From Kordia zhangzhouensis (GTDB lineage Bacteria; Bacteroidota; Bacteroidia; Flavobacteriales; Flavobacteriaceae), in NCBI RefSeq assembly GCF_001005305.1, contig NZ_LBMH01000003.1:310001-374000 (forward strand): a DNA stretch of 64,000 bases, given 5' to 3'. The position numbers and the translations under genes were made by a program. Shown piece by piece: positions 1 through 64,000 of this stretch. The notes under the pieces were generated by a model that worked only from the letters and a program-made list of their open reading frames with translations, did not search any database and was not told where the DNA came from. Position 1 is the stretch's first letter. The number at the start of each line of letters is the position of its first letter.

Positions 1-178
1 CCAATAATCTGTATTCTGCATTCAAAAATGCCAACGCTCCTTCCTTGATACTTTTTGAGATTGATTGCATTTTTTCATTTCCTGCAGCCTGTTTTTTTAC
101 CCAACTCATTTTGATGAGCATAAAAACGAGACCCAAGACTGCCAAAGCTATTGGCACATAAATCATGTAAGATTCCAT
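1..178 (-). CDS. hppA: Membrane-bound ion-translocating pyrophosphatase, N-terminal part (runs off the left edge)
   Basis: The reverse strand reads from an ATG at 178 to the window edge (59 codons). It starts with a hydrophobic helix (residues about 4-22) and then a 'KSIKEGALAFLNAEYR' segment, which matches the N-terminus of H+/Na+-translocating membrane pyrophosphatases (first helix, then the conserved G/A-F-L-x-x-E-Y-R stretch). The enzyme couples pyrophosphate hydrolysis to ion export across the inner membrane. The catalytic region lies outside the window. The next gene on the same strand upstream is the soluble pyrophosphatase, so two pyrophosphate-consuming enzymes are adjacent, separated by a terminator. 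Ion specificity cannot be judged from this fragment. Confidence 0.85.
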   Translation of the reverse strand, partial: MESYMIYVPIALAVLGLVFMLIKMSWVKKQAAGNEKMQSISKSIKEGALAFLNAEYRLL

Positions 179-233
179 ATTCTAATTAGTTTGATTAGTT
201 ATTAAGCGGCATAAATGTAACAAAATCAAGCAG

Positions 234-272
234 AAAAAAAAACCTTCTAAATCGCTTTAGAAGGTTTTTTTT
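234..272 (-). terminator. Intrinsic terminator of ppa
   Basis: An 11-bp stem (241-251 with 256-266, loop TCGC) is flanked by an A tract and a T tract, so it can work in both directions. It lies 24 nt after the ppa stop codon and before hppA on the reverse strand, so hppA probably has its own promoter. Confidence 0.85.
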
Positions 273-295
273 ACATATTTTATGTTGTCATGTTT

Positions 296-823
296 CTATA
301 TTGTGAAGTCTCCGTTTGTTTTATGCTCGCTCGCTTCATAACGCTCAATACATTTATCAACAATTTCGTAGGCTTCTTCAGCATTTCCCCAACCACCAAC
401 ATCAACTTTTTTCTTTTCAAGATCTTTATATACTTGGAAAAAGTGTGTAATTTCTTTTATTCGGTGCGGATTTAAGTCTTCAATGTCTTTATAATTATTC
501 CAAATTGGATCACTTACTGGCACACACACAATTTTTTCGTCTGGTCCTTTTTCATCTGCCATATGGAATACTCCAATTGGTTTTACTTCCATTACACACA
601 TTGGAAATGTAGGTTCTGTTCCTAAAACCAATACGTCAAGCGGATCGCCATCAAGAGCTAATGTTTGAGGAATAAATCCATAATCTCCTGGGTACATCAT
701 AGACGAAAATAACATTCTGTCGAATCGAATTTTCTTAAGATCGAAGTCATATTCGTATTTATTTCTACTTCCTTTTGGAATTTCAATTAGTGCATCAAAC
801 GTTATCTTTTCTTTCGCTGTCAT
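296..823 (-). CDS. ppa: Inorganic pyrophosphatase (soluble, family I)
   Basis: A 175-residue cytoplasmic enzyme hydrolysing pyrophosphate to phosphate, which pulls biosynthetic reactions forward. Family I marks are visible: 'IEIPKGSRNKYEYD' near the N-terminus and the metal-binding signature 'DGDPLDVLVL' around residue 70, followed by conserved Asp/Lys positions ('KGPDEKIVCVP'). Length fits bacterial hexameric enzymes. An upstream in-frame ATG at 889 would add 22 residues without homology character, and the promoter -7 box at 859-866 lies inside that extension, so the start at 823 is preferred. Followed by a terminator, then hppA. Confidence 0.95.
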   Translation of the reverse strand: MTAKEKITFDALIEIPKGSRNKYEYDFDLKKIRFDRMLFSSMMYPGDYGFIPQTLALDGDPLDVLVLGTEPTFPMCVMEVKPIGVFHMADEKGPDEKIVCVPVSDPIWNNYKDIEDLNPHRIKEITHFFQVYKDLEKKKVDVGGWGNAEEAYEIVDKCIERYEASEHKTNGDFTI

Positions 824-858
824 ATTTCTTTTGTTATACGTTTTGTAAAAATCGGCTG

Positions 859-889
859 CAAATGTACGTAAAACACAGAGATTGACCAA
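859..889 (-). promoter_or_regulatory. Predicted ppa promoter
   Basis: On the reverse strand a perfect Bacteroidota -7 box TACATTTG (859-866) follows a TTG (887-889) at a 20-bp spacing. The predicted transcript begins about 30 nt before the ppa start at 823. Confidence 0.6.
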
Positions 890-1056
890 TTAGGTTTCCT
901 CTTAATTTTGAGTTTCTATGTTACCTTTTCTTTAAGTTTTATAAGAACCTCTTTTTTTATTCTCTTTTAATTCAATAGAGAATCTTTTCAAGTTTGCCCA
1001 AGAAAGCAAAGAGAAAAAAATTACATATTTACTATATGTATTTCTTTTATAGGTTT

Positions 1057-3609
1057 TTAGAAATGAAAACCAAAGGCTCCTGTGACACCAAATTGGCGCG
1101 CATCAATATTGTCTTTATAATTTCCTCTGAAATTGAAATCGATTCTAAATATTTTGAAGATATTCCCAATTCCAAATGAGTATTCCCAATAAATTTTATC
1201 ATTAGGAGCAATTCCTTCTGGTGTTAAACTTCTAAAAGGTAAGCTTTGAAATGCTGGAGTATTTAATGCAATATTATCGTTAGATATTTGTCCCCAAACA
1301 CCTCGAATTCCTACGATTTCACGTAGATTTAATTTTCTCAATAGTGGAATCCTTGAAAAAATACGTCCATTAAAGTTATGTTCAATATGTAATGAAGCGT
1401 ACGTATCTGTTACAAATTCGTAGTAATTTAGCTGCGCAAATGTATTGTAAATAGAGAAATACGATTGGTTCCCTGGTACTACACTCAATAAACTTAGTGG
1501 AACTTCTCCATATGTTTTTCCCACTTCGATTGTTGTGTATAAACGACCAAATCCACCTACTTGAAATGGTTGTCTGTAAAAGAATTGTAAACGAGAATAG
1601 TTGAAGTCGCTGTTCAATGCTCCTTCTATCCCTTGACTATATTTTAAGAATATGCGAGGAAAATCGTCATTTACAATTTTACGCTCTACTCCATGACGAA
1701 TCGTTTTCCTTCCCGGAGTAATATCAATCGCAAAATTTACTTCTGTTTGACGTAATTCGTCTGCAATTCCTGTTGGAGAATTTGGATCAATGTATGATAG
1801 ACTAAATGTATTGGGAGAAGCTGATTTGGTTGTTTTGTATGAGCTATTTAAACTTAACGTCACATTTTTCCATGGTTCCATTTGCAACCCAAAAGTCGTT
1901 AAATTAATATCTGTTAATCGATCACTATTTCCACTAGCCAATAATGCAGACGAGGCAAAACTTCTTCCTAACACATCATCATTTGTCGTTAAACTTACGC
2001 CTGTTTGTTCTACATCTCGACGATTTCCAGCAGAAATGATAAGTCTATTTTTTGGATTGAGCAACCATTTTCCTGAAATACCATATTTGAATTTGTCATC
2101 TCTAAATCCATATGCCCCATAACCTTCTATACGCCATTTATCATTGGGTCCAAAATATGTTCGTCCACCTGCACGCACACGAATTCCTTCTACATCGTTA
2201 AAACCGAACGTGGAAAATATAGGTCCGTAATCTATATTATATTGATCAAACTCTATATAGCCAGAAGCCAAAATAGATGCCAAATTGTATAGACGCTTAA
2301 ATTTAGGAACTGTTTTTAAAGTATCGAGCATTTCATATACTCCTTTTTCATCTTTATTGAGCTTTTCCATTCGGTTTTCAGCCCAAAATTCTTCACTACG
2401 TTCGTAGATGTCTTCATTAAAAGGATTGATCTCTTTACTGTAAAAATCATCTGATTTCTCTACATCAAACACATAATTGTCATAAAGAGTTGTTCGTTTT
2501 CCATAAATTCCTTTTGATTTTTCCTTCTTGTTCAGAGCAAAATCTGACAACATATAATCACGTTTTAACAGGAAAACAGAATCGTTCAATACTTCAAATT
2601 CTTGTTCAATGTATATTTCTTTTACCCAGTTGATGTTTGCACTTTTACTAGCTTGTAAGTTTATTTTTTTAATGGCAAATGTTGAATCATTTACCCAAAA
2701 ATCTCCTTTAAAAGTCAGCTCATTTTTCCTTCGTGGATAGAACACAATATTATAACACCATTTATTATCAATGTAAGCAGTATCAACCAATACATAATTA
2801 TACGTATTGATTCCCGTTCGCGATAACGGACTTGTAAAACTTTTGTCAAAAAACTTTAAATAGTTATCATAAATATCATAATCTGCATACAAATCTTTTA
2901 CAAAAGAAGTTACGGTTTCATTACTGCTAAAACCAGAGTTTCTGTTACCAATTAAATCTTCTTTTTCTTTGTTTTTAACATTGTCTCCGTATACTTTTGA
3001 AACAGCTTCGTTGATAAAAATAGGCAGATATGTTTTTCCTGTAATGCTTGAAGTATCTATTTCTTGAAAAATGAATTCCATTCCTCGAAACAATCGGCTT
3101 TTCATCATCGCACTATCGATTGTATTGAGATCAAATTCTATTTTTTCATACTTGTCATAAGCATATTGTTTAAATTGTCGAATTCCGTTAAATCGTTTTC
3201 TCTTCCAAATTTTGCGTAAAATATCAATTGCTGGATTATTCTTTTTGGGTTGTTTTCCTGAAACAATGACTACAGCATCTAGCTTTTCACCATCTTCCAA
3301 GACCACTTCCATATTGTAGTTTACTTTTTTGGTAAGTTTAATCTCTTTCGTTGTAAATCCTACAAAAGAAAAAACAACTACATCATATGTTGTATCTGAT
3401 TCTAAATAAAATCTTCCATCTTCATTACTGATTGTTCCTTCTACAGAATTTTTAAATACAACATTCGCAAAAGGTACTGGTTCTCCTGACGAATCTTTTA
3501 TAACTCCACTGACTTTTGTTTGCGAAAATGCTGAAAGGCAGCTAAAAATGGCTAAAAAACAATAAAATGTAGTCTTCAATTTTTTTGATTTTAAAAACAA
3601 AAACTTCAT
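1057..3609 (-). CDS. DUF5686 family outer-membrane protein with carboxypeptidase-like regulatory domain
   Basis: An 850-residue exported protein. It has a signal peptide ending near 'SAFSQ', a carboxypeptidase-regulatory-like beta-sandwich (about residues 32-105, 'VSGVIKDSSGEPVPFANVVF'), a long middle region, and a C-terminal half rich in alternating aromatic/polar strands ending in 'GFHF', as expected for a beta-barrel with terminal Phe. This matches the DUF5686 family common in Bacteroidota, whose function is unknown. A TTG two codons upstream is possible, but ATG at 3609 gives a normal signal peptide. That ATG lies within the stem of the pdhB terminator (3599-3634), so expression may depend on readthrough or on a promoter within pdhB. 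Confidence 0.85.
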   Translation of the reverse strand: MKFLFLKSKKLKTTFYCFLAIFSCLSAFSQTKVSGVIKDSSGEPVPFANVVFKNSVEGTISNEDGRFYLESDTTYDVVVFSFVGFTTKEIKLTKKVNYNMEVVLEDGEKLDAVVIVSGKQPKKNNPAIDILRKIWKRKRFNGIRQFKQYAYDKYEKIEFDLNTIDSAMMKSRLFRGMEFIFQEIDTSSITGKTYLPIFINEAVSKVYGDNVKNKEKEDLIGNRNSGFSSNETVTSFVKDLYADYDIYDNYLKFFDKSFTSPLSRTGINTYNYVLVDTAYIDNKWCYNIVFYPRRKNELTFKGDFWVNDSTFAIKKINLQASKSANINWVKEIYIEQEFEVLNDSVFLLKRDYMLSDFALNKKEKSKGIYGKRTTLYDNYVFDVEKSDDFYSKEINPFNEDIYERSEEFWAENRMEKLNKDEKGVYEMLDTLKTVPKFKRLYNLASILASGYIEFDQYNIDYGPIFSTFGFNDVEGIRVRAGGRTYFGPNDKWRIEGYGAYGFRDDKFKYGISGKWLLNPKNRLIISAGNRRDVEQTGVSLTTNDDVLGRSFASSALLASGNSDRLTDINLTTFGLQMEPWKNVTLSLNSSYKTTKSASPNTFSLSYIDPNSPTGIADELRQTEVNFAIDITPGRKTIRHGVERKIVNDDFPRIFLKYSQGIEGALNSDFNYSRLQFFYRQPFQVGGFGRLYTTIEVGKTYGEVPLSLLSVVPGNQSYFSIYNTFAQLNYYEFVTDTYASLHIEHNFNGRIFSRIPLLRKLNLREIVGIRGVWGQISNDNIALNTPAFQSLPFRSLTPEGIAPNDKIYWEYSFGIGNIFKIFRIDFNFRGNYKDNIDARQFGVTGAFGFHF

Positions 3610-3634
3610 CAACAAACATGCCGATGAAGTTTTT
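3599..3634 (-). terminator. Terminator hairpin after pdhB that contains the next gene's start codon
   Basis: A perfect 12-bp inverted repeat (3599-3610 and 3623-3634, 12-nt loop) lies 20 nt after the pdhB stop. On the reverse strand it has an A-rich 5' arm and a U-rich 3' side (TTTTTGTTTTT), the form of an intrinsic terminator. The ATG of the DUF5686 gene (3609-3607) is inside the 3' arm. Confidence 0.75.
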
Positions 3635-3654
3635 ATAATGTTAAAAGTACATTT

Positions 3655-4632
3655 TTATTTGTACATCACTTTTTTTACAGCATTGATCACATCATTTTTG
3701 TTTGGTAACCATTCCTCAAGTAATACTGGAGAATAAGGTGCTGGTGTATCTGCTGTATTTATTTTTTGAATTGGAGCATCCAAATAGTCAAATGCTTGTG
3801 CTTGTACTTGGTATACGATTTCTGTAGAAACATTTCCAAACGGCCAAGCTTCTTCTAAGATTACCAATCTATTTGTTTTCTTTACTGATTTTAAGATTGT
3901 ATCATGATCCATTGGACGTATTGTACGCAAGTCGATAACCTCGCAAGAAATTCCTTCTTCTGCCAATTCATCGGCAGCTTTGTAGGCTTCTTTGATAATT
4001 TTACCAAAAGATACAACTGTTACATCGCTTCCTTCTCTCTTAATATCAGCAACTCCTAATGGAATTGTATATTCGCCTTCAGGTACTTCTCCTTTGTCTC
4101 CATACATTTGTTCCGATTCCATAAAAATTACTGGATCATCGTCTCTAATTGCAGTTTTTAATAAACCTTTAGCGTCATAAGGATTAGAAGGAACTACTAC
4201 TTTTAATCCTGGGCAGTTTGCATACCAACTTTCAAAGGCTTGTGAATGTGTAGCTGCTAATTGCCCTGCAGATGCAGTTGGCCCACGAAAAACAATCGGA
4301 ATATTAATTTGTCCCCCAGACATTTGACGCATTTTCGCTGCATTATTTATGATTTGATCAATTCCAACTAGTGAAAAGTTGAAGGTCATGAATTCAATTA
4401 TTGGTCGGTTGCCATTCATAGCAGAACCTACGCCGATACCAGCAAATCCTAATTCTGCAATAGGAGTATCAATTACTCTATCTGGTCCAAATTCGTCTAG
4501 CATTCCTTTTGATGCTTTGTAGGCTCCATTGTACTCAGCAACTTCTTCTCCCATTAAATAAATGCTATCGTCATTGCGCATTTCTTCGCTCATAGCTTCG
4601 GCTACCGCTTCTCTAAACTGTATTGTTCTCAT
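3655..4632 (-). CDS. pdhB: Pyruvate dehydrogenase E1 component, beta subunit
   Basis: A 325-residue subunit of the thiamine-diphosphate E1 enzyme, which decarboxylates pyruvate and passes the acyl group to E2 lipoate, feeding acetyl-CoA. It shows the transketolase-type pyrimidine-binding domain ('MGEEVAEYNGAYKASKGM', 'RVIDTPIAELGFAGIGVG') and the C-terminal transketolase domain ('CEVIDLRTIRPMD', 'LEEAWPFGNVSTEIV'). Length is normal for heterotetrameric E1 beta. The alpha subunit is not adjacent on either side, so pdhA and the E2 gene must lie elsewhere. A branched-chain 2-oxoacid E1 beta is the main alternative. Confidence 0.9.
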   Translation of the reverse strand: MRTIQFREAVAEAMSEEMRNDDSIYLMGEEVAEYNGAYKASKGMLDEFGPDRVIDTPIAELGFAGIGVGSAMNGNRPIIEFMTFNFSLVGIDQIINNAAKMRQMSGGQINIPIVFRGPTASAGQLAATHSQAFESWYANCPGLKVVVPSNPYDAKGLLKTAIRDDDPVIFMESEQMYGDKGEVPEGEYTIPLGVADIKREGSDVTVVSFGKIIKEAYKAADELAEEGISCEVIDLRTIRPMDHDTILKSVKKTNRLVILEEAWPFGNVSTEIVYQVQAQAFDYLDAPIQKINTADTPAPYSPVLLEEWLPNKNDVINAVKKVMYK

Positions 4633-4664
4633 CGAATGATGTAGTTTTTTAAAAAAGTGAAAAA

Positions 4665-4672
4665 CAAAAGTA
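4665..4672 (-). promoter_or_regulatory. Predicted pdhB -7 box
   Basis: TACTTTTG on the reverse strand matches TAnnTTTG exactly, 32 nt before the pdhB ATG. No convincing -33 TTTG was found at 18-20 bp. Confidence 0.45.
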
Positions 4673-4695
4673 ACAATTAATTCTAATAATGAGAA

Positions 4696-5031
4696 TTACA
4701 AAATCAAACATTTCTTAAAGAAGAGTGTTTTTATGATTTCTTTAGAGAATTGAGTAACTCTTTGAAAATCTTCTTCTTTTTCGATATCAAAAATACTGGA
4801 AAATTCATTTATCACATCTTTCACTGACACTGGAAACTCAAATAAATCCAATAATATGTATTCATACTCAGAAGTCATTACTTCCTTTATATTCGTTTTC
4901 ATTTCCAAATGCATATCAGCCAATGGAAGCTTAAAAACATAGTACGCTTAAGTTCTACCCCCAAAATATTTTGCAGTGGTAGCTCTTGAATTTTTACTCG
5001 GTTTTGACCAATAACTATGAACGATTTTCAT
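4696..5031 (-). pseudogene. Decayed gene fragment with an in-frame TAA
   Basis: One reverse-strand frame runs from an ATG at 5031 to a stop at 4696 with a single internal TAA at 4950-4948. The 27 codons before it begin 'MKIVHSYWSKPS', resembling the start of DUF6734-type proteins seen near flavobacterial peptide clusters (from memory, not searched). The 83 codons after it ('EYEYILLDLFEFPVSVKDVI' onwards) look like a winged-helix or PqqD-like segment. The piece after the stop could be made alone from ATG 4914 or TTG 4923. I read it as a remnant with a nonsense change and probably an internal deletion. Function unknown; the fragment assignment is weak. Confidence 0.4.
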
Positions 5032-5138
5032 GAAATAAAATTAAATCTCCATCCGTTAGATATCGTAAATTATGAGAAAAAGCGCACTATAATTGATGAT
5101 TCTTAAAAAAAGCAGCTGAAAAATAATAAATTATACAA

Positions 5139-5166
5139 AAAATTACTATGCATGCATAGTAATTTT
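5139..5166. promoter_or_regulatory. 28-bp perfect palindrome, likely operator of etfBA
   Basis: The half-site AAAATTACTATGCA (5139-5152) is followed directly by its exact reverse complement (5153-5166). It covers the expected -33 region of the etfBA promoter (-7 box at 5181), a position where a dimeric repressor would block RNA polymerase. The regulator is unknown; a TetR- or GntR-type fatty-acid or amino-acid catabolism regulator is a guess. Confidence 0.65.
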
Positions 5167-5180
5167 AAAGAAATTATCAG

Positions 5181-5188
5181 TATCTTCG
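5181..5188 (+). promoter_or_regulatory. Predicted etfBA -7 box
   Basis: TATCTTCG is one mismatch from TAnnTTTG, 37 nt before the etfB ATG and 14 bp after the end of the palindrome. Confidence 0.45.
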
Positions 5189-5224
5189 TAAAAAATTCAA
5201 AACAATAAAAAATATATAATACCA

Positions 5225-5971
5225 ATGAAGATATTAGTATGTATTAGTCACGTACCTGACACTACTTCAAAAATCAATTTTACTGAAGGTGATACTAAAT
5301 TTGATACCAATGGTGTACAGTTTGTTATTAACCCAAATGACGAATTTGGATTAACACGTGCCATGTGGTTCAAAGAAAAACAAGGTGCTACTGTTGATGT
5401 TGTAAATGTTGGCGGCGCTGAAACTGAACCAACACTACGCAAAGCATTAGCGATAGGTGCTGATGGTGCAATCCGTGTGAATGCAACTGCTACAGACGGA
5501 TTTTTTGTTGCAAAACAATTAGCTGAAGTTGTAAAAAATGGTGGATACGACTTAGTAATTGCAGGTCGTGAATCTATTGATTATAATGGTGGAATGGTTC
5601 CTGGTATGTTAGCCGAATTGACAGGTGCTAACTTCGTTAATAACTGTATTGGTCTAGAAATCGATGGTACTAATGCTACGGCTGTTCGTGAAATTGATGG
5701 TGGAAAAGAAACTTCTTCAACATCGCTTCCATTAGTCATTGGTGGACAAAAAGGATTGGTTGAAGAAAGTGATCTTCGTATTCCGAATATGAGAGGAATC
5801 ATGATGGCACGTAAAAAGCCACTAAATGTAATAGAAGCTGCTGACACTGCTGCTGAGACTACTGCTGTAAAATTTGAAAAACCAGCTCCAAAAGGAGCCG
5901 TAAAATTAGTAGATGCCAATAATATTGATGAATTGGTTAATTTACTACACAATGAAGCAAAAGTGATCTAA
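5225..5971 (+). CDS. etfB: Electron transfer flavoprotein, beta subunit
   Basis: A 248-residue AMP-binding subunit of ETF, the soluble FAD protein that takes electrons from acyl-CoA dehydrogenases and passes them to the quinone pool. Visible features: 'MKILVCISHVPDT' start, the 'NPNDEFGLTRA' segment, 'ALAIGADGAIRV', 'GRESIDYNGGMVPGMLAE' and the beta-subunit signature region ending 'MRGIMMARKKPL'. Length is normal. It is followed 63 bp later by etfA in the usual order. A palindrome and promoter lie directly upstream. A glutaryl-CoA-type acyl-CoA dehydrogenase at 59.5 kb is a likely electron donor to this ETF. Confidence 0.96.
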   Translation: MKILVCISHVPDTTSKINFTEGDTKFDTNGVQFVINPNDEFGLTRAMWFKEKQGATVDVVNVGGAETEPTLRKALAIGADGAIRVNATATDGFFVAKQLAEVVKNGGYDLVIAGRESIDYNGGMVPGMLAELTGANFVNNCIGLEIDGTNATAVREIDGGKETSSTSLPLVIGGQKGLVEESDLRIPNMRGIMMARKKPLNVIEAADTAAETTAVKFEKPAPKGAVKLVDANNIDELVNLLHNEAKVI

Positions 5972-6034
5972 TCACTGAATCGTTTTATTTGTTTAACCCA
6001 TCCTGAATAAAATCAGGACATTATTAAAAAAATT

Positions 6035-7003
6035 ATGTCAATTTTAGTATATACAGAATCAGAACAAGGAAAATTCAAAAAAGCAGCTTTTGAAGTCGCT
6101 TCATACGCCAAAGAAGTTGCAAATCAATTAGGAACTACTGTTACCGCAGTAGCCATTAATGTTGACGATACTTCTGAATTAGGAAAGTATGGTGTTGATA
6201 AGGTATTAAAAGTATCTGAAGATACATTGAAAGACTTCAATGCAAAAGCTTACGCTGCTACAATTCAACAAGCCGCTGAAAAAGAAGCTGCAAAGGTAGT
6301 TGTAGTAAGTTCAAGTGCTGACAGTAAGTCTGTAGCACCAATTTTAGCTGTGAATTTAAGTGCAGGATATGCTTCTAATGTTGTAGCGGCTCCAGAAAGC
6401 ACAAGTCCTTTCGTTGTAAAAAGAACAGCATTTACCAACAAAGCGTTTAATCATACAGAAATCAATTCTGATGTAAAAATCGTTGGTGTTTCAAACAATG
6501 CTTTTGGATTGGTTGAAAATTCAGGCAACGCTGCTGCAGAAGCATTCTCTCCAAGTTTAAACGACGCATTATTTGGCGTAAAAGTGGAATCTTTAGATAA
6601 AGTTACTGGAAAAGTAACTATTGCTGACGCTGAAATTGTAGTATCGGCAGGAAGAGGATTAAAAGGCCCTGAAAATTGGGGAATGGTAGAAGAATTAGCA
6701 GATGTATTAGGAGCAGCTACCGCATGTTCTAAGCCAGTATCTGACTTAGGCTGGAGACCACACAGTGAGCACGTTGGACAAACTGGAAAGCCTGTTGCTT
6801 CTAATCTATACATTGCTATTGGAATCTCAGGAGCTATTCAGCATTTAGCTGGTATTAATGCATCTAAAGTAAAAGTTGTAATCAATACTGACCCTGAAGC
6901 TCCTTTCTTCAAAGCAGCTGATTACGGGATTGTTGGAGACGCTTTTGAAGTAGTTCCACAGCTTATTGAAAAATTGAAAGAATTTAAAGCAAATAACGCA
7001 TAA
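6035..7003 (+). CDS. etfA: Electron transfer flavoprotein, alpha subunit
   Basis: A 322-residue subunit that carries most of the FAD site. The C-terminal FAD domain is clear: 'VSAGRGLKGPENW' (about residue 205), 'DLGWRPHSEHVGQTGKPV', 'YIAIGISGAIQHLAG' and 'VVINTDPEAPFFKAADYGIVGD'. The N-terminal half is the usual nucleotide-binding-like alpha/beta domain. Cotranscribed with etfB; a strong terminator follows 25 nt after the stop, closing the etfBA unit. Confidence 0.96.
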   Translation: MSILVYTESEQGKFKKAAFEVASYAKEVANQLGTTVTAVAINVDDTSELGKYGVDKVLKVSEDTLKDFNAKAYAATIQQAAEKEAAKVVVVSSSADSKSVAPILAVNLSAGYASNVVAAPESTSPFVVKRTAFTNKAFNHTEINSDVKIVGVSNNAFGLVENSGNAAAEAFSPSLNDALFGVKVESLDKVTGKVTIADAEIVVSAGRGLKGPENWGMVEELADVLGAATACSKPVSDLGWRPHSEHVGQTGKPVASNLYIAIGISGAIQHLAGINASKVKVVINTDPEAPFFKAADYGIVGDAFEVVPQLIEKLKEFKANNA

Positions 7004-7028
7004 TTTTTTTTAAATTGTGCCCATTAAG

Positions 7029-7072
7029 GGCTGTCTAAAACAAGTTAACCCTTTTTTAGACAGCCTTTTTTA
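7029..7072 (+). terminator. Terminator of etfBA
   Basis: A 12-bp perfect stem (7029-7040 with 7054-7065) is followed by a run of six T. Confidence 0.9.
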
Positions 7073-7093
7073 TGTGAATGCATTTAGAGACAA

Positions 7094-7744
7094 ATGAGCT
7101 TAGTAAAACTAAATATTAAGGGAATTTCATACAGCCAAACACAAAATGGAGCGTATGCGCTAATTTTGAATGAAGTAGATGGAGACCGAAAACTTCCAAT
7201 TGTTATTGGCGCTTTTGAAGCACAATCAATTGCAATTGCACTTGAAAAGGAAATCAAACCACCACGACCATTGACTCATGATCTTTTTAAAAATTTTGCA
7301 GATCGTTTTGATATTGTCGTAAAACAAGTCATTATTCACAAACTTGTAGATGGTGTATTTTATTCAAGTATTATCTGCGAGCGCGATAAGATTGAAGAAA
7401 TTATTGACGCACGAACTTCTGATGCAATTGCCTTAGCACTACGATTTGATGCACCAATTTTTACCTACAAAACTATCTTAGACAAAGCTGGAATCTTTTT
7501 AAAACTTACTTCTAAAGAAGAAGAGGAAACAGCGGAAAAGGAAAGTATTGTAGTCGATGAATTATTTGCAGACGATGAAAATTTAGATATCGTAGAAAGT
7601 ACTACAGACGATAATTCTCTAGCTGCAGTTTCTCTTCAAGAGTTATATACCATGCTTGATGGAGCTGTTGCTGATGAAGATTATGAAAAGGCCGCTAGAC
7701 TTCGAGATGAAATCTCTAAAAGAGAACAAGAAAACGAAAAATAA
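7094..7744 (+). CDS. Bifunctional nuclease (BFN/DUF151) family protein with C-terminal UVR motif
   Basis: A 216-residue cytoplasmic protein. Residues about 1-140 form a BFN domain ('YALILNEVDGDRKLPIVIG', 'SIAIALEKEIKPPRPLTHDL', 'ARTSDAIALALRFDAPIF'). After an acidic linker, residues about 175-213 form a UvrB/UvrC-type helical hairpin ('LDGAVADEDYEKAARLRDEI') known for protein contacts in excision repair and Clp systems. The combination is common in Bacteroidota; the biochemical role is not established. The nucleoside transporter gene starts 15 nt downstream, suggesting cotranscription. Confidence 0.85.
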   Translation: MSLVKLNIKGISYSQTQNGAYALILNEVDGDRKLPIVIGAFEAQSIAIALEKEIKPPRPLTHDLFKNFADRFDIVVKQVIIHKLVDGVFYSSIICERDKIEEIIDARTSDAIALALRFDAPIFTYKTILDKAGIFLKLTSKEEEETAEKESIVVDELFADDENLDIVESTTDDNSLAAVSLQELYTMLDGAVADEDYEKAARLRDEISKREQENEK

Positions 7745-7759
7745 AACACCTATAATCAC

Positions 7760-9796
7760 ATGCGAAAAATTATTCTAAGCATTCTAACCGTATTTGCAAT
7801 GCTCTTTAGTTTGAATGCACAAGAAGTTCAAATTGATGGACGCTGGAACTTTAGTGATATACAAAATGCAGCAGGAGAATCTCTGGTTCCAACATCTCCC
7901 AAAGACAAACTCATCCTAGAAGCAGGTGAATTTCAATACCAACTTGCTGCCAAAAATAATTTGAGCGCCAATGGAGATTATATTTATCAAAACAATTTAT
8001 TAGTGTTCTATTACAATGAACCCACTGATACAATCCGTAAATATAAAATTACTACACTCAATGATTCTACACTGATTTTTAAAGAGAAGGATGTTTTTTA
8101 TCAATTTAAAAAAAATAAAGTCACAGACAATTCTGTTGCGAGTTGGCAACTGTATAGCAACATCATTTATGAAGATTTAAGAAAATATCCAGATAGTATA
8201 AAGCGTACTGTTGAATTTAATAAAGGAAGTGACTTTTTAACACTAAGAAACAACGGTTCGTACGAAAGTGTGTTAGACGGCGGTTATAACAAAGGATATT
8301 GGCTACAAAACAATGATTTATTAGTTTTCAAGCAAAAAACTCCAACCAACATTGATGTCTATTATGAAGTTGTTGAAGAAACCGAGCAAATGCTCAAATT
8401 AAAAAAGGATGGCAATCAAATTTACACTTTCATTTCAAAAAACCATCCCAATTATATTCCGCCAGCAAAAGTAGAAAGTAAAATCATTGAAAGTCAAGGA
8501 ATTTCTTTTACTAGCATTTGGCGAGGTGTTTTGGGAATGTTATCATTAATTTTTATTGCATTCCTCTTTAGTAAAAACAGAAAAGCTATCAATTGGAAAA
8601 CGGTTGGACTAGGATTAGCGTTTCAGCTGATAATAGCTATCGCCGTTTTAAAAGTTGGATTCGTAAAAACTATTTTCGAAAGTGTCGGACAAGTTTTTAT
8701 TAATATTCTAGATTACACACGCGCTGGAAGTGAATTTCTATTTAGTGGTGTTATGGATGTAAACTCCTATGGATTTATATTTGCGTTTCAAGTATTACCT
8801 ACCATTATTTTCTTCTCTGCTCTTACTTCTGTATTATTCTACTTAGGAATCATTCAAAAAGTAGTAAAAGGTATGGCTTTGGTATTAACTAAAATATTAG
8901 GAATTTCGGGAGCAGAAAGTCTATCTGTTGCAGGAAATATATTCTTAGGACAAACAGAGGCTCCTTTACTAATTAAAGCATATTTGGAGAAAATGACTCG
9001 ATCAGAAATTTTATTAGTAATGATTGGTGGAATGGCAACTGTAGCCGGTGCTGTATTAGCTGCGTATATTGGATTTTTAGGCGGTGACGATCCTGCCATG
9101 CGCCTTTTTTATGCTAAACACTTACTTGCTGCTTCCGTAATGGCTGCACCAGGAGCAATCGTTATCTCTAAAATTTTATATCCGCAAACAGAGAAAATTG
9201 ATAATAACGTAGAAGTTTCTCAAGAAAAAATAGGTTCTAATATTTTGGACGCTATTTCCAATGGAACCACAGAAGGTTTAAAGCTTGCCGTAAATGTTGG
9301 TGCAATGCTGCTAGTATTTGTTGCATTTATTGCGATGATTAATGGAATTTTTGGTTGGATTGGAGATGTGACTTCTCTAAATAGTTGGATGGCAGAAAAC
9401 ACACCTTATACAAGATTTTCATTAGAAGCAGTTCTAGGAACAATATTTGCCCCACTTATGTGGCTTATTGGTGTTGCTATGGAAGACATCATGCAAATGG
9501 GGCAGCTATTAGGAGTAAAACTAGCTGCAAGTGAATTTATAGGTTACATACAATTGGCTGATTTAAAAAACCCTGAAAATATAGGTCATTTAAAATTTGA
9601 CAAGTCTATCATCATGGCAACATACATGTTATGCGGCTTTGCTAATTTTGCTTCAATTGGAATCCAAATTGGTGGAATTGGTTCCTTAGCTCCTGGACAA
9701 CGAAAAACATTGTCTGAGTTTGGAATGAAAGCGTTGATTGGAGGAACAATTGCTTCTTTAATATCTGCAACAATAGCTGGAATGATTGTGGGATAA
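7760..9796 (+). CDS. NupC-type nucleoside transporter with secreted lipocalin-like N-terminal region
   Basis: A 678-residue inner-membrane protein. A signal peptide (residues 1-20, ending 'LNAQ') is followed by about 230 residues that appear to be two related beta-rich lipocalin-like units ('VQIDGRWNFSDIQNAAGES' ... 'FKKNK', then 'DFLTLRNNGSYESVLDGGY' ... 'FISK'). From about residue 255 the protein is a concentrative nucleoside transporter, with many helices and the conserved 'SVAGNIFLGQTEAPLLIK' and 'GGMATVAGAVLAAYIGFLG' segments. It would import nucleosides with Na+ or H+. Plain NupC proteins are about 400 residues, so the N-terminal region is an addition, probably periplasmic. thyA follows after a terminator. 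Confidence 0.88.
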   Translation: MRKIILSILTVFAMLFSLNAQEVQIDGRWNFSDIQNAAGESLVPTSPKDKLILEAGEFQYQLAAKNNLSANGDYIYQNNLLVFYYNEPTDTIRKYKITTLNDSTLIFKEKDVFYQFKKNKVTDNSVASWQLYSNIIYEDLRKYPDSIKRTVEFNKGSDFLTLRNNGSYESVLDGGYNKGYWLQNNDLLVFKQKTPTNIDVYYEVVEETEQMLKLKKDGNQIYTFISKNHPNYIPPAKVESKIIESQGISFTSIWRGVLGMLSLIFIAFLFSKNRKAINWKTVGLGLAFQLIIAIAVLKVGFVKTIFESVGQVFINILDYTRAGSEFLFSGVMDVNSYGFIFAFQVLPTIIFFSALTSVLFYLGIIQKVVKGMALVLTKILGISGAESLSVAGNIFLGQTEAPLLIKAYLEKMTRSEILLVMIGGMATVAGAVLAAYIGFLGGDDPAMRLFYAKHLLAASVMAAPGAIVISKILYPQTEKIDNNVEVSQEKIGSNILDAISNGTTEGLKLAVNVGAMLLVFVAFIAMINGIFGWIGDVTSLNSWMAENTPYTRFSLEAVLGTIFAPLMWLIGVAMEDIMQMGQLLGVKLAASEFIGYIQLADLKNPENIGHLKFDKSIIMATYMLCGFANFASIGIQIGGIGSLAPGQRKTLSEFGMKALIGGTIASLISATIAGMIVG

Positions 9797-9829
9797 ATTC
9801 TCGTTAATAACCTATTGATAAAATACAAG

Positions 9830-9860
9830 CGCGTTGGTTAAAAATCAGCGCGTTTTTTTT
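9830..9860 (+). terminator. Terminator after the nucleoside transporter
   Basis: A 10-bp stem with G-U pairs (9830-9839 with 9843-9852, AAA loop) is followed by eight T. Confidence 0.8.
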
Positions 9861-9912
9861 ATTTTTACCAACTACAAAACTGCATTGCAACACTTTTAAA
9901 ATCAGAAGCATC

Positions 9913-10737
9913 ATGAGACAATATTTAGACTTGGTAAAACATGTACTTGAACATGGAAATGAAAAAGGAGATCGGACAGGAACAGGTACCAAAAGTGTAT
10001 TTGGCTATCAAATGCGTTTTGACCTCAGCGAAGGTTTTCCTATGGTAACCACAAAAAAATTACACCTCAAATCGATTATTCATGAATTATTATGGTTTAT
10101 AAAAGGAGATACTAATGTAAAATACTTACAGGAAAATGGTGTCCGTATTTGGAATGAATGGGCAGATGAAAATGGCAATCTTGGACCTGTGTATGGGCAT
10201 CAATGGCGCAATTGGAATAGTGAAAGCATTGATCAATTAGCAGAAGTAATTGAAACCTTAAAAAACAATCCTAACAGCCGTAGAATGATTGTTTCTGCAT
10301 GGAATCCAAGTGTATTGCCTGACACCAGTGTTTCTTTCAGTGAAAATGTTGCCAATGGAAAAGCAGCATTACCACCTTGTCATGCCTTTTTTCAGTTTTA
10401 TGTTGCTGATGGTAAGCTATCTTGCCAACTATATCAGCGAAGTGCCGATGTATTTTTAGGTGTTCCTTTCAATATTGCTTCATATGCATTGCTAACTATG
10501 ATGATAGCACAAGTGTGCGGATATGAGTATGGTGATTTTATTCACACATTTGGTGATGCTCATATTTATAGTAATCATTTTGAGCAAGTTCAATTGCAAC
10601 TAACTCGTGAGCCCTACCCGCTACCGACTATGAAAATCAATCCAACTATAAAAAGTATTTTTGACTTTACGTTTGATGATTTTGAACTGGTCAATTATCA
10701 GCATCATCCACACATTAAAGGCGCTGTAGCGATATAA
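9913..10737 (+). CDS. thyA: Thymidylate synthase
   Basis: A 274-residue enzyme converting dUMP to dTMP with methylene-tetrahydrofolate, yielding dihydrofolate. Family marks: '[15 protein letters not shown]' near the start, 'YGHQWRNW', the catalytic Cys in '[12 protein letters not shown]', the dUMP-binding '[18 protein letters not shown]' and 'HIYSNHFEQ'. Length is normal, slightly longer than the 264-residue E. coli enzyme because of an insert around residues 136-155. The product dihydrofolate is the substrate of the reductase encoded 2.7 kb downstream on the same strand. Confidence 0.97.
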
Positions 10738-10762
10738 TTGAATTTGAAAGCAAATCTATTTT

Positions 10763-11614
10763 ATGAAAAGATATCTTTTTACCCTCCTTTTTCTTTGTTG
10801 TATAACAATCAGTTTTACGCAAAACTCACTTCCAAAACCTGTCTATGCAGAAGGCTGTGAAAACACTGAGCAACCTACAGAATGTAGTGAAGAAAAACTG
10901 CGAACTGTTGCTTATAATGCATTGACAAAAATAGATATGGAAAAGGTAATAGCGAAAACAGAAAAAGATACTATTTTCATGAATACTAAATTGTATTTTC
11001 TTGAAAATCAATCTTTAGAAATTGAAAAATCTTCTATGAATTTTCACGAAAGTGAGTTAAATTATTTTGATATTGATTTAAGCTTTTCCTTAAAAGATTT
11101 ACCATTTGCTCCACATGCGGATACTGACAAAAAAGTATCCTTTCGCAGCCACTTGTATTTAGTCGTTGATCGCAAACAAAACAAATTAATTCCTTTACCT
11201 GAATACACTCCAAAAAGAATTCCGTTTAGCGGCCCTGAAGTTGGAGTTATATATCCTGGTTGTGAAAAAACAACTTCCAATGAAGAAAGAAAACGATGCA
11301 TGACTACAAGCATTTCTAAGTTTGTTGGTGAAAATTTTGACAACACTTTGGGAGAAAAACTAGGGCTCGATGGCATCAATCGAATTTATGTTGTTTTTAA
11401 AATTAATAAAGAAGGTGGAGTCGAAGAAATACGCTCAAGAGCGCCGCACCCACAACTGGAAAAAGAAGCAATTAGAGTTATAAAAATGCTTCCACCTATG
11501 CAACCTGCTATTATCGAAAATACTCCCGTAAGCATTAATTATGCGCTTCCTATTGTCTTTAATGTACAAGGAAAAGAAGTTAACGAAAGAAAAAAAAGAA
11601 AGCGAAATAAGTAG
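10763..11614 (+). CDS. Secreted protein with TonB C-terminal-like domain
   Basis: A 283-residue exported protein with a signal peptide (about residues 1-19, 'SFTQ'). The C-terminal 120 residues resemble the TonB C-terminal fold as found in many Bacteroidota proteins without a TonB membrane anchor: 'YPGCE' ... 'RKRCM', 'INRIYVVFKINKEGGVEEI', 'RAPHPQLEKEAIRVIKMLP' and 'VSINYALPIVF'. The GCE...C cysteine pair recurs in three other proteins of the window (12939, 44740 and the end of the gene at 46431). Residues 20-150 are not recognised; they hold a first 'EGCENTEQPTECSEEKL' unit that looks like a degenerate copy. Starts 25 nt after thyA. Role unknown. Confidence 0.75.
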   Translation: MKRYLFTLLFLCCITISFTQNSLPKPVYAEGCENTEQPTECSEEKLRTVAYNALTKIDMEKVIAKTEKDTIFMNTKLYFLENQSLEIEKSSMNFHESELNYFDIDLSFSLKDLPFAPHADTDKKVSFRSHLYLVVDRKQNKLIPLPEYTPKRIPFSGPEVGVIYPGCEKTTSNEERKRCMTTSISKFVGENFDNTLGEKLGLDGINRIYVVFKINKEGGVEEIRSRAPHPQLEKEAIRVIKMLPPMQPAIIENTPVSINYALPIVFNVQGKEVNERKKRKRNK

Positions 11615-11646
11615 TACCTTTTTAACAGATTGACAATCTTTTAGTT

Positions 11647-12240
11647 ATGATTTTACTAGATTTTAAAAAGAATTACATCTTAGACAATGGTTTTGTACAA
11701 TTACGCCCATTAAAAACTGAAGATTTTGAGTTTTTATTACCCTATTCTATAAATGAACCTGAACTTTGGACATATTCTTTAACTCCTGCAGATGGTGAAG
11801 AAAATCTAAAGCGTTATATCGCAAAAGCGTTGCAAGACAGAAAAGACGAAAACGCCTATCCTTTTATTGTATATGACAAACGTTACAATACGTACGCTGG
11901 ATGCTCCCGTTTTTATGATTTTAGCCAAACTCATCAAACTGTTTCCTTAGGATATACTTGGTATGGAAAGGATTTTCACGGAACTGGTCTCAATAAAAAT
12001 TGTAAATTTTTATTACTTCAATTTGCTTTTGAACATATGAAAGTACAACGAGTTGAATTCAGAGCTGATTTGAAAAATAAAAGAAGCATTGCTGCTATGA
12101 AGAGTATTGGTTGTACTGAAGAAGGCGTACTTCGCAGTAATTGCGCTACACCTACAACAAGAAGAGATAGTATAGTACTAAGTATTTTGCGCCACGAATG
12201 GTTTAGCCGTGTCAAACGAGAACTTCTAAAAAAATTATAA
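11647..12240 (+). CDS. GNAT family N-acetyltransferase, RimJ/RimL-like
   Basis: A 197-residue cytoplasmic acetyltransferase of the GNAT fold. It shows 'VQLRPLKTEDFEFLLPYS' at the N-terminus, the acetyl-CoA region 'SLGYTWYGKDFHGTGLNKN' and the motif-B stretch 'VQRVEFRADLKNKRSIAAMK', typical of the subgroup that acetylates ribosomal-protein N-termini or small amines. The substrate cannot be told from sequence. It lies 32 nt after the TonB-like gene and ends at a bidirectional terminator. Confidence 0.88.
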   Translation: MILLDFKKNYILDNGFVQLRPLKTEDFEFLLPYSINEPELWTYSLTPADGEENLKRYIAKALQDRKDENAYPFIVYDKRYNTYAGCSRFYDFSQTHQTVSLGYTWYGKDFHGTGLNKNCKFLLLQFAFEHMKVQRVEFRADLKNKRSIAAMKSIGCTEEGVLRSNCATPTTRRDSIVLSILRHEWFSRVKRELLKKL

Positions 12241-12276
12241 AAAAAAGCCTTTTACTGAAATGCAAAAGGCTTTTTT
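12241..12276. terminator. Bidirectional terminator between convergent genes
   Basis: A 13-bp perfect inverted repeat (12241-12253 with 12264-12276) with A and T tracts serves both the acetyltransferase gene and the minus-strand CBM48 gene. Confidence 0.88.
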
Positions 12277-12292
12277 AAGTGTCAAATTCTGA

Positions 12293-12589
12293 TTATAAAC
12301 TTAAAACTCCGTTTTCGGCAGCTGCAAAGTCATTCCACTTGTAAGCATCTGCTTCGGCATCGTTTGTGTAAATCCCGTCAACTACATAACGAAACTCATA
12401 TTCGTTATCTTTTTCTAAATCGACAGTTCCTTTAAAAGTTCCATTTTTTAATTTTTTCAAACTTGTTGCTTCGGTATTCCATTCATTAAAATTTCCAACT
12501 ACTGATACCGCTTCTGCCTCTTTTGCATCAACACTAAAGGTTACTTTGCAAACAGGTTTACTTTTTAAATATTGTTTCTTAATTGCCAT
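12293..12589 (-). CDS. Small isoamylase N-terminal/CBM48-like (AMPK glycogen-binding type) protein
   Basis: A 98-residue protein made almost entirely of one immunoglobulin-like domain of the CBM48/early-set family: 'VTFSVDAKEAEAVSVVGNFN' with the conserved FNEW, then 'YEFRYVVDGIYTNDAEADAY'. In larger proteins this fold binds alpha-glucans or sits beside glycoside hydrolase domains. Stand-alone copies are frequent in Flavobacteriia, where their ligand is not known. ATG at 12589 is chosen because the upstream TTG/ATG start adds seven unlike residues. No secretion signal is visible, so it is probably cytoplasmic. Confidence 0.8.
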   Translation of the reverse strand: MAIKKQYLKSKPVCKVTFSVDAKEAEAVSVVGNFNEWNTEATSLKKLKNGTFKGTVDLEKDNEYEFRYVVDGIYTNDAEADAYKWNDFAAAENGVLSL

Positions 12590-12938
12590 AATTTCAAGTA
12601 TTTGATACAATCAAATGTATAGAAGAATTTTTGGTAAACAAATGAAAGAATTCATAAATATGAAAGAATTATGATTTTGATAAAAAATTGGTTTTTTAAA
12701 TTAAAAACCTACAACAAAAAAGCACTTTAATTAAAGGATTAACAACGCTATTTTAAGCCCTTTACCTCCTGATTTTCAACGATATCGTTTTCGTAATTTT
12801 TCAACTTTTTAGCATAAATCAATTTTAAATTCATCCGAAAAAAGTAGCATTTCATAGTAAAACTTTATCTTTTCCTCTTCACAAAATGAACAATTCAAAA
12901 AAAGAGAAGTATATTTATATCATTAAAAATATTCTGCA
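12590..12938. other. Gene-free divergent intergenic region
   Basis: 349 bp between divergent genes. It must hold both promoters, but no box matches the consensus well on either strand. There is a short direct repeat ATGAAAGAATT (two copies, near 12641-12671). No ORF or RNA gene was recognised. Confidence 0.5.
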
Positions 12939-13424
12939 ATGAAAAAATTTATTTTTCCAGCTTTGGCGTGTCTTTTCTTCCAAGTAAGTTTTGCACAAAA
13001 AGCAACCAATATGTCTGTGGTAAAAGTATCTCCTGATGGAAGTGTAAATCATGCTGTATTGGATAAAGCTCCATTATTGAAAGGTTGTGAAACAACCACA
13101 AATGCTTCAAAGTGTACAGATGATAAAATCAAAGCATTTGTAATGGAACAATTAGCCAAAGACAACGCAATAACAGCTAGTATCAAAAAAGAAAAAGAGC
13201 AAAAAGTATATGTGCGTTTTATAGTAACCGAACAAGGCTCTGTACAAAATATTGGCGTTCGTACTCAAAACACTCTCTTAAAAGCTCGCATACAAAAGGT
13301 TTTAGAAAAATTACCTACATTTTCTCCTGGAAAACAAGATGGTCGCACCGTAAGTGCAGCTTATAGTTTATATCTCAATCTTTCTGAAACCTTAGTACAT
13401 AAGTCTAGTCAAATTAAATTATAA
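12939..13424 (+). CDS. Small secreted TonB C-terminal-like protein
   Basis: A 161-residue exported protein: signal peptide (residues 1-19, ending 'SFAQ'), then one TonB-C-like domain with 'LLKGCETTTNASKCTDDKI', 'KVYVRFIVTEQGSVQNIGV', 'LEKLPTFSPGKQDGRTVSAA'. It has the same cysteine pair and closing strand as the proteins at 10763 and 44740. Without a TonB anchor or proline spacer it cannot be a classic energy transducer; a periplasmic binding or scaffolding role is inference. The next gene begins 8 nt later. Confidence 0.75.
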   Translation: MKKFIFPALACLFFQVSFAQKATNMSVVKVSPDGSVNHAVLDKAPLLKGCETTTNASKCTDDKIKAFVMEQLAKDNAITASIKKEKEQKVYVRFIVTEQGSVQNIGVRTQNTLLKARIQKVLEKLPTFSPGKQDGRTVSAAYSLYLNLSETLVHKSSQIKL

Positions 13425-13432
13425 TTATTTAA

Positions 13433-14365
13433 ATGTTCGGCTCTAAAAAAAAACCTACCACACAAATAGATCAAGAACAGTTGGCTTTAATTAAAAATGC
13501 CCAAAAACGTATCAAACAAAAAAAACGTTTATACTATCATTTGGTAATTTTTATTATAGGTTCTGCCATTTTAGTATTGCTTAATGTAGTATTAGGATTT
13601 GGCAATAATGTTACATTATTTGGAACTCAGTGGTTTGTTTGGGCTGTATTAGCATGGTTGTTCTTATTTGTATTTCATGTTTTTGATGTATACATCACCA
13701 ATAAATTTATGGGAAAAGATTGGGAAGCTAAACAATTAGAGCGTTTGGTTGGCCAACAAGAACTCCGCATCGAAAAACTTAAACAAAAATTCTTAGAACA
13801 AGAAACTAAAATAGCAAAAGAACAAGCCAAAGCTGAGCTCGAAAATACGGTAAAACCTGAAATAATCGATAGAAGCTCTTTATCGTTAATTGTCGCTGCT
13901 GCAGAAAATAATGTGATTGGAAAAGACAATCAATTGATTTGGCATTTAAGTGATGATCTAAAGCGATTTAAAAAACTGACTTCTGGACACCATATCATTA
14001 TGGGACGTAAGACCTTTGAAAGTTTTCCAAAACCACTTCCTAATAGAACGCACGTAGTTATTACGCGACAAAAAAACTACAAAGCCCCGAAAGGTGTAAT
14101 TGTAGTTCACAACATGAAAGAAGCTGTAAGTGTAGCCACACTTAGCGATGCTAACCCTTATGTGATTGGCGGTGGTGAAATATACAAACAAGCATTTCCT
14201 TTTGCTACTAAAATTGAACTGACTCGTGTTCATCATGAATTTGAAGGAGATACATATTTCCCCGAAATTGACACAAAAGACTGGAAAGAGACTGCTAATG
14301 AATTTCACCCGAAAGACAATAAGCACGAATACGAGTTTTCTTTCATTACATACGAACGAGTTTAA
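13433..14365 (+). CDS. folA: Dihydrofolate reductase fused to an N-terminal 2TM membrane domain
   Basis: A 310-residue protein in two parts. Residues about 20-105 form a 2TM domain with two hydrophobic helices ('LVIFIIGSAILVLLNVVLGF' and 'WFVWAVLAWLFLFVFHVFDV'), followed by a charged coiled-coil linker (about 107-138). Residues about 149-310 are a full dihydrofolate reductase: 'LSLIVAAAENNVIGKDNQLI', 'WHLSDDLKRFKKLT' with the catalytic Asp, 'IIMGRKTFESFPKPLPNRTH', 'PYVIGGGEIYKQAFPFA'. It would regenerate tetrahydrofolate at the inner membrane, using dihydrofolate made by ThyA (gene 2.7 kb upstream). Ordinary bacterial enzymes are about 160 residues and soluble, so the anchor is the odd feature. 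Confidence 0.92.
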   Translation: MFGSKKKPTTQIDQEQLALIKNAQKRIKQKKRLYYHLVIFIIGSAILVLLNVVLGFGNNVTLFGTQWFVWAVLAWLFLFVFHVFDVYITNKFMGKDWEAKQLERLVGQQELRIEKLKQKFLEQETKIAKEQAKAELENTVKPEIIDRSSLSLIVAAAENNVIGKDNQLIWHLSDDLKRFKKLTSGHHIIMGRKTFESFPKPLPNRTHVVITRQKNYKAPKGVIVVHNMKEAVSVATLSDANPYVIGGGEIYKQAFPFATKIELTRVHHEFEGDTYFPEIDTKDWKETANEFHPKDNKHEYEFSFITYERV

Positions 14366-14469
14366 ATAGAGTTTAACTTAATGTTATTTTAAAATTACCT
14401 ATTTTTGCTCCATAATTAAAAAACCCCTTTTCTTCATTTGACATACTGAAGAAACCTAAAAACTTACAA

Positions 14470-15360
14470 ATGAAAGCATATATTTTTCCAGGGCAAGGAG
14501 CTCAATTCACAGGAATGGGATTAGATTTATATGAAAGTTCTCCCGAAGCTCAACGCCTATTTGAAGAAGCCAATGACATTTTAGGATTTCAAATAACGGA
14601 TATTATGTTTGAAGGATCTGCTGAAGATCTAAAACAGACAAAAGTAACTCAATCTGCTATCTTTTTACATTCTGTAATTTTAAGTAAAATTTTAGGAGAT
14701 ACATTTCAACCTGAAATGGTTGCAGGACACTCTTTAGGAGAACTTTCTGCCTTAGTAGCCAACAATACTTTGACTTTTGAAGATGGTTTACGCTTGGTTT
14801 CCACACGTTCAATGGCTATGCAAAAAGCATGTGAATTACAACCAAGTATTATGGCCGCTGTATTAGGTTTGGATGATGCGACTGTTGAAAGAGTTTGTAA
14901 TGACACTTCAGGAATTGTTGTAGCTGCCAACTATAATTGTCCTGGGCAAATTGTAATTTCTGGAGAAACAGAAGCTATAGAAAAAGCTTGTGAAACACTT
15001 AAAGAAGCTGGAGCAAAACGTGCTCTTGCTCTACAAGTAGGTGGTGCTTTTCACTCTCCTTTAATGGAGCCAGCTAGAGAAGAATTAGCAACTGCGATAG
15101 AAAATACAACATTTAACAAACCGAGCTGTCCAATATACCAAAATGTAACGACAACAGCTGTTATGAATCCTGATGAAATTAAGAAAAACTTGATTCTACA
15201 ATTAACAGCTCCCGTAAAATGGACACAATCTGTACAACAAATGATTGCTGATGGCGCCACACATTTTATCGAAGTTGGTCCCGGAAAAGTGCTACAAGGA
15301 TTGTTACGAAAAATAGATCGTTCAGTAACTTCTGAGAGTGCTACTTTTGAAACAGAATAA
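14470..15360 (+). CDS. fabD: Malonyl-CoA:ACP transacylase
   Basis: A 296-residue enzyme loading malonyl groups on acyl carrier protein for fatty-acid synthesis. Motifs: 'YIFPGQGAQFTGMG' at the start, the nucleophile in 'VAGHSLGELSALV' (Ser about 88), the CoA-binding Arg region 'LRLVSTRSMAMQKAC', and the catalytic His in 'GGAFHSPLMEPAR'. Length is normal. lspA starts 12 nt downstream, so the two are probably cotranscribed. Confidence 0.95.
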   Translation: MKAYIFPGQGAQFTGMGLDLYESSPEAQRLFEEANDILGFQITDIMFEGSAEDLKQTKVTQSAIFLHSVILSKILGDTFQPEMVAGHSLGELSALVANNTLTFEDGLRLVSTRSMAMQKACELQPSIMAAVLGLDDATVERVCNDTSGIVVAANYNCPGQIVISGETEAIEKACETLKEAGAKRALALQVGGAFHSPLMEPAREELATAIENTTFNKPSCPIYQNVTTTAVMNPDEIKKNLILQLTAPVKWTQSVQQMIADGATHFIEVGPGKVLQGLLRKIDRSVTSESATFETE

Positions 15361-15372
15361 TATAATTATCCA

Positions 15373-15879
15373 ATGAAAATTTCCAATACGCTACGAATAG
15401 TATTAATTTTTGGATTGATTTTGATGAATATTGGTTGCGATCAAGTGTCAAAATCAGTTGCAAGAACGCATATTGATAGTACAGAAAAAATTTCTGTTAT
15501 TGGAAACTACATTGTTTTAGTGAAAACTGAAAATAAAGGTGCTTTTCTAGGTTTTTTATCTACTATGCAGAATCCTATTTTGAAAAGCATCTTTTTAATT
15601 ATACTTCCCGTAGTTGTTTTGTTTTTAATTCTCCGCACAATTATTATAAATACCGATTTGGACAATTATATGATTTTTGGCTTATGTTGTATTATTGGAG
15701 GCGGAATTGGAAACTTATATGATCGCATAGTGTATCGCTCCGTTACAGACTTTATGCACATTGATTTGGGCGGTATCTTTAAAACTGGGATTTTTAATAT
15801 GGCAGACGTCTCTGTGATGCTTGGAACAGGATTAATTCTACTTTCTTTTATCAAGCGAAAAGAAGTCTCCCTATCGTAA
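15373..15879 (+). CDS. lspA: Signal peptidase II (lipoprotein signal peptidase)
   Basis: A 168-residue inner-membrane aspartyl protease that removes signal peptides from prolipoproteins. Four hydrophobic segments and the conserved blocks are visible: 'DQVSKSVA' near the N-terminus, 'TENKGAFLGF' (a diverged N-x-GAAFG block), 'GGGIGNLYDRIVYRSVTDFM' with the first catalytic Asp region, and 'FNMADVSVMLG' with the second. The diverged third block makes a specialised paralogue possible. Expected substrates in this window include the lipobox proteins at 21708 and 44740. Confidence 0.88.
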   Translation: MKISNTLRIVLIFGLILMNIGCDQVSKSVARTHIDSTEKISVIGNYIVLVKTENKGAFLGFLSTMQNPILKSIFLIILPVVVLFLILRTIIINTDLDNYMIFGLCCIIGGGIGNLYDRIVYRSVTDFMHIDLGGIFKTGIFNMADVSVMLGTGLILLSFIKRKEVSLS

Positions 15880-15939
15880 CCACCTATACTATTTCTTTTA
15901 ATCTAAAGACCTCATTTAAACAAAGTTAAGACGTTAATT

Positions 15940-15954
15940 TACGGTATTCCCGTA
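15940..15954 (+). promoter_or_regulatory. TACGG-N5-CCGTA element upstream of precursor peptide 1
   Basis: A perfect dyad (TACGG TATTC CCGTA), preceded by GTTAATT, ends 62 bp before the ATG at 16016. A TA-rich stretch that could be the -7 region (TATATTTT, near 15975) lies about 20 bp downstream, so the dyad takes the -35/-33 position. The same element occurs at 16378 and 23718. Confidence 0.6.
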
Positions 15955-16015
15955 GAGATTTTCTATGTAGTTTTTATATTTTATCATAATAAAACAACTA
16001 ATAAAAACTTTTATT

Positions 16016-16225
16016 ATGAAAAAAAGAAACGTAAAGTCATTGAAACTTCATAAAAGTTCAGTGTCAAACTTAACAAATGAAAATGTAAAAGGTGGGGCAT
16101 ATTACACCAAATTTGATTGTCAAACTTTTTTAGACAGCCCTTGTACTTCGTTTATAGACGCATGTCCTTCTGCTTGGGTATGTCCATTGACTGAAAACCC
16201 GAGAGAATGTCCTTTTCCTATCTAA
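16016..16225 (+). CDS. Lanthipeptide-like RiPP precursor peptide 1
   Basis: A 69-residue peptide with a basic leader 'MKKRNVKSLKLHKSSVSNL', a Gly-Gly (residues 30-31) suitable for leader cleavage, and a core with five Cys and several Ser/Thr, including 'FIDACPSAWVCPL'. The leader pattern MKK-x-x-K-x-L-x-L-x-K-x-S-[IV]-S is the one seen in flavobacterial peptides annotated as class I lanthipeptides (from memory). It shares the 'IDACPSA' block with the next gene. No LanB, LanC, protease or transporter gene is nearby, so modification in trans is inferred and untested. An upstream TACGG dyad and a downstream terminator make it an independent unit. Confidence 0.75.
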   Translation: MKKRNVKSLKLHKSSVSNLTNENVKGGAYYTKFDCQTFLDSPCTSFIDACPSAWVCPLTENPRECPFPI

Positions 16226-16291
16226 AAGGAAAATTAAAAGATTTCTGTAAAACTTTTAATTATCAATCTCATAACTTTTTTTAAAAGAATG

Positions 16292-16317
16292 CCTAGTTTT
16301 TGACTAGGTTTTTTTTT
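16292..16317 (+). terminator. Terminator of precursor peptide 1
   Basis: A 6-bp stem CCTAGT/ACTAGG with a short loop is followed by nine T, separating the two peptide genes into single-gene units. Confidence 0.85.
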
Positions 16318-16377
16318 AATCAGTTTCCATTCTTATACAATCAATACGCAAACAATACGAAATGTAGAATTGTTAAT

Positions 16378-16392
16378 TACGGGATTTCCTTA
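16378..16392 (+). promoter_or_regulatory. TACGG-N5-CC(T)TA element upstream of precursor peptide 2
   Basis: TACGG GATTT CCTTA, preceded by GTTAAT, ends 58 bp before the ATG at 16450. It differs by one base in the second half-site from the perfect dyad at 15940 and sits at nearly the same distance from the start codon. Confidence 0.55.
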
Positions 16393-16449
16393 CTAAAAAC
16401 ATATTTAATTTTTCTATTTTAAGTAATTAAGAATCAAAAACTTGAACCC

Positions 16450-16680
16450 ATGAAAAAAAGAAATTTGAAATTACTAAAACTTCGTAAAAATTCTGTTTCT
16501 AAGTTAGGAGCTAATGTTTCTGGCGGATTAATAAGAATCACTGATATCCAAGTATGCGGATCACAAATTGATGCATGTCCTTCTGCTTTGGCATGTACTC
16601 AATTTACAGATTGTAAAACGTTTAACAATATGTGTGAGACACTTAATTATCCTTGTCAATCATTAGTTGAATGTTGGTAA
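16450..16680 (+). CDS. Lanthipeptide-like RiPP precursor peptide 2
   Basis: A 76-residue peptide with the leader 'MKKRNLKLLKLRKNSVSKL', a Gly-Gly at residues 25-26, and a core with seven Cys, including 'QIDACPSALACTQ', close to the block in precursor 1. The spread of Ser/Thr before Cys would allow several thioether rings if a dehydratase/cyclase acted on it. Leader similarity and the shared upstream element argue for a duplicated, co-regulated pair. A bidirectional terminator follows 10 nt after the stop. Confidence 0.75.
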   Translation: MKKRNLKLLKLRKNSVSKLGANVSGGLIRITDIQVCGSQIDACPSALACTQFTDCKTFNNMCETLNYPCQSLVECW

Positions 16681-16681
16681 C

Positions 16682-16710
16682 AAAAAAAGCGGGCTGATAA
16701 CCCGCTTTTA
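16682..16710. terminator. Bidirectional terminator between precursor 2 and the amidohydrolase gene
   Basis: A 9-bp perfect stem AAAAGCGGG/CCCGCTTTT (16685-16693 with 16701-16709) lies between convergent genes. Confidence 0.88.
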
Positions 16711-16729
16711 AAGTATTTAATTGAATAAA

Positions 16730-18010
16730 TTATTGTTTATATATTTTTCCATCTTTCATTACAAAAGAAACTTTTTCCATAGTAGATATGTGTTGAGTAG
16801 GGTCATGATCTACAGCTATAATATCTGCCAAAAAACCTACTTTTAATTGTCCCAACTGGTCTTCCATTCCTAAAATTTTAGCATTCGTAATCGTCGCTGA
16901 TTGAATCGTTTCAATTGCAGGCATTCCCGCTTCTACCATATATCCAAACTCTTTTCCATTTTCCCCATGTTTAAAAACACCCGCATCAGTACCAAATGCA
17001 ATTCCAACACCTTTTTTGTAAGCTCTTGCAAATGTTCCTTGTATTTTTGGCCCAACTGCTAATGCTTTTGGTACAATTATATCTGGATAGTATCCTTCTA
17101 TTTTTGCTTTAGTTTCTACTTCTTTTCCTGCTGTAATGGTAGGCACAAGATACGCATCGTGTTTTTTCATGAGTTCCATTGTTTCGTCACTCATATAAGT
17201 TCCATGTTCTATCGTTTTTACACCACCAATAATTGCACGCTGCATTCCTTCATCTCCATGCGCATGTGCTGCTACATGCATTCCATAATCTTTGGCTGTT
17301 TCACAAATCACTTTTATTTCTTCAATAGTAAACTGTGGATTACTTCCACTTTTGGCAACGCTTAAAACTCCTCCAGTTGCCGTAATTTTAATTACATCTG
17401 CACCGTTTTTGTAACGTTGTCGAACAGCTTTTTTTGCATCGTTTACATTGTTTACAACTCCTTCTTTTGGACCTGGGTCACCGATAATTTCCTTACGATT
17501 TCCATTTGTAGGATCGGCATGCCCACCAGTAGTAGCTAACGCTTTCCCTGCAGTAAAAATTCTTGGTCCTTCTACTTTTCCTTGATTGATTGCATTTCGA
17601 AGCGAAATATTTACTCCTGAACCTCCAAGATCTCTAACAGTAGTAAAGCCTGCATGTAAAGTAACTTTTGCAAAACCTACCGAACGAAAAGCCACATCTG
17701 CATCGTTTAATGTATATTTTTCTAAATATGCTTTTGGGTTCGTTTCACTTTCTATATGAACATGCATATCTATTAAGCCAGGCATGACAGTTTTGGACTT
17801 TAAATCAACCGTTTTATCATTTTCTGTTTCTGGTTGAATATATCCGTTTTGGATACTTTTAATGGTATTCCCAGAAACTATAATCGTTTTCTCTGTGAGA
17901 ATTTTTCCGCTTTTCGTATCAATGATCTTTCCACAATGTAAATAGGTATCTTGTGCCATTGCCATAGTAGCACACAAGATACTCACGCATAAGATGAGTA
18001 GTTTTTTCAT
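16730..18010 (-). CDS. Exported metal-dependent amidohydrolase (imidazolonepropionase-like)
   Basis: A 426-residue protein with a signal peptide (residues 1-19, ending 'AMAQ') and an amidohydrolase TIM barrel: the metal site 'GLIDMHVHIES' (HxH), a Lys region 'GADVIKITATGG', 'HVAAHAHGDEGMQRAI', 'IEHGTYM' and the Asp in 'GIAFGTDAG'. The closest described relatives are secreted Xaa-Pro dipeptidase/prolidase-like amidohydrolases. It probably cleaves dipeptides or cyclic amides in the periplasm, but the substrate is not predictable. It is the last gene of the aminotransferase-galE unit (11-nt gap). Confidence 0.85.
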   Translation of the reverse strand: MKKLLILCVSILCATMAMAQDTYLHCGKIIDTKSGKILTEKTIIVSGNTIKSIQNGYIQPETENDKTVDLKSKTVMPGLIDMHVHIESETNPKAYLEKYTLNDADVAFRSVGFAKVTLHAGFTTVRDLGGSGVNISLRNAINQGKVEGPRIFTAGKALATTGGHADPTNGNRKEIIGDPGPKEGVVNNVNDAKKAVRQRYKNGADVIKITATGGVLSVAKSGSNPQFTIEEIKVICETAKDYGMHVAAHAHGDEGMQRAIIGGVKTIEHGTYMSDETMELMKKHDAYLVPTITAGKEVETKAKIEGYYPDIIVPKALAVGPKIQGTFARAYKKGVGIAFGTDAGVFKHGENGKEFGYMVEAGMPAIETIQSATITNAKILGMEDQLGQLKVGFLADIIAVDHDPTQHISTMEKVSFVMKDGKIYKQ

Positions 18011-18021
18011 TTGGTTGGTTT

Positions 18022-19047
18022 TTAGTTGGTTTTTCTAATCTTTTGTTCCCAATTCCAAGCAGAAAGCATCGCTTCATCAAGAGAAGAGATTGCTCTCCAT
18101 CCAAGAATTGTATTTGCTTTTGTAGTATTTGCATACGCTGCAACTACATCGCCTTCTCTCCTACTGGTTATAGAGTAGTTGAGTTTTTGTTTACTAACTC
18201 GTTCAAAACTTTCAATAACTTCCAGTACTGAACTTCCTTTTCCTGTTCCAATGTTAAATACTTCGAACGACTCTGTATTGGTTTTAGAAAGCAACCTTTT
18301 TAGTGCAATTACATGAGCTTTGGCAAGGTCTACAACATGTATATAATCACGGATACACGTTCCGTCTTTTGTAGGATAATCATTTCCAAAAACAGCTAAC
18401 TCTTTTCGTAATCCTATAGCTGTTTGTGTAATAAATGGCACTAAATTCTGCGGCACTCCTATAGGTAATTCTCCTATTTCAGCTGTTGGATGTGCTCCTA
18501 TTGGATTAAAATAGCGTAACGATATTACTTGTAACCCATTTACCGCTTTTGTAGTATCTAACAAAATTTCTTCTCCAATTTGTTTGGTATTTCCATACGG
18601 AGAATATGCCTGTTGAATGGGAGCATTTTCAGGAATTGGCATTTGTTCAGCTTGACCATATACAGTACACGATGAACTAAAAATAAAAGGTATGTTCTCT
18701 TTTTTTTGTATTTGTTGTAAAATGGTAATTAGCGTAGTAACATTATTTTCATAATACAATAATGGGTTTACAACGCTTTCTCCTACCGCTTTACTAGCTG
18801 CAAAATGGATAATTCCATCAATATTGTCATATTTTGTAAAGAATGAAATAGTTGCTTGTTTGTCTCTTAGGTCTAATTCTACAAATGTTGGTTCTTTCTG
18901 GGTAATGTTTACAATTCCTTTCAACACATCTTTAGATGAATTAGAAAGATTATCTATAATAATAACTTCGAAACCTGCCAATTGCAGCTCTACAACAGTA
19001 TGAGAGCCTATATAACCTAATCCGCCAGTAACTACTATTCTTTTCAA
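18022..19047 (-). CDS. galE: UDP-glucose 4-epimerase
   Basis: A 341-residue NAD-dependent short-chain dehydrogenase-type epimerase interconverting UDP-glucose and UDP-galactose. It shows the N-terminal Rossmann motif 'VTGGLGYIGSHTVVELQ', 'HFAASKAVGESV', the Ser-Ser-Cys segment 'FSSSCTVYG', the catalytic 'YSPYGNTK' (YxxxK) and the sugar-binding 'CIRDYIHVVDLAKAHV'. Length is normal. With the aminotransferase upstream it suggests surface-polysaccharide sugar supply. Confidence 0.94.
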   Translation of the reverse strand: MKRIVVTGGLGYIGSHTVVELQLAGFEVIIIDNLSNSSKDVLKGIVNITQKEPTFVELDLRDKQATISFFTKYDNIDGIIHFAASKAVGESVVNPLLYYENNVTTLITILQQIQKKENIPFIFSSSCTVYGQAEQMPIPENAPIQQAYSPYGNTKQIGEEILLDTTKAVNGLQVISLRYFNPIGAHPTAEIGELPIGVPQNLVPFITQTAIGLRKELAVFGNDYPTKDGTCIRDYIHVVDLAKAHVIALKRLLSKTNTESFEVFNIGTGKGSSVLEVIESFERVSKQKLNYSITSRREGDVVAAYANTTKANTILGWRAISSLDEAMLSAWNWEQKIRKTN

Positions 19048-19072
19048 CCTTTTATAATTTGAAATCGTTATT

Positions 19073-20230
19073 TCATTTGTTTACAAAATCCAATACTGTT
19101 TTGGTAATAAAATCAATTTGTTCGTCATCCAGTTCGGTATGCATTGGCAGAGAAATTACCTCTTTTACTAATTGATTTGTTACTGGAAAATCAGCTTCGT
19201 TATAACGTGCATCTTTGTATGCTTTTTGTGAATGTAAAGGAATCGGATAATACACTCCACACGGAATTCCTTGATCGTTCAAATGTTTTACCAAAGCATC
19301 TCTATTTACGTTTTTTACACGTAAAGTATATTGATGAAACACATGGCAATCGCAATTTTCACAAATTGAATTTTCACATGTTTTTGAAATATAAGGCGTA
19401 CTAATTTTAGTATTTCCTTCAAAAGCAGCATTATATTTTCGCGCTGCACTTTGGCGTGCTGCATTATAAGAATCTAAATGTGGTAATTTAGCACGTAAGA
19501 TGGTTGCTTGTATAGAATCTAAGCGAGAGTTCACACCAACTACATCGTGATGATATCGTTCATACATACCATGATTTACAATTCCACGGATTATGTGTGC
19601 TAAATCATCATCATTGGTAAAAATAGCTCCTCCATCACCGTAGCAACCTAAATTTTTAGAAGGGAAGAAAGATGTTGAAGCTACATGTCCAATAGCTCCT
19701 GCTTTTTTCTTATTTCCGTTTGCAAATGTATAAGTAGCTCCAATTGCTTGAGCATTATCTTCAATTACAAATAAATCATGCTCTTGAGCTATTTCTAATA
19801 TTGCATCCATATTTGCGCATTGCCCAAATAAATGCACTGGAACAATTGCTTTTGTTTTTGGAGTAATCGCTTTGCGGATGGCTTCAGGATCAATATTAAA
19901 AGAACCTTCCTCCACATCAACAAGGACAGGCGTTAATTGTAATAACGCTATTACCTCAACTGTAGCTGCAAAGGTAAAATCGGCTGTTATAACCTCATCT
20001 CCCGGTTGCAGTCCAAGTCCCATCATTGCAATTTGTAGTGCATCTGTTCCATTTGCACAAGGAATAACATGTTTTACTCCTAAGTAAGTTTCTAATTCTT
20101 TTTGAAAAGTATGTACTTCTGGTCCATTTATAAATGCTGAAGATTCGATAACATCTAGTACAGATTGATCAACTCGGTCTTTAATTTTTTCGTACTGACC
20201 TTTTAGGTCGACCATTTGGATTTTCTTCAT
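19073..20230 (-). CDS. DegT/DnrJ/EryC1/StrS-type sugar aminotransferase
   Basis: A 385-residue pyridoxal-phosphate enzyme that aminates nucleotide-linked keto sugars. Family marks: 'MVDLKGQYEKIKDRVDQ', 'ANGTDALQIAM', 'DVEEGSFNIDPEAIRKAIT', 'VPVHLFGQCANMDAILEIA', 'VIEDNAQAIGATY' and the cofactor Lys in 'STSFFPSKNLGCYGDGG'. It contains an insert with Cys-x2-Cys-x-Cys ('ENSICENCDCHVFHQYT') at about residues 295-305, where the residues before the conserved H-Y/Q-Y block are usually short. It precedes galE by 25 nt. The sugar substrate is unknown. Confidence 0.9.
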   Translation of the reverse strand: MKKIQMVDLKGQYEKIKDRVDQSVLDVIESSAFINGPEVHTFQKELETYLGVKHVIPCANGTDALQIAMMGLGLQPGDEVITADFTFAATVEVIALLQLTPVLVDVEEGSFNIDPEAIRKAITPKTKAIVPVHLFGQCANMDAILEIAQEHDLFVIEDNAQAIGATYTFANGNKKKAGAIGHVASTSFFPSKNLGCYGDGGAIFTNDDDLAHIIRGIVNHGMYERYHHDVVGVNSRLDSIQATILRAKLPHLDSYNAARQSAARKYNAAFEGNTKISTPYISKTCENSICENCDCHVFHQYTLRVKNVNRDALVKHLNDQGIPCGVYYPIPLHSQKAYKDARYNEADFPVTNQLVKEVISLPMHTELDDEQIDFITKTVLDFVNK

Positions 20231-20328
20231 TCGTATCTTTCTTTTATTCTAACAATATTACAAAATTGTAGAACGATACCCAATGAATTTGAGTGAAAGA
20301 ATGTATTTTAGCAACAAACAGATAGCAT

Positions 20329-21564
20329 TTGTATTTCATCTACAACATATTAGTTCATATTGTTGGATTTTTTATTCGAATAATTGCCCTTTTCAACACT
20401 AAACTCTCGTTATTTGTTAAGGGTAGAAAAGATGTTTTTAAAACGCTCAAAGAGCAGATTAGCTCAAGTGATTCAGTGATTTGGTTTCACACTGCTTCAT
20501 TAGGCGAATACGAGCAAGGACTCCCTGTGTTGGAAGCATTGAAGCAACATTTTCCTAATCGCACCTTTGTATTGACCTTTTTTTCTCCTTCAGGTTATGA
20601 AGTCAAAAAAAATAGTGGTGTTGCAGATGTAATTACATATTTACCAATAGATACAAAGGCAAATGCTAAAAAGTTTGTGCAGATAGTACAACCAGAATTG
20701 GTTGTTTTTGTTAAATATGAGTTTTGGCCAAACTATTTAGCAGAGCTTAAAAAACAATCAGTGCAAACCATTTCTATTTCGGCTATTTTCAGAGCTTCTC
20801 AAGCATTTTTTAAGTCTTACGGATTTTGGATGCGAAAATCGTTATATGCGTTTGATCATATTTTCGTACAGGACGAAAACTCTAAAAAACTATTAGAAAA
20901 TATACGTTATACAAATGTGACAATTAGTGGAGATACTCGTTTTGATAGAGTATTAGAAATATTGAAACGAGACAATTCTTTACCATTTATAGAAAAATTC
21001 AAAGAACAGTTACCTTGTGTAGTTATAGGAAGTAGCTGGCAGGAAGATGAAGCTGTTTTTATCCCGTTTATAAATAATACTTCTACACGTTGTAAGTTTA
21101 TCATTGCTCCGCATAATATTAAAACGCAAGAAATACAAAAACTAACCAATAGTCTTTCCAAACAAACTGTATTATTCTCTGAAATGGAACAACATTCTGA
21201 TTTGAATCAATTTGACGTTTTTATTATTGATACGATTGGAATTTTGACAAAAATATATAGCTATGCTGATGTAGCCTATGTTGGCGGCGGCATGGGAAAT
21301 ACAGGATTACATAACACATTAGAACCAGCTGTTTTTGGGATTCCGGTCATCATTGGTAAAAATTATAAAGGCTTCAAAGAGGCTGAAGATTTGGTTAAGC
21401 TTGGGGGAATTTGCACAATCAATTCTAAAGAAAGTTTTGAAAAAATAATGAAACGACTGCTTACTGATATAAAGTACCGAAATGCTTTAGGTTCAATCAA
21501 TAAAAATTATATTCAAACACAAGGAAACGCAACCGAAACAATCATATCATATTTAAAAAAATAG
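20329..21564 (+). CDS. waaA: 3-deoxy-D-manno-octulosonic acid (Kdo) transferase
   Basis: A 411-residue membrane-anchored GT-B glycosyltransferase (waaA, also kdtA) adding Kdo to lipid A precursor. It has an N-terminal hydrophobic helix, 'IWFHTASLGEYEQGLPVLEA', 'PNRTFVLTFFSPSGYEV', 'FVKYEFWPNYLAEL', 'SGDTRFDRV', 'GSSWQEDE' and 'YADVAYVGGGMGNTGLHNTL'. The reading frame begins with TTG at 20329; no ATG is available at the expected N-terminus, so a TTG start is likely. Divergent from the aminotransferase gene. Length is normal. Confidence 0.93.
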   Translation: MYFIYNILVHIVGFFIRIIALFNTKLSLFVKGRKDVFKTLKEQISSSDSVIWFHTASLGEYEQGLPVLEALKQHFPNRTFVLTFFSPSGYEVKKNSGVADVITYLPIDTKANAKKFVQIVQPELVVFVKYEFWPNYLAELKKQSVQTISISAIFRASQAFFKSYGFWMRKSLYAFDHIFVQDENSKKLLENIRYTNVTISGDTRFDRVLEILKRDNSLPFIEKFKEQLPCVVIGSSWQEDEAVFIPFINNTSTRCKFIIAPHNIKTQEIQKLTNSLSKQTVLFSEMEQHSDLNQFDVFIIDTIGILTKIYSYADVAYVGGGMGNTGLHNTLEPAVFGIPVIIGKNYKGFKEAEDLVKLGGICTINSKESFEKIMKRLLTDIKYRNALGSINKNYIQTQGNATETIISYLKK

Positions 21565-21645
21565 ACCCGTTTTCTTAAAAATTATTGTACTTCATTCCTA
21601 AAAAATAGCAATTCATCAAAATTTAAAAAAGATAGACTCCGATTC

Positions 21646-21676
21646 TTTGTGAATACAAAAAGAAGTAGTAACATTG
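21646..21676 (+). promoter_or_regulatory. Promoter of the LEA-like lipoprotein gene
   Basis: TTTG (21646-21649), 19 bp, then TAACATTG (21669-21676, one mismatch to TAnnTTTG). Start codon 31 nt further on. Confidence 0.6.
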
Positions 21677-21707
21677 TTATTACAATTAACAATAAATAAA
21701 CATACAA

Positions 21708-22085
21708 ATGAAAAAAGTAATTTTAAGAGCTGCTTTGGTTGCTGCTTTAACATTCGGAATGACTTCTTGTGAAGAAGTAAAAAAAGAAGGTGAAAAAGCT
21801 GCAGATAAAACTGAAGAGGCAGTGAAAGATGTAAAAGACGCAGCAAATGATGTTGCGAACGATGTAAAAGATGCGGCAAACGATGCTGTTGATGCTACTA
21901 AAGACGCAGTAAATGATGTAAAAGATGCAGCTAACGATGCTGTTGATGGTGCTAAAGATGCAGTAAATGATGCTATTGATGCTACTAAAGATGCGGCAAA
22001 TGATGTAAAAGATGCGGCTAACAAAGCGGTTGAAGACACAAAAAAAGCAGCTAACGACCTAAAAGAAAAAACAACAGGACACTAA
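21708..22085 (+). CDS. LEA-like helical repeat lipoprotein
   Basis: A 125-residue protein with a lipoprotein signal peptide ('FGMTSC', Cys about residue 21). The rest is a low-complexity amphipathic helix of Lys-Asp-Ala-Ala/Val-Asn units. From residue about 43 it resolves into 11-residue ('KDAANDAVDAT') and 7-residue ('KDAVNDV', 'KDAANDV') modules, mostly in the order 11-11-7. This resembles group 3 LEA and apolipoprotein-type repeats, which coat membranes or protect against desiccation in other organisms. No enzyme motif is present. It probably sits in the periplasm tethered to a membrane; a stress role is inference. The reverse strand also has long ORFs here, as repetitive shadows. Confidence 0.82.
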   Translation: MKKVILRAALVAALTFGMTSCEEVKKEGEKAADKTEEAVKDVKDAANDVANDVKDAANDAVDATKDAVNDVKDAANDAVDGAKDAVNDAIDATKDAANDVKDAANKAVEDTKKAANDLKEKTTGH

Positions 22086-22105
22086 TTGTCACTAGTTAAA
22101 AAAGT

Positions 22106-22136
22106 AAAAGCTTCTCTAAAAAGAGAAGCTTTTTTT
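22106..22136. terminator. Bidirectional terminator between convergent genes
   Basis: A 12-bp stem (22106-22117 with 22122-22133, AAAA loop) with A and T tracts lies between the lipoprotein gene and the S74 protein gene. Confidence 0.9.
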
Positions 22137-22161
22137 ATTGATATATTTTTCACAAGAAGTA

Positions 22162-23661
22162 TTATTTCACAATCATTTTTTTACTAATCATAATCTCATT
22201 ATCGGAAACTAGGCTATATATAAACATTCCTTTTCCAATTTCATTTGAGCTAATAACCACCTGTCCTTTTTGGCTAGTTAAGTTATAATCTCGTACAAAC
22301 TTACCGGACATATCAAATACAGAGATTGTTGCTTTTGTATTTGCAGGCAATGTATAATTGATTGTGGTTTGATTTGTAAAAGGATTAGGTCTATTTTGTT
22401 CCATTGAAAAGCCAACTTCTGTTTCGTCTAGAGTTCCTAAGTTCTTTTTGCTTTCTGCCAATTCATTTTTGAGCTCTACAATTTCAGCTTCTAACAAAGT
22501 AACTTTTTCATTAAGACCTTTTAAGCTAGAGGTTAATACAGAAATCAGTCCTGTATAATTCACTGCTTTGTACTCATATGAACCTGTTTCTTTATTTTCT
22601 TTATCGTAAATAGGCTTGTTAATTGTAGTGACCAATTCAGGAAAAACCTGTTCTAAATCTTGAGCCAAGAATCCGTGTTGAAGTTGTGATGATAAGTTTA
22701 AATGTTCATTATCCTTGAATGTATAGGTAACTGCATTTAACTGTGACAGTTTTTCTAAAGCATTTTCTTCTGCTTTAATATTTTCTTTTAATTTTTTATC
22801 AGACACTGTAAACATTCCTGTTACAAACACATCTCCATTAAAATATCCCGCATATCTATTTGTAAGAGAAGCTGAACTACCATATATAGCTGCTCCAAAA
22901 CCTGTAGGATTGCTTACTACGCTACTTATAAATCCTTGAACACCATATGTACTTCCATTGGAACTTCCTGTTACCGAAGAACGAACTCCTGTACTTTGAA
23001 AAGCATCTGCAACACGAACATTTACACCTGTGTCACTATACGCTCCACCAGTATGATTCACATCTACTCCCGTTTTAATGTATCCAGAAATAGTATTGAT
23101 TGCTTTGATATCGGTAAAGTAACTTCCAGAAGTTGTGTTATTTCTAACAATTAATCCGGTTTTGGTACTTCCTGGCACTGTACTATAATCAATTCCCACC
23201 AACGGCTCATTAGAAGCTAGAGGTTTTCCAAAAAAAGTTCTTCCATCAAAAGTCATAGTCGCATTAAGGGTAGAACTTGTCGAAGTAAAACTTGTAGCGG
23301 CTCTAAACTCTAAGTTACTTTTGGTAGAATCTCCAATCCACTGAATTCGAGGATTGTCATCATTTACATCTTGATAACCTAAAGTAATTGCTCTCTCTGG
23401 TAACTGAAAACGTAAACCGTACACCGTTTGGCTTCCCGTATTAAGTCGCCCAAAAGAAAACCATCTACTGGTTGAAAAGTCAAAAGCTGATCCAGAATCT
23501 AACTGAGTAATCAACCCTTTACTAAATCTAAACATTTCTGTACCTCCAAACTGCTGTGGTATAGGAGTGGTAATTGAAGATTGAACAGGTCCTGCAGACT
23601 GATTTTGTGCAAAAATAAGACTGCTTGTAAATAACGCTAAAATAAAAGTAATTTTTTTCAT
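22162..23661 (-). CDS. Type IX-secreted protein with S74 endosialidase-chaperone domain
   Basis: A 499-residue exported protein. Signal peptide (residues 1-18, 'LIFAQ'); a long beta-rich region of phage-fibre style; a peptidase S74 intramolecular chaperone domain at about 285-400 ('VSDKKLKENIKAEENALEKL', 'LQHGFLAQDLEQVFPELV'); a coiled coil ('LTSSLKGLNEKVTLLEAEIV'); and a type IX sorting domain from about 425 ('MEQNRPNPFTNQTTINYTLP', ending 'ISKKMIVK'). S74 domains trimerise fibres and then cleave themselves off. Here the sorting domain lies after it, so self-cleavage would separate it from the passenger. Its promoter carries the TACGG element also found before two precursor peptides. Confidence 0.88.
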   Translation of the reverse strand: MKKITFILALFTSSLIFAQNQSAGPVQSSITTPIPQQFGGTEMFRFSKGLITQLDSGSAFDFSTSRWFSFGRLNTGSQTVYGLRFQLPERAITLGYQDVNDDNPRIQWIGDSTKSNLEFRAATSFTSTSSTLNATMTFDGRTFFGKPLASNEPLVGIDYSTVPGSTKTGLIVRNNTTSGSYFTDIKAINTISGYIKTGVDVNHTGGAYSDTGVNVRVADAFQSTGVRSSVTGSSNGSTYGVQGFISSVVSNPTGFGAAIYGSSASLTNRYAGYFNGDVFVTGMFTVSDKKLKENIKAEENALEKLSQLNAVTYTFKDNEHLNLSSQLQHGFLAQDLEQVFPELVTTINKPIYDKENKETGSYEYKAVNYTGLISVLTSSLKGLNEKVTLLEAEIVELKNELAESKKNLGTLDETEVGFSMEQNRPNPFTNQTTINYTLPANTKATISVFDMSGKFVRDYNLTSQKGQVVISSNEIGKGMFIYSLVSDNEIMISKKMIVK

Positions 23662-23687
23662 AGTATTCTAATTTTGGTTAATCTACT

Positions 23688-23695
23688 CAAAACTA
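23688..23695 (-). promoter_or_regulatory. -7 box of the S74 protein gene
   Basis: TAGTTTTG on the reverse strand matches TAnnTTTG exactly, 26 nt before the start codon and 22 bp after the TACGG element at 23718-23732. Confidence 0.6.
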
Positions 23696-23717
23696 GATAT
23701 TTACGCTCTCAATAAAT

Positions 23718-23732
23718 TATGGAGAAACCGTA
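23718..23732 (-). promoter_or_regulatory. TACGG-N5-CC(A)TA element upstream of the S74 protein gene
   Basis: Reverse strand: GTTAATTT precedes TACGG TTTCT CCATA, which ends 57 bp before the ATG. It differs by one base in the second half-site from the perfect dyad at 15940. Confidence 0.55.
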
Positions 23733-23893
23733 AAATTAACATATTATAAATCAGTTGATTATATTCTAAAAAGAATATACGCGAATAGAAAATTACAGGA
23801 TATAATGTGTTAAAAAACTCACAAAAAATGATTCTGTAATTAAAAAAACTGAAACTATCACACTTATTTACAGCCACTTATCATTTTTGAAAC

Positions 23894-23920
23894 AAAAAAA
23901 CGAACCGAAGTCCGTTTTTT
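23894..23920 (-). terminator. Terminator of precursor peptide 3
   Basis: A reverse-strand stem ACGGAC/GTTCGT with a TTCG tetraloop and one G-U pair, followed by a T run, lies 40 nt after the precursor stop codon. Confidence 0.82.
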
Positions 23921-23957
23921 AATAATTATACAAGTCACAAATGGAATGTAAACTTTC

Positions 23958-24152
23958 CTATTGTTTTTGAGTATTACAATAGTTTCTGCATGTATCATTT
24001 GTCAACTCTGTACAATTTGCACATGACCAAAGCGGGCAGGTCATTGTATCTGGGCAATCATTAGTATCTCTTGATAAACCTGCTTTAAAACTTTCCAAAT
24101 TAGAAATTGATTTCTTGTTTAAAGTCAATCCTTTAACATTTTGTTTTTTCAT
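23958..24152 (-). CDS. Lanthipeptide-like RiPP precursor peptide 3
   Basis: A 64-residue peptide with the leader 'MKKQNVKGLTLNKKSISNL' and a core with six Cys among Thr, Asn and Asp ('DCPDTMTCPLWSC', 'ANCTELTNDTCRNYC'). The leader has a single 'AGL' where the other precursors have Gly-Gly. Same leader family as peptides 1, 2 and 4. No modification enzyme is adjacent. Upstream there is no TACGG dyad; instead an 18-nt direct repeat lies at 24221-24279, so regulation may differ. Confidence 0.7.
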   Translation of the reverse strand: MKKQNVKGLTLNKKSISNLESFKAGLSRDTNDCPDTMTCPLWSCANCTELTNDTCRNYCNTQKQ

Positions 24153-24220
24153 AATAAATTTATTTAGAATTATTTATTGACTCGAAACTATTACATCAAG
24201 ATACTATGAAAAAATATTGC

Positions 24221-24279
24221 TAGTCGTGATTTATATATTCTAGGGCTTAGGGCAACTTTCTTAGTCGTAATTTATATAT
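24221..24279. repeat. Direct repeat upstream of precursor peptide 3
   Basis: TAGTCGTGATTTATATAT (24221-24238) and TAGTCGTAATTTATATAT (24262-24279) differ at one position and are 41 bp apart, about four helical turns. They lie between precursor 3 and tRNA-Leu, the nearer copy 69 bp before the precursor start. They could be tandem activator sites. Confidence 0.6.
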
Positions 24280-24354
24280 CAATAGGTAAGTATTGTTAAA
24301 AAGGAAACGTATTAAACCCTTATGGGAAATAATTTTCACAACATTTATAAAAAT

Positions 24355-24386
24355 AAAAAAGCCGAAGTCTAAACAACTTCGGCTTT
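24355..24386 (-). terminator. Terminator of tRNA-Leu(UAG)
   Basis: An 11-bp stem AAAGCCGAAGT/ACTTCGGCTTT on the reverse strand just after the tRNA; nearly the same hairpin follows tRNA-Leu(UAA) at 62591. Confidence 0.88.
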
Positions 24387-24395
24387 CGTTTGTTG

Positions 24396-24477
24396 TGCGG
24401 GTGAAAGGACTCGAACCTTCACACCGTGAGGCACTAGATCCTAAGTCTAGCGTGTCTACCAATTTCACCACACCCGC
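24396..24477 (-). tRNA. tRNA-Leu (anticodon UAG)
   Basis: The reverse strand folds as a class II tRNA: 7-bp acceptor GCGGGTG/CACCCGC, D-arm 'TGGTAGACA', anticodon loop CTTAGGA (anticodon TAG), a long variable arm, T-loop GTTCGAGTC and discriminator A. CCA is not encoded. Confidence 0.95.
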
Positions 24478-24488
24478 AAATGTGGCTG

Positions 24489-24518
24489 CAAATATAAAGA
24501 ACATTTTTAATATTCAAA
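24489..24518 (-). promoter_or_regulatory. Promoter of tRNA-Leu(UAG)
   Basis: TTTG, 18 bp, TATATTTG on the reverse strand, 12 bp from the tRNA 5' end; matches the other two tRNA promoters in the window. Confidence 0.75.
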
Positions 24519-24587
24519 GGAAGTCGACAGTATTTTTTCCCTGTTTTTTTAGTATTTTTGAGTATCTAGAAAAATTCAATAGACTAC

Positions 24588-25976
24588 ATGAATACAATTA
24601 AATCATATGTAGAAACGCATAAAAACCGTTTCATAGATGAACTCATCGAACTTTTAAAAATTCCCTCAATCAGTGCTGATCCAGCTTACACACAAGATGT
24701 TATAGATACTTCTACTGCCATAAAGAATAGCCTAGAAAAAGCTGGTTGTGACCACGTAGAAATTTGTGAAACACCTGGTTATCCTATTGTGTATGGACAT
24801 AAACATATCTCTGATCATCTTCCTACTGTCTTGGTATATGGGCATTATGACGTTCAACCACCTGATCCATTGGACCTTTGGGAAAGCGGTCCTTTTGAAC
24901 CCATTATTAAAAAAACTGAAATCCATCCAGAAGGTGCTATTTTCGCCCGAGGAGCATGTGACGATAAAGGACAAATGTACATGCACGTAAAGGCATTGGA
25001 GTTAATGAATGCTACTGGACAACTACCTTGTAACGTTAAGTTCATGATTGAAGGAGAAGAAGAAGTAGGCTCTGAAAGCTTAGCCTGGTTTGTAGAACGT
25101 AATCAAGAAAAACTAGCGAACGATGTCATTTTAATTTCTGACACAGGGATGATTAGTAATACACAACCATCTATAACCACTGGTTTACGAGGATTGAGCT
25201 ATGTTGAAGTGGAAGTTACAGGTCCTAATCGTGATTTACATTCAGGATTATATGGAGGTGCTGTAGCAAATCCAATTAATATTTTAACAAAAATGATTGC
25301 ATCTTTACACGATGAAAACAATCGCATAACCATTCCGGGATTTTATGACAAAGTGGAAGAACTATCTACTGAAGAACGTGCCGAAATGGCGAAAGCCCCT
25401 TTTTCATTAGAAGAATATAAAAGAGCTCTTGATATTGATGCTGTTTATGGAGAAGCTGGTTACTCAACCAATGAACGAAACTCTATTCGCCCTACATTAG
25501 ATGTAAATGGAATTTGGGGAGGATATACAGGTGAAGGTGCCAAAACTGTAATTGCTAGTAAGGCATACGCTAAAATTTCAATGCGTTTAGTCCCTAATCA
25601 AAATTGGAAAGAAATCACAGAATTATTTAAAAATCATTTTGAAAGTATTGCTCCTGCTGGTGTAAAAGTAAAAGTAAAACCGCATCATGGCGGACAAGGT
25701 TATGTAACTCCTATTGATAATATTGGTTACCAAGCCGCCAGCAAAGCATATGAAGATACCTTTGGCGTTACTCCTATTCCACAACGTTCAGGAGGAAGTA
25801 TTCCTATCGTAGCATTGTTTGAAAAAGAACTCAAAAGTAAAACTATTTTAATGGGATTCGGATTGAATAGTGATGCTATTCATTCACCAAATGAGCATTT
25901 TGGAATTTTCAACTATCTCAAGGGTATTGAAACAATTCCACTATTCTACAAATATTTTACAGAACTTTCCAAATAA
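24588..25976 (+). CDS. M20 family dipeptidase
   Basis: A 462-residue cytoplasmic zinc peptidase of the carnosinase/DUG1-like M20 group. Metal-site motifs are visible: 'VYGHYDVQPPDPLDLWE' (first His and Asp), 'RGACDDKGQMYMH' (bridging Asp), 'MIEGEEEVGSESL' (catalytic Glu pair), 'ISDTGM', and a late His in 'DAIHSPNEHFGIFNYLKG'. The dimerisation lid is around residues 195-330. It probably cleaves dipeptides from peptide uptake or protein turnover. Length is normal; single gene with its own terminator. Confidence 0.93.
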   Translation: MNTIKSYVETHKNRFIDELIELLKIPSISADPAYTQDVIDTSTAIKNSLEKAGCDHVEICETPGYPIVYGHKHISDHLPTVLVYGHYDVQPPDPLDLWESGPFEPIIKKTEIHPEGAIFARGACDDKGQMYMHVKALELMNATGQLPCNVKFMIEGEEEVGSESLAWFVERNQEKLANDVILISDTGMISNTQPSITTGLRGLSYVEVEVTGPNRDLHSGLYGGAVANPINILTKMIASLHDENNRITIPGFYDKVEELSTEERAEMAKAPFSLEEYKRALDIDAVYGEAGYSTNERNSIRPTLDVNGIWGGYTGEGAKTVIASKAYAKISMRLVPNQNWKEITELFKNHFESIAPAGVKVKVKPHHGGQGYVTPIDNIGYQAASKAYEDTFGVTPIPQRSGGSIPIVALFEKELKSKTILMGFGLNSDAIHSPNEHFGIFNYLKGIETIPLFYKYFTELSK

Positions 25977-25986
25977 TATTTTTTAG

Positions 25987-26009
25987 AATCCGCTACGGCG
26001 GATTTTTTT
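25987..26009 (+). terminator. Terminator of the dipeptidase gene
   Basis: A 7-bp stem AATCCGC/GCGGATT with TACG loop, followed by seven T. Confidence 0.85.
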
Positions 26010-26107
26010 ATGACATACATATAAAACCCTATATAGCGCGGTTCATTTTAAGTTATTTAAAAAAATCCTCTTTTAAGCTTGAAGAAATTTAAAATCATAA
26101 AAATCAC

Positions 26108-26151
26108 TTCTACACTTGTAGAATACAAAATTTAATTCTACATTTGTAGAG
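26108..26151. promoter_or_regulatory. Tandem BlaI-type operators of the first blaI-blaR1 unit
   Basis: Two dyads, TTCTACA-CT-TGTAGAA (26108-26123) and TTCTACA-TT-TGTAGAG (26136-26151), 28 bp centre to centre. TACA/TGTA half-sites are the known core of BlaI/MecI operators. They lie 105-148 bp before the blaI start, so the repressor likely controls its own operon. Confidence 0.8.
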
Positions 26152-26255
26152 TAATATTACATTTCGCATAGTGTAATCAGTAAACAAATTTTTGTTGTTG
26201 TCGACCAATAATGATGCGTTTATATGATTCATACGAAGCACAAATCATCTAACAA

Positions 26256-26627
26256 ATGAAATTATCTAAAACAGAAGAACAGTTAATGCAACACTTATGG
26301 AAACTTGAAAAAGCTTTCATGAAAGATCTTTTGGAACAATATGAAGATCCTAAACCTGCAACAACTACGATTGCCACTTTGTTAAAACGCATGACTGATA
26401 AAGGCTATGTAGGATACAAAACACATGGAAAATCGAGAGAATACTATCCGCTCATCCGAAAAGCAGATTATTTTTCGAAACACTTGAACGGACTAATCAA
26501 GAACTTTTTTAACGATTCAGCTTCTCAATTTGCTTCCTTTTTTACAAAAGAAACAAACTTATCTGAGGCAGAATTAAAAGAACTTCGCTCAATAATCGAC
26601 CAACAAATAGAAAGTAATAAAAAATGA
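26256..26627 (+). CDS. blaI: BlaI/MecI/CopY family transcriptional repressor
   Basis: A 123-residue winged-helix repressor ('KTEEQLMQHLWKLEKAFMKD', 'ATTTIATLLKRMTDKGYVGY', 'HGKSREYYPLI'). The C-terminal helices mediate dimerisation and in related systems are cut by the partner protease. The stop codon overlaps the blaR1 start (ATGA), so the two are translationally coupled. Expected binding sites are the TTCTACA-N2-TGTAGAA dyads upstream. No beta-lactamase gene is nearby, so the trigger is probably not limited to beta-lactams. A paralogue is at 47924. Confidence 0.9.
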   Translation: MKLSKTEEQLMQHLWKLEKAFMKDLLEQYEDPKPATTTIATLLKRMTDKGYVGYKTHGKSREYYPLIRKADYFSKHLNGLIKNFFNDSASQFASFFTKETNLSEAELKELRSIIDQQIESNKK

Positions 26628-28780
26628 TTTCCTATATCATAAAGTCTGGATTGTGTTTAGCAATTGTTTGGATGATATATAAACTCTTGTTAGAACGAGA
26701 GCGTATGTATCAGTTTAATCGTTATTATTTATTATTCGGTTTGTGTTTCTCTTTAACGGTTCCTTTGATGACTATTACCTCATATGAAACTGTTTCTGTA
26801 GTAGAAAAAAATCCAATAGCCGTAACACCTATTGTACAATCAGTATCCACAACAGACACTCCAGAAATTACTGCCAGTTTTCACTGGACATTTTGGCTAG
26901 CTGTTATATATGGTATAGGCGGTATCTTATTAACGTCTCGATTTGTAACCAATTTGTTTCAAATTTTTCATAAAATAACCAAAAACATAAAGGTTTTATA
27001 CAATGAAGCCTCATTGGTATTATTGAAAGAGCACGTATTGCCACATTCTTTCTTGCATTATATTTTTCTTGACGAAAAAGCGCATCAAGAGCAGCAAATT
27101 GCAGAAGAATTATACACACACGAATTGGCACATGTAAGACAAAAACATACGTTAGATATTATATGTATTGAACTGATTCAAATACTATTTTGGTTCAATC
27201 CTTTGGTGATTTTTTATAAAAAAGCCATGCAACTCAATCACGAATTTCTTGCAGATGAAGCGGTATTAAAGTCCAACCCACAACAAGTTTGGCACTACCA
27301 GCAACTCCTATTAGAAAAAGTGAATGGTAATCGTCATTTTCGATTGGCGAGTAATTTTAATTTTTCAGTAACAAAAAAGAGACTACAAATGATGACAAAA
27401 CATACATCTCGTGAACGCGCCTGGTTTTTTGCCTCGCTAACACTTCCTGTTTTTATAAGTGCCTTCTTTTTATTTAGCACAAAGATAATTGCACAAAAAG
27501 ACAATGATTTTCAAAAGATATCTAAAGAAAGTACAGTAACACAAGATTCAAAGGCAACTTTTTATGAACACACTACATTCATCGTTGAAGATGAAAATGG
27601 CACAAAACTGACCAAAACCTATGATGAACTTTCAAGCGAACAACAAACAACGTTATTGCCTCTTTCTAAGAAAACAATAGCAACTCCTCCTTCCAAAAAA
27701 CTATTGAACGAGTGGAAAAATAGAGCGCAGTTTGCAATTTGGATTGATGGAAAATCTGTAAATAATACAATGATTGACCAACATACAATTGTACATTATA
27801 CAAGTAGTTTTGTGCATAAAAATGCCCGAAGTAAAAAGTTTCCGCAATCCTATCAAGTTCAATTATACACACAAACAGGCTTTGATACGTTACAAAAAGA
27901 GCTTGCAAACCCTTTACACAAAGGAACCATTATTCATATCAATAAAAAAACTTCAAAAAAGAGTCCTGTCGTAATCAAAAAGAAGAGTCAAAAAAACAAA
28001 AGTGACATTGTGATTATGATTAATAAAAGTGGAAAGTATCTCGTGAATTATGAACATATAGGGGATTTCACTAAACTCGATTCGTATATTAAAATAGAAT
28101 TGAAAAAAATTCTACATAAAAGAGCTCGTAGAGCTACTATTATATTTGAAAGCAATCAAAAATCTTTAGTTGACGACGTTCGCAAACTTTTGAACACACA
28201 CAAAATTTATGAAATTTATACGATAGACGCTGCTAATGTTCCTCCGCCTCCACCACCTCCTCCAGCTCCTAAAAAAACAACAGCAGAAAGAGATTCAGTT
28301 TTTCCTTCCAATGAGAAAGCTGTAGAGATTATGCAAAAAATCACCAAAGGCGAATCATTAAAAACCATGATGATTAATGGTAAAAAATATACCTATGTGA
28401 TAAAAAAAGGGAGAAAATTTATTTTTAATGAAGATAGCAGATTAGTTGATGATGAAGGTAACTTACTCCCACCTCCGCCTCCACCAGCTCCTAAACCAGA
28501 AAAACCTCAAATTAAAGAGATTAGAGTTCCAACTCCGAAGAAATCAGAAAACAACAAAAAGGATTTTCCAAAAGTAGAAAAAGAAGCCAATAATTCGGAA
28601 AACTGGAAAGAGGTAACCTATTTTTTAAATCCTAAACAACAAACAGGAAGTTTTGTTGCAGAAGGAGAAGCCTATTATTATGCAATTAATGCCAAAACTA
28701 TAACTGTTTACAATAGATATGGGCAAAAATTGAATTCTAAAGATGAGAAGTTTCAAAAAGCACTATCGAAGCTTTTATAA
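26624..28780 (+). CDS. blaR1: BlaR1-type M56 membrane metallopeptidase with proline-rich periplasmic tail
   Basis: A 718-residue inner-membrane sensor protease. The N-terminal third has hydrophobic helices and the zinc motif 'LYTHELAHVRQKH' (HExxH-type HELAH, about residue 168) with 'NHEFLADEAVLK'. A further helix at about 270-290 ends the M56 part. The remaining 430 residues are outside the membrane and unlike the penicillin-binding sensor of BlaR1: they hold Lys-rich segments and two proline tracts ('PPPPPPPPAPKK' near 540 and 'PPPPPPAPKPEKP' near 620). It probably senses an envelope signal and cleaves the BlaI partner. Ligand unknown. Confidence 0.87.
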   Translation: MISYIIKSGLCLAIVWMIYKLLLERERMYQFNRYYLLFGLCFSLTVPLMTITSYETVSVVEKNPIAVTPIVQSVSTTDTPEITASFHWTFWLAVIYGIGGILLTSRFVTNLFQIFHKITKNIKVLYNEASLVLLKEHVLPHSFLHYIFLDEKAHQEQQIAEELYTHELAHVRQKHTLDIICIELIQILFWFNPLVIFYKKAMQLNHEFLADEAVLKSNPQQVWHYQQLLLEKVNGNRHFRLASNFNFSVTKKRLQMMTKHTSRERAWFFASLTLPVFISAFFLFSTKIIAQKDNDFQKISKESTVTQDSKATFYEHTTFIVEDENGTKLTKTYDELSSEQQTTLLPLSKKTIATPPSKKLLNEWKNRAQFAIWIDGKSVNNTMIDQHTIVHYTSSFVHKNARSKKFPQSYQVQLYTQTGFDTLQKELANPLHKGTIIHINKKTSKKSPVVIKKKSQKNKSDIVIMINKSGKYLVNYEHIGDFTKLDSYIKIELKKILHKRARRATIIFESNQKSLVDDVRKLLNTHKIYEIYTIDAANVPPPPPPPPAPKKTTAERDSVFPSNEKAVEIMQKITKGESLKTMMINGKKYTYVIKKGRKFIFNEDSRLVDDEGNLLPPPPPPAPKPEKPQIKEIRVPTPKKSENNKKDFPKVEKEANNSENWKEVTYFLNPKQQTGSFVAEGEAYYYAINAKTITVYNRYGQKLNSKDEKFQKALSKLL

Positions 28781-28809
28781 GAGTTAAATCACATTATAAT
28801 CATTACAGA

Positions 28810-28844
28810 AAGCGACTGATTTTGAGAAATTAAGTCGCTTTTTT
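28810..28844 (+). terminator. Terminator of blaI-blaR1 unit 1
   Basis: An 8-bp stem AAGCGACT/AGTCGCTT is followed by a T run; more pairing is possible inside. Confidence 0.8.
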
Positions 28845-28902
28845 ATATAACATTTCTATCTATTTTACGTTCTTATACATATCATCAATCAAAAATCATT
28901 TT

Positions 28903-30003
28903 ATGTTAAAACATTTTTTTCTCGTATGTTCGGGTGTCGACCTTACCCTTATTCGTGATTGTAGCGATGGAGAGCAGACAAAATATGTAGGAATTGGAGC
29001 AACTGTTTTTTTTACAGCTTTAATGGCTTTTATTGCCAGCGCATATGCTTTGTATACGGTTTTTGACAATCCTTATGCAGCTATTGGTTTTGGACTTATC
29101 TGGGGATTATTAATTTTTAACCTTGATCGTTTTATTGTTTCCACTCTCCGTAAAAAAAATGATAAATTTGCAGAGCTTTTACAAGCTACACCTCGAATTA
29201 TTTTAGCAATAATCATTGCCATCGTTATTTCCAAACCTTTAGAATTAAAAATATTTGAGAAAGAAATTGATCAAGTATTGTTAGAACAAAAAAACGAATT
29301 GACTCTTGCAAATAAAGCGCAAATCGCAGAACAATTTACTCCAGAAATTAAACAATTGCATGAAGAAATCCGTTTGTTAAAAGATGAAATTGTCACTAAA
29401 GAAAAAGAGGTCAATGACTTGTATGAAACCTATATTGCAGAAGCCGAAGGCCGTAAAGGAACTGAAATTGTAGGGAAAGGACCTGTATATAAAGAGAAAC
29501 GAGAAAAACACGATACCGCATTACAAGCTCTGCAAACACTACGTACTGAAAATAGCGAAAAAATTGCTCATAAAGAACTTGCTATTTCAGAATTAGCCGC
29601 ACAACAAAAAAATCAAGAAATCAACACACAACCTATCATAGATGGCTTTGATGGATTGATGGCTCGGGTAAATGCACTTACCAAACTTCCTTGGCTTCCT
29701 TCATTTTTTATATTCCTGTTATTCTTGGCAATTGAAACTTCTCCTATTTTTGCAAAACTCTTTTCTCCTAAAGGAGAATATGATGCCAAGCTACAAGATG
29801 CTGAAGATGCTGTGAAAACATGGGTAGCACAAAAGGTTCATCAACGAAAAACACTTTTGCAAACAGATGTATCCCTTAACAATAAAGTATATAATGATAT
29901 TGCTGAAGAAGAGGAAGCATATAATTATAAGCGTAAAAAAGCTAGAGAGTTAATGCAACTACAAGCAGATTCCTTTTATAATTTACAGAAAAAGCAATTA
30001 TAG
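28903..30003 (+). CDS. DUF4407 domain membrane protein
   Basis: A 366-residue protein matching DUF4407: the N-terminal 'CSGVDLTLIRDCSDGEQTKY', two hydrophobic helices at about 27-75 ending in 'WGLLIFNLDRFIVSTLRK', a third near 92-108, a long charged coiled coil (about 115-245) and a last helix near 265-280 ('FFIFLLFLAIETSPIFAKL'). The family is widespread in Bacteroidota and has no established function. The coiled coil between membrane helices suggests a large periplasmic or cytoplasmic hairpin. It ends one nucleotide before the convergent gene at 30005. Confidence 0.85.
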   Translation: MLKHFFLVCSGVDLTLIRDCSDGEQTKYVGIGATVFFTALMAFIASAYALYTVFDNPYAAIGFGLIWGLLIFNLDRFIVSTLRKKNDKFAELLQATPRIILAIIIAIVISKPLELKIFEKEIDQVLLEQKNELTLANKAQIAEQFTPEIKQLHEEIRLLKDEIVTKEKEVNDLYETYIAEAEGRKGTEIVGKGPVYKEKREKHDTALQALQTLRTENSEKIAHKELAISELAAQQKNQEINTQPIIDGFDGLMARVNALTKLPWLPSFFIFLLFLAIETSPIFAKLFSPKGEYDAKLQDAEDAVKTWVAQKVHQRKTLLQTDVSLNNKVYNDIAEEEEAYNYKRKKARELMQLQADSFYNLQKKQL

Positions 30004-30004
30004 A

Positions 30005-30229
30005 TTAGTTGCTATTTGTCTTTAAATGTCGAATCATTTGTTGTTGGGCTCTAACTTGAGCAAGTTGTAAACTACAAGCAAATTCTTCTTCAGCTATAGC
30101 GCGTCCTAGTACTTTTCCGTTTTTGTATACAATCCACCAGTATTTTTGTTCGTGGATAAATTCAGCCTTGAGGTGATAGCCATCTTCAGTTATGACTTCT
30201 TTAAATTTTTTATTTCCTTTCCATCTCAT
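30005..30229 (-). CDS. Small conserved-looking hypothetical protein
   Basis: A 74-residue protein that I do not recognise. It is basic at the N-terminus ('MRWKGNKKFKEV'), has a beta-rich centre ('EQKYWWIVYKNGKVLGRAI') and a Gln/Arg-rich C-terminal helix. No signal peptide or membrane segment. It is convergent with the DUF4407 gene and codon use looks like its neighbours. Function unknown. Confidence 0.65.
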   Translation of the reverse strand: MRWKGNKKFKEVITEDGYHLKAEFIHEQKYWWIVYKNGKVLGRAIAEEEFACSLQLAQVRAQQQMIRHLKTNSN

Positions 30230-30346
30230 AGGTGAGTAGGTTATTTTCTTAGCGTGAAAAAAGATAAGAAAAATATGTAAGTCTTTACGATCTATATATC
30301 AAAATTGTTCTGAAAACCATCTATTTTGTTACGAATGTAGGGCTAA

Positions 30347-31069
30347 TCATAGTAAGTTTAAACGCTGCATCAATTCTTTTCTGTTGGCTCTACTCACAGG
30401 AATTACGTCCTGTTTGATTAGGACGCTATTGTCTTCAATATCGACAATTTTTGTAGTATTGATAATATAAGAGCGATGTACTTTCAGAAATAAGTGACTT
30501 GGAAGTTTTTCTTCTATTTTTTTAAGTGTAGAGTGTACTACATAGTTTTTATCTTCCGCTTTGATTTTTATATAATCTCCTTTGGCTTCAATGACATAAA
30601 TATCAGGCACATTAATTTTTACCAAACGGCGGTCAATATTTACATATAAGTCATTTCCAATTGCTGCAGTTTCTTCACCCTGACTGATAGCTTCTTCTGC
30701 ATGAGTCCTAGTACCTGTGCTTGTATTTTTTATTCGGGCAACAGCTTTTGCAAAACGTTCTTGGGTAATTGGTTTTACCAAATAATCTACAACACATTCA
30801 TACTCAAAAGCATCAAGGGCAAAATTTTTATCAGATGTTGTTAGGATAATCTGTGGCGGGTTTTTCAGTGTTTGAATAAAATCAAATCCAGAAAATGTAG
30901 GCATGTGAATATCCAAAAAAATCAAATCGACAGTATGATTATTTAGATATTTTATGGCATCAATTGCATTATCAAATTCTTCTACAATAACAATTTTCTC
31001 TACTTTTTTACATAGTTGTTTGGTGATTGCTCTTGCTGCTGCTTCATCGTCTACTATTATACTCTTCAT
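30347..31069 (-). CDS. LytTR-type response regulator
   Basis: A 240-residue cytoplasmic regulator. Residues 1-120 form a receiver: 'IVDDEAAARAIT', the phosphoacceptor Asp in 'DLIFLDIHMPTF' (about residue 54), 'LTTSDKNFALDAF' and 'DYLVKPIT'. Residues about 140-240 form a LytTR DNA-binding domain ('IYVIEAKGDYIKIKAEDKNY', 'LKVHRSYIINTTKIVDIED'). It is the last gene of a unit with a histidine kinase and an Hpt protein (12-nt gap to the latter), so it is the likely output of that phosphorelay. Confidence 0.93.
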   Translation of the reverse strand: MKSIIVDDEAAARAITKQLCKKVEKIVIVEEFDNAIDAIKYLNNHTVDLIFLDIHMPTFSGFDFIQTLKNPPQIILTTSDKNFALDAFEYECVVDYLVKPITQERFAKAVARIKNTSTGTRTHAEEAISQGEETAAIGNDLYVNIDRRLVKINVPDIYVIEAKGDYIKIKAEDKNYVVHSTLKKIEEKLPSHLFLKVHRSYIINTTKIVDIEDNSVLIKQDVIPVSRANRKELMQRLNLL

Positions 31070-31081
31070 AAGTAGGTAGGC

Positions 31082-31405
31082 TTATAAGGTCAATAAAAAT
31101 TCTTCTATGTTTTGCAAAATTTTTAAGAACATTTCGTGTTTTGAGGGGGTTTCACTTTTTAGTTCTTCTTCATACAAAATTGCAAACTCATAACTCTTTT
31201 CGAGCCCCAAAATACTAATTTTATGTTTAATTTTATGTACATGAGCTGCTGAAATTTGATAGTTTTTTTCTTCAATGCTCTCTATGTAAGCTTCTTTTTC
31301 TGTAGGAAACTCTTTTTGTAAGATTGCAATTAAGTGAGCTTCAAATTCTGCATCGCCATCGGAAAGCTCTTTAATGTAGTGTAAATTTGGGATGTCTAGT
31401 TGCAT
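31082..31405 (-). CDS. Histidine phosphotransfer (Hpt) domain protein
   Basis: A 107-residue four-helix phosphotransfer protein. The expected site is the His in 'AAHVHKIKHKISILGLEK' (about residues 54-59), with the H-x-[IL]-K-x-x-x-x-x-[LIV]-G pattern of Hpt domains. It has no kinase or membrane part. It lies 1 nt after the kinase gene and 12 nt before the LytTR regulator, placing it as the middle carrier of a phosphorelay. Confidence 0.85.
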   Translation of the reverse strand: MQLDIPNLHYIKELSDGDAEFEAHLIAILQKEFPTEKEAYIESIEEKNYQISAAHVHKIKHKISILGLEKSYEFAILYEEELKSETPSKHEMFLKILQNIEEFLLTL

Positions 31406-31406
31406 G

Positions 31407-33479
31407 TTATTTTTTTAATTTAAAGAAAAAAGTAGTTCCTTTTCCCTCTTCAGATTCTAGATGAATTTCTCCTTTATACAGTTCTATGATTTTTTTTACG
31501 ATTGATAATCCAATCCCAGTAGATTTTCCTTTTTTGTCTAGTGTTTGAAAAATCTTGAATATTTTATCGTGATACGCTTCTGCGATTCCCACACCGTTAT
31601 CGGACACAGAAAACTTCCAATAATGCTTAAGTTCTCTACATTTTATTTCTATTCTTCCTGCTTCTTTATCAATATAATTGATTGCATTACTAATTAAATT
31701 TTGGAACAGTTGTTTGATACGCGTCTTATCAGCTTTGATAATAGGCAAATCTTTAGAATAAATTAGTTGAATATGCTCTGGCACATATAAAATGGTTTTA
31801 ATTTCATCAAGGACTTCAACAATATCTACTTTTTGTACGTTCAATATATTTTGGTCATTGACGCTAGAATAGCGTAAAATTCCATCAATCAACGCATCCA
31901 TTTGTTCTAATTTATTATTTAGCTTGTCAAAAGTTTCTATGGCATCATCATCTAACACATGTTCATAATCTTCTTGAAACCATGAAATTAAGGCATTTAT
32001 ACTTCGCAAAGGAGATTTTAGATCGTGTGATACTATATGCGCAAAATCACGCAATTCTTTATTGCTTCGCTTAAGATTTTCCAGTAATTCTTCATTTTCA
32101 CTTTCTGCGGCAATTCTTCTTTCTAAGTTGGAGGCATTCGTCAATTGTATGGATACCAAATTGGCTACATTTCTTAGTAACCGTAAATGTTCTTGGGTGA
32201 AGAAATCCTTTGAAGAGTGTTCTGAATCAATTATACCAACTACTTCTTTGTTGATAATGATAGGAACTGTAATTTCAGAAAGCCGTCTTTTATCATCCAC
32301 TACATATCGTACATCTTTACTAGTATCACGAATGAGCTCAGCCTTTCCTGTTAATGCAACATTACCCACAATACCTTTTCCCAAAGGAATATACAATTTA
32401 TTGACAATTTCCTTTTTAGCGTTTACTTTGGCTCCATATCCCGCAATTTGCTCCAACAATTTCTTTTCCTTGTTAACTAAGTAAACTACGCAATCTTCAA
32501 ACTCTAACTCGTGTGCAATCACATTCGCAATTTCCCAAGCTATATCGTGGATATTCAATTTTCCTATAAAAGAACGTGTTAAATTGTTTAGTGTATTCAA
32601 CATTAAACGTCTTTTGTATTTAGTAGAAATGTCTTCAATAAATGCTAATTGATATTTTACCTCACCTTGTTGATTGCGCACACTAGTTACACTTGTTTTA
32701 GATAAAAAAGAAGTGCCGTCTTTTCGCAAATACCGTTCTTTAAGACTGTAATGATCAATCTCTCTATTAAGCATTTGTGCATACAGTTTTTTAGATTCTT
32801 CATGTGCATCTTCAAACGACAGGCTCTCTACTGATTTTCCTAGAAGTTCTTCCTCTGTATATTTAATAAGTTTTTGAAAAGCATTATTCGTTTTGATTAT
32901 TTTTCGATCTTGTGCTAAAACAATTCCAAAAGTAGAGTTATCCACAATAGCTTCAAGTTGCTCTCTTTGTTCTTCAAAATTTACCTCGTTTTTTTTGGCT
33001 TCTGTAATATCCCTAACAATTCCTTGCGCTGCTATGATTTTTCCTTCTTCATCGTAAATCAGACTAGAATTAATTTGAACCCATTTTACCTCTTTATTTT
33101 TTGTATAGACACGTGCTTCATAATTTGGAAAAGAGCCATCTTCAATAAGTTTTGCGAAGGAATTCATGGCATATTCGAAATCTTCCTTATAGATGATATT
33201 TACAACATTAAATTTTTCTTTTTCAATATCATACCCAAACAATTTAACAGCCGCTTCATTCATTTTGATGACATTACCCATTGTGTCCATTACAATAAAT
33301 GAATCCAAAATATTTTCAAAGAAGATATTATATTCGTTGGTTTTCACCTTCAATGCTTCTCGTACTTCAAGTAATTCGCTAGTACGATTCAGCAGTAGTT
33401 CTTCGGCTTTTTCGCGCGCTCTTTTTTCGTTCTGAAGTGCTAGTTCTAGGGCTTGAATCTTATCTTTCATTGAACGCAA
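31407..33479 (-). CDS. Soluble PAS-PAS-GAF sensor histidine kinase
   Basis: A 690-residue kinase without membrane helices. Order: coiled coil (1-45), PAS (about 48-160, 'ILDSFIVMDTMGNVIKMNEA'), PAS (about 175-285), GAF (about 300-450, 'GIVGNVALTGKAELIRDTSK'), HisKA with the phospho-His in 'FAHIVSHDLKSPLRSINALI', and HATPase_c ('QLFQNLISNAINYIDKEAG', 'FSVSDNGVGIAEAYHDKIF', 'GKSTGIGLSIVKKI'). It lacks a receiver, yet an Hpt gene follows directly, so a separate receiver (probably 33627) would have to bridge them. Its signal is cytoplasmic and unknown. Confidence 0.93.
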   Translation of the reverse strand: MRSMKDKIQALELALQNEKRAREKAEELLLNRTSELLEVREALKVKTNEYNIFFENILDSFIVMDTMGNVIKMNEAAVKLFGYDIEKEKFNVVNIIYKEDFEYAMNSFAKLIEDGSFPNYEARVYTKNKEVKWVQINSSLIYDEEGKIIAAQGIVRDITEAKKNEVNFEEQREQLEAIVDNSTFGIVLAQDRKIIKTNNAFQKLIKYTEEELLGKSVESLSFEDAHEESKKLYAQMLNREIDHYSLKERYLRKDGTSFLSKTSVTSVRNQQGEVKYQLAFIEDISTKYKRRLMLNTLNNLTRSFIGKLNIHDIAWEIANVIAHELEFEDCVVYLVNKEKKLLEQIAGYGAKVNAKKEIVNKLYIPLGKGIVGNVALTGKAELIRDTSKDVRYVVDDKRRLSEITVPIIINKEVVGIIDSEHSSKDFFTQEHLRLLRNVANLVSIQLTNASNLERRIAAESENEELLENLKRSNKELRDFAHIVSHDLKSPLRSINALISWFQEDYEHVLDDDAIETFDKLNNKLEQMDALIDGILRYSSVNDQNILNVQKVDIVEVLDEIKTILYVPEHIQLIYSKDLPIIKADKTRIKQLFQNLISNAINYIDKEAGRIEIKCRELKHYWKFSVSDNGVGIAEAYHDKIFKIFQTLDKKGKSTGIGLSIVKKIIELYKGEIHLESEEGKGTTFFFKLKK

Positions 33480-33626
33480 ATAGGGTTTGTTGGGATTTTG
33501 CGCATGGAATATACTAAATTCTTAATAATTTTCGGTCAATAAACAGAATTAACCGATGAGTTGCTGATTTGCAACCATGTTTAGCGTAAGAAACAAACTA
33601 AGAGTTGTATAATATGAAGTAACTAT

Positions 33627-34040
33627 TTAGAAATTAATCACTTCATTAACCATCCAATAATCTACGACACGTTGTATTTTTTTGATATAATCTTCGTAGC
33701 GGAGTGGCTTGATAATGTAACCTGCAATTCCAAGCTTATAGCTTTCTAGCATATCTTGGTGATTGTTGGAAGTAGTGACAATAATTGCCGGAATGTAACG
33801 CAAATGAGAATCTTCCTTGAGTTCTTTTAAGAATTCAAGTCCATTCATTTTAGGCATATTCAAGTCCAATAGAATAACATCTGGAAGCTCTTCTTTCTTT
33901 TCTAAAATTGCAAGAGCTTCTTCGCCATTTTTAGCTTCCAATATTCGATGCGTAAATCCTAATTTTTTTAAGGATTTCTTGAACTTCATTACCTCAATTT
34001 CATCATCTTCTATGAATAAAAACGAAAGATTTTCTTTCAT
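33627..34040 (-). CDS. Single-domain (CheY/Rcp1-like) response regulator
   Basis: A 137-residue receiver with no output domain: 'LFIEDDEIEVMKFKKSLKKL', the phosphoacceptor Asp in 'DVILLDLNMPKMNGLEFLKE', Thr in 'AIIVTTSNNHQDM', Lys in 'GYIIKPLRYEDYI'. The type matches Rcp1-like regulators that serve PAS/GAF kinases. It lies 147 bp before the kinase gene on the same strand. I infer that it relays phosphate from kinase to Hpt. Confidence 0.92.
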   Translation of the reverse strand: MKENLSFLFIEDDEIEVMKFKKSLKKLGFTHRILEAKNGEEALAILEKKEELPDVILLDLNMPKMNGLEFLKELKEDSHLRYIPAIIVTTSNNHQDMLESYKLGIAGYIIKPLRYEDYIKKIQRVVDYWMVNEVINF

Positions 34041-34174
34041 TGGATTTATATTGTTTCAGCAATTAATTAGTAAATTTCCTTTTTATATACGAGACCACAC
34101 TTTTCTTTCGATTAATTATATTTTATGAAAGATGAATGGACTTTTATAGTAGATTAATGGTTTTATTATTTTGT

Positions 34175-34447
34175 TTAAATCATCCTATTTTTAATGCTTG
34201 CAAGATGTGCATTAACATCTACAGGACGATGTACCCGTTTTTGACTTGCTGGATATTTTGTAAGTAGCTTTTCTGGTCTTACAGGGCGTTTAGTAAAATT
34301 TCCTCCACAATTTGGACATACGTTTTGAAGTACATTTGACACACAGTCATAGCAAAAAGTGCATTCAAAAGTGCAAATCATAGCTGAAGAGTCGTCAGGA
34401 GAAAGATTTTTGTCACAATGTTCACAATTTGGTCTAATTTCAAGCAT
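34175..34447 (-). CDS. DUF1272 family Cys-rich protein
   Basis: A 90-residue protein with paired cysteines: 'MLEIRPNCEHCDKNLSPD', 'CTFECTFCYDCV' and 'CPNCGGNF', the pattern of DUF1272, likely binding zinc. The C-terminal tail is basic. Function is not established. Its start overlaps the stop of the YjbR-like gene by one nucleotide (TAATG), so the two are coupled. Confidence 0.88.
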   Translation of the reverse strand: MLEIRPNCEHCDKNLSPDDSSAMICTFECTFCYDCVSNVLQNVCPNCGGNFTKRPVRPEKLLTKYPASQKRVHRPVDVNAHLASIKNRMI

Positions 34448-34821
34448 TAAGAAGAAAGTTTTTTCAATTCGGCTTGTTGTTTTTTAGGCATCCCTTTTAC
34501 AACCAGTTCATACGATTCATCAATAAGTGTTTTAATAAAATCTGTTGAAAGCTCTCCTTGAAATAATTCTACTGTATTCCAATGTTTTTTACTCATATGA
34601 TATCCGGGCAATACACTTTCATATGTTGCTCGTAATTCTTCTGCCTTTTCTGGATTACATTTCAAGTTAACAGCTCCTTTACCTTCTTCCCATTTTTTTA
34701 AAGAAGTCAATGCAAACATTTTTCCAAGTACTTTAAAAACAAGTGTATCTTGATCAAAAGGAAACTCTTCTGTAACCGCTGGTTTAGCGATACAGTATTC
34801 TCGTAAAGTTTCTATATTCAT
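34447..34821 (-). CDS. MmcQ/YjbR family protein
   Basis: A 124-residue protein of the YjbR fold ('MNIETLREYCIAKPAVTEEF', 'DTLVFKVLGKMFALTSL', 'NLKCNPEKAEELRATYESV', 'GYHMSKKHWNTVEL'). The fold resembles the DNA-binding face of MotA-like domains, but a function has not been proved. ATG at 34821 is preferred over 34854 because 'MNIETLREYC' is the usual start. Coupled to the DUF1272 gene. Confidence 0.88.
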   Translation of the reverse strand: MNIETLREYCIAKPAVTEEFPFDQDTLVFKVLGKMFALTSLKKWEEGKGAVNLKCNPEKAEELRATYESVLPGYHMSKKHWNTVELFQGELSTDFIKTLIDESYELVVKGMPKKQQAELKKLSS

Positions 34822-34887
34822 ATAACAAATTTGATAACAAGATAAAAAATACACGCTAATGATTGTAGAAATATAGCGTTAAAAAAA

Positions 34888-35025
34888 TTAGGCATTTACA
34901 TCTGATTGGTCATGCAATTCCTTATTTTTATTTTTTTGCTTGGTAGTTGTTTTGTGAATAGGTGTAATATCCAGACTTACAAGAACATCATTCAGATAAT
35001 ATATTACTTTATCAATTAGTGACAT
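34888..35025 (-). CDS. Possible small protein, 45 residues
   Basis: The reverse strand encodes a 45-residue ORF: 'MSLIDKVIYYLNDVLVSLDI', then a Lys/Thr/Asn-rich tail. The first half could form an amphipathic helix. It fills most of the gap between the YjbR-like and DUF4230 genes. There is no clear ribosome-binding site or homology I recognise, so this is only a candidate. Confidence 0.35.
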   Translation of the reverse strand: MSLIDKVIYYLNDVLVSLDITPIHKTTTKQKNKNKELHDQSDVNA

Positions 35026-35199
35026 CTTTTGTTATTTAGGTTATTGCAAATATACGGCAAGAATGTCAAAGTAAAGGTTAGCTTTTCTTTAAATCCATAT
35101 AAAATTTCGACAAAATACATGTTAAATACGCAAAAATCTATTGAAGTAGTAGATTTTTGCTAAAAAATTGTTTTTTAGATATTTATAAAAAAATCTCTT

Positions 35200-35814
35200 T
35201 TAGTTCTTTTGTAAATATGTTACGTCTTCTTCTGGAAGCGTAAGAGCTGAATAATCAAGTTGCCAACCAATGGTTTGTACTATTTTTTCAATGACTAAAA
35301 TTGCATCCAATGCTTCTTTTTTGGCTGACTCTATCAAGCCACTTTCAGGAACTTTATTGATAATATGTTGCTTTGCTTCTTGTGTAAGTTTTGTAAGATC
35401 GGCTGCACCAAATTTATTAAACATTCCATCTTTCTTGTCGTAATAGGTAAAGTCTGTTTCAACCGTTAATATTTCGGGCTGCGGAAAATTTAAAATCTTT
35501 ACTTTTTTCTGATCTTTATCAGCTTCTAGCCGCAATTTCTTCAAGTCATATCCTACACTGGCTTTGGCTTTAATAACAATAAGCGCTCGCTTCTTACTAG
35601 AAATCATTCGTAAGAAATGTGCTGATTTATCTTCATAATGATAAATTTCGCTAAAGTCTCCTTCTACTGTAGTAAGTTTACAAACACTTTTTATTTTATC
35701 TAAAAGAAGATGAGACTGGCGAACAGTTCGGTTTTGTGATTGCCGTTTACTTACAAAATCATAAATGAAATATGAAACGATTCCTCCAATTAATACTGCT
35801 AAAACTATATCCAT
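35200..35814 (-). CDS. DUF4230 domain protein
   Basis: A 204-residue protein with one N-terminal membrane helix (about residues 2-20) and a DUF4230 domain ('VCKLTTVEGDFSEIYHYED', 'ALIVIKAKASVGYDLKKLRL', 'VETDFTYYDKKDGMFNKF', 'AKQHIINKVPESGLIESAKK'). The topology suggests an anchored domain outside the cytoplasm. The family is widespread in bacteria and of unknown role. Single gene. Confidence 0.87.
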   Translation of the reverse strand: MDIVLAVLIGGIVSYFIYDFVSKRQSQNRTVRQSHLLLDKIKSVCKLTTVEGDFSEIYHYEDKSAHFLRMISSKKRALIVIKAKASVGYDLKKLRLEADKDQKKVKILNFPQPEILTVETDFTYYDKKDGMFNKFGAADLTKLTQEAKQHIINKVPESGLIESAKKEALDAILVIEKIVQTIGWQLDYSALTLPEEDVTYLQKN

Positions 35815-35926
35815 AATACATAAAACACGTTTGACTATAAAAATCTATGTGTTTTGTAAAAGTACAGTATTTTTAGCGAATTGTGATTTGCAGACTACAC
35901 TAGATGTAAAAGATGACAAAAATATC

Positions 35927-36187
35927 TTACTGTATACCTAATATTCTATTGCGTTCTTCTATGGTTTCTTTAAGGTCTTGTTGTGTACGTATAAACAGCT
36001 CGATAATAGCGTTTTCAATATCTTCATTTTCATTCAAACCATTAAAAACATTTCGAATCATTGAAGTCCCGTAAGGTTTACCGTTTCTACTAGTTACATT
36101 TTTCTCTTTTAAGATTTTGAGAACTCCTTCTGTGTAGTGATATCCTAAAACTTCCTTCAATTTTTTACGTTGTTCTTTTCGAATCAT
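35927..36187 (-). CDS. Small putative DNA-binding protein
   Basis: An 86-residue basic protein. The centre 'KNVTSRNGKPYGTSMIRNVF' resembles the 'G-x-x-x-NGKPYS-x-x-x-[IV]' segment of recombinase-type helix-turn-helix regions, but no catalytic domain is present. Similar short proteins are common in flavobacteria. It is divergent from two CI-like proteins (36327 and 36929). A regulatory role is inference. Confidence 0.65.
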   Translation of the reverse strand: MIRKEQRKKLKEVLGYHYTEGVLKILKEKNVTSRNGKPYGTSMIRNVFNGLNENEDIENAIIELFIRTQQDLKETIEERNRILGIQ

Positions 36188-36326
36188 ATCTCCTATTTTG
36201 TCTATATATAATTACTATTTGCTATATTTGTGTCGATTTTATGTCGCACTCTATAGAACTGACAGTATAATATTACAAACTATTTTCTACATAAAGAAAC
36301 TTTATATAGAATAATTTCAAAAAATG

Positions 36327-36716
36327 ATGAAAATAATCGACAGAATTATCCTCTTTATTCACCATAAAAATTTGAGTATGCGTGCGTTTGATAGCTCAAT
36401 TAACGTGGGAAATGGTTACACAAGTAAGCAATCAAAATCAAAGGCATCTGTAGGGAGTGACGTTTTAGAGAGAATAATCGATACATACCCTGAATTGAAT
36501 CCACTTTGGTTAATTACAGGAAAAAGAGAGATGATTATTGACATTCAAACAGTAGATTCGGAACCGACGCCTTTAGGAAATTCTATCGATAAGATTTTAG
36601 AATATAAAATTGAGCGCATTGTATCGAGACAACTTCAAACTTTGAGCGACAAATTGGATACATTTCCTTCTATGGAAGAAATTAGAAAAGAGATACGAGA
36701 AAACTTAAATTCTTGA
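36327..36716 (+). CDS. CI-repressor-like helix-turn-helix protein, copy 1
   Basis: A 129-residue protein. Residues 1-70 resemble the N-terminal helix-turn-helix of phage CI-like repressors ('MKIIDRIILFIHHKNLSMRA', 'GNGYTSKQSKSKASVGSDVL', 'YPELNPLWLITGKREM'). The C-terminal part is a charged helix and there is no peptidase domain, so it would not autocleave like lambda CI. Start 36327 is chosen over ATG 36324 because the paralogue at 36929 begins at the equivalent codon. Part of a tandem duplication. Confidence 0.8.
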   Translation: MKIIDRIILFIHHKNLSMRAFDSSINVGNGYTSKQSKSKASVGSDVLERIIDTYPELNPLWLITGKREMIIDIQTVDSEPTPLGNSIDKILEYKIERIVSRQLQTLSDKLDTFPSMEEIRKEIRENLNS

Positions 36717-36928
36717 GTCATTTTACTCTTTTTTAAATCCAAGTTTAGACTTAACGATATATAATTCCTGTCTTTTCAGAAAAAACACTATAACTAATCA
36801 TAAAATTATGTATATTTAATGATTATTTTATTTGTGCTGATTTACTGTCATATTTAGTGACGTTTTACTAGCATGAAAAACTATTTTCTATGAAAATTAA
36901 TTTTTTCATCCACTAATTTCTTAATATT

Positions 36929-37321
36929 ATGAAAATAATCGACAGAATTATTACCTTTATCAAACACAAAAACATGAGTATGAGAGCGTTTGATATGTCT
37001 ATAAAAGTCGGCAACGGATACACCAGTAAGCAATCTAAATCTAACGCCTCTATTGGAAGTGATGTTTTAGAACGAATTATTGATACTTATCCTGAGTTAA
37101 ATCCATTATGGCTAATTACTGGAAAAGGAGAAATGATTATTGATGTGCAAAAATCAAATGAACCTCTTCCCGATTACGGTAAATCTATTGATGAAATTTT
37201 AGAAAATAAAATCAAACGTATTGTAGAAGAACAGTTAAAAGAGTTTAGTGACAAACTAGAATCTTTCCCTACACTCGATCAAATAAGTAAAGAAATCCAA
37301 AAAAATCTTCGAGGCGATTAA
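36929..37321 (+). CDS. CI-repressor-like helix-turn-helix protein, copy 2
   Basis: A 130-residue paralogue of the preceding gene with high identity over the first 75 residues ('GNGYTSKQSKSNASIGSDVL', 'YPELNPLWLITGKGEM') and a similar C-terminal helix. The nucleotide sequences begin identically for about 20 bases but differ at many synonymous sites, indicating an old tandem duplication under selection. Gap between copies: 212 bp. Ends 5 nt before a convergent cyclase gene. Confidence 0.8.
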   Translation: MKIIDRIITFIKHKNMSMRAFDMSIKVGNGYTSKQSKSNASIGSDVLERIIDTYPELNPLWLITGKGEMIIDVQKSNEPLPDYGKSIDEILENKIKRIVEEQLKEFSDKLESFPTLDQISKEIQKNLRGD

Positions 37322-37325
37322 CTTT

Positions 37326-38075
37326 TTATTTGACAACCATATATAATATAGGTTTGCTAGGTGATGCGTCGTTTTCAAATGGAGCAATTTGAAGATTCAA
37401 AAAATAAGCACCATCTTTTACCTTATTAGGCACATATATAAATTCTGTTATCGTAGCATTCATGCGAATATCTCCCGAGGTATTCCAAAATGCGTTATGT
37501 GCCAACAAACTTCCTCCATCTTTTTCCTTGTCAACACTTGGAAGATCAATTAACAAATGATCAATTCCTTTCTCTCGCAAATAAATAGCCGCAGCTTCTT
37601 CTAAATATGGCGGATTGGTATTAGAGTATTGTTTTTCTTTCTTATCTTTAAAATTAGGCAGTGTTCTTATGACAATTGCTTCTCTTTTTTTGTTCCCTAT
37701 ACAGTTTTGTATTTGTTTTTTGGAGATAATCATGTCCTCTCCTTTTCTTTCGGGAACAACAGTAATTACTTCAGCATAAAAGAAGAATTGCTTTAAACTT
37801 TTATTGACAGAGTGTACTTTTTCAGTAATATGCCCTACACATTCCGTATGAGTTCCATGAGAATGCGGGTTGAAATGTATATTATTAAAGTTAACGTCTC
37901 CTCCTTCTTTTACACTTCCTATCCAATTATCAAAACGCACAGGTTCTATTTTTGGAGCCTCTAAATACCATGCATTTACATTTTCTTTGGAGGCACGCAA
38001 TGGTATAGAAATGTCAATCGGTTTGGATAAGTCTATTTGATATTTGGCAGTTTTTCGTTGTATGGTACAAATCAT
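37326..38075 (-). CDS. Cyclase/kynurenine formamidase-like family protein
   Basis: A 249-residue metal-dependent hydrolase-fold protein. The family metal motif is seen as 'NPHSHGTHTECVGHI' (HxGTHxE/D-type), with 'LIDLPSVDKEKDGGSLLAHN' later. The N-terminus 'IDLSKPIDISIPL' is typical. Family members hydrolyse N-formylkynurenine or related amides/lactones; the substrate here is not clear. Single gene. A start upstream of 38075 is not supported. Confidence 0.85.
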   Translation of the reverse strand: MICTIQRKTAKYQIDLSKPIDISIPLRASKENVNAWYLEAPKIEPVRFDNWIGSVKEGGDVNFNNIHFNPHSHGTHTECVGHITEKVHSVNKSLKQFFFYAEVITVVPERKGEDMIISKKQIQNCIGNKKREAIVIRTLPNFKDKKEKQYSNTNPPYLEEAAAIYLREKGIDHLLIDLPSVDKEKDGGSLLAHNAFWNTSGDIRMNATITEFIYVPNKVKDGAYFLNLQIAPFENDASPSKPILYMVVK

Positions 38076-38146
38076 GCTTAAAAGTACTAAATGATTTTAT
38101 TTTGAGCCTCCTTTTTAAGAAACTGTTTTGAGTTTTTCCCCTACTA

Positions 38147-39271
38147 TTATACTTTGAAAAAATCGGAGGCAATTCCATCACACAAAAATTTTCCTTTTTC
38201 TGTTGTTTTAAGCGTATTATCCACCACTTCAATTGTTTTTTCTTTGAGATGTTTTTGAGCAATTCTTACAACGTGTTCTTTATAATGCTCTCCAAATTCC
38301 TTTTGAATATAATCGAGTGAAATTCCCCAAATAGTTCGCAAACCTGTCATAATATATTCGTTGTATTGGTCTTCTGTCGAAAGTTGTTCTATTATCGAAG
38401 GCAACTTATTTGCTTCAATCTGTTTGATGTATTTAATATTATTAGATACATTCCAACTTCTGCTTTTTGTATGGAATGAGTGTGCGCTTGGTCCAATTCC
38501 TAGGTAGCTCGCTCCTTTCCAATATGAAGTATTGTGTTTTGAAAAATATCCTCTTTTTCCAAAATTTGAAATCTCGTAATGTACAAATCCGTAGTCAGCA
38601 GTTTTTTCAACCAATACATTAAAATGAGCGAAAGCCTCTTCATCAGAAACTGCAGGATATTTGTTTTGTAGAATCATTTTTTGCAAAGCAGTTTTTGGTT
38701 CTACAGTAAGAGCATAGCTTGAAATATGGTGAATTTTATAATTGAAAGCTATTTCTAAATTGGTTTTCCATTGCTCCATAGTCATTGTGGGAATTCCATA
38801 AATTAGATCAATCGTAATATTGTCAAAATAGTTACCAGCTACTTCTAGACATTTTTTTGCTTCTTCCCCAGAGTGAGCACGATTCATAGCTTGCAAATGT
38901 TCATCAAAAAAAGACTGAATCCCTATGCTTAATCTATTGATTGGCGTGTTGGTTAATTCTTTTATTTTTTCTTCAGAAAGATCATCAGGATTCGCTTCTA
39001 AAGTAACTTCTGGATTTGTAATGACCTGATAGTTTTCATAAACTACTTTTAAGATTTCATTAATCTCATCTACCGAAAGTACACTCGGAGTTCCTCCTCC
39101 AAAATAAATAGTTTCCACATTCGTATGAGCAAATTCCCCTTTTCGCAGTATTAATTCTTTCTGCAGAGCTAAAAGCATGCGTTCTTTTTTTGCCAAAGAA
39201 GTGGAAAAATGAAAATCACAGTAGTGACATGCTTGTTTACAAAAAGGTATGTGAATATAAATTCCTGCCAT
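38147..39271 (-). CDS. hemW: Radical SAM heme chaperone HemW
   Basis: A 374-residue radical SAM protein, often misnamed oxygen-independent coproporphyrinogen oxidase. The iron-sulfur motif is 'IPFCKQACHYCDFHF' (C11, C15, C18), with 'VETIYFGGGTPSVLS' and 'ISIDTIYG'-like barrel blocks ('NITIDLIYGIPTMTMEQW', 'RLSIGIQSFFDEHLQAMNRA'). HemW binds heme and hands it to membrane proteins. The start overlaps the stop of the upstream small gene (TAATG). Confidence 0.93.
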   Translation of the reverse strand: MAGIYIHIPFCKQACHYCDFHFSTSLAKKERMLLALQKELILRKGEFAHTNVETIYFGGGTPSVLSVDEINEILKVVYENYQVITNPEVTLEANPDDLSEEKIKELTNTPINRLSIGIQSFFDEHLQAMNRAHSGEEAKKCLEVAGNYFDNITIDLIYGIPTMTMEQWKTNLEIAFNYKIHHISSYALTVEPKTALQKMILQNKYPAVSDEEAFAHFNVLVEKTADYGFVHYEISNFGKRGYFSKHNTSYWKGASYLGIGPSAHSFHTKSRSWNVSNNIKYIKQIEANKLPSIIEQLSTEDQYNEYIMTGLRTIWGISLDYIQKEFGEHYKEHVVRIAQKHLKEKTIEVVDNTLKTTEKGKFLCDGIASDFFKV

Positions 39272-39558
39272 TAGTGATTGTTACAGCGTACTACTAAACG
39301 AATGATGACAAGAATGAAAATTAAAACGCTCAATACAATTCGCCAAGGAGAAACCGGTTTGTCATTTTCATCATATATTACATCTTCTTCAACGGCACGT
39401 CGATCAGCTAATTTCTTTTCCATCGCAACATCTTTTTCAAAACTAGGACAGTTGTTTACGAATGTTGGCTTCTCACTCGTTAGTCCACAAACAATTCCTT
39501 GTGAAGAAGAAAACGATTTGTGTATACATTTTTTACAAAGCTCTATTTGATTGGTCAT
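39271..39558 (-). CDS. Small Cys-containing single-span membrane protein
   Basis: A 95-residue protein. The N-terminal half carries cysteines in 'LCKKCIHKSF', 'GIVCGLT' and 'NNCPSFEKD', a pattern that could bind a metal; the C-terminus is a membrane helix ('WRIVLSVLIFILVIIRLVV'). Coupled to hemW by a one-base overlap. The family is familiar from flavobacteria but has no known function; a link to heme trafficking is only suggested by position. Confidence 0.72.
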   Translation of the reverse strand: MTNQIELCKKCIHKSFSSSQGIVCGLTSEKPTFVNNCPSFEKDVAMEKKLADRRAVEEDVIYDENDKPVSPWRIVLSVLIFILVIIRLVVRCNNH

Positions 39559-39621
39559 ACTTTATATTATGTTACAATTTCATTCGAATGTATCGAATTC
39601 TATAATAAGGATGATTCTAAA

Positions 39622-40197
39622 TTATTTTTTGACTCTTTTTTCATTTTGCTTAACGAAGCTTGCCCAACCAGAATAACTTTTTCCAACCTCAACTCTACCT
39701 GAATTATAAAAATGACAAACTGCCGCAGCCAAACCATCTGTAGAATCTAAGTTTGTTGGCAATGTTTTCAGTTTTAATAAACTTTGTAACATTTTTGCCA
39801 CTTGTTCCTTACTTGCATTACCATTACCTGTAATAGCCATTTTTATTTTTTTAGGAGAATATTCGGTTATGGGCACTTCTCTCGATAATCCTGCTGCCAT
39901 TGCTACTCCTTGTGCACGTCCTAACTTGAGCATTGATTGGACATTTTTTCCAAAGAAAGGAGCTTCAATAGCAATTTCATCAGGATGGTATGTATCTATA
40001 AGTTCAACAGTACGTTCAAAGATGAGTTTTAGCTTTAAATAATGATCATTATACTTTTGCAACTGTAATTCATTCAATTGCAAAAAATGCATTTGTTTGC
40101 CAATCACTTTGATCAATCCAAAACCCATAATTGTGGTTCCTGGATCAATCCCAAGGATTATTTTTTCAGTTTTCGGTTTTTCTTTCTGCGAATTCAT
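39622..40197 (-). CDS. ruvC: Holliday junction resolvase RuvC
   Basis: A 191-residue endonuclease resolving Holliday junctions. Catalytic acids are visible in 'ILGIDPGTTIMGFGLI' (first Asp), 'DEIAIEAPFFGKNVQSMLKL' (Glu) and the C-terminal Asp pair region 'LDSTDGLAAAVCHFY'. ATG at 40197 gives the normal N-terminus; the open frame extends 27 codons upstream but those residues overlap the divergent gene's 5' end. Length is slightly above E. coli RuvC (173). Confidence 0.94.
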   Translation of the reverse strand: MNSQKEKPKTEKIILGIDPGTTIMGFGLIKVIGKQMHFLQLNELQLQKYNDHYLKLKLIFERTVELIDTYHPDEIAIEAPFFGKNVQSMLKLGRAQGVAMAAGLSREVPITEYSPKKIKMAITGNGNASKEQVAKMLQSLLKLKTLPTNLDSTDGLAAAVCHFYNSGRVEVGKSYSGWASFVKQNEKRVKK

Positions 40198-40245
40198 TTT
40201 TATAAAAAACTTCCATGCTGTCAGGAAAATGATTTTCTTTGTAGC

Positions 40246-41229
40246 ATGCGGACGTTTATTTCTCACAAAACTAAACAATTATTTGTGTTGGCTGTAAAAT
40301 TAGCGATTGTAATTGCTGCCGCTTATTTTATATACCAAAAACTTACCAATCATTCGTCTTTACAGTTTACAGATTTTGTTGAACAGCTAAGCAACAATCA
40401 TGTCATTACATTTTGGTCTATTTTATTATTGCTGTTTGCCACTGTAGTGAACTGGGTTTTTGAGATTTTAAAATGGCGAACGCTTACAAGGCATGTAAAG
40501 CTACTCACATTTCAAGAAAGTGCCGCACAAACACTAGGCGGATTAACAACTTCATTGTTTACGCCTAACCGCATTGGTGAGTATGGAGCAAAGGCTTTAT
40601 TTTTTTCCAAAACAGAGCGTATACAAATTCTCAGTTTGAATTTTATTGGAAATATGGGACAACTTGTTGTTACACTCATATTTGGCATTATTGGTATTAT
40701 ATTTTTTACAAGTCATTTTAAAATCAGCTTCCACAAATATCTTGCTATCAGCGTGGTAATTGTTTGTGTAGTATTGATTGCTGCACTTATAATTCGGAGT
40801 CAATTCCAAAAACGTTCATCATTACAAAATACATCATGGAGGCGTTTTTTTTCTTTTTTTGAAAGTGTTCCTTGGGAGATTCATCTAAAAAATCTTGGTT
40901 TCTCTACAATTCGCTATTTGGTTTTTGCTCATCAATTATACTACATTTTATTGCTTTTTGACATTTCAACTTCCTATTTCCTGACCATGAGCGCGATTAC
41001 TTCTATGTATTTAATTTCTTCCATAGTTCCGATGCTGTCCATTTTTGATGTGGTTGTAAAAGGAAGTATCGCTGTATGGCTTTTTAGTTTTTTATCAATT
41101 TCTGAGGTATCAGCTCTTTCTGCTATTGCTTTGATGTGGATTTTGAATTTTGTACTCCCTAGTATAGTTGGCAGTTATTATGTGATGACTTTTTCTTTTC
41201 CGCCTGAAAAAAAACCTATTACTTCATGA
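40246..41229 (+). CDS. Flippase-like (lysylphosphatidylglycerol synthase TM) membrane protein
   Basis: A 328-residue integral membrane protein with about eight hydrophobic helices, resembling the UPF0104/AglD membrane-domain family ('WVFEILKWRTLTRHV', 'TLGGLTTSLFTPNRIGEYGA' is the conserved block). ATG 40246 is chosen; the frame is open further upstream but overlaps ruvC. The stop overlaps the start of a glycosyltransferase gene (ATGA). The pairing suggests lipid-linked sugar transfer or export, as inference. Confidence 0.82.
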   Translation: MRTFISHKTKQLFVLAVKLAIVIAAAYFIYQKLTNHSSLQFTDFVEQLSNNHVITFWSILLLLFATVVNWVFEILKWRTLTRHVKLLTFQESAAQTLGGLTTSLFTPNRIGEYGAKALFFSKTERIQILSLNFIGNMGQLVVTLIFGIIGIIFFTSHFKISFHKYLAISVVIVCVVLIAALIIRSQFQKRSSLQNTSWRRFFSFFESVPWEIHLKNLGFSTIRYLVFAHQLYYILLLFDISTSYFLTMSAITSMYLISSIVPMLSIFDVVVKGSIAVWLFSFLSISEVSALSAIALMWILNFVLPSIVGSYYVMTFSFPPEKKPITS

Positions 41230-42353
41230 TTACTGTTTTGTTTTGCTTCATTTTTGGCATTTATGTACTTCTAATTTTCAGTCTATTAATAGGCTTTAAA
41301 CTATTACCTACCACAAGACATCAAAATATAGAAGCTTCTACTATTTTTACTGTGATTATCCCTTTTAGAAATGAAGCTAAAAATTTACCTATACTCATAG
41401 ATTCTATTACTTCTTTAGACTATCCTACCTCAAAAGTTGATTTTTTATTCGTTGATGATGCCTCTGAAGACAATTCTGTTCAAGTGATTGAAAAGTTTGC
41501 AAAAAAGCATCCTTCTGTTAGGATAAAGATTTTATCAAACCAGCGCAAATCCAATTCTCCTAAAAAAGATGCCATTCTTACTGCAGTTTCGCATACAGAA
41601 AGTGAATGGATTGTTACTACTGATGCAGATTGTATTTTGCCTAAAAAATGGTTGCTTTTATTGAATCAAAAAGTTGTACAAAAACAACCTAAAATGATAG
41701 CAGCACCTGTTACTTACCAATCAAATAGTACTCTTTTCCATTATTTTCAGTTATTGGATTTTCTAAGTTTACAAGCAACTACCATTGGAACTTTTGGCCT
41801 GCGAATTCCTTTTATGTGTAATGGCGCCAATCTCGCATACCAAAGAGAAACTTTTATGGAAGTGCAAGGATTCGTTGGAAATGATACTATTGCTAGTGGT
41901 GATGATGTCTTTTTGTTAGAGAAATTTATAAAACATTGGCCAAATAAGGTAGTGTATGTGAAGGCTACGCAAGCAACTGTACAAACATTTCCTGTTGAAA
42001 CCATACAACAATTGATTGCTCAACGCATTCGTTGGGCTTCAAAAAGCACACATTACCATCTACCAACCGGAAAAATCATTGGCAGTATTGTAATGTTAAT
42101 GAATTGTATTTGTTGCTTAATTCCTTTCTTACTATTTACGCCTTACTTATGGAAATTTGCAAGCATACTTTTTATATCTAAAATAGTTATTGATAGTTTT
42201 TTTTTATATCAGATATTAAGATTCCATCAACAAAAATTCAATCCTTTTTTATTATTTCTTTGCGGAATAATACATCCTTTTTTTACAGTTACAATCGTAA
42301 TTTTATCCTTATTTTCTTCGTATTCATGGAAAGAACGAGTTTTTAAGAAATGA
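41226..42353 (+). CDS. Membrane-bound family 2 glycosyltransferase
   Basis: A 375-residue GT-A enzyme: N-terminal helix (about 1-25), 'FTVIIPFRNEAKNLPILIDS', 'DFLFVDDASEDNSVQ', the metal-binding DxD in 'WIVTTDADCILP', 'IASGDDVFLLEKFI' and the processive-type 'QRIRWASKSTHY' (QxxRW), then three C-terminal membrane helices. It would transfer a sugar from a nucleotide donor to a lipid or polymer acceptor at the inner membrane. Overlaps the upstream flippase-like gene by 4 nt. Confidence 0.88.
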   Translation: MITVLFCFIFGIYVLLIFSLLIGFKLLPTTRHQNIEASTIFTVIIPFRNEAKNLPILIDSITSLDYPTSKVDFLFVDDASEDNSVQVIEKFAKKHPSVRIKILSNQRKSNSPKKDAILTAVSHTESEWIVTTDADCILPKKWLLLLNQKVVQKQPKMIAAPVTYQSNSTLFHYFQLLDFLSLQATTIGTFGLRIPFMCNGANLAYQRETFMEVQGFVGNDTIASGDDVFLLEKFIKHWPNKVVYVKATQATVQTFPVETIQQLIAQRIRWASKSTHYHLPTGKIIGSIVMLMNCICCLIPFLLFTPYLWKFASILFISKIVIDSFFLYQILRFHQQKFNPFLLFLCGIIHPFFTVTIVILSLFSSYSWKERVFKK

Positions 42354-42449
42354 TTGTTGAAGATGTTAATTTTTCTCTAAAAGTAAACAGGCTTAACTTA
42401 CATTTTAAAAAAAGCATCTATTTTTATCACATAACCAATCTATGCCGCC

Positions 42450-43727
42450 ATGAATCAGCATGCAACTTGGAGTTTGTTTCAAAAAATTGGATTTCGCTTT
42501 TTCTTTAGCTATGCAATCCTATCAATTTTCCCTTTTCCTATAAATTCATTTACTTTTTTATACAATATTATTAATTGGTTTAATGTATCTGTGTGGGGAA
42601 ACATAGTTCCTTTTTTTGGAAGACTTTTCTTTGAGTTAGACATTGCTAGTGAACAGTCTTTTACGGGAAGCGGAGACACAACTTACTATTATGTTTTAAC
42701 GTTTTCTCATTTAATTATTGCTATTATAGCTACTCTTATCTGGAGCATATTAGATCGTAAACGAAAACATTATGTTCACCTATTAAAATTCTTAGTTATC
42801 TACATTGCCTATTACGTTATGTATGCGATGTTTAGTTATGGTTCCTATAAAATAATACCTCTTTAATTTCCTGCTCCTTCACTTGGACGCTTGATACAAC
42901 CGTATGGAGATTCTTCTCCTATGGGAATTGCGTGGACATTTATGGGAGCATCTGGCCCTTATACCACTTTTTCAGGAATTGCTGAAGTAGTGGCTGGGAT
43001 TCTGCTAATTTTTAGAAGAACACGTACGCTAGGAGGATTGGTTGGTTTTGGTGTAATGCTGAATGTTTTTATGATGAATATGTGTTATGATATTCCTGTA
43101 AAAATCTATTCTTTCCATTTGATGATGTTCTCCTTTTTCATTTTTATGCAAGATTGGAAACGTCTTTTTGCTGTATTTTTTACCAAAACAACGATAATTC
43201 CTAGAAGTTTTCCTTATTATTTTAAGAAACGCACATATAACACTACTGCCTTGGTTATAAAAGTTTTACTTATAGGTTATTTTTTGTACGCAACAATTTC
43301 TGAAATGATTATTTCCAACGAATCATATGGACCAAATGTTCCAAAGCCTTATATGTATGGTATTTATGATATAACATCAATTGTAAAAAACAATGACACT
43401 ATTCCTTTACTAATTACGGATGAATCTATTTGGAAACGTATTGTCATTCAACGAAAAGAATATCTTTCTTTATATTCTATGAAAGATAAGCGCAATCTAT
43501 ATTCAATGAAAATCGATTCTGTTGAAAGGACTATTTATTTAAAAAATAGACGTGACTCTTCTGATATTTTTGACTTGCGATACTCTTTAAAAGATAGCAT
43601 TCTCACCGCAAAAGGAATACATAAAAATGATACCATTATGATTGAAGCCAAGCAATACGACTTACGTAAATTTAAGTTGATTAACAGAGGTTTTAATTGG
43701 ATTAATGAGTATCCATACAACCGTTGA
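42450..43727 (+). pseudogene. DoxX-like membrane protein gene interrupted by an in-frame TAA
   Basis: One frame encodes about 425 residues of a polytopic membrane protein, broken only by TAA at 42864-42866. Before it: 'MNQHATWSLFQKIGFRFFFS' to 'SYGSYKIIPL'. After it, directly in frame: 'FPAPSLGRLIQPYGDSSPMG', then 'TFSGIAEVVAGILLIFRRTR' and an extracytoplasmic tail. The downstream part has no good start codon (TTG 42891). In the family I recall a Gln before the Phe-Pro, and CAA to TAA would explain the stop. It is either a recent nonsense mutation, a sequencing error, or readthrough; the rest of the frame is intact. Confidence 0.75.
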
Positions 43728-43728
43728 T

Positions 43729-44193
43729 TTACACATCATGATATAAACGAGAGTCAAACGTAAATTTCTGTACTTTCATCACTTTTATTTTATGAAAGTC
43801 TGGATGTAATGGATTTAAAATATAGTTAAACTCATCTCGTACAATCGCTGATGGCACCTTTAAGACTGCGTATTTGTTTTCTTGCACAAATCGAGTAAAG
43901 ATTTCTTGTGTATAGCTATTATAAGGAAAAGTATTCCAATTTTTAGGTAGTTTTTTTAACTCATGAATCATCACCTCATCGGGTATTTCTATATGAACTA
44001 AAATACGATCATCTGGCAAGTCTTCTGTAATATCTAAATGCATTACAACTTCCAAATACGCTAAAGAAATATGTTGTGATGTATATACGGCACGCGTTCC
44101 TATTTCGTTCCATCGACCGCCAATTTTTTCAGCTCCGATACCCGAAAGTAAATTGTTTTTTCGTTTGGCTCTGTCAATTCTAAATACGATCAT
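43729..44193 (-). CDS. RES-domain toxin
   Basis: A 154-residue protein with the RES fold: 'MIVFRIDRAKRKN', the Arg-containing 'EKIGGRWNEIGTRAVYTS', Tyr/Ser/Glu-bearing 'HISLAYLEVVMHL', and 'FNYILNPLHPDFHKI'. RES toxins of type II modules degrade NAD+ or modify targets using it. ATG 44193 overlaps the antitoxin stop by one base (TGATG), the normal antitoxin-first coupling. Active-site residues appear complete. Confidence 0.9.
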   Translation of the reverse strand: MIVFRIDRAKRKNNLLSGIGAEKIGGRWNEIGTRAVYTSQHISLAYLEVVMHLDITEDLPDDRILVHIEIPDEVMIHELKKLPKNWNTFPYNSYTQEIFTRFVQENKYAVLKVPSAIVRDEFNYILNPLHPDFHKIKVMKVQKFTFDSRLYHDV

Positions 44194-44606
44194 CAAGCAA
44201 AAATTCCGTAATCGATACGTCGTATTTCATCTATTACCAACTTTACTCCATAACTCGTATCTAGTAAAGAAAAAGGGGTTTGCCCACCCAAAACTTTACT
44301 TTTTTTATTGAGCCATCTGGTAAACTTTTTTTCATCCCCAAATACTTCAAAGCCTTTTGAATATACTTCAGCAATTTCAAACAATCGTTCACTAACTTCT
44401 TTATCATAGCTGGCTTTTTTGGCTAAAGTAGAGTAAGAAGCCGGAACAATTTCTGAGATTTTTGTAAGAGGTAAAGCCACGCGCATACTAAATTTTTTCA
44501 ACTCTGAACGCGTAACGCCATTCCTAGTTGCGTGAATGACTTTCAATTTGTTTTGAGGTGAATCGTTTCGGTTATCGATGTAACTTGTTAATGTGAGAGC
44601 TTCCAT
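44193..44606 (-). CDS. Xre/MbcA/ParS-type antitoxin
   Basis: A 137-residue antitoxin with an N-terminal Xre-like DNA-binding region ('HATRNGVTRSELKKFSMRVA', 'LTKISEIVPASYSTLAKKAS') and a C-terminal toxin-binding domain (DUF2384; 'VFGDEKKFTRWLNKKSKVLG', 'PFSLLDTSYGVKLVIDEIRR'). It neutralises the RES toxin encoded next and probably represses its own promoter. Confidence 0.9.
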   Translation of the reverse strand: MEALTLTSYIDNRNDSPQNKLKVIHATRNGVTRSELKKFSMRVALPLTKISEIVPASYSTLAKKASYDKEVSERLFEIAEVYSKGFEVFGDEKKFTRWLNKKSKVLGGQTPFSLLDTSYGVKLVIDEIRRIDYGIFA

Positions 44607-44739
44607 ATTTTAGTACTTTTACCTAATACATTGTGTAAATTTACAACTATTTTATCAATATAACTGTATCCAACTTGTATTTTTATCTTTTTTTAACACA
44701 CGTTAGAAACGAACGAACTAATAATTAGCTGCAGCTAGT

Positions 44740-45219
44740 CTATTCTGCAACATTTAAAATAATAGGCAGTACAAATTTTGTAGCTACGAGGTTTCCTCTT
44801 TTATTTGCAGGAGAAGCTTTTGGCAAGTTTTGGATAGCTACATTAATTAAACTATCTAAACTTGGGAGTTGTTGCGCAGTAAGTACTTGTTTATTAATAT
44901 GAACTAATTTAATAATCCCCTTAGAATCAACCTCTAAAGCAACTTGAATTGTATCTTGAATTCGCTTGGAAACAACAAATTCGTTTTGAGTTAGTCGCTC
45001 GTATACCTGATTTGTAAGTGTTTGAAAAAAACATTCTTTTTGTGTTTCTCCTGTTAAATGGTCGCAGTCTGGAAAGGAAGGAAATTCATCAACTGTACTC
45101 AAGTCGATTGCTTGCTTTTCTTGTGCCACAATTGTTTCTTCTTTTACGACTCCACTATTGATAAAATCGCAAGAAGTACACAAAATAATGAAAACACAAT
45201 ATGTAATCAGTTGCTTCAT
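44740..45219 (-). CDS. TonB C-terminal-like lipoprotein
   Basis: A 159-residue lipoprotein: signal peptide with lipobox 'IILCTSC' (Cys about residue 17), then a TonB-C-like domain with 'FPDCDHLTGETQKECFFQTL', 'QVALEVDSKGIIKLVHI' and 'VATKFVLPIILNV'. It has the same D/E-C...C pair as other family members in the window. ATG 45219 gives a normal lipoprotein signal; the upstream start adds 15 unrelated residues. It closes the second blaI-blaR1 unit after the TPR gene (59-nt gap). Confidence 0.75.
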   Translation of the reverse strand: MKQLITYCVFIILCTSCDFINSGVVKEETIVAQEKQAIDLSTVDEFPSFPDCDHLTGETQKECFFQTLTNQVYERLTQNEFVVSKRIQDTIQVALEVDSKGIIKLVHINKQVLTAQQLPSLDSLINVAIQNLPKASPANKRGNLVATKFVLPIILNVAE

Positions 45220-45278
45220 CTTGGTAATTATGATGAAAAATACAACTTTTCGTAATTTATGCACTAATTTTTGCTGTT

Positions 45279-46418
45279 TTATTCAGCTTTTAAGTGAATT
45301 TCTTCTTTGAGTTCTCGAATACGCGTGTTGATAATTTTACGCATGTCTTCGTTTCCATTAGGGAATTTTTCTATGAAACGCTCATACATGTTAAGTTTTT
45401 CTTTTAAATCAGAATAATAATTATCTGCACAAAGTGTCAATTGAAACTGAGCAGCTTCATACATTGGGTCTTCCTCCAACGCCATTTTAAAAAGTTTGAT
45501 TGCTTTTTTATATTCTTTTCTATCAAAATGCACCAACCCAAGAATATAGTAATCACCCGAAGTGTCAATCATTTTAGCTACAATTGCTTGTGATGCATGA
45601 TGTTCAGCTTTTTTATGAATTCCATCTTGATAGTACAATTTGGCCAATTGTGAATGATAGAAATAATTTCCTTCGTCTTTTTTTAAAGCTTCCTCATAAT
45701 AACTGATTGCTTTTAAAATACGTCCAACCCGATAAGCAGAAAACGCTGCTTTTTCATATACATATTGAGTCGCTTTGCGAGATGTAATCAGTTTTTCAAA
45801 CCATACAAGCGCTTTTCTATATTTTTTTTGCAAATAATACAATTGAGCGTTAAAGCCAATAATTTTTGCATCATTAGGATTATTTTGCAACCCTATTTTG
45901 ATGATTTGTGAAGCATTCTCGATTTCTTTTGTTTCTAGATAATATTTAATCAGTTTATGAATACTTTTTTGATGTTGATTATCTAGTTTGAAAGCTTCCA
46001 AATAAGAGTGTATATAATCTTCTTGAAGCAACCCTTCTTTAGCAATTCCTAAGTGATAATGAAAGTTAGGGTTGGTTGTATCTTTAGATTTAAGTTTTTC
46101 AAAAATAACTAATGATTTTTTCAAATCTCCTACGGAATATAACAACTTCCCATAATCATATAAAACTAGAGAGTTCAATGAATCATTTACAAGCGCTTTC
46201 TCATAACTTTCGATTGCTTTTTGCAGATTTCCAAGTGCTTTATATGCTTTCGCTATGTTTACATTTTTATTGTTTGAATTTTCTAATGTTTGGTATAGTG
46301 AAATTGCTTTGGAAAAATTCCCCATTTGATATAAACTATCTGCCACACTCAAAGTAGAAATTTGAGCTTCCACTTTGAATGCGAAACAAATAGCACATAC
46401 ATAAAATAGTTTTTTCAT
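45279..46418 (-). CDS. Exported TPR-repeat protein
   Basis: A 379-residue protein with a signal peptide (about residues 1-18, 'FKVEAQ') followed by about nine tetratricopeptide repeats ('AKAYKALGNLQKAIESYEKA', 'LYDYGKLLYSVGDLKKSLVI', 'YYILGLVHFDRKEYKKAIKL', 'ALEEDPMYEAAQFQLTL'). TPRs form protein-binding solenoids; here in the periplasm. It is 12 nt after the BlaR1-like gene, so it is likely part of that operon, perhaps scaffolding the TonB-like proteins. Confidence 0.87.
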   Translation of the reverse strand: MKKLFYVCAICFAFKVEAQISTLSVADSLYQMGNFSKAISLYQTLENSNNKNVNIAKAYKALGNLQKAIESYEKALVNDSLNSLVLYDYGKLLYSVGDLKKSLVIFEKLKSKDTTNPNFHYHLGIAKEGLLQEDYIHSYLEAFKLDNQHQKSIHKLIKYYLETKEIENASQIIKIGLQNNPNDAKIIGFNAQLYYLQKKYRKALVWFEKLITSRKATQYVYEKAAFSAYRVGRILKAISYYEEALKKDEGNYFYHSQLAKLYYQDGIHKKAEHHASQAIVAKMIDTSGDYYILGLVHFDRKEYKKAIKLFKMALEEDPMYEAAQFQLTLCADNYYSDLKEKLNMYERFIEKFPNGNEDMRKIINTRIRELKEEIHLKAE

Positions 46419-46430
46419 TTTATTTTAAAA

Positions 46431-47927
46431 TCAATCTAACCTAAAAACTATAGGCAAAACATATTTAACCCGTACTGGTTTTCCATCTTTCATTCCTGGA
46501 GTAAGCTTCGGAAGTTTACGAATTACACTTTCTGCTTCTGCAACCAAATCAGGATGTTCCGCTCGAACTTCTAGATTTGTCACATTTCCTTGTTTATCTA
46601 TAAAAAATTTAGCGAAAATTCTTTGTGCTCCTTGTAGATCTAAGTGTTTTAGATTTTTAGTATTAAATGTTTCTAAAACATGTGCACTAATAGCTTTCGA
46701 GAAACACCTCTTCATTTCTTCAAGTGTTCCTTTATCTTCACAACCAGGAAATACTGGCGCTTGGTCAATCGCACTAAACATAACACTTTCCTGTTCAAAT
46801 TCATCATAATTTGAACCTGCTTTTGTTTCTTGCTTTACTTTATTTTTCCATCTATCTCCCAGAATTCGTAATTCTCCAAAACCTGTTGAAATCACCAAAT
46901 CTTCTGCATCTACAAATTCAGTTATTTTTCTTATAATTTCTTGCTGTGCTTCAGAAAATTGATCAGGATCAAAACCTTTGGATTTTTGTTCTGTCGTAAT
47001 GGTTTTGTTAAATTTTTCGATTAATTGTTGAAGTTGTACCTCTTTTGAGGAAATTTCGGTTGCGGTTGCATTACCTTCAACATCGGCAATTGAGCTGTCT
47101 TCGCATGAACTATACACCAATGACACTAATAGTAATGGAATTAAAACTAAGTACTTAAGCTTTAAAATTTCTCGGGATTTTTGTTTTGTTAACATACTGA
47201 TTCGTTTTTTGATTAATGAATGTTTAAAAAATTGATTGGTAAATGAAAAATGTTGTGTTTGAAAGACCTCAGCTAACAGTTTTTCATAATAATCGGATTT
47301 ATTTTTATGCTTCACGATTTCAGCATCTGCAATGTATTCGTGAAGTTCTGAAATTCGTTTTTGATAAACATATACCAATGGATTGAACCAACAAAGAATA
47401 CGTAATACTTCAAAATATAATAGATCGATGGAATGTTTTTCTCTCACATGTACAAGTTCATGCGAAAGAATATCTTCAAGTTTTGCCTCGTGAATATCTG
47501 CTCCAATAAATACATAGTTAAATATTGAAAATGCTAGTGTGCTTTTGGGTATGATAATGATAGTACACTCATTATGTTTCACAAAATGTCCTTGGAAACG
47601 CAATCGTACAAGCTGTGTAATTTTATACACAAACAAGAGACAACTTATTGAAATTCCAATGATTAAAAACCAGTTCCAAGTAGCCTCTATAGGTGCTACT
47701 GTTTTCTCAGGTGTCAATACGATTGCTGGTAAAAATATAGTATATTCTTGAGGCACAGCATTATGAAAGCTTTCAATTTTAATAAAAGGCAATATAAATG
47801 AAACTAATGACGAACAAATCAGATACACACGATTCCAATTAAAAAACGTTTCTTTCTTTAAAAACAGGTCATAACCAATTAAAAAAAGCAACTGAAGCGT
47901 GACGACTTTTATAAAATATCCCATCAT
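46431..47927 (-). CDS. blaR1: BlaR1-type M56 metallopeptidase ending in a TonB C-terminal-like domain
   Basis: A 498-residue inner-membrane protease. N-terminal helices, the zinc motif 'DILSHELVHVREKHSIDLLY' (HELVH, about residue 158), 'LHEYIADAEIVK', and a membrane helix near 262-280. Residues about 395-498 form a TonB-C-like domain ('APVFPGCEDKGTLEEMKRCF', 'AQRIFAKFFIDKQGNVTNLE', 'VRVKYVLPIVF'). In BlaR1 this place is taken by a penicillin-binding sensor, so the TonB-like domain is probably the periplasmic sensor or a docking part. The start overlaps the blaI stop (ATGA). Confidence 0.88.
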   Translation of the reverse strand: MMGYFIKVVTLQLLFLIGYDLFLKKETFFNWNRVYLICSSLVSFILPFIKIESFHNAVPQEYTIFLPAIVLTPEKTVAPIEATWNWFLIIGISISCLLFVYKITQLVRLRFQGHFVKHNECTIIIIPKSTLAFSIFNYVFIGADIHEAKLEDILSHELVHVREKHSIDLLYFEVLRILCWFNPLVYVYQKRISELHEYIADAEIVKHKNKSDYYEKLLAEVFQTQHFSFTNQFFKHSLIKKRISMLTKQKSREILKLKYLVLIPLLLVSLVYSSCEDSSIADVEGNATATEISSKEVQLQQLIEKFNKTITTEQKSKGFDPDQFSEAQQEIIRKITEFVDAEDLVISTGFGELRILGDRWKNKVKQETKAGSNYDEFEQESVMFSAIDQAPVFPGCEDKGTLEEMKRCFSKAISAHVLETFNTKNLKHLDLQGAQRIFAKFFIDKQGNVTNLEVRAEHPDLVAEAESVIRKLPKLTPGMKDGKPVRVKYVLPIVFRLD

Positions 47928-48292
47928 GATTTTTTCTTGTTTTTTTCAATCTCTTGAAGAATATCTTCTAACTCAGACGTGCTGATATCATTTTTTTGCA
48001 TAAAAAACGACACCATACTTTTAAATGATCCTTGAAAATAACCATTAACTAATTTTGAAATTGATTGATGACTATATTCCGCTTGTGCCACAAGCGGAAA
48101 GTATACATGACCTTTCCCTACTTTTTCATATCCAACAAATCCTTTGCTTTCTAAAATTCGAACAATTGTTGAAACGGTATTATATGCAGGTCTAGAACCT
48201 TCAAAATGCTTAATAATTGTTTTGACATTAGCCTTGTTCAATTTCCACAAAATTTGCATAATTTCTTCTTCCGCTTTCGTTAATTGCTTCAT
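47924..48292 (-). CDS. blaI: BlaI/MecI family repressor, second system
   Basis: A 122-residue winged-helix repressor ('LTKAEEEIMQILWKLNKANV', 'AYNTVSTIVRILESKGFVGY', 'KVGKGHVYFPLV') with C-terminal dimerisation helices. Paralogue of the protein at 26256. The region just upstream holds three AACTAA-N4-TTAGTT dyads, different from the first system's TTCTACA sites, consistent with a different recognition helix ('NTVST' here against 'TTIAT'). Confidence 0.9.
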   Translation of the reverse strand: MKQLTKAEEEIMQILWKLNKANVKTIIKHFEGSRPAYNTVSTIVRILESKGFVGYEKVGKGHVYFPLVAQAEYSHQSISKLVNGYFQGSFKSMVSFFMQKNDISTSELEDILQEIEKNKKKS

Positions 48293-48314
48293 AGATAAAT
48301 GATTTATTTATTTT

Positions 48315-48379
48315 AACTAAGTTTTTAGTTCAACAAAACAAATATAACTAAATTTTTAGTTTAAACTAATTTGTTAGTT
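48315..48379. promoter_or_regulatory. Three operator dyads of the second BlaI system
   Basis: AACTAA-N4-TTAGTT occurs at 48315-48330, 48346-48361 and 48364-48379 (31 and 18 bp between centres). All lie in the 136-bp gap between blaI and the divergent DUF456 gene, so both could be controlled. Confidence 0.8.
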
Positions 48380-48428
48380 AAAAAATGTAACATTTGTCAA
48401 TTATGTAAGACCTATTCAAAAAAACTAT

Positions 48429-48929
48429 ATGGATATTTTTTTAACGATCATAGGTTTTATATTAATGCTAGTAGGAATTATTGGCAGTGTTCTTCCTATC
48501 ATTCCTGGTCCTATTACAAGTTGGCTGGGACTTTTACTTCTTTATATGACTAAAGTAATCCCTACTGATTGGACATTTTTAGTAATTACGCTACTCATTG
48601 CAATTGCAGTATTTATTTTGGATTATATAATTCCAGCAATTGGAACTAAAAGATACGGAGGCAGTAAATATGGGGTATATGGAACAACAATTGGGTTGAT
48701 ATTCGGTTTGTTCTTCATGGGACCTATAGGCGTAATAATAGGTCCTTTTTTAGGCGCTTTGATTGGAGAGATTTCATTTGCTAAAAAAGATACTTCAAAC
48801 GCTTTTAAAGCTGCTTTTGGATCATTTCTTGGCTTCCTTTTTTCTACACTTTTAAAGCTTATAGTTTCGGTAATTTATTTAGGTTTCTTTATTAACGACT
48901 TTTGGACGTATAAAAATGTACTTTTTTAG
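48429..48929 (+). CDS. DUF456 family membrane protein
   Basis: A 166-residue integral membrane protein with four to five helices ('IIGFILMLVGIIGSVLPIIP', 'GPITSWLGLLLLYMTKVIP', Gly-rich 'GLFFMGPIGVIIGPFLGALI'). This matches DUF456, a small family without known function. Divergent from the second blaI gene, with the BlaI operators in the shared control region, so it may belong to that regulon. Confidence 0.87.
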   Translation: MDIFLTIIGFILMLVGIIGSVLPIIPGPITSWLGLLLLYMTKVIPTDWTFLVITLLIAIAVFILDYIIPAIGTKRYGGSKYGVYGTTIGLIFGLFFMGPIGVIIGPFLGALIGEISFAKKDTSNAFKAAFGSFLGFLFSTLLKLIVSVIYLGFFINDFWTYKNVLF

Positions 48930-49081
48930 CACACAACTAGAATAACTATTGAAATAGTAGAAAATTTTCGAATGCCGTTACCAGCAACTTAACCTCCTTT
49001 GTAGAAATTTATCGGGTTTCAAGTTTCTTCAAAATAAAAAAGCATCCCAATTTTCTATGGAGAAAAAAGGAAAGCTTTTCA

Positions 49082-49123
49082 TTGGTTTAACTACTAAACC
49101 AAGGTAAATCAAAGATTTACCTT
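49082..49123. other. Two adjoining perfect hairpins
   Basis: TTGGTTTA-ACTAC-TAAACCAA (49082-49102) is followed at once by AAGGTAAATC-AAA-GATTTACCTT (49101-49123). They share the two A bases, have no T tract on either side, and lie in the 263-bp gap between DUF456 and tRNA-Asp. Possible structured RNA or protein-binding inverted repeats. Confidence 0.55.
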
Positions 49124-49149
49124 AAACAACACAACTAAATCTTTTTGCC

Positions 49150-49182
49150 AAAAAAAGCTTCTCTTCGAGGGAGAAGCTTTTT
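49150..49182 (-). terminator. Terminator of tRNA-Asp
   Basis: A 12-bp stem AAAAAGCTTCTC/GAGAAGCTTTTT (49152-49163 with 49171-49182) on the reverse strand 11 nt after the tRNA. Confidence 0.88.
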
Positions 49183-49192
49183 GCAATTTTAG

Positions 49193-49266
49193 CGGTCTGG
49201 ACGGGACTCGAACCCGCGACCCCATGCGTGACAGGCATGTATTCTAACCAACTGAACTACCAAACC
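49193..49266 (-). tRNA. tRNA-Asp (anticodon GUC)
   Basis: The reverse strand folds as a 74-nt tRNA: acceptor GGTTTGG/CCAGACC with one G-U pair, D-arm 'AGTTCAGTTGGTTAGAAT', anticodon loop CTGTCAC (anticodon GTC), T-loop GTTCGAGTC, discriminator G as usual for Asp. Confidence 0.95.
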
Positions 49267-49284
49267 GTTGCTTGATTGCGGATG

Positions 49285-49315
49285 CAAATATACGCTACAT
49301 TTCTATTTATGCAAA
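49285..49315 (-). promoter_or_regulatory. Promoter of tRNA-Asp
   Basis: TTTG, 19 bp, TATATTTG on the reverse strand, followed by CATCCGCAAT, the same downstream sequence as at tRNA-Gly. Confidence 0.75.
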
Positions 49316-49352
49316 CATATTTGCAAAAAAAATTAAAGTTTTTTCACTACAA

Positions 49353-50282
49353 CTATGCAAACTTTTGTCTTTCAATTAAATACGTAAGTAAAATTTTTTC
49401 AAATTTTTTATTAATATCTGCTGCAACATATTTGATTTTATACTGAGCACATTTCATCTTGAGTCGCTGAAAATAATCTTCAACCGCTTTTTCATAGTTT
49501 TCCTGAACAGTATCTGCATATACATCAATATACTCTCCAGATTCTACATCTATGAAACGCTTTGGTTTATTATCAAAATTAAATTTCAGTTCTTTTTCAG
49601 CATCGTAAACATGCAATAATATTACCTCATGCTTGTTGTATTTTAAATGTTGCAATGCTTCAAATAGTTTTTCGTCTTCAACACCATCTTGAAACATATC
49701 TGTAAAAAGGAAGATAAGGCTTCTACGATGAATTTTCTCTGCAATTTGATGCAAGTATGTGTATGTAGCTGTTTTTTTATGTATTGGTTTATTTTTTACG
49801 GTCTCATCCAATGTGTTTAGTAGTAATTGATGGTGGCGCTCACTTCCTTTTTCAGGCGCATAAAAATCATATGTATCTGAATACACACTTAATCCTATAG
49901 CATCTCGTTGCTTTTTCAAGATATTCATTAAAGAAGCTGTTGCTAGTGCAGAAAATCCAATCTTATTGAGTGAATCTAACGAAAGTTCTGCAACATTTGG
50001 ATAATGCATAGACGAAGAGTTGTCAATAATAATATGACATCTCAAATTGGTTTCTTCCTCATAGCGCTTCGTATATAATTTATCTGTTTTAGCAAACAAT
50101 TTCCAATCAATATGCTTGGTACTTTCACCTGCGTTATAAATTTTATGTTCCGCAAACTCTGCCGAAAACCCATGAAACGGACTTTTGTGCATTCCAGAAA
50201 TAAACCCTTCCACTACCTGTTTGGCAAGCAATTCCAAGTTTTTAAATCCGGCTGTTTTATTGAATTCTTTTTGTAGGTTCAC
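49353..50282 (-). CDS. DUF58 domain protein
   Basis: A 309-residue protein with the DUF58 core ('FSAEFAEHKIYNAGESTKHI', 'DWKLFAKTDKLYTKRYEEE') followed by a von Willebrand A-like region with a MIDAS-type 'DNSSSMHYP' and 'FLFTDMFQDG'. DUF58 proteins usually work with MoxR ATPases; none is adjacent here. The start is GTG at 50282, supported by the in-frame N-terminus 'MNLQKEFNKTAGFKNLEL'. Single gene. Confidence 0.87.
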   Translation of the reverse strand: MNLQKEFNKTAGFKNLELLAKQVVEGFISGMHKSPFHGFSAEFAEHKIYNAGESTKHIDWKLFAKTDKLYTKRYEEETNLRCHIIIDNSSSMHYPNVAELSLDSLNKIGFSALATASLMNILKKQRDAIGLSVYSDTYDFYAPEKGSERHHQLLLNTLDETVKNKPIHKKTATYTYLHQIAEKIHRRSLIFLFTDMFQDGVEDEKLFEALQHLKYNKHEVILLHVYDAEKELKFNFDNKPKRFIDVESGEYIDVYADTVQENYEKAVEDYFQRLKMKCAQYKIKYVAADINKKFEKILLTYLIERQKFA

Positions 50283-50397
50283 ACGTAATTGATTTTATCC
50301 TGAATAGAGTCTGAAATATAGTAATTTTAAGTGTCATGCAAGGATATTTTGCGTAAAGTGTTTTAGTGCAAAGTAATGGACATGAAAAAAATTGCAC

Positions 50398-50430
50398 AAA
50401 AAAAGGCTTGGAAATACACCAAACCTTTTT
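50398..50430 (-). terminator. Terminator of trxA
   Basis: Stem with one mismatch (AAAGG-TTGG with CCAA-CCTTT) and A/T tracts, 25 nt after the trxA stop. Confidence 0.7.
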
Positions 50431-50454
50431 CTTGATATGAATATGAGTTATTGC

Positions 50455-50775
50455 TTACGCTAATAACTTGTCAATTGCTTCTGTGTAAACATTTTTAGGA
50501 GCAACTCCTACTTGACGTCCTACCAATTCTCCATTTTGGAACATTAGTACTGTAGGAATGTTACGAACTCCAAATTGCGCTGCATATTGTTGGTTTGCAT
50601 CTACATCCATTTTTCCAACTACTGCTTTTCCGTCATACTCTTCAGCAATTTGCTCAACTACTGGACCTAACATTTTACATGGTCCACACCAAGCTGCCCA
50701 AAAGTCAACTAATACAGGTTTATCGCTATTCATTACGATTTCTTCAAAATTTGCGTCTGTGATTTCTAAAGCCAT
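50455..50775 (-). CDS. trxA: Thioredoxin
   Basis: A 106-residue cytoplasmic thioredoxin. The redox site is 'FWAAWCGPCKMLGP', with the cis-Pro segment 'VRNIPTVLMFQNGELVGRQV'. Length and N-terminus are typical. A -7-like TAATATTG (50817-50824 on the reverse strand) lies upstream. It supplies electrons to ribonucleotide reductase and other enzymes. Confidence 0.95.
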   Translation of the reverse strand: MALEITDANFEEIVMNSDKPVLVDFWAAWCGPCKMLGPVVEQIAEEYDGKAVVGKMDVDANQQYAAQFGVRNIPTVLMFQNGELVGRQVGVAPKNVYTEAIDKLLA

Positions 50776-50943
50776 ATTATTTATATTTTTTAAACGTTAT
50801 TTTTTAAGTTATTATGCAATATTAGTCAAATATTTTACCAAAACTTACAAAGCTCACATTTGTTTTGATTATAAAGCAATTGTTTTTTCTTATAAGTATT
50901 TGTATAACAATGAGTTTTCTAAAAATTGACTTTATACAAGACC

Positions 50944-51963
50944 TTAGTCCTTTTTTACCTCAACTGTATATGTTGAAATTAAATCGTCTTTTACATACAA
51001 ATGTACATCATAATATCCAGATGTAGTAAATTTATATGCCACGCATAGTTTTTGATTTTCGAGTGAAATAAAGCTAGGCATTCTCCTTTTACTTGTAAAA
51101 CTATTTTCTATGATAAAGTGAACATCTTTTTTTTGAAAAGACACATATGTATCAAATGCTAAGGTAAGACTGTCATTTTGCTGCACACTTTGATACATTT
51201 TAGCTGGTTTTGAATGACTACTAAAATATCGGTAAGCATCATTGTAAAGAATAGGTGCTTCTATAAAAGATTGAAAAGATTGTGAAGTGTTATTAGTTAA
51301 TAAGAACCATTTTTCTTTTAACGGAAAGTGATTTATTGCAAAAATCTGAGGATCGGCTAAGAAAAAACCTTCGTTGTAATGAAATTGAAATTGATAACTT
51401 TCTGGGTTTGGTATTCCACTTGCCCAAGTAGGATCGCAGAGATACCACTTCCCATTAAGTTTCACAGCATTCCATGAGTGATTTGGAATTGTTAATTTTT
51501 CCGGATCAATCGTACTAGTTTTAGCAAATCCATGAACAATTTCACATTCAATCTCTGCTAAATTTGCCATTTTTTTTATTAAATATGCATAGCCCGTACA
51601 TAGTGTTTTTTTTCGCTTTCGAAGTTTTTTAAATACAATTTTCTTAAATTTTTCATTCCAAGCTTTCAACGCTATGCTATCATTTATGAGTTTTCTGCGT
51701 TTCCGCATATTTTTGGCATATAGTTGATAATCATTAGATATATTACTACATACCCATGTGAATATAGCTCTGAATTTTTCTACATCAGTATCTAACTCAT
51801 TTGTGAGTGTATATACGAGCACGGGGAGATTGTTTAACTTTTCATGTTTGTGTTCTGCAGCAATTCTATCTGCTTTGTCAAATTTGATTTTTTTAAAATC
51901 AGAAACTTGCGCATGCACTTGCCATACACAAAAAAGCATAAAAAGTTGTGTGAATTTCATCAA
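50944..51963 (-). CDS. Exported transglutaminase-like protein
   Basis: A 339-residue protein with a signal peptide (about residues 1-18, 'WQVHAQ'). The transglutaminase-like papain-fold triad can be read: Cys in 'TLCTGYAYLIKKMANLAEIE', His in 'IPNHSWNAVKLNGKWYLC' and Asp in 'CDPTWASG'. A C-terminal beta domain follows. Such proteins act as proteases, amidases or scaffolds outside the cell membrane; the target is unknown. The carboxypeptidase-like gene lies 27 nt upstream on the same strand. Confidence 0.86.
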   Translation of the reverse strand: MMKFTQLFMLFCVWQVHAQVSDFKKIKFDKADRIAAEHKHEKLNNLPVLVYTLTNELDTDVEKFRAIFTWVCSNISNDYQLYAKNMRKRRKLINDSIALKAWNEKFKKIVFKKLRKRKKTLCTGYAYLIKKMANLAEIECEIVHGFAKTSTIDPEKLTIPNHSWNAVKLNGKWYLCDPTWASGIPNPESYQFQFHYNEGFFLADPQIFAINHFPLKEKWFLLTNNTSQSFQSFIEAPILYNDAYRYFSSHSKPAKMYQSVQQNDSLTLAFDTYVSFQKKDVHFIIENSFTSKRRMPSFISLENQKLCVAYKFTTSGYYDVHLYVKDDLISTYTVEVKKD

Positions 51964-51990
51964 AAAAGAAGTCGTGAGACTTTAGAAAGG

Positions 51991-52407
51991 TTATTGCTTT
52001 CGTTTCTTGGATTTGTAGCGTTTGTTAGTATTTAGACTTCCCATCACTTCAATGACTTCCTCAGACATTTCCATTCTGATAAAATTAGTGTCTGCTTTAA
52101 TTTTTGCTTCTTTTGTAGCAAAACCCAAATAACTGAACTGTAACACTTCGCCAACTCTAAGTGGTCTCGGAAAGGTAAATTCTCCTTTTTCGTTAGTAAC
52201 CGTTCCTACTTTAAATCCTTTTAAGGTAACATTTACGTCTTGCAACGGATTCGTTCCGTCAGTGACGATTCCTTTGATGGTTTTTCCTTGTGTTGCTTCC
52301 GCAGAACTGTTATCATTTTGAGCTTGCAAAGGAGTAAACCCCACCAAACCGATTAACATAAAGAACATGAATATTGCTTTATTCGAAATTTTCACCTGTG
52401 TTTTCAT
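51991..52407 (-). CDS. Small exported carboxypeptidase-like regulatory domain protein
   Basis: A 138-residue protein: signal peptide (about 1-29, 'PLQAQ'), then one carboxypeptidase-regulatory-like domain ('IKGIVTDGTNPLQDVNVTLK', 'GTVTNEKGEFTFPRPLRVGE', 'LQFSYLGFATKEAKI') and a Lys/Arg-rich end. The domain normally begins SusC/TonB-dependent receptors; here it stands alone without plug or barrel. It is probably cotranscribed with the transglutaminase-like gene. Confidence 0.82.
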   Translation of the reverse strand: MKTQVKISNKAIFMFFMLIGLVGFTPLQAQNDNSSAEATQGKTIKGIVTDGTNPLQDVNVTLKGFKVGTVTNEKGEFTFPRPLRVGEVLQFSYLGFATKEAKIKADTNFIRMEMSEEVIEVMGSLNTNKRYKSKKRKQ

Positions 52408-52548
52408 AATGCTATTATTTTTTATTGATATCTAATGTATCATTTGTTGTGTAAATAGTAAAACTACATTGAGCAAACTGGTATTTTTAATGAGTAAACC
52501 GCTTACTGAATGGAACTTATATAAAATTACGGTAAAGTTTTCAATTAA

Positions 52549-55500
52549 TTAGTTAATCTTATATAAAATATCTTCTGCAGATAATGCTTCCAACAATTCT
52601 TGAGAAATTTTTACTTTTTTCTTTTTGCTCGGTGTTTGCAGTTTAATCTTTTCTTTTTGTTCATATAGTGTAAAATGCAACGACTTATCTCCTTTATGTG
52701 TTGTTATGATATCATTGATAACATCTAATGTTTCTTCTTTGAGTTCATTTATATCTAATTGTATCGTTATTTTCTTTGCAGCAGCTTCCATAACGTCTTG
52801 CAGCAATTGCATTGAATTGAACTGCAATCTAGGCTCACCACGTTTGCCTGTATCACGATTGATCCATCCTTCCTTGATGAATGCTTTGATATACACAAAT
52901 GAATTAGGAACAAAGAAATGTCTGAATTTTAAGTATTCTTCTCCAAAAATTCTAAATTCATGAGAATTGTTATAATCTTCTACTATAAATAATGCCCATC
53001 CTTTTCCGTTTTTAGATACACGATGTTGCACTTCTGTTACCACACCACCAAAAGAAATTTCACGATTCACATAGTCTTCCATTTTAGAGAAACAACTTAA
53101 ATCTCCATTACAGAAATACTGCATTTCTGTTTTAAAATCATCCAACGGATGACCTGAAATATAGATTCCTACCACCTCTTTTTCTCGAGCCAATTTCTCC
53201 ATCGTTCCCCATTCTTCACATGGTGGCACTTTCGGTTCTGCAATTTGAACCTCACTTGCTTCTCCAAATAAACTTACTTGAGCAGAGTTTTTATTTTCTT
53301 GAAATTTAGCTCCGTATTTGACTGCTTTTTCTAAAAAGGTAACACCATCGCCCTCTGTATGAAAGTATTGTGCTCTGTGTGTGTCGCCAAAGGAATCAAA
53401 TCCGCCGGCTAAAGCTAAGTTTTCAAAGGCTTTTTTGTTGGCCGCACGTAAATCAATTCGTTTTGCCAAATCGAAAACAGATTTGTATTTTCCTTCTGAA
53501 CGTTCTTTTACGATGGTTTTCACTGCGCCATGCCCAACTCCTTTGATTGCCCCCATTCCAAAACGAACAGCTCCATCATCGTTTACAGTAAATTTGTAGA
53601 ATGATTCATTCACATCAGGTCCCAGAACATCTAGTTTCATACGTTTACATTCTTCCATAAAGAACGTAATTGTTTTGATATCATTCATATTGTTAGATAG
53701 TACTGCCGCCATATATTCTGCAGGATAATGCGCTTTTAAATAGGCTGTTTGATAGGCAATCCAAGCGTAACAGGTTGAGTGCGATTTATTGAAGGCGTAT
53801 GCCGCAAACGCTTCCCAGTCTTTCCAAATTTTTTCGAGTTTATCTTCCGGGTGTCCTTTGGCAGATGCTTGCGAAATAAACTTTGGCTTCATCTTGTCCA
53901 ATACGGCTTTTTGCTTTTTTCCCATTGCTTTACGCAAAACATCGGCTTCACCTTTGGTAAAGTCGGCTAGTTTTTGCGAAAGCAACATCACCTGCTCTTG
54001 ATAAACGGTAATACCGTAGGTTTCTTCCAAGTATTCTTGGCACGCTTCCAAATCGTATTCAATATCTTCTTCCCCATGTTTTCTTCGGATGAAACTTGGA
54101 ATATATTCCATCGGACCAGGACGATATAATGCATTCATAGCGATAAGATCGGCAAACGTAGTTGGTTTGAGCGATTTCATGTGTTTTTGCATCCCGGGCG
54201 ATTCGTACTGAAACACTCCAACGGTTTCTCCCCTTTGGAATAATTCGTACGTTTTTTGATCTTCTAAGGAAATATTTTCGATGTCAATCTCAATTCCATG
54301 CTTGTATTTTACGAGTTTAACCGTGTCTTTGATTAACGTCAACGTTTTCAATCCCAAGAAATCCATCTTGAGCAATCCTGCACTTTCCACCACCGAGTTA
54401 TCGAACTGTGTGCAATACATGTCAGAATCTTTCGCTAAAGCAACTGGAACAAATTTGGTAATATCGTCAGGAGTAATGATGACTCCACAAGCATGAATTC
54501 CTGTATTACGAACAGATCCTTCCAAGACTCGTGCCATGTTAATGGTTTCTGCTTCTAGCCCGTTTTCTTCAGAAAGAGTAAGCAATTCGCTAATTTGAAC
54601 AACTTCTTCTGCTCTGAATTTTTGTTTGAGTTCAGCTTCCGATTTTCCAAAAATCTTTTCCAACTTCGTATTCGGAATCAGTTTGGCTATTCGATCCGCT
54701 TCGTTGAGTGGTAAGTCTAGCACACGCGCTGTATCACGAATGGAGGATTTTGCCGCCATGGTTCCATATGTAATAATTTGCGCTACTTGATTGGCACCGT
54801 ATTTATCTATCACATAATCCATGACTCGGCTTCTTCCTTCATCATCAAAATCAATATCGATATCAGGCATTGACACACGATCAGGATTCAAGAAACGCTC
54901 AAAAAGCAAATCGTATTTAATTGGATCAATATTCGTTATCCACAGACAATACGCCACTACTGAACCCGCAGCAGAACCACGTCCTGGTCCAACAGAAACA
55001 TCCATATTTCTAGCCTCGCGAATAAAATCTTCTACAATTAAAAAGTAGCCTGGATATCCTGTGTTTTCAATGGTTTCCAACTCAAAATCGAGTCGCTCTT
55101 GTATTTCAGGTGTAATTTCACCATACCGTTTTTTAGCTCCTTCGTATGTTAAGTGACGTAAGTATTTATTTTCTCCTCGTTTTCCTCCATCAACTTTATC
55201 TTCTTCGCATTGAAATTCTTCTGGAATATCAAAAGCTGGCAATAATACATCACGCGCCAATTCAAAAGGCTCAACTTTATCTACAATTTCTTGTATGGAA
55301 AGGATTGCTTCAGGCAAATCTTTGAATAAAGCCTTCATTTCATCAGGTGACTTGAAGTAGTATTCTTGATTTGGCAATCCATATCGATAACCTCGTCCAC
55401 GACCAATAGGCGTTGCTTGTTTTTCACCATCTTTTACACACAATAAAACATCGTGAGCAGTAGCATCTTCTTGAGAGATATAGTAGGTATTATTGGTTGC

Positions 55501-56931
55501 CACCAACTTAATATCATGTTCTTTCGCTAATTTAATCAACACTTCGTTTACACGATTTTCATCTTCCTGATTGTGGCGCATGATTTCTACATACAAATCA
55601 TCCTGAAAGGTTTCTTTCCACCAAAGCAAAGCTTCTTCAGCTTGTGCTTCTCCAACATTCAATACTTTGCTAGGCACTTCTCCGTAAAGGTTCCCTGTAA
55701 GAACAATGACATCCTCCTTATATTTCTCAATTACATTTTTGTCAATTCTAGGCACATAGTAAAATCCTTCCGTATATGCGATTGATGACATTTTTGCTAA
55801 GTTATGATATCCGTTTTTGTTCTTAGCCAGTAAAACAATCTGATATCCATTGTCTTTACGCGTTTTGTCTAAATGGTCTTCACAAACAAAAAATTCACAG
55901 CCTACAATGGGTTTTATGAGTTGCAAATTGGTTTCTTCGCCATTTGCTGAGGCTTCAGCAATTTTTGCTTCAATTCCTTTGTTGTAACCACTTACTTCTC
56001 TCACAAAATGAAAAGCTCCCATCATATTGGCATGATCCGTTATTGCAACAGCTTGCATATTGTAATCACCTGCAGCTTTTACTAAATCGGCAATGCTTGA
56101 TGTGGATTGTAATACTGAGAATTGTGAGTGGTTGTGTAGATGCGAAAATGGAGCCTCTTTTAAAACCTCTATGTTTTCTTGAATTTCCTGTTGAGAAATT
56201 CCCTCACCTTCCTGTGTTTTTGTTAGTTGTTCTCGAATTTTGTCTGAAGCTGCTTTGAGATTGATATGCTTCAGACCAATCATTTCGATTGGTTGCGGAT
56301 TATTTTCCGAGAAACGCTCAAAGTAATCAGGTAATACATCTAGCTCCTCAATCGTATACTCTTTACGACGAACTAATTCGAGAAAGCAACGTGTTGTTGC
56401 TTCCACATCGGCAGTTGCATTGTGCGCTTCATTAAATCCTACCCCAAATAAGTATTCGTGTAATTCTGTTAATGTTGGCAACTTGAACTTTCCTCCACGT
56501 CCTCCAGGTATTTGGCATAAACTAGCGGTATGTTCCGTACACGTATCTAATACTGGTAGCTCTTGTAATTTATTGGCAACGGTTTCTCGATAGAATTCAG
56601 CTCCCATAATATTTACATCAAACCCCACATTTTGCCCAACAATAAACTTTGTTTTAGAAAGTGCTATGTTGAATTTTTCCAAAACTTCTTGTAACGAAAT
56701 CCCTTCTGCTTCAGCTAATTCAGTAGAAATTCCGTGAATTTTTTCAGCATCGTATGGAATATTGAATCCTTCAGGCTTTACTAAATAATCTTGATGTTCA
56801 ATTAAGTTCCCCAATTCGTCATGTAATTGCCAAGCAATTTGTATACATCTTGGCCAATTATCGGTGTCAGAAATTGGCGCATCCCAGCGTTTTGGTAAAC
56901 CTGTCGTTTCGGTATCAAAAATTAAGTACAT
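52549..56931 (-). CDS. dnaE: DNA polymerase III alpha subunit with fused DEDDh exonuclease
   Basis: A 1460-residue replicative polymerase. Residues about 1-195 are a DnaQ-like proofreading domain ('MYLIFDTETTGLPKRWD' with Asp/Glu, 'VGQNVGFDVNI', and 'HNATADVEATTR' with His-x4-Asp). Residues about 263-480 form the PHP domain ('SHLHNHSQFSVLQSTSSIAD'). The catalytic palm 'VSMPDIDIDFDDEGRSRV' is near 688, with the finger/thumb and helix-hairpin-helix parts after it and an OB-fold near 1290-1400. The exonuclease fusion is the usual form in Flavobacteriia, making it longer than E. coli DnaE (1160). Confidence 0.95.
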   Translation of the reverse strand: MYLIFDTETTGLPKRWDAPISDTDNWPRCIQIAWQLHDELGNLIEHQDYLVKPEGFNIPYDAEKIHGISTELAEAEGISLQEVLEKFNIALSKTKFIVGQNVGFDVNIMGAEFYRETVANKLQELPVLDTCTEHTASLCQIPGGRGGKFKLPTLTELHEYLFGVGFNEAHNATADVEATTRCFLELVRRKEYTIEELDVLPDYFERFSENNPQPIEMIGLKHINLKAASDKIREQLTKTQEGEGISQQEIQENIEVLKEAPFSHLHNHSQFSVLQSTSSIADLVKAAGDYNMQAVAITDHANMMGAFHFVREVSGYNKGIEAKIAEASANGEETNLQLIKPIVGCEFFVCEDHLDKTRKDNGYQIVLLAKNKNGYHNLAKMSSIAYTEGFYYVPRIDKNVIEKYKEDVIVLTGNLYGEVPSKVLNVGEAQAEEALLWWKETFQDDLYVEIMRHNQEDENRVNEVLIKLAKEHDIKLVATNNTYYISQEDATAHDVLLCVKDGEKQATPIGRGRGYRYGLPNQEYYFKSPDEMKALFKDLPEAILSIQEIVDKVEPFELARDVLLPAFDIPEEFQCEEDKVDGGKRGENKYLRHLTYEGAKKRYGEITPEIQERLDFELETIENTGYPGYFLIVEDFIREARNMDVSVGPGRGSAAGSVVAYCLWITNIDPIKYDLLFERFLNPDRVSMPDIDIDFDDEGRSRVMDYVIDKYGANQVAQIITYGTMAAKSSIRDTARVLDLPLNEADRIAKLIPNTKLEKIFGKSEAELKQKFRAEEVVQISELLTLSEENGLEAETINMARVLEGSVRNTGIHACGVIITPDDITKFVPVALAKDSDMYCTQFDNSVVESAGLLKMDFLGLKTLTLIKDTVKLVKYKHGIEIDIENISLEDQKTYELFQRGETVGVFQYESPGMQKHMKSLKPTTFADLIAMNALYRPGPMEYIPSFIRRKHGEEDIEYDLEACQEYLEETYGITVYQEQVMLLSQKLADFTKGEADVLRKAMGKKQKAVLDKMKPKFISQASAKGHPEDKLEKIWKDWEAFAAYAFNKSHSTCYAWIAYQTAYLKAHYPAEYMAAVLSNNMNDIKTITFFMEECKRMKLDVLGPDVNESFYKFTVNDDGAVRFGMGAIKGVGHGAVKTIVKERSEGKYKSVFDLAKRIDLRAANKKAFENLALAGGFDSFGDTHRAQYFHTEGDGVTFLEKAVKYGAKFQENKNSAQVSLFGEASEVQIAEPKVPPCEEWGTMEKLAREKEVVGIYISGHPLDDFKTEMQYFCNGDLSCFSKMEDYVNREISFGGVVTEVQHRVSKNGKGWALFIVEDYNNSHEFRIFGEEYLKFRHFFVPNSFVYIKAFIKEGWINRDTGKRGEPRLQFNSMQLLQDVMEAAAKKITIQLDINELKEETLDVINDIITTHKGDKSLHFTLYEQKEKIKLQTPSKKKKVKISQELLEALSAEDILYKIN

Positions 56932-56972
56932 ATGCTGCTTTTGTATAGAGGAAAAATGAACGGATAAAATTA

Positions 56973-56980
56973 CAAATTTA
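56973..56980 (-). promoter_or_regulatory. Predicted dnaE -7 box
   Basis: TAAATTTG on the reverse strand matches TAnnTTTG exactly, 41 nt before the dnaE ATG. No good -33 was seen. The 314-bp divergent gap to rpsP holds only promoter signals. Confidence 0.5.
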
Positions 56981-57170
56981 TTTCCGCATTTTGGAGTGGA
57001 GTTATCAACACCGCATTAGTGACAAAATGCACAGTAGAAACTCTTTTGAAGCGCAAACTTTAATAAACCATTGTCAAGTTATTAACTTTTTAATAATTCA
57101 AAAAAGCAATTCGTAATGATTAAACAGTACTTTTTTAAACAAGAATATTAAAAAAAGTAATATTAAGTAG

Positions 57171-57198
57171 TTGTGTTTCAGAAAATATAGTATTTTTG
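57171..57198 (+). promoter_or_regulatory. Predicted rpsP promoter
   Basis: TTG (57171), 17 bp, then TATTTTTG (57191-57198, exact TAnnTTTG), 47 nt before the rpsP ATG. Confidence 0.6.
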
Positions 57199-57245
57199 CG
57201 CTCTTATTAATAATAGAGGTCGTGAACCTCACAAATTAATTTTTT

Positions 57246-57749
57246 ATGCCTGTTAAAATTAGATTACAGAGACACGGTAAAAAAGGGAAACCTTTTTACT
57301 GGATTGTTGCCGCTGATGCGCGTGCAAAAAGAGATGGTCGTTACTTAGAGAAATTAGGAACGTACAATCCAAACACAAACCCTGCAACTATCGATTTGAA
57401 CGTTGACGGTGCTGTACAGTGGTTACAGAATGGTGCACAACCAACTGACACTGCAAGAGCAATTCTTTCTTACAAAGGTGCTTTATACAAAAACCACTTA
57501 TTAGGTGGCGTTCGTAAAGGTGCTTTAACACAAGAGCAAGCTGATGAGAAATTCAACTCTTGGTTAGCTGAAAAAGAAGGACAAGTTCAAGGTAAGAAAG
57601 ATAGTTTAGCTCAAGCTGAAGAAGAAGCAAAAGCAAAAGCTTTAGAAGCTGAAAAAGCTGTAAACGAAGCTCGTATTGCCGCAAACGCTCCTGTTATAGA
57701 AGATGCTGCTGAAGATGCTGGAGAGACTCCTGCAGGTGAAGAAGAATAA
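57246..57749 (+). CDS. rpsP: 30S ribosomal protein S16 with long C-terminal extension
   Basis: A 167-residue protein. Residues 1-84 are S16 ('[20 protein letters not shown]', '[19 protein letters not shown]', '[19 protein letters not shown]'). The remaining 80 residues are an Ala/Glu/Lys-rich helical and acidic tail ('[20 protein letters not shown]' and following). E. coli S16 is 82 residues; extended forms occur in Bacteroidota. The tail's role is unknown. A terminator separates it from rimM. Confidence 0.95.
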
Positions 57750-57772
57750 ATTATAGCTTTGATATAATTTTT

Positions 57773-57808
57773 AGCCTAGTAAATAGTAATTTTGCTAGGC
57801 TTTTTTTT
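57773..57808 (+). terminator. Terminator/attenuator between rpsP and rimM
   Basis: A 7-bp stem AGCCTAG/CTAGGCT (57773-57779 with 57795-57801) is followed by eight T. rimM starts only 12 nt further on, leaving no room for a separate promoter after it. Confidence 0.8.
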
Positions 57809-57819
57809 ATGATATTGAT

Positions 57820-58347
57820 ATGCAAATTGAAGATTGTTTTTATTTAGGAAAAATTGTTAAAAAATATAGCTTTAAAGGTGAATTACTAATAAAGTTAGAT
57901 ACTGATCAACCAGAGTTGTATGAAGATCTAGATGCTGTTTTTATTCAGTTAGGACGTGATTTTTTACCGTTCTTTATTGAAAAATCTTCGCTTCACAAGT
58001 CAGATCTGTTGCGTGTTAAGTTTGAAGATGTGGAAACAGAAGAAGATGCTGATCAGTTGTTGAAGTGTGAATTGTATTTACCTCTAACTGCCTTACCTAA
58101 GTTGGAAGGAAATAAGTTTTATTATCATGAAGTCATCGGTTTTACTGTAAATGACGTTTCTTTTGGAACTGTTGGAACAATTACAGGAGTAAATGACAAC
58201 ACTTCACAACCTCTATTTGAGATTGACCGCAACGGTATCGAAGTGTTAATCCCAATGAATGATGAAATTATCAAAAAGGTAGATCGTGACGCAAAAACAA
58301 TATTTATAGAAGCACCTAAAGGCTTGATCGATTTGTATTTAGAATAA
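57820..58347 (+). CDS. rimM: Ribosome maturation factor RimM
   Basis: A 175-residue 30S assembly factor. N-terminal RimM domain ('CFYLGKIVKKYSFKGELLIK'), then the PRC-barrel-like half ('FYYHEVIGFTVNDVSFGTVG', 'VLIPMNDEIIKKV', 'PKGLIDLYLE'). The rpsP-rimM order matches the conserved operon in many bacteria; the trmD and rplS genes that often follow are absent here. Probably expressed by readthrough of the terminator. Confidence 0.94.
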   Translation: MQIEDCFYLGKIVKKYSFKGELLIKLDTDQPELYEDLDAVFIQLGRDFLPFFIEKSSLHKSDLLRVKFEDVETEEDADQLLKCELYLPLTALPKLEGNKFYYHEVIGFTVNDVSFGTVGTITGVNDNTSQPLFEIDRNGIEVLIPMNDEIIKKVDRDAKTIFIEAPKGLIDLYLE

Positions 58348-58391
58348 AAAAAGTTCTTCAAAACGTATAACTACTTTCTGAAGAACCCTTT
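58348..58391. terminator. Terminator between rimM and precursor peptide 4
   Basis: An 8-bp stem GTTCTTCA/TGAAGAAC with A and T tracts and an 18-nt loop lies between convergent genes. Confidence 0.75.
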
Positions 58392-58428
58392 TTAAAGAAA
58401 ACAATGTTTCCCTTAATTTTGCGACTTT

Positions 58429-58620
58429 TTAAGAAGCCTCACACATAGGTCGGTGTACGGAAGTACCACAACCTTCGGCCATAAATGTAACTGGTTCTTT
58501 GTCTTGATCGACTGGCTTATCACCTCCATCATTAGGAGCTGCTCCACCCAATACAAGACTTGCTGGCAACGTTGAGATTTTCTCTTTGATAAAAGTCAAC
58601 TTTTTAATTTGCTTTTTCAT
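58429..58620 (-). CDS. Lanthipeptide-like RiPP precursor peptide 4
   Basis: A 63-residue peptide: leader 'MKKQIKKLTFIKEKISTLPA', Gly-Gly at residues 25-26 ('LVLGGAAPND'), then an Asp/Pro-rich stretch and only two Cys near the end ('EGCGTSVHRPMC'). The leader fits the K-x-L-x-[LF]-x-K-x-x-I-S pattern of the other three but is less basic, and the core differs completely. It may carry one ring at most. No enzyme genes nearby; no TACGG element upstream. Confidence 0.62.
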   Translation of the reverse strand: MKKQIKKLTFIKEKISTLPASLVLGGAAPNDGGDKPVDQDKEPVTFMAEGCGTSVHRPMCEAS

Positions 58621-58666
58621 TTGATTAAAATTTTCATGGTTTATACATTCTAAAGTTCTGAGTTAC

Positions 58667-58674
58667 TATTTTTG
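58667..58674 (+). promoter_or_regulatory. Predicted trmN6-like gene -7 box
   Basis: TATTTTTG matches TAnnTTTG exactly, 24 nt before the ATG at 58699. Confidence 0.5.
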
Positions 58675-58698
58675 TTACCCACTATTTTTCAAGCAATT

Positions 58699-59412
58699 AT
58701 GAGCAAACCCTTTAAATTCAAGCAATTTACCATTCATCAAGATAGGACTGCTATGAAAGTTGGCACCGACGGCGTCTTGCTCGGTGCGTGGACATCTTTA
58801 GAAAGCAATCCGTTCTCAATTTTGGATATTGGCACAGGCACAGGCTTGATCGCTTTGCAACTTGCTCAACGTAGTCACGCTGAAATAATTGATGCTATAG
58901 AAATTGATGACGACGCTTATGAGCAAGCGGTTGATAATTTTGAAAACTCTCCTTGGAGTGATCGATTGTTTTGCTATCACGCTAGCTTTGATGAATTTGT
59001 ACATGAAATTGAAGACAAATACGATCTCATTGTATCCAATCCACCTTTCTACACAGAAAACTACAAAACTGAAAATACACAACGTGATACGGCACGTTTT
59101 ACAGATGCGCTGCCTTTTGATGAATTACTACAAGGTGTTGCCAAACTATTAGAACCCAAAGGAACATTTCATACGATCATTCCGCACAAAGCGCACAATC
59201 AATTTGTCGCACTTGCAAAAGAAAACCATTTATTTCCGTATAAAACCTGTCACGTAAAAGGAAATCCCGAAACTGATTATAAGCGTAGTTTGCTCTCTTT
59301 TTCATTTGAAGAAAGAGAAAATCAAATAACCGAACTGATTATTGAAACCACACGCCATCAATACACAGATGACTACATTGCACTCACGAAAGACTTTTAT
59401 TTAAAATTATAA
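58699..59412 (+). CDS. trmN6: tRNA1(Val) adenine-37 N6-methyltransferase-like protein
   Basis: A 237-residue SAM-dependent methyltransferase: 'GTDGVLLGAW', SAM motif 'ILDIGTGTGLIALQLAQR', acidic 'IDAIEIDDDAYEQA' and the adenine-N6 catalytic motif 'LIVSNPPFYTENYKTEN' (NPPF/Y). This matches TrmN6/YfiC, which makes m6A37 in tRNA-Val. ATG 58699 is chosen over TTG 58672, because the promoter -7 box overlaps the latter. Other NPPY-type methyltransferases are possible alternatives. Confidence 0.88.
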   Translation: MSKPFKFKQFTIHQDRTAMKVGTDGVLLGAWTSLESNPFSILDIGTGTGLIALQLAQRSHAEIIDAIEIDDDAYEQAVDNFENSPWSDRLFCYHASFDEFVHEIEDKYDLIVSNPPFYTENYKTENTQRDTARFTDALPFDELLQGVAKLLEPKGTFHTIIPHKAHNQFVALAKENHLFPYKTCHVKGNPETDYKRSLLSFSFEERENQITELIIETTRHQYTDDYIALTKDFYLKL

Positions 59413-59517
59413 CAATTAGTCTTTGTTTTGTGAGATTTCATTAAGTACATTTGTTACCGAGATTTACGGGTTTTCTGTAAATTTAAGTGTTTAAAAAATG
59501 CTATTAAAACAAAATAG

Positions 59518-60696
59518 ATGAAACCAGATTTATTCCAAGCTCCTGATTACTACAATTTAGACGAGCTATTAACCGACGAACATAAATTAGTAAGAGATGC
59601 TGCCCGCGAATGGGTAAAAAGAGACGTTTCTCCAATTATAGAAGAGTACGCACAGCGTGCCGAATTTCCTGAACAGATTATAGAAGGCTTAGCTGGAATT
59701 GGTGCTTTTGGACCTTATATTCCTGAAGAATATGGTGGTGCAGGATTGGATCAAATCAGTTACGGATTAATCATGCAAGAAATAGAGCGTGGTGATTCAG
59801 GTGTACGATCTACAGCTTCTGTACAATCTTCACTAGTAATGTATCCTATTTGGAAGTATGGAACTGAAGAACAACGTCAAAAATACCTGCCAAAATTAGC
59901 TTCTGGTGAGTGGATGGGTTGTTTTGGATTAACAGAACCTGATCACGGCTCGAATCCTGGTGGCATGACCACTAATTATAAAGACATGGGCGACCATTAT
60001 TTACTAAACGGTGCTAAAATGTGGATTTCCAATGCGCCATTTGCACAAGTTGCCGTAGTTTGGGCTAAGAATGAAGAAGGAAGAATTCACGGCCTAATTG
60101 TAGAACGTGGTATGGAAGGATTTTCGACTCCAGAAACGCACAACAAATGGTCATTAAGAGCTTCTGCTACCGGTGAACTAATTTTTGATAATGTCAAAGT
60201 TCCAAAAGAAAACTTATTACCAAACAAAACAGGATTAGGTGCACCACTTGGATGCTTAGATTCTGCACGTTATGGAATCGCTTGGGGCGCTATCGGTGCT
60301 GCAATGGATTGTTATGATACAGCATTGCGTTACAGCAAAGAACGTACACAATTCGGAAAACCAATTGGCGGCTTCCAATTACAACAAAAGAAATTAGCAG
60401 AAATGATTACAGAAATCACAAAGGCGCAATTACTAACTTGGCGTTTAGGTGTATTACGTAATGAAGGGAAAGCGACTTCTGCACAAATTTCAATGGCCAA
60501 ACGAAATAATGTAGACATGGCTATCAATATCGCTCGTGAAGCTCGTCAAATGTTAGGAGGTATGGGAATTACAGGAGAATATTCGATTATGCGCCACATG
60601 ATGAACTTAGAAAGTGTAATTACCTATGAAGGAACACATGATATCCACTTATTAATTACCGGATTCGATGTTACCGGATTGAACGCATTCAAATAA
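59518..60696 (+). CDS. Acyl-CoA dehydrogenase, glutaryl-CoA dehydrogenase type
   Basis: A 392-residue flavoenzyme. Acyl-CoA dehydrogenase blocks are clear: 'DEHKLVRDAAREWVKRDVSP', 'PYIPEEYGGAGLDQISYGLI', 'MGCFGLTEPDHGSNPGGM', 'GAKMWISNAPFAQVAVVWA', 'YSKERTQFGKPIGGFQLQQK' and the catalytic Glu in 'ESVITYEGTHDIHLLI'. The 'TYEGTHDIH' end and the N-terminus fit the glutaryl-CoA dehydrogenase branch (lysine and tryptophan breakdown). Electrons would go to the ETF encoded at 5.2 kb. Single gene with its own terminator. Confidence 0.9.
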   Translation: MKPDLFQAPDYYNLDELLTDEHKLVRDAAREWVKRDVSPIIEEYAQRAEFPEQIIEGLAGIGAFGPYIPEEYGGAGLDQISYGLIMQEIERGDSGVRSTASVQSSLVMYPIWKYGTEEQRQKYLPKLASGEWMGCFGLTEPDHGSNPGGMTTNYKDMGDHYLLNGAKMWISNAPFAQVAVVWAKNEEGRIHGLIVERGMEGFSTPETHNKWSLRASATGELIFDNVKVPKENLLPNKTGLGAPLGCLDSARYGIAWGAIGAAMDCYDTALRYSKERTQFGKPIGGFQLQQKKLAEMITEITKAQLLTWRLGVLRNEGKATSAQISMAKRNNVDMAINIAREARQMLGGMGITGEYSIMRHMMNLESVITYEGTHDIHLLITGFDVTGLNAFK

Positions 60697-60718
60697 TATA
60701 GAAAGATACAGAATACAT

Positions 60719-60747
60719 AAAAAGGCTTCGTTTACGAGGCCTTTTTT
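60719..60747. terminator. Terminator after the acyl-CoA dehydrogenase gene
   Basis: A 12-bp stem with one G-U pair (60719-60730 with 60735-60746, TTTA loop) and A/T tracts. The stop codon of the convergent small gene (60734-60732) lies in its loop. Confidence 0.87.
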
Positions 60748-60896
60748 AATAAATCAAAACAAGGACAACGCTTACAACGCTTATCCTTTCCTTTTTTGTA
60801 CTTTTTACAGCACTTAGTTTTTACGTTCTTGGCAATTTTAATTTTCTTCTTCTTTGATTTTGCCTGAACTTCTTCGATATCAATTAAAAAAGACAT
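60732..60896 (-). CDS. Small basic Cys-containing protein
   Basis: A 54-residue ORF: 'MSFLIDIEEVQAKSKKKKIK', then 'TKCCKKYKKGKDKRCKRCPC' and a short tail 'FDLLKKAS'. It has a Lys-rich helix and six Cys in CC...C-x2-C-x-C order, suggesting zinc binding or nucleic-acid contact. Codon use fits the genome. Its last codons and stop lie within the terminator hairpin of the convergent dehydrogenase gene. I recall similar small proteins in other flavobacteria but know no function. Confidence 0.6.
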   Translation of the reverse strand: MSFLIDIEEVQAKSKKKKIKIAKNVKTKCCKKYKKGKDKRCKRCPCFDLLKKAS

Positions 60897-61048
60897 ATCA
60901 ATTCCTCTTTATTTCGACAGCAAAGATAGCTATTTGTATTTAATCTAAATAAATTATTTTATTTTTTTGAAGATAAAATGAAGGTAGATGACTAAGAAAG
61001 TTTGGGAAATCCCTTTTTAGGTCAATGGAAGTTGTTTTTTATTACTAA

Positions 61049-61205
61049 AATGAGACCCCCTAATTTCTCAATTTAATATATAACTAACTTTTATATTTCT
61101 CTAAGTTTCCTCAGCAACACTAAAAAAAAGGGAGCATCACAAGCATGAACTCCCTTTTATCTAATAGAATAATACTATTATAATGAGATTCCCCTAAACC
61201 TCAAT
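61049..61205. repeat. Imperfect 24-nt direct repeat
   Basis: Copies at 61049-61072 (AATGAGACCCCCTAA then TTTCTCAAT) and 61182-61205 (AATGAGATTCCCCTAA then ACCTCAAT), 133 bp apart, on either side of a terminator-like hairpin. Confidence 0.5.
61122..61158. terminator. Orphan terminator-like hairpin
   Basis: A 9-bp stem AAAAGGGAG/CTCCCTTTT (61126-61134 with 61150-61158) with A/T tracts but no gene on either side; it implies an unannotated short transcript. Confidence 0.65.
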
Positions 61206-61266
61206 ATGTTTTATGCTAAATTACATCATATCTTCAGAGTGCAATAAGATAAAACATTACTTGTAG

Positions 61267-61281
61267 TACGGTTTTACCGTA
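61267..61281. promoter_or_regulatory. Orphan TACGG-N5-CCGTA dyad
   Basis: TACGG TTTTA CCGTA, perfect half-sites identical to the element before precursor peptide 1. On the reverse strand it faces the orphan terminator at 61122, giving a possible transcript of about 100 nt. Confidence 0.55.
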
Positions 61282-61614
61282 ATTATAGTAGGTTTACAAA
61301 GAAAATTATTTTTAACTAACTGATTAACAGTATAATAAATTCAAAAGAAGTTATACAATGAAAACATAAATTCATGAAGAATATAGATAAAATTACAATG
61401 AATTACACAATGGAATATAACTACACTCCGATTGTTTGGAATTTATGATTTAAAAACCAAAAAAAATTATTTTCCTTTTTATAGCTAACAAATAGAATGG
61501 ATACTAGAACTTTATTAAAAACAAAAGAGCGTTGAGAAAATAAAAATGAACGCAACACATCAAAAACATATTGACAAACAAATGTGAAACAATTTATGAC
61601 AGTCAAACAATAAA

Positions 61615-61971
61615 TTATCTTCCTTTCTTCAATCGTTCAATTTCCGCTTCTAATAGTGCTATCTTATCTTCGTATAGTTTTTCCAACTTATCATCAATTT
61701 GATAAAAATGAATATTCCCTGAATTGTAATTGATTGCTTGTCCGATTGAATGCGCCTGAAAAACATGACTTTCATCGAATGAATAGAGTTGATTCGGTTC
61801 TACTTCAAAAATTTCAGCAATTTTATGAACAACTTCCTCTTTAACTTTTGCATCTCCTGATTCGATGCGGTGATATTGCGATTGTGAAATATCAAGTCTC
61901 TCAGCCACATATTGTTGAGTTAAGTTTTTAAACTCTCGAATTCTTTTAATGTTATTGGCTACTTTCTCCAT
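61615..61971 (-). CDS. Xre-family helix-turn-helix regulator
   Basis: A 118-residue regulator. Residues about 7-62 form an HTH_3 domain ('IKRIREFKNLTQQYVAERLD', 'ISQSQYHRIESGDAKVKEEV'), followed by a linker and a C-terminal coiled coil ('KLEKLYEDKIALLEAEIERL') for dimerisation. This is common in Bacteroidota genomes, and the target is unknown. Divergent from the small gene at 62078. Confidence 0.88.
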   Translation of the reverse strand: MEKVANNIKRIREFKNLTQQYVAERLDISQSQYHRIESGDAKVKEEVVHKIAEIFEVEPNQLYSFDESHVFQAHSIGQAINYNSGNIHFYQIDDKLEKLYEDKIALLEAEIERLKKGR

Positions 61972-62077
61972 AAAAATACATTTGCAGTAAATATAATAAA
62001 TTATTCAAATATTATTCTTCTTTATTCATAATTACCCTTATTTGACCTTTATTTTTGAAGTAAGAAAAAACATCTGC

Positions 62078-62257
62078 ATGAGTAATAAAAAGAAACAATA
62101 CAAAGCCTACAAATCATTAGTTATTCTAATTGGTATTATCTCTGGAGCAATTAATGGCTATGAGCTTTGCGGTATTAAATGCGCTATTATAGAAGCCTTT
62201 TTTTTAGGATTAGTAATAAAGGATATAGGTAGAAATCTGTATCAATATAGAAAATAG
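62078..62257 (+). CDS. Small membrane protein
   Basis: A 59-residue protein: basic start 'MSNKKKQYKAYK', then one or two hydrophobic segments ('LVILIGIISGAINGYELCGI', 'AIIEAFFLGLVI') and a basic tail. No family recognised. ATG 62078 is preferred over TTG 62042. It lies divergently from the Xre regulator. Confidence 0.55.
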   Translation: MSNKKKQYKAYKSLVILIGIISGAINGYELCGIKCAIIEAFFLGLVIKDIGRNLYQYRK

Positions 62258-62587
62258 CATATTGATGATTACACAAAAAGGTATTGCTATTAAAAACTTC
62301 GTAAGCTATCTTAAAACATTGCTAAAACTCAAGTCATCACCTTTCAAAATCATTGACAATACAATCACGATGCCCTACCATCGAAAATAACTTTTATTAG
62401 TACATATACCAGAATGTTAATCTAGGTCCTGAATGCTATATTGATTCAATCAATATAAAGAGGAGTGTTTTATATTCATTAAAGCCACGATTGTAAACGT
62501 GTTGAGTCCACTTTACCGTTGTAGCCTCTTGTTCATCCATAAATAAGTCAATTTTGTGTCCACTTATTTCAAAACGAAACAAACAAA
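62258..62587. other. Gene-free region before the tRNA terminator
   Basis: 330 bp with no convincing gene. It holds an inverted repeat TATATTGAT-TCA-ATCAATATA (62437-62457) and a reverse-strand ORF of only 34 codons (62540-62436) that could be a gene remnant. Confidence 0.45.
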
Positions 62588-62618
62588 AACAAAAAAGCCG
62601 AAGTATTGAAACTTCGGC
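62588..62618 (-). terminator. Terminator of the tRNA-Gly/tRNA-Leu unit
   Basis: An 11-bp stem AAAGCCGAAGT/ACTTCGGCTTT (62591-62601 with 62608-62618), with arms identical to the hairpin after tRNA-Leu(UAG) at 24358-24386. Confidence 0.88.
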
Positions 62619-62625
62619 TTTTCTA

Positions 62626-62713
62626 ATGTACTCGAGGCGGGACTTGAACCCGCACGACCGTAATGGTCATTGGATTTTAAGTCCAACGTGTCTACCAATT
62701 CCACCACTCGAGC
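62626..62713 (-). tRNA. tRNA-Leu (anticodon UAA)
   Basis: An 88-nt class II tRNA on the reverse strand: acceptor GCTCGAG/CTCGAGT with a closing G-U, D-arm 'TTGGTAGACA', anticodon loop CTTAAAA (anticodon TAA), long variable arm 'TGACCATTACGGTCGT', T-loop GTTCAAGTC and discriminator A. Confidence 0.95.
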
Positions 62714-62732
62714 TTGGACTTTTTATATATAG

Positions 62733-62805
62733 AGCGAAAAACGGGGCTCGAACCCGCGACCTCAACCTTGGCAAGGTTGCGCTCTACCAGCTGAGCTATT
62801 TTCGC
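62733..62805 (-). tRNA. tRNA-Gly (anticodon GCC)
   Basis: A 73-nt tRNA on the reverse strand: acceptor GCGAAAA/TTTTCGC, D-arm 'AGCTCAGCTGGTAGAGC', anticodon loop TTGCCAA (anticodon GCC), T-loop GTTCGAGCC and discriminator U. It is first in a two-tRNA transcript with tRNA-Leu(UAA), 19 nt apart. Confidence 0.95.
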
Positions 62806-62848
62806 AAGTATGTTTATGAACATCAATACTATTGCTGTATTGCGGATG

Positions 62849-62878
62849 CAAATTTAATACATTTCTTTAAATACCAAA
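62849..62878 (-). promoter_or_regulatory. Promoter of the tRNA-Gly/tRNA-Leu unit
   Basis: TTTG, 18 bp, TAAATTTG on the reverse strand, followed by CATCCGCAAT as at tRNA-Asp. Confidence 0.75.
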
Positions 62879-62927
62879 GCGTTTTATTGAAAAAGAATAA
62901 ATTATTTTTTAATCCCCTCGTAATCAA

Positions 62928-64000
62928 TTACTTTTTTTTGCGTTGCAACATCCTCTTAATCTCATTTAGCTTCATCAAGGCTTCAACTGGTGTTAAAGTA
63001 TCAATATCTGTGAGTAAAATTTCTTCCTTGATTTCTTCTAACAGCGGATCATCCATATTAAAAAAACTTAGTTGCAAATCATCGTCTACTTTTTTGAGAT
63101 CATCTGCCAGTTCTTCACTAGAATGAGATTTTTCCAATCGCTTTAAAATTTTATTTGCTTTATGAATCACTTGCTGCGGCATACCTGCCATTTTCGCTAC
63201 ATGAATTCCGAAGCTGTGCTCGCTTCCTCCTCTTACAAGTTTTCGCAAGAACAACACATTATCTTTTAATTCTTTTACAGATACATTATAATTTTTGATA
63301 CGATCAAAGATTTCTGTCATCTCATTCAATTCATGATAATGTGTAGCAAATAATGTTTTTGCACGTGAAGGATGCTCATGCAAATACTCGGAAATTGCCC
63401 AAGCAATTGAAATTCCGTCGTACGTACTAGTTCCTCGACCAATTTCATCCAACAGCACTAAACTTCTATCTGAGATATTGTTCAAAATAGATGCTGTTTC
63501 ATTCATTTCAACCATAAAGGTCGATTCGCCCATCGAAATATTATCGCTCGCACCTACTCTTGTAAAAATTTTATCTACCAAACCTATTCTAGCTGCATCT
63601 GCTGGAACAAAACTTCCCATTTGTGCTAACAATACAATGAGGGCTGTTTGACGCAAAATAGCAGATTTACCACTCATATTAGGGCCTGTAATCATAATGA
63701 TTTGTTGAGACTCTCTATCTAGTGACACATCATTAGCTATGTAACTTTCTCCTATTGGCAATTGTTTTTCAATCACGGGATGTCTCCCATTTTTGATTTC
63801 TAAATCGTAAGAATCATCTATTTCAGGATACACATAATTGTTAGCCTTTGCCAAAGAGGCAAAACCACATAGACAATCTAACTTAGCAATAATATTAGCA
63901 TTTTGCTGCACAGCCTTAATGTACTGATTCATCCACACTACAAGATCTCCAAATAATTCTTGCTCTATTTGTGTAATTTTTTCTTCGGCTCCAAGAATTT
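62928..64000 (-). CDS. mutS: DNA mismatch repair protein MutS, C-terminal part (runs off the right edge)
   Basis: The reverse-strand frame is open to the window edge, giving the last 357 codons of MutS. The ATPase domain is complete: Walker A '[20 protein letters not shown]', the '[20 protein letters not shown]' signature, Walker B '[20 protein letters not shown]', '[10 protein letters not shown]' and the helix-turn-helix dimerisation region ('[20 protein letters not shown]'). The C-terminal tail is acidic with a weak beta-clamp-type 'QLSFFNMD'. The mismatch-reading domain lies outside. Confidence 0.96.

Follow-up and report, generated by a model that had tools for sequence, protein, structure and literature searches.

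The prochlorosins of marine picocyanobacteria are made by one promiscuous enzyme, ProcM, which serves up to 83 precursors per genome (PMC10783134; PMC7268733). The class I systems of Bacteroidetes, as outlined in the portions of PMC7268733 devoted to them, combine a leader of the form LxLxKx5L and a GG site with a C39 protease and a split LanB as in pinensin. In the sections of the TrRiPP survey that bear on these bacteria (PMC11118758), Kordia is described as RiPP-rich, up to 176 precursors are counted in a Bacteroidota genome, LanC and nucleotidyltransferase genes are reported beside Kordia precursors, and precursors without neighboring enzymes are suggested to use distant, tolerant enzymes like ProcM. 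The distant-enzyme idea for orphan precursors is therefore already published (PMC11118758).

Here we describe a pair of small ORFs beside lspA in Kordia zhangzhouensis, a marine member of the Flavobacteriaceae (4.03 Mb genome, 43 contigs). The window is the whole stretch of DNA that was analyzed, 64,000 nt from C22:310001-374000. From sequence comparisons, we regard it as likely that the pair encodes class I lanthipeptide-type precursors belonging to a dispersed family of some 110-130 members, that these are served in trans, and that the pair is activated via a palindromic promoter element.

RESULTS

Two precursor-like ORFs beside lspA

As shown in Table 1, the two ORFs picked out by a sequence-only reading of the window lie at the coordinates it gave and have the leaders, Gly-Gly sites and cores that it ascribed to them, with an IDACPSA block in both cores. 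Third and fourth precursors of this leader type, which it had placed elsewhere in the window, both exist and are both matched by a leader HMM (described below) that finds these four peptides and no other in the window; all four are among its 79 training rows. The leader test for Bacteroidetes class I precursors, LxLxKx5L, is matched by ORF 1, ORF 2 and the third precursor, and not by the fourth. The leader is followed by GG in ORF 1, ORF 2 and the fourth precursor and by AG in the third, and the cores of ORF 1 and ORF 2 contain Cys and Ser/Thr residues able to form rings. The NCBIfam model for the class I lanthipeptide leader L1a (NF038153, cut-off 22 bits) gave no match to ORF 1 or ORF 2 at E ≤ 1 and scored the third and fourth precursors at 18.7 and 14.9 bits, both under the cut-off; a Pfam and NCBIfam scan of the four window peptides returned none above cut-off.

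A LanB or LanC gene in the same cluster is not found: contig C22 has no match, and the sole LanB N-domain is on contig C12. The earlier statement that the window has no LanB/LanC-like, radical SAM, protease or exporter gene holds for LanB, LanC and C39 (every PF05147, PF04738 or PF03412 match falls on contig C1 or C12; within the window the Pfam scan covered 10 proteins and the four peptides). For proteases it is literally wrong, because LspA adjoins the pair and an M20 peptidase lies at 24588, but neither is a GG-leader protease. The inverted repeat behind ORF 2 has no T run in the ORF 2 direction and is terminator-like only for the opposite strand.

Table 1. Coordinates of the ORFs, candidate regulatory elements and associated loci (window positions unless a contig is named)
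Feature	Coordinates	Strand	Description
ORF 1	16016..16225	+	69 aa; leader MKKRNVKSLKLHKSSVSNL.., LxLxKx5L; GG site; core ..CTSFIDACPSAWVCPLTENPRECPFPI
ORF 2	16450..16680	+	76 aa; leader MKKRNLKLLKLRKNSVSKL.., LxLxKx5L; GG site; core ..CGSQIDACPSALACTQFTDCKTFNNMCETLNYPCQSLVECW
Third precursor	23958..24152	-	leader type in common with ORF 1 and ORF 2; AG replaces GG; no TACGG promoter score >8
Fourth precursor	58429..58620	-	relaxed leader (LxFxKx5L); GG; only two Cys; no TACGG promoter score >8
Palindrome TACGGTATTCCCGTA, proposed activator site of ORF 1	15940..15954	+	exact TACGG-N5-CCGTA; top promoter-matrix score in window, 36.8
-7 box TATTTTA, ORF 1	15977..15983	+	37 nt from palindrome start
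Palindrome variant TACGGGATTTCCTTA, proposed activator site of ORF 2	16378..16392	+	one mismatch; matrix score 29.9
-7 box TATTTTA, ORF 2	16415..16421	+	palindrome spacing as for ORF 1
Intrinsic terminator-like hairpin and T run, 3' of ORF 1	16291..16309	+	terminator scan
Strong inverted repeat, terminator-like, between ORF 2 and convergent amidohydrolase gene	16685..16709		terminator scan, minus strand only
Enzyme locus L098	C12:8001-28000		LanB/LanC/C39 genes at C12:15-26 kb; Pfam domains
Second GG-leader family	L183, L185, L177, L178, L184, L192 and others		

A large, scattered family of leaders

A DNA pattern derived from the leaders matches the genome at 21 places, three of them in the window, and at none when the pattern is read backwards; this count is independent of the leader HMM. 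The HMM was built from 79 peptides of this genome, and with the best 150 of 204 first-look candidates scored it gives at least 133 matches genome-wide at E ≤ 10 and at least 113 at E ≤ 1e-3, counts that come from a model trained on the genome's own peptides and run on Kordia genomes. When matches at most 3 kb apart are grouped, the 113 form 77 clusters, of which 54 are single genes, spread over 16 contigs; one match has an in-frame TAG (contig C39, position 188486). The prediction of further leaders elsewhere in the genome is thus borne out. The picture of a dispersed family stands as well, at a scale that the sequence-only reading, with four precursors versus over 110, had set too low.

The loci fetched from this genome yielded 131 peptides with an hmmsearch E-value of at most 0.05, 124 of them with E ≤ 1e-3; at least one of the 131 looks false (it starts MEIEKEL). 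Strict LxLxKx5L is present in 65 of the 131 leaders and the relaxed form in 129. Each of 11 Kordia genomes, this one included, has at least 121-150 matches to the leader HMM (E ≤ 0.01, best 150 candidates scored per genome). NF038153 lists 84 matches genome-wide at E ≤ 10, with 12 of the 84 over the cut-off, two of them only with neighbors in frame; at E ≤ 10 it also matches in five of 14 control genomes, where every score stays under the cut-off. At C22:634.5-635.0 kb (L101:4477-5023), two tandem leader-type precursors have cores that are strings of short CP-type Cys units, for example CPINTRLN CPDTLI.. and CPQTLL CPRTVLN...

Cys makes up 0.1% of the leaders and 11.5% of the cores of the 131 peptides, Ser plus Thr accounts for 19% of the cores, and 127 cores contain two or more Cys. 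Among 96 less-redundant cores, with sixteen offsets tested and repeats within one peptide non-independent, Ser/Thr is found at -5 from Cys at a frequency of 0.348 versus 0.220 in shuffles (z 7.0). It is likewise enriched two residues after Cys (z 6.2) and depleted at +1, +5 and +6 (z -6.3, -3.9 and -3.6), and Cys-Cys spacings of 6-8 show an about twofold excess. The excess at -5 is a statistical hint of the pattern expected from a chain of Ser/Thr-x4-Cys rings. In the window, ORF 2 (seven Cys) has five such units, the first beginning at Thr31; ORF 1, where Ser/Thr stands at -5 for only one of five Cys, and the third precursor have one each, and the fourth has none.

Conservation of the pair in Kordia

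We compared the lspA loci of eight named Kordia records, in which LspA is 79-83% identical to that of the window; the remaining full-length LspA matches have at most 59% identity, and two partial ones 69% and 71%. Peptides of the IDACPSA/IDACPTA type lie downstream of lspA in all eight loci. In seven loci the peptides were identified with a leader regular expression, which gives one to three of them per locus, and in the eighth (L110, IDACPTA) the peptide was found outside it. Two core families recur, CTS[FVI][IV]D[ADN]CP[ST]AW.. and CGSQIDACPSAL[AS]CT..CQSLV[ED]C.

For the 11 sequences of the ORF 1 family, which include paralogues, summing over every pair gives a pN/pS of 0.30 in the leader and 0.41 in the core, and for the five of the ORF 2 family, likewise summed, it is 0.49 and 0.26, all four being rough ratios because pairs are non-independent and pS is near saturation. 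Judged by these ratios, the cores of ORF 1 and ORF 2 are under purifying selection, with a core tighter than the leader in the ORF 2 family and looser in the ORF 1 family. Because lspA-linked homologues are present in 8/8 Kordia and the cores are held by selection, we consider ORF 1 and ORF 2 to be real genes. Hypervariable cores are rejected for the pair by the same core values, though not for the family. The suggestion of diverse cores under a conserved leader therefore describes paralogues well, but not the ORF 1 and ORF 2 cores, which are conserved between species.

Among 31 leader-type peptides of other Kordia, all from loci reached via lspA or the palindrome, 13 have a core counterpart of at least 60% identity in this genome. 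Nine of the 13 belong to the ORF 1 and ORF 2 families; outside these families the figure is 4 of 16, one of the 16 being a false hit. Because so few of the relatives' other peptides have a close counterpart here, the Kordia precursor repertoire turns over fast. The stable cores of ORF 1 and ORF 2 argue for a fixed function and not a random library, an argument that is limited to these two and cannot be said to extend to the whole family. The function of the prochlorosins is left open in the relevant parts of PMC10783134.

A palindromic element at a fixed distance from the -7 box

Visual inspection of the DNA before ORF 1 and ORF 2 first revealed a palindrome, TACGG-N5-CCGTA, which was then tested against a control pattern; the sequence-only reading had not included this shared promoter element. 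Each ORF has a separate promoter, in which the palindrome lies 72-76 nt before the ATG and is followed by TATTTTA, which we take to be a Bacteroidetes-type -7 box (consensus TAnnTTTG). These are the only window sites with a promoter-matrix score >8. Exact 9-mer enrichment upstream of the precursors gave AT-rich words only and no motif. In an alignment of 52 palindrome sites, which were selected by an ATG at 60-79 nt and contain a few chance sites, T, A, T and T occur at +37, +38, +41 and +42 in 46, 46, 47 and 48 sites, respectively. Because the -7 box sits at a fixed 37-nt spacing, we infer that the center of the palindrome is near -41, which is the position of class II activators, and the element looks like a class II activator site.

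Another exact palindrome in the window, TACGGTTTTACCGTA at 61267-61281, was considered as a third promoter and rejected, its score not exceeding 8. It lies about 330 bp downstream of an HTH gene and has no peptide gene after it.

Repressors bind palindromes too, and the terminator scan flagged 15938-15956 as a hairpin, so that the element could instead be a repressor operator or an RNA hairpin or terminator of the upstream gene. In several Kordia genomes, however, its spacing to the -7 box and to the ATG (62-76 nt) is preserved although the genes upstream are unrelated, a pattern like that of class II activated promoters, whereas a terminator should keep its distance to the upstream gene instead. 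We find the operator and terminator readings doubtful and favor a site for an activator.

The exact palindrome occurs at 20 sites in this genome versus one for the control pattern, and 242 times in 11 Kordia genomes versus 15. Fourteen of the 20 sites lie 62-76 nt before a leader-type peptide (eight of the lanthipeptide leader type and six of a second type, classed by reading); the other six do not, and two of these are inside coding sequence. Classed by eye in two other Kordia genomes with starts 35 to 214 nt away considered, 19 of 34 palindromes precede a leader-type peptide (9/16 in G002, all sites examined, and 10/18 in G003, from a total of 27 sites) and 15 do not. The distance from palindrome start to ATG is 66-72 nt there, and two of the 19 peptides end in KG, not GG. 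A promoter matrix built from 24 sites in other Kordia genomes was applied to the 131 lanthipeptide-type peptides of the present genome. Its score is above zero for 24 of them, with sites at 62-76 nt, and for 20 of these it exceeds the maximum of 6000 background stretches taken from the window after masking of the two known sites; the remaining 107 are not above zero, some of them being downstream genes in operons.

The second type is a family of about 20 Cys-rich GG-leader peptides (MLKxIxxLxG...QRNIxGG) that often have a TACGG promoter; the five that were scanned against NCBIfam gave nothing over cut-off. Eleven of the 20 score above zero for the promoter, with 6 of 13 non-seeds as the fair figure because five of the seven seed rows came from motif sites. 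Beyond the genus, palindrome and -7 box occur together in 22 of 149 Flavobacteriaceae genomes (one per genus, this one included), with 36 matches versus 10 for the control and 31 versus 10 without this genome, and the TACGG promoter element may be older than Kordia. The regulon is not purely peptides, because two G002 sites lie at a like distance before other proteins, one S74/T9SS-like (L220) and one lipoprotein-like (L224).

The L220 palindrome (L220:713) is exact and 73 nt before its gene, and the start of the encoded protein resembles that of an S74/T9SS-tail protein in the window (22162-23661), whose own gene has no promoter match over score 8.

The distribution of the element raises the possibility of a genus-wide Kordia regulon in which one activator, acting through the class II TACGG promoter, would induce dozens of scattered and chemically different secreted peptides at once, drawn from both leader families; we see about equal weight for and against it. 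If it exists, Kordia would release a coordinated cocktail of secreted peptides through a promoter module placed before single genes and not through clustering, and the lanthipeptide-type members would share a single, distant maturation line.

Enzymes available in trans

The trans proposal would find no footing in a genome with no dehydratase or cyclase. Our search of the rest of the genome for these enzymes and for C39 found a LanB N-domain, a LanB C-domain, LanC and a C39-ABC exporter together on contig C12. This locus, L098, encodes a sigma-70 region 2 protein, a TPR protein, LanC, the LanB N-domain protein, a separate LanB C-domain protein, a TPR-AraC regulator, HlyD and the C39-ABC exporter, and it also holds two small precursor-like ORFs between genes. 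Its LanB is split into PF04738 and PF14028, and the separate LanC carries WCxG and CHG motifs, the zinc-site signatures of NisC. No TACGG site within one mismatch is present in L098, so that control of this locus by the palindrome was rejected and the enzymes and the ORF 1/ORF 2 pair are not visibly co-regulated.

The LanB N-domain has one match in this genome and exactly one in each of the 11 Kordia genomes. Set against the at least 121-150 leader matches of each, these gene counts fit a one-enzyme, many-precursor pattern. One of the 113 leader matches lies within 15 kb of LanB, and a second candidate, at C12:21970, has an E-value of 0.0115. The idea of distributed precursors with a distant enzyme set acting in trans thus gains support from 113 scattered leader matches versus a single LanB N-domain, and the scattered peptides probably rely on one distant ring-forming enzyme set.

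The peptides need not all be matured by a single locus, because the genome has two further LanC-like genes and a second, weak C39 match (26 bits, cut-off 22) in a 518-aa protein at C1:64234. Several enzyme sets might then serve the precursors, including loci at C12:70-72 kb (LanC-like/nucleotidyltransferase) and C1:107-110 kb (HopA1/phosphotransferase/LanC). Both loci exist, the first adjoins a leader-type precursor, and the weak C39 protein lies between two TACGG-promoter peptide genes. However, the LanC-like protein at C12:70 kb is without WCxG and CHG, and the locus at C1:107 kb adjoins a quite different, repetitive protein. We consider service by several sets rather unlikely and prefer the single set of L098.

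The three loci have the following organization. At C1:63.8-66.1 kb (L178:1307-3610), the 518-aa protein, with its weak C39 and weak type I secretion matches, is flanked by one second-family and one lanthipeptide-type peptide, each with an exact TACGG palindrome; the unit is possibly a separate small export unit. The LanC relative at C12:70-72 kb (L099:10360-12447), which adjoins a nucleotidyltransferase-domain protein as well as the precursor, has a possible non-cyclase role. At C1:106-110 kb (L100:7064-11476), a 310-aa repetitive Cys-rich protein (GPTGTQGCT repeats) is followed by a PF01636 phosphotransferase, a HopA1-domain protein and a LanC that has the WCxG and CHG motifs. The pertinent passages of PMC7794033 put forward a HopA1/phosphotransferase pair as the core enzymes of class V lanthipeptides, and by analogy the repetitive protein is a possible multi-core precursor of the class V kind in Bacteroidota.

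The presence of a C39-ABC exporter, together with a TACGG promoter that also precedes the second GG-leader family, which has no obvious link to lanthionine enzymes, would also suit the export of unmodified GG-leader peptides as disulfide-bonded bacteriocins or signals. We think this improbable. The leader is of the LxLxKx5L type described for Bacteroidetes class I LanAs in the portions of PMC7268733 cited above, unlike that of the second family; disulfides would give no evident reason for where Ser/Thr stands with respect to Cys; and LanB is kept in all 11 Kordia genomes. Ring formation by LanB and LanC remains the reading that we carry forward.

DISCUSSION

In the mechanism that we propose, an activator would bind TACGG-N5-CCGTA centered about 41 bp before the transcription start and turn on ORF 1 and ORF 2 along with about 20 further leader-type genes and about 11 members of the second GG-leader family. 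The LxLxKx5L leader would bring the lanthipeptide-type peptides to the single split LanB (PF04738 plus PF14028) and the LanC of contig C12, which would dehydrate Ser/Thr and close thioether rings, often in Ser/Thr-x4-Cys units. The C39-ABC exporter beside LanB would cut after Gly-Gly and export the product with HlyD.

Enzyme-first genome mining would miss nearly all of this family, since only one or two of over 110 precursors are near LanB. If the trans model holds, Kordia should be useful for engineering and would be, to our knowledge, the largest class I one-enzyme, many-substrate system. The promoter offers a direct handle on the timing of mixed cyclic-peptide release by a marine bacterium.

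A partial literature search, mainly of open papers and coarse for the palindrome, found neither an account of a single LanB serving scattered class I precursors nor a description of the TACGG promoter, which is weak evidence of absence. Relative to the literature searched, the new elements are the single LanB facing more than 100 scattered class I precursors and the TACGG promoter, and not a new kind of molecule. The sections of the TrRiPP survey that deal with Kordia do not describe one LanB for the scattered set or a shared promoter (PMC11118758). The Bacteroidetes class I lanthipeptides and pinensins have the leader motif, GG site, C39 protease and split LanB in common with Kordia, but their precursors, in the examples given in the portions of PMC7268733 on these systems, are inside the enzyme clusters, whereas the Kordia pair is off every contig with LanB, LanC or C39.

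The likeness to the prochlorosins lies in a conserved leader ending in GG and in many precursors encoded far from a single enzyme, as set out in parts of PMC10783134 and PMC7268733. ProcM, however, is a class II enzyme acting on Nif11-type leaders, whereas Kordia has a class I split LanB with LanC and LxLxKx5L leaders, over 110 leader matches and, in a subset, a shared promoter element. By this comparison, the Kordia system may be prochlorosin-like in its working without being a prochlorosin, set apart by PF04738, PF14028 and LanC and by the type of its leader.
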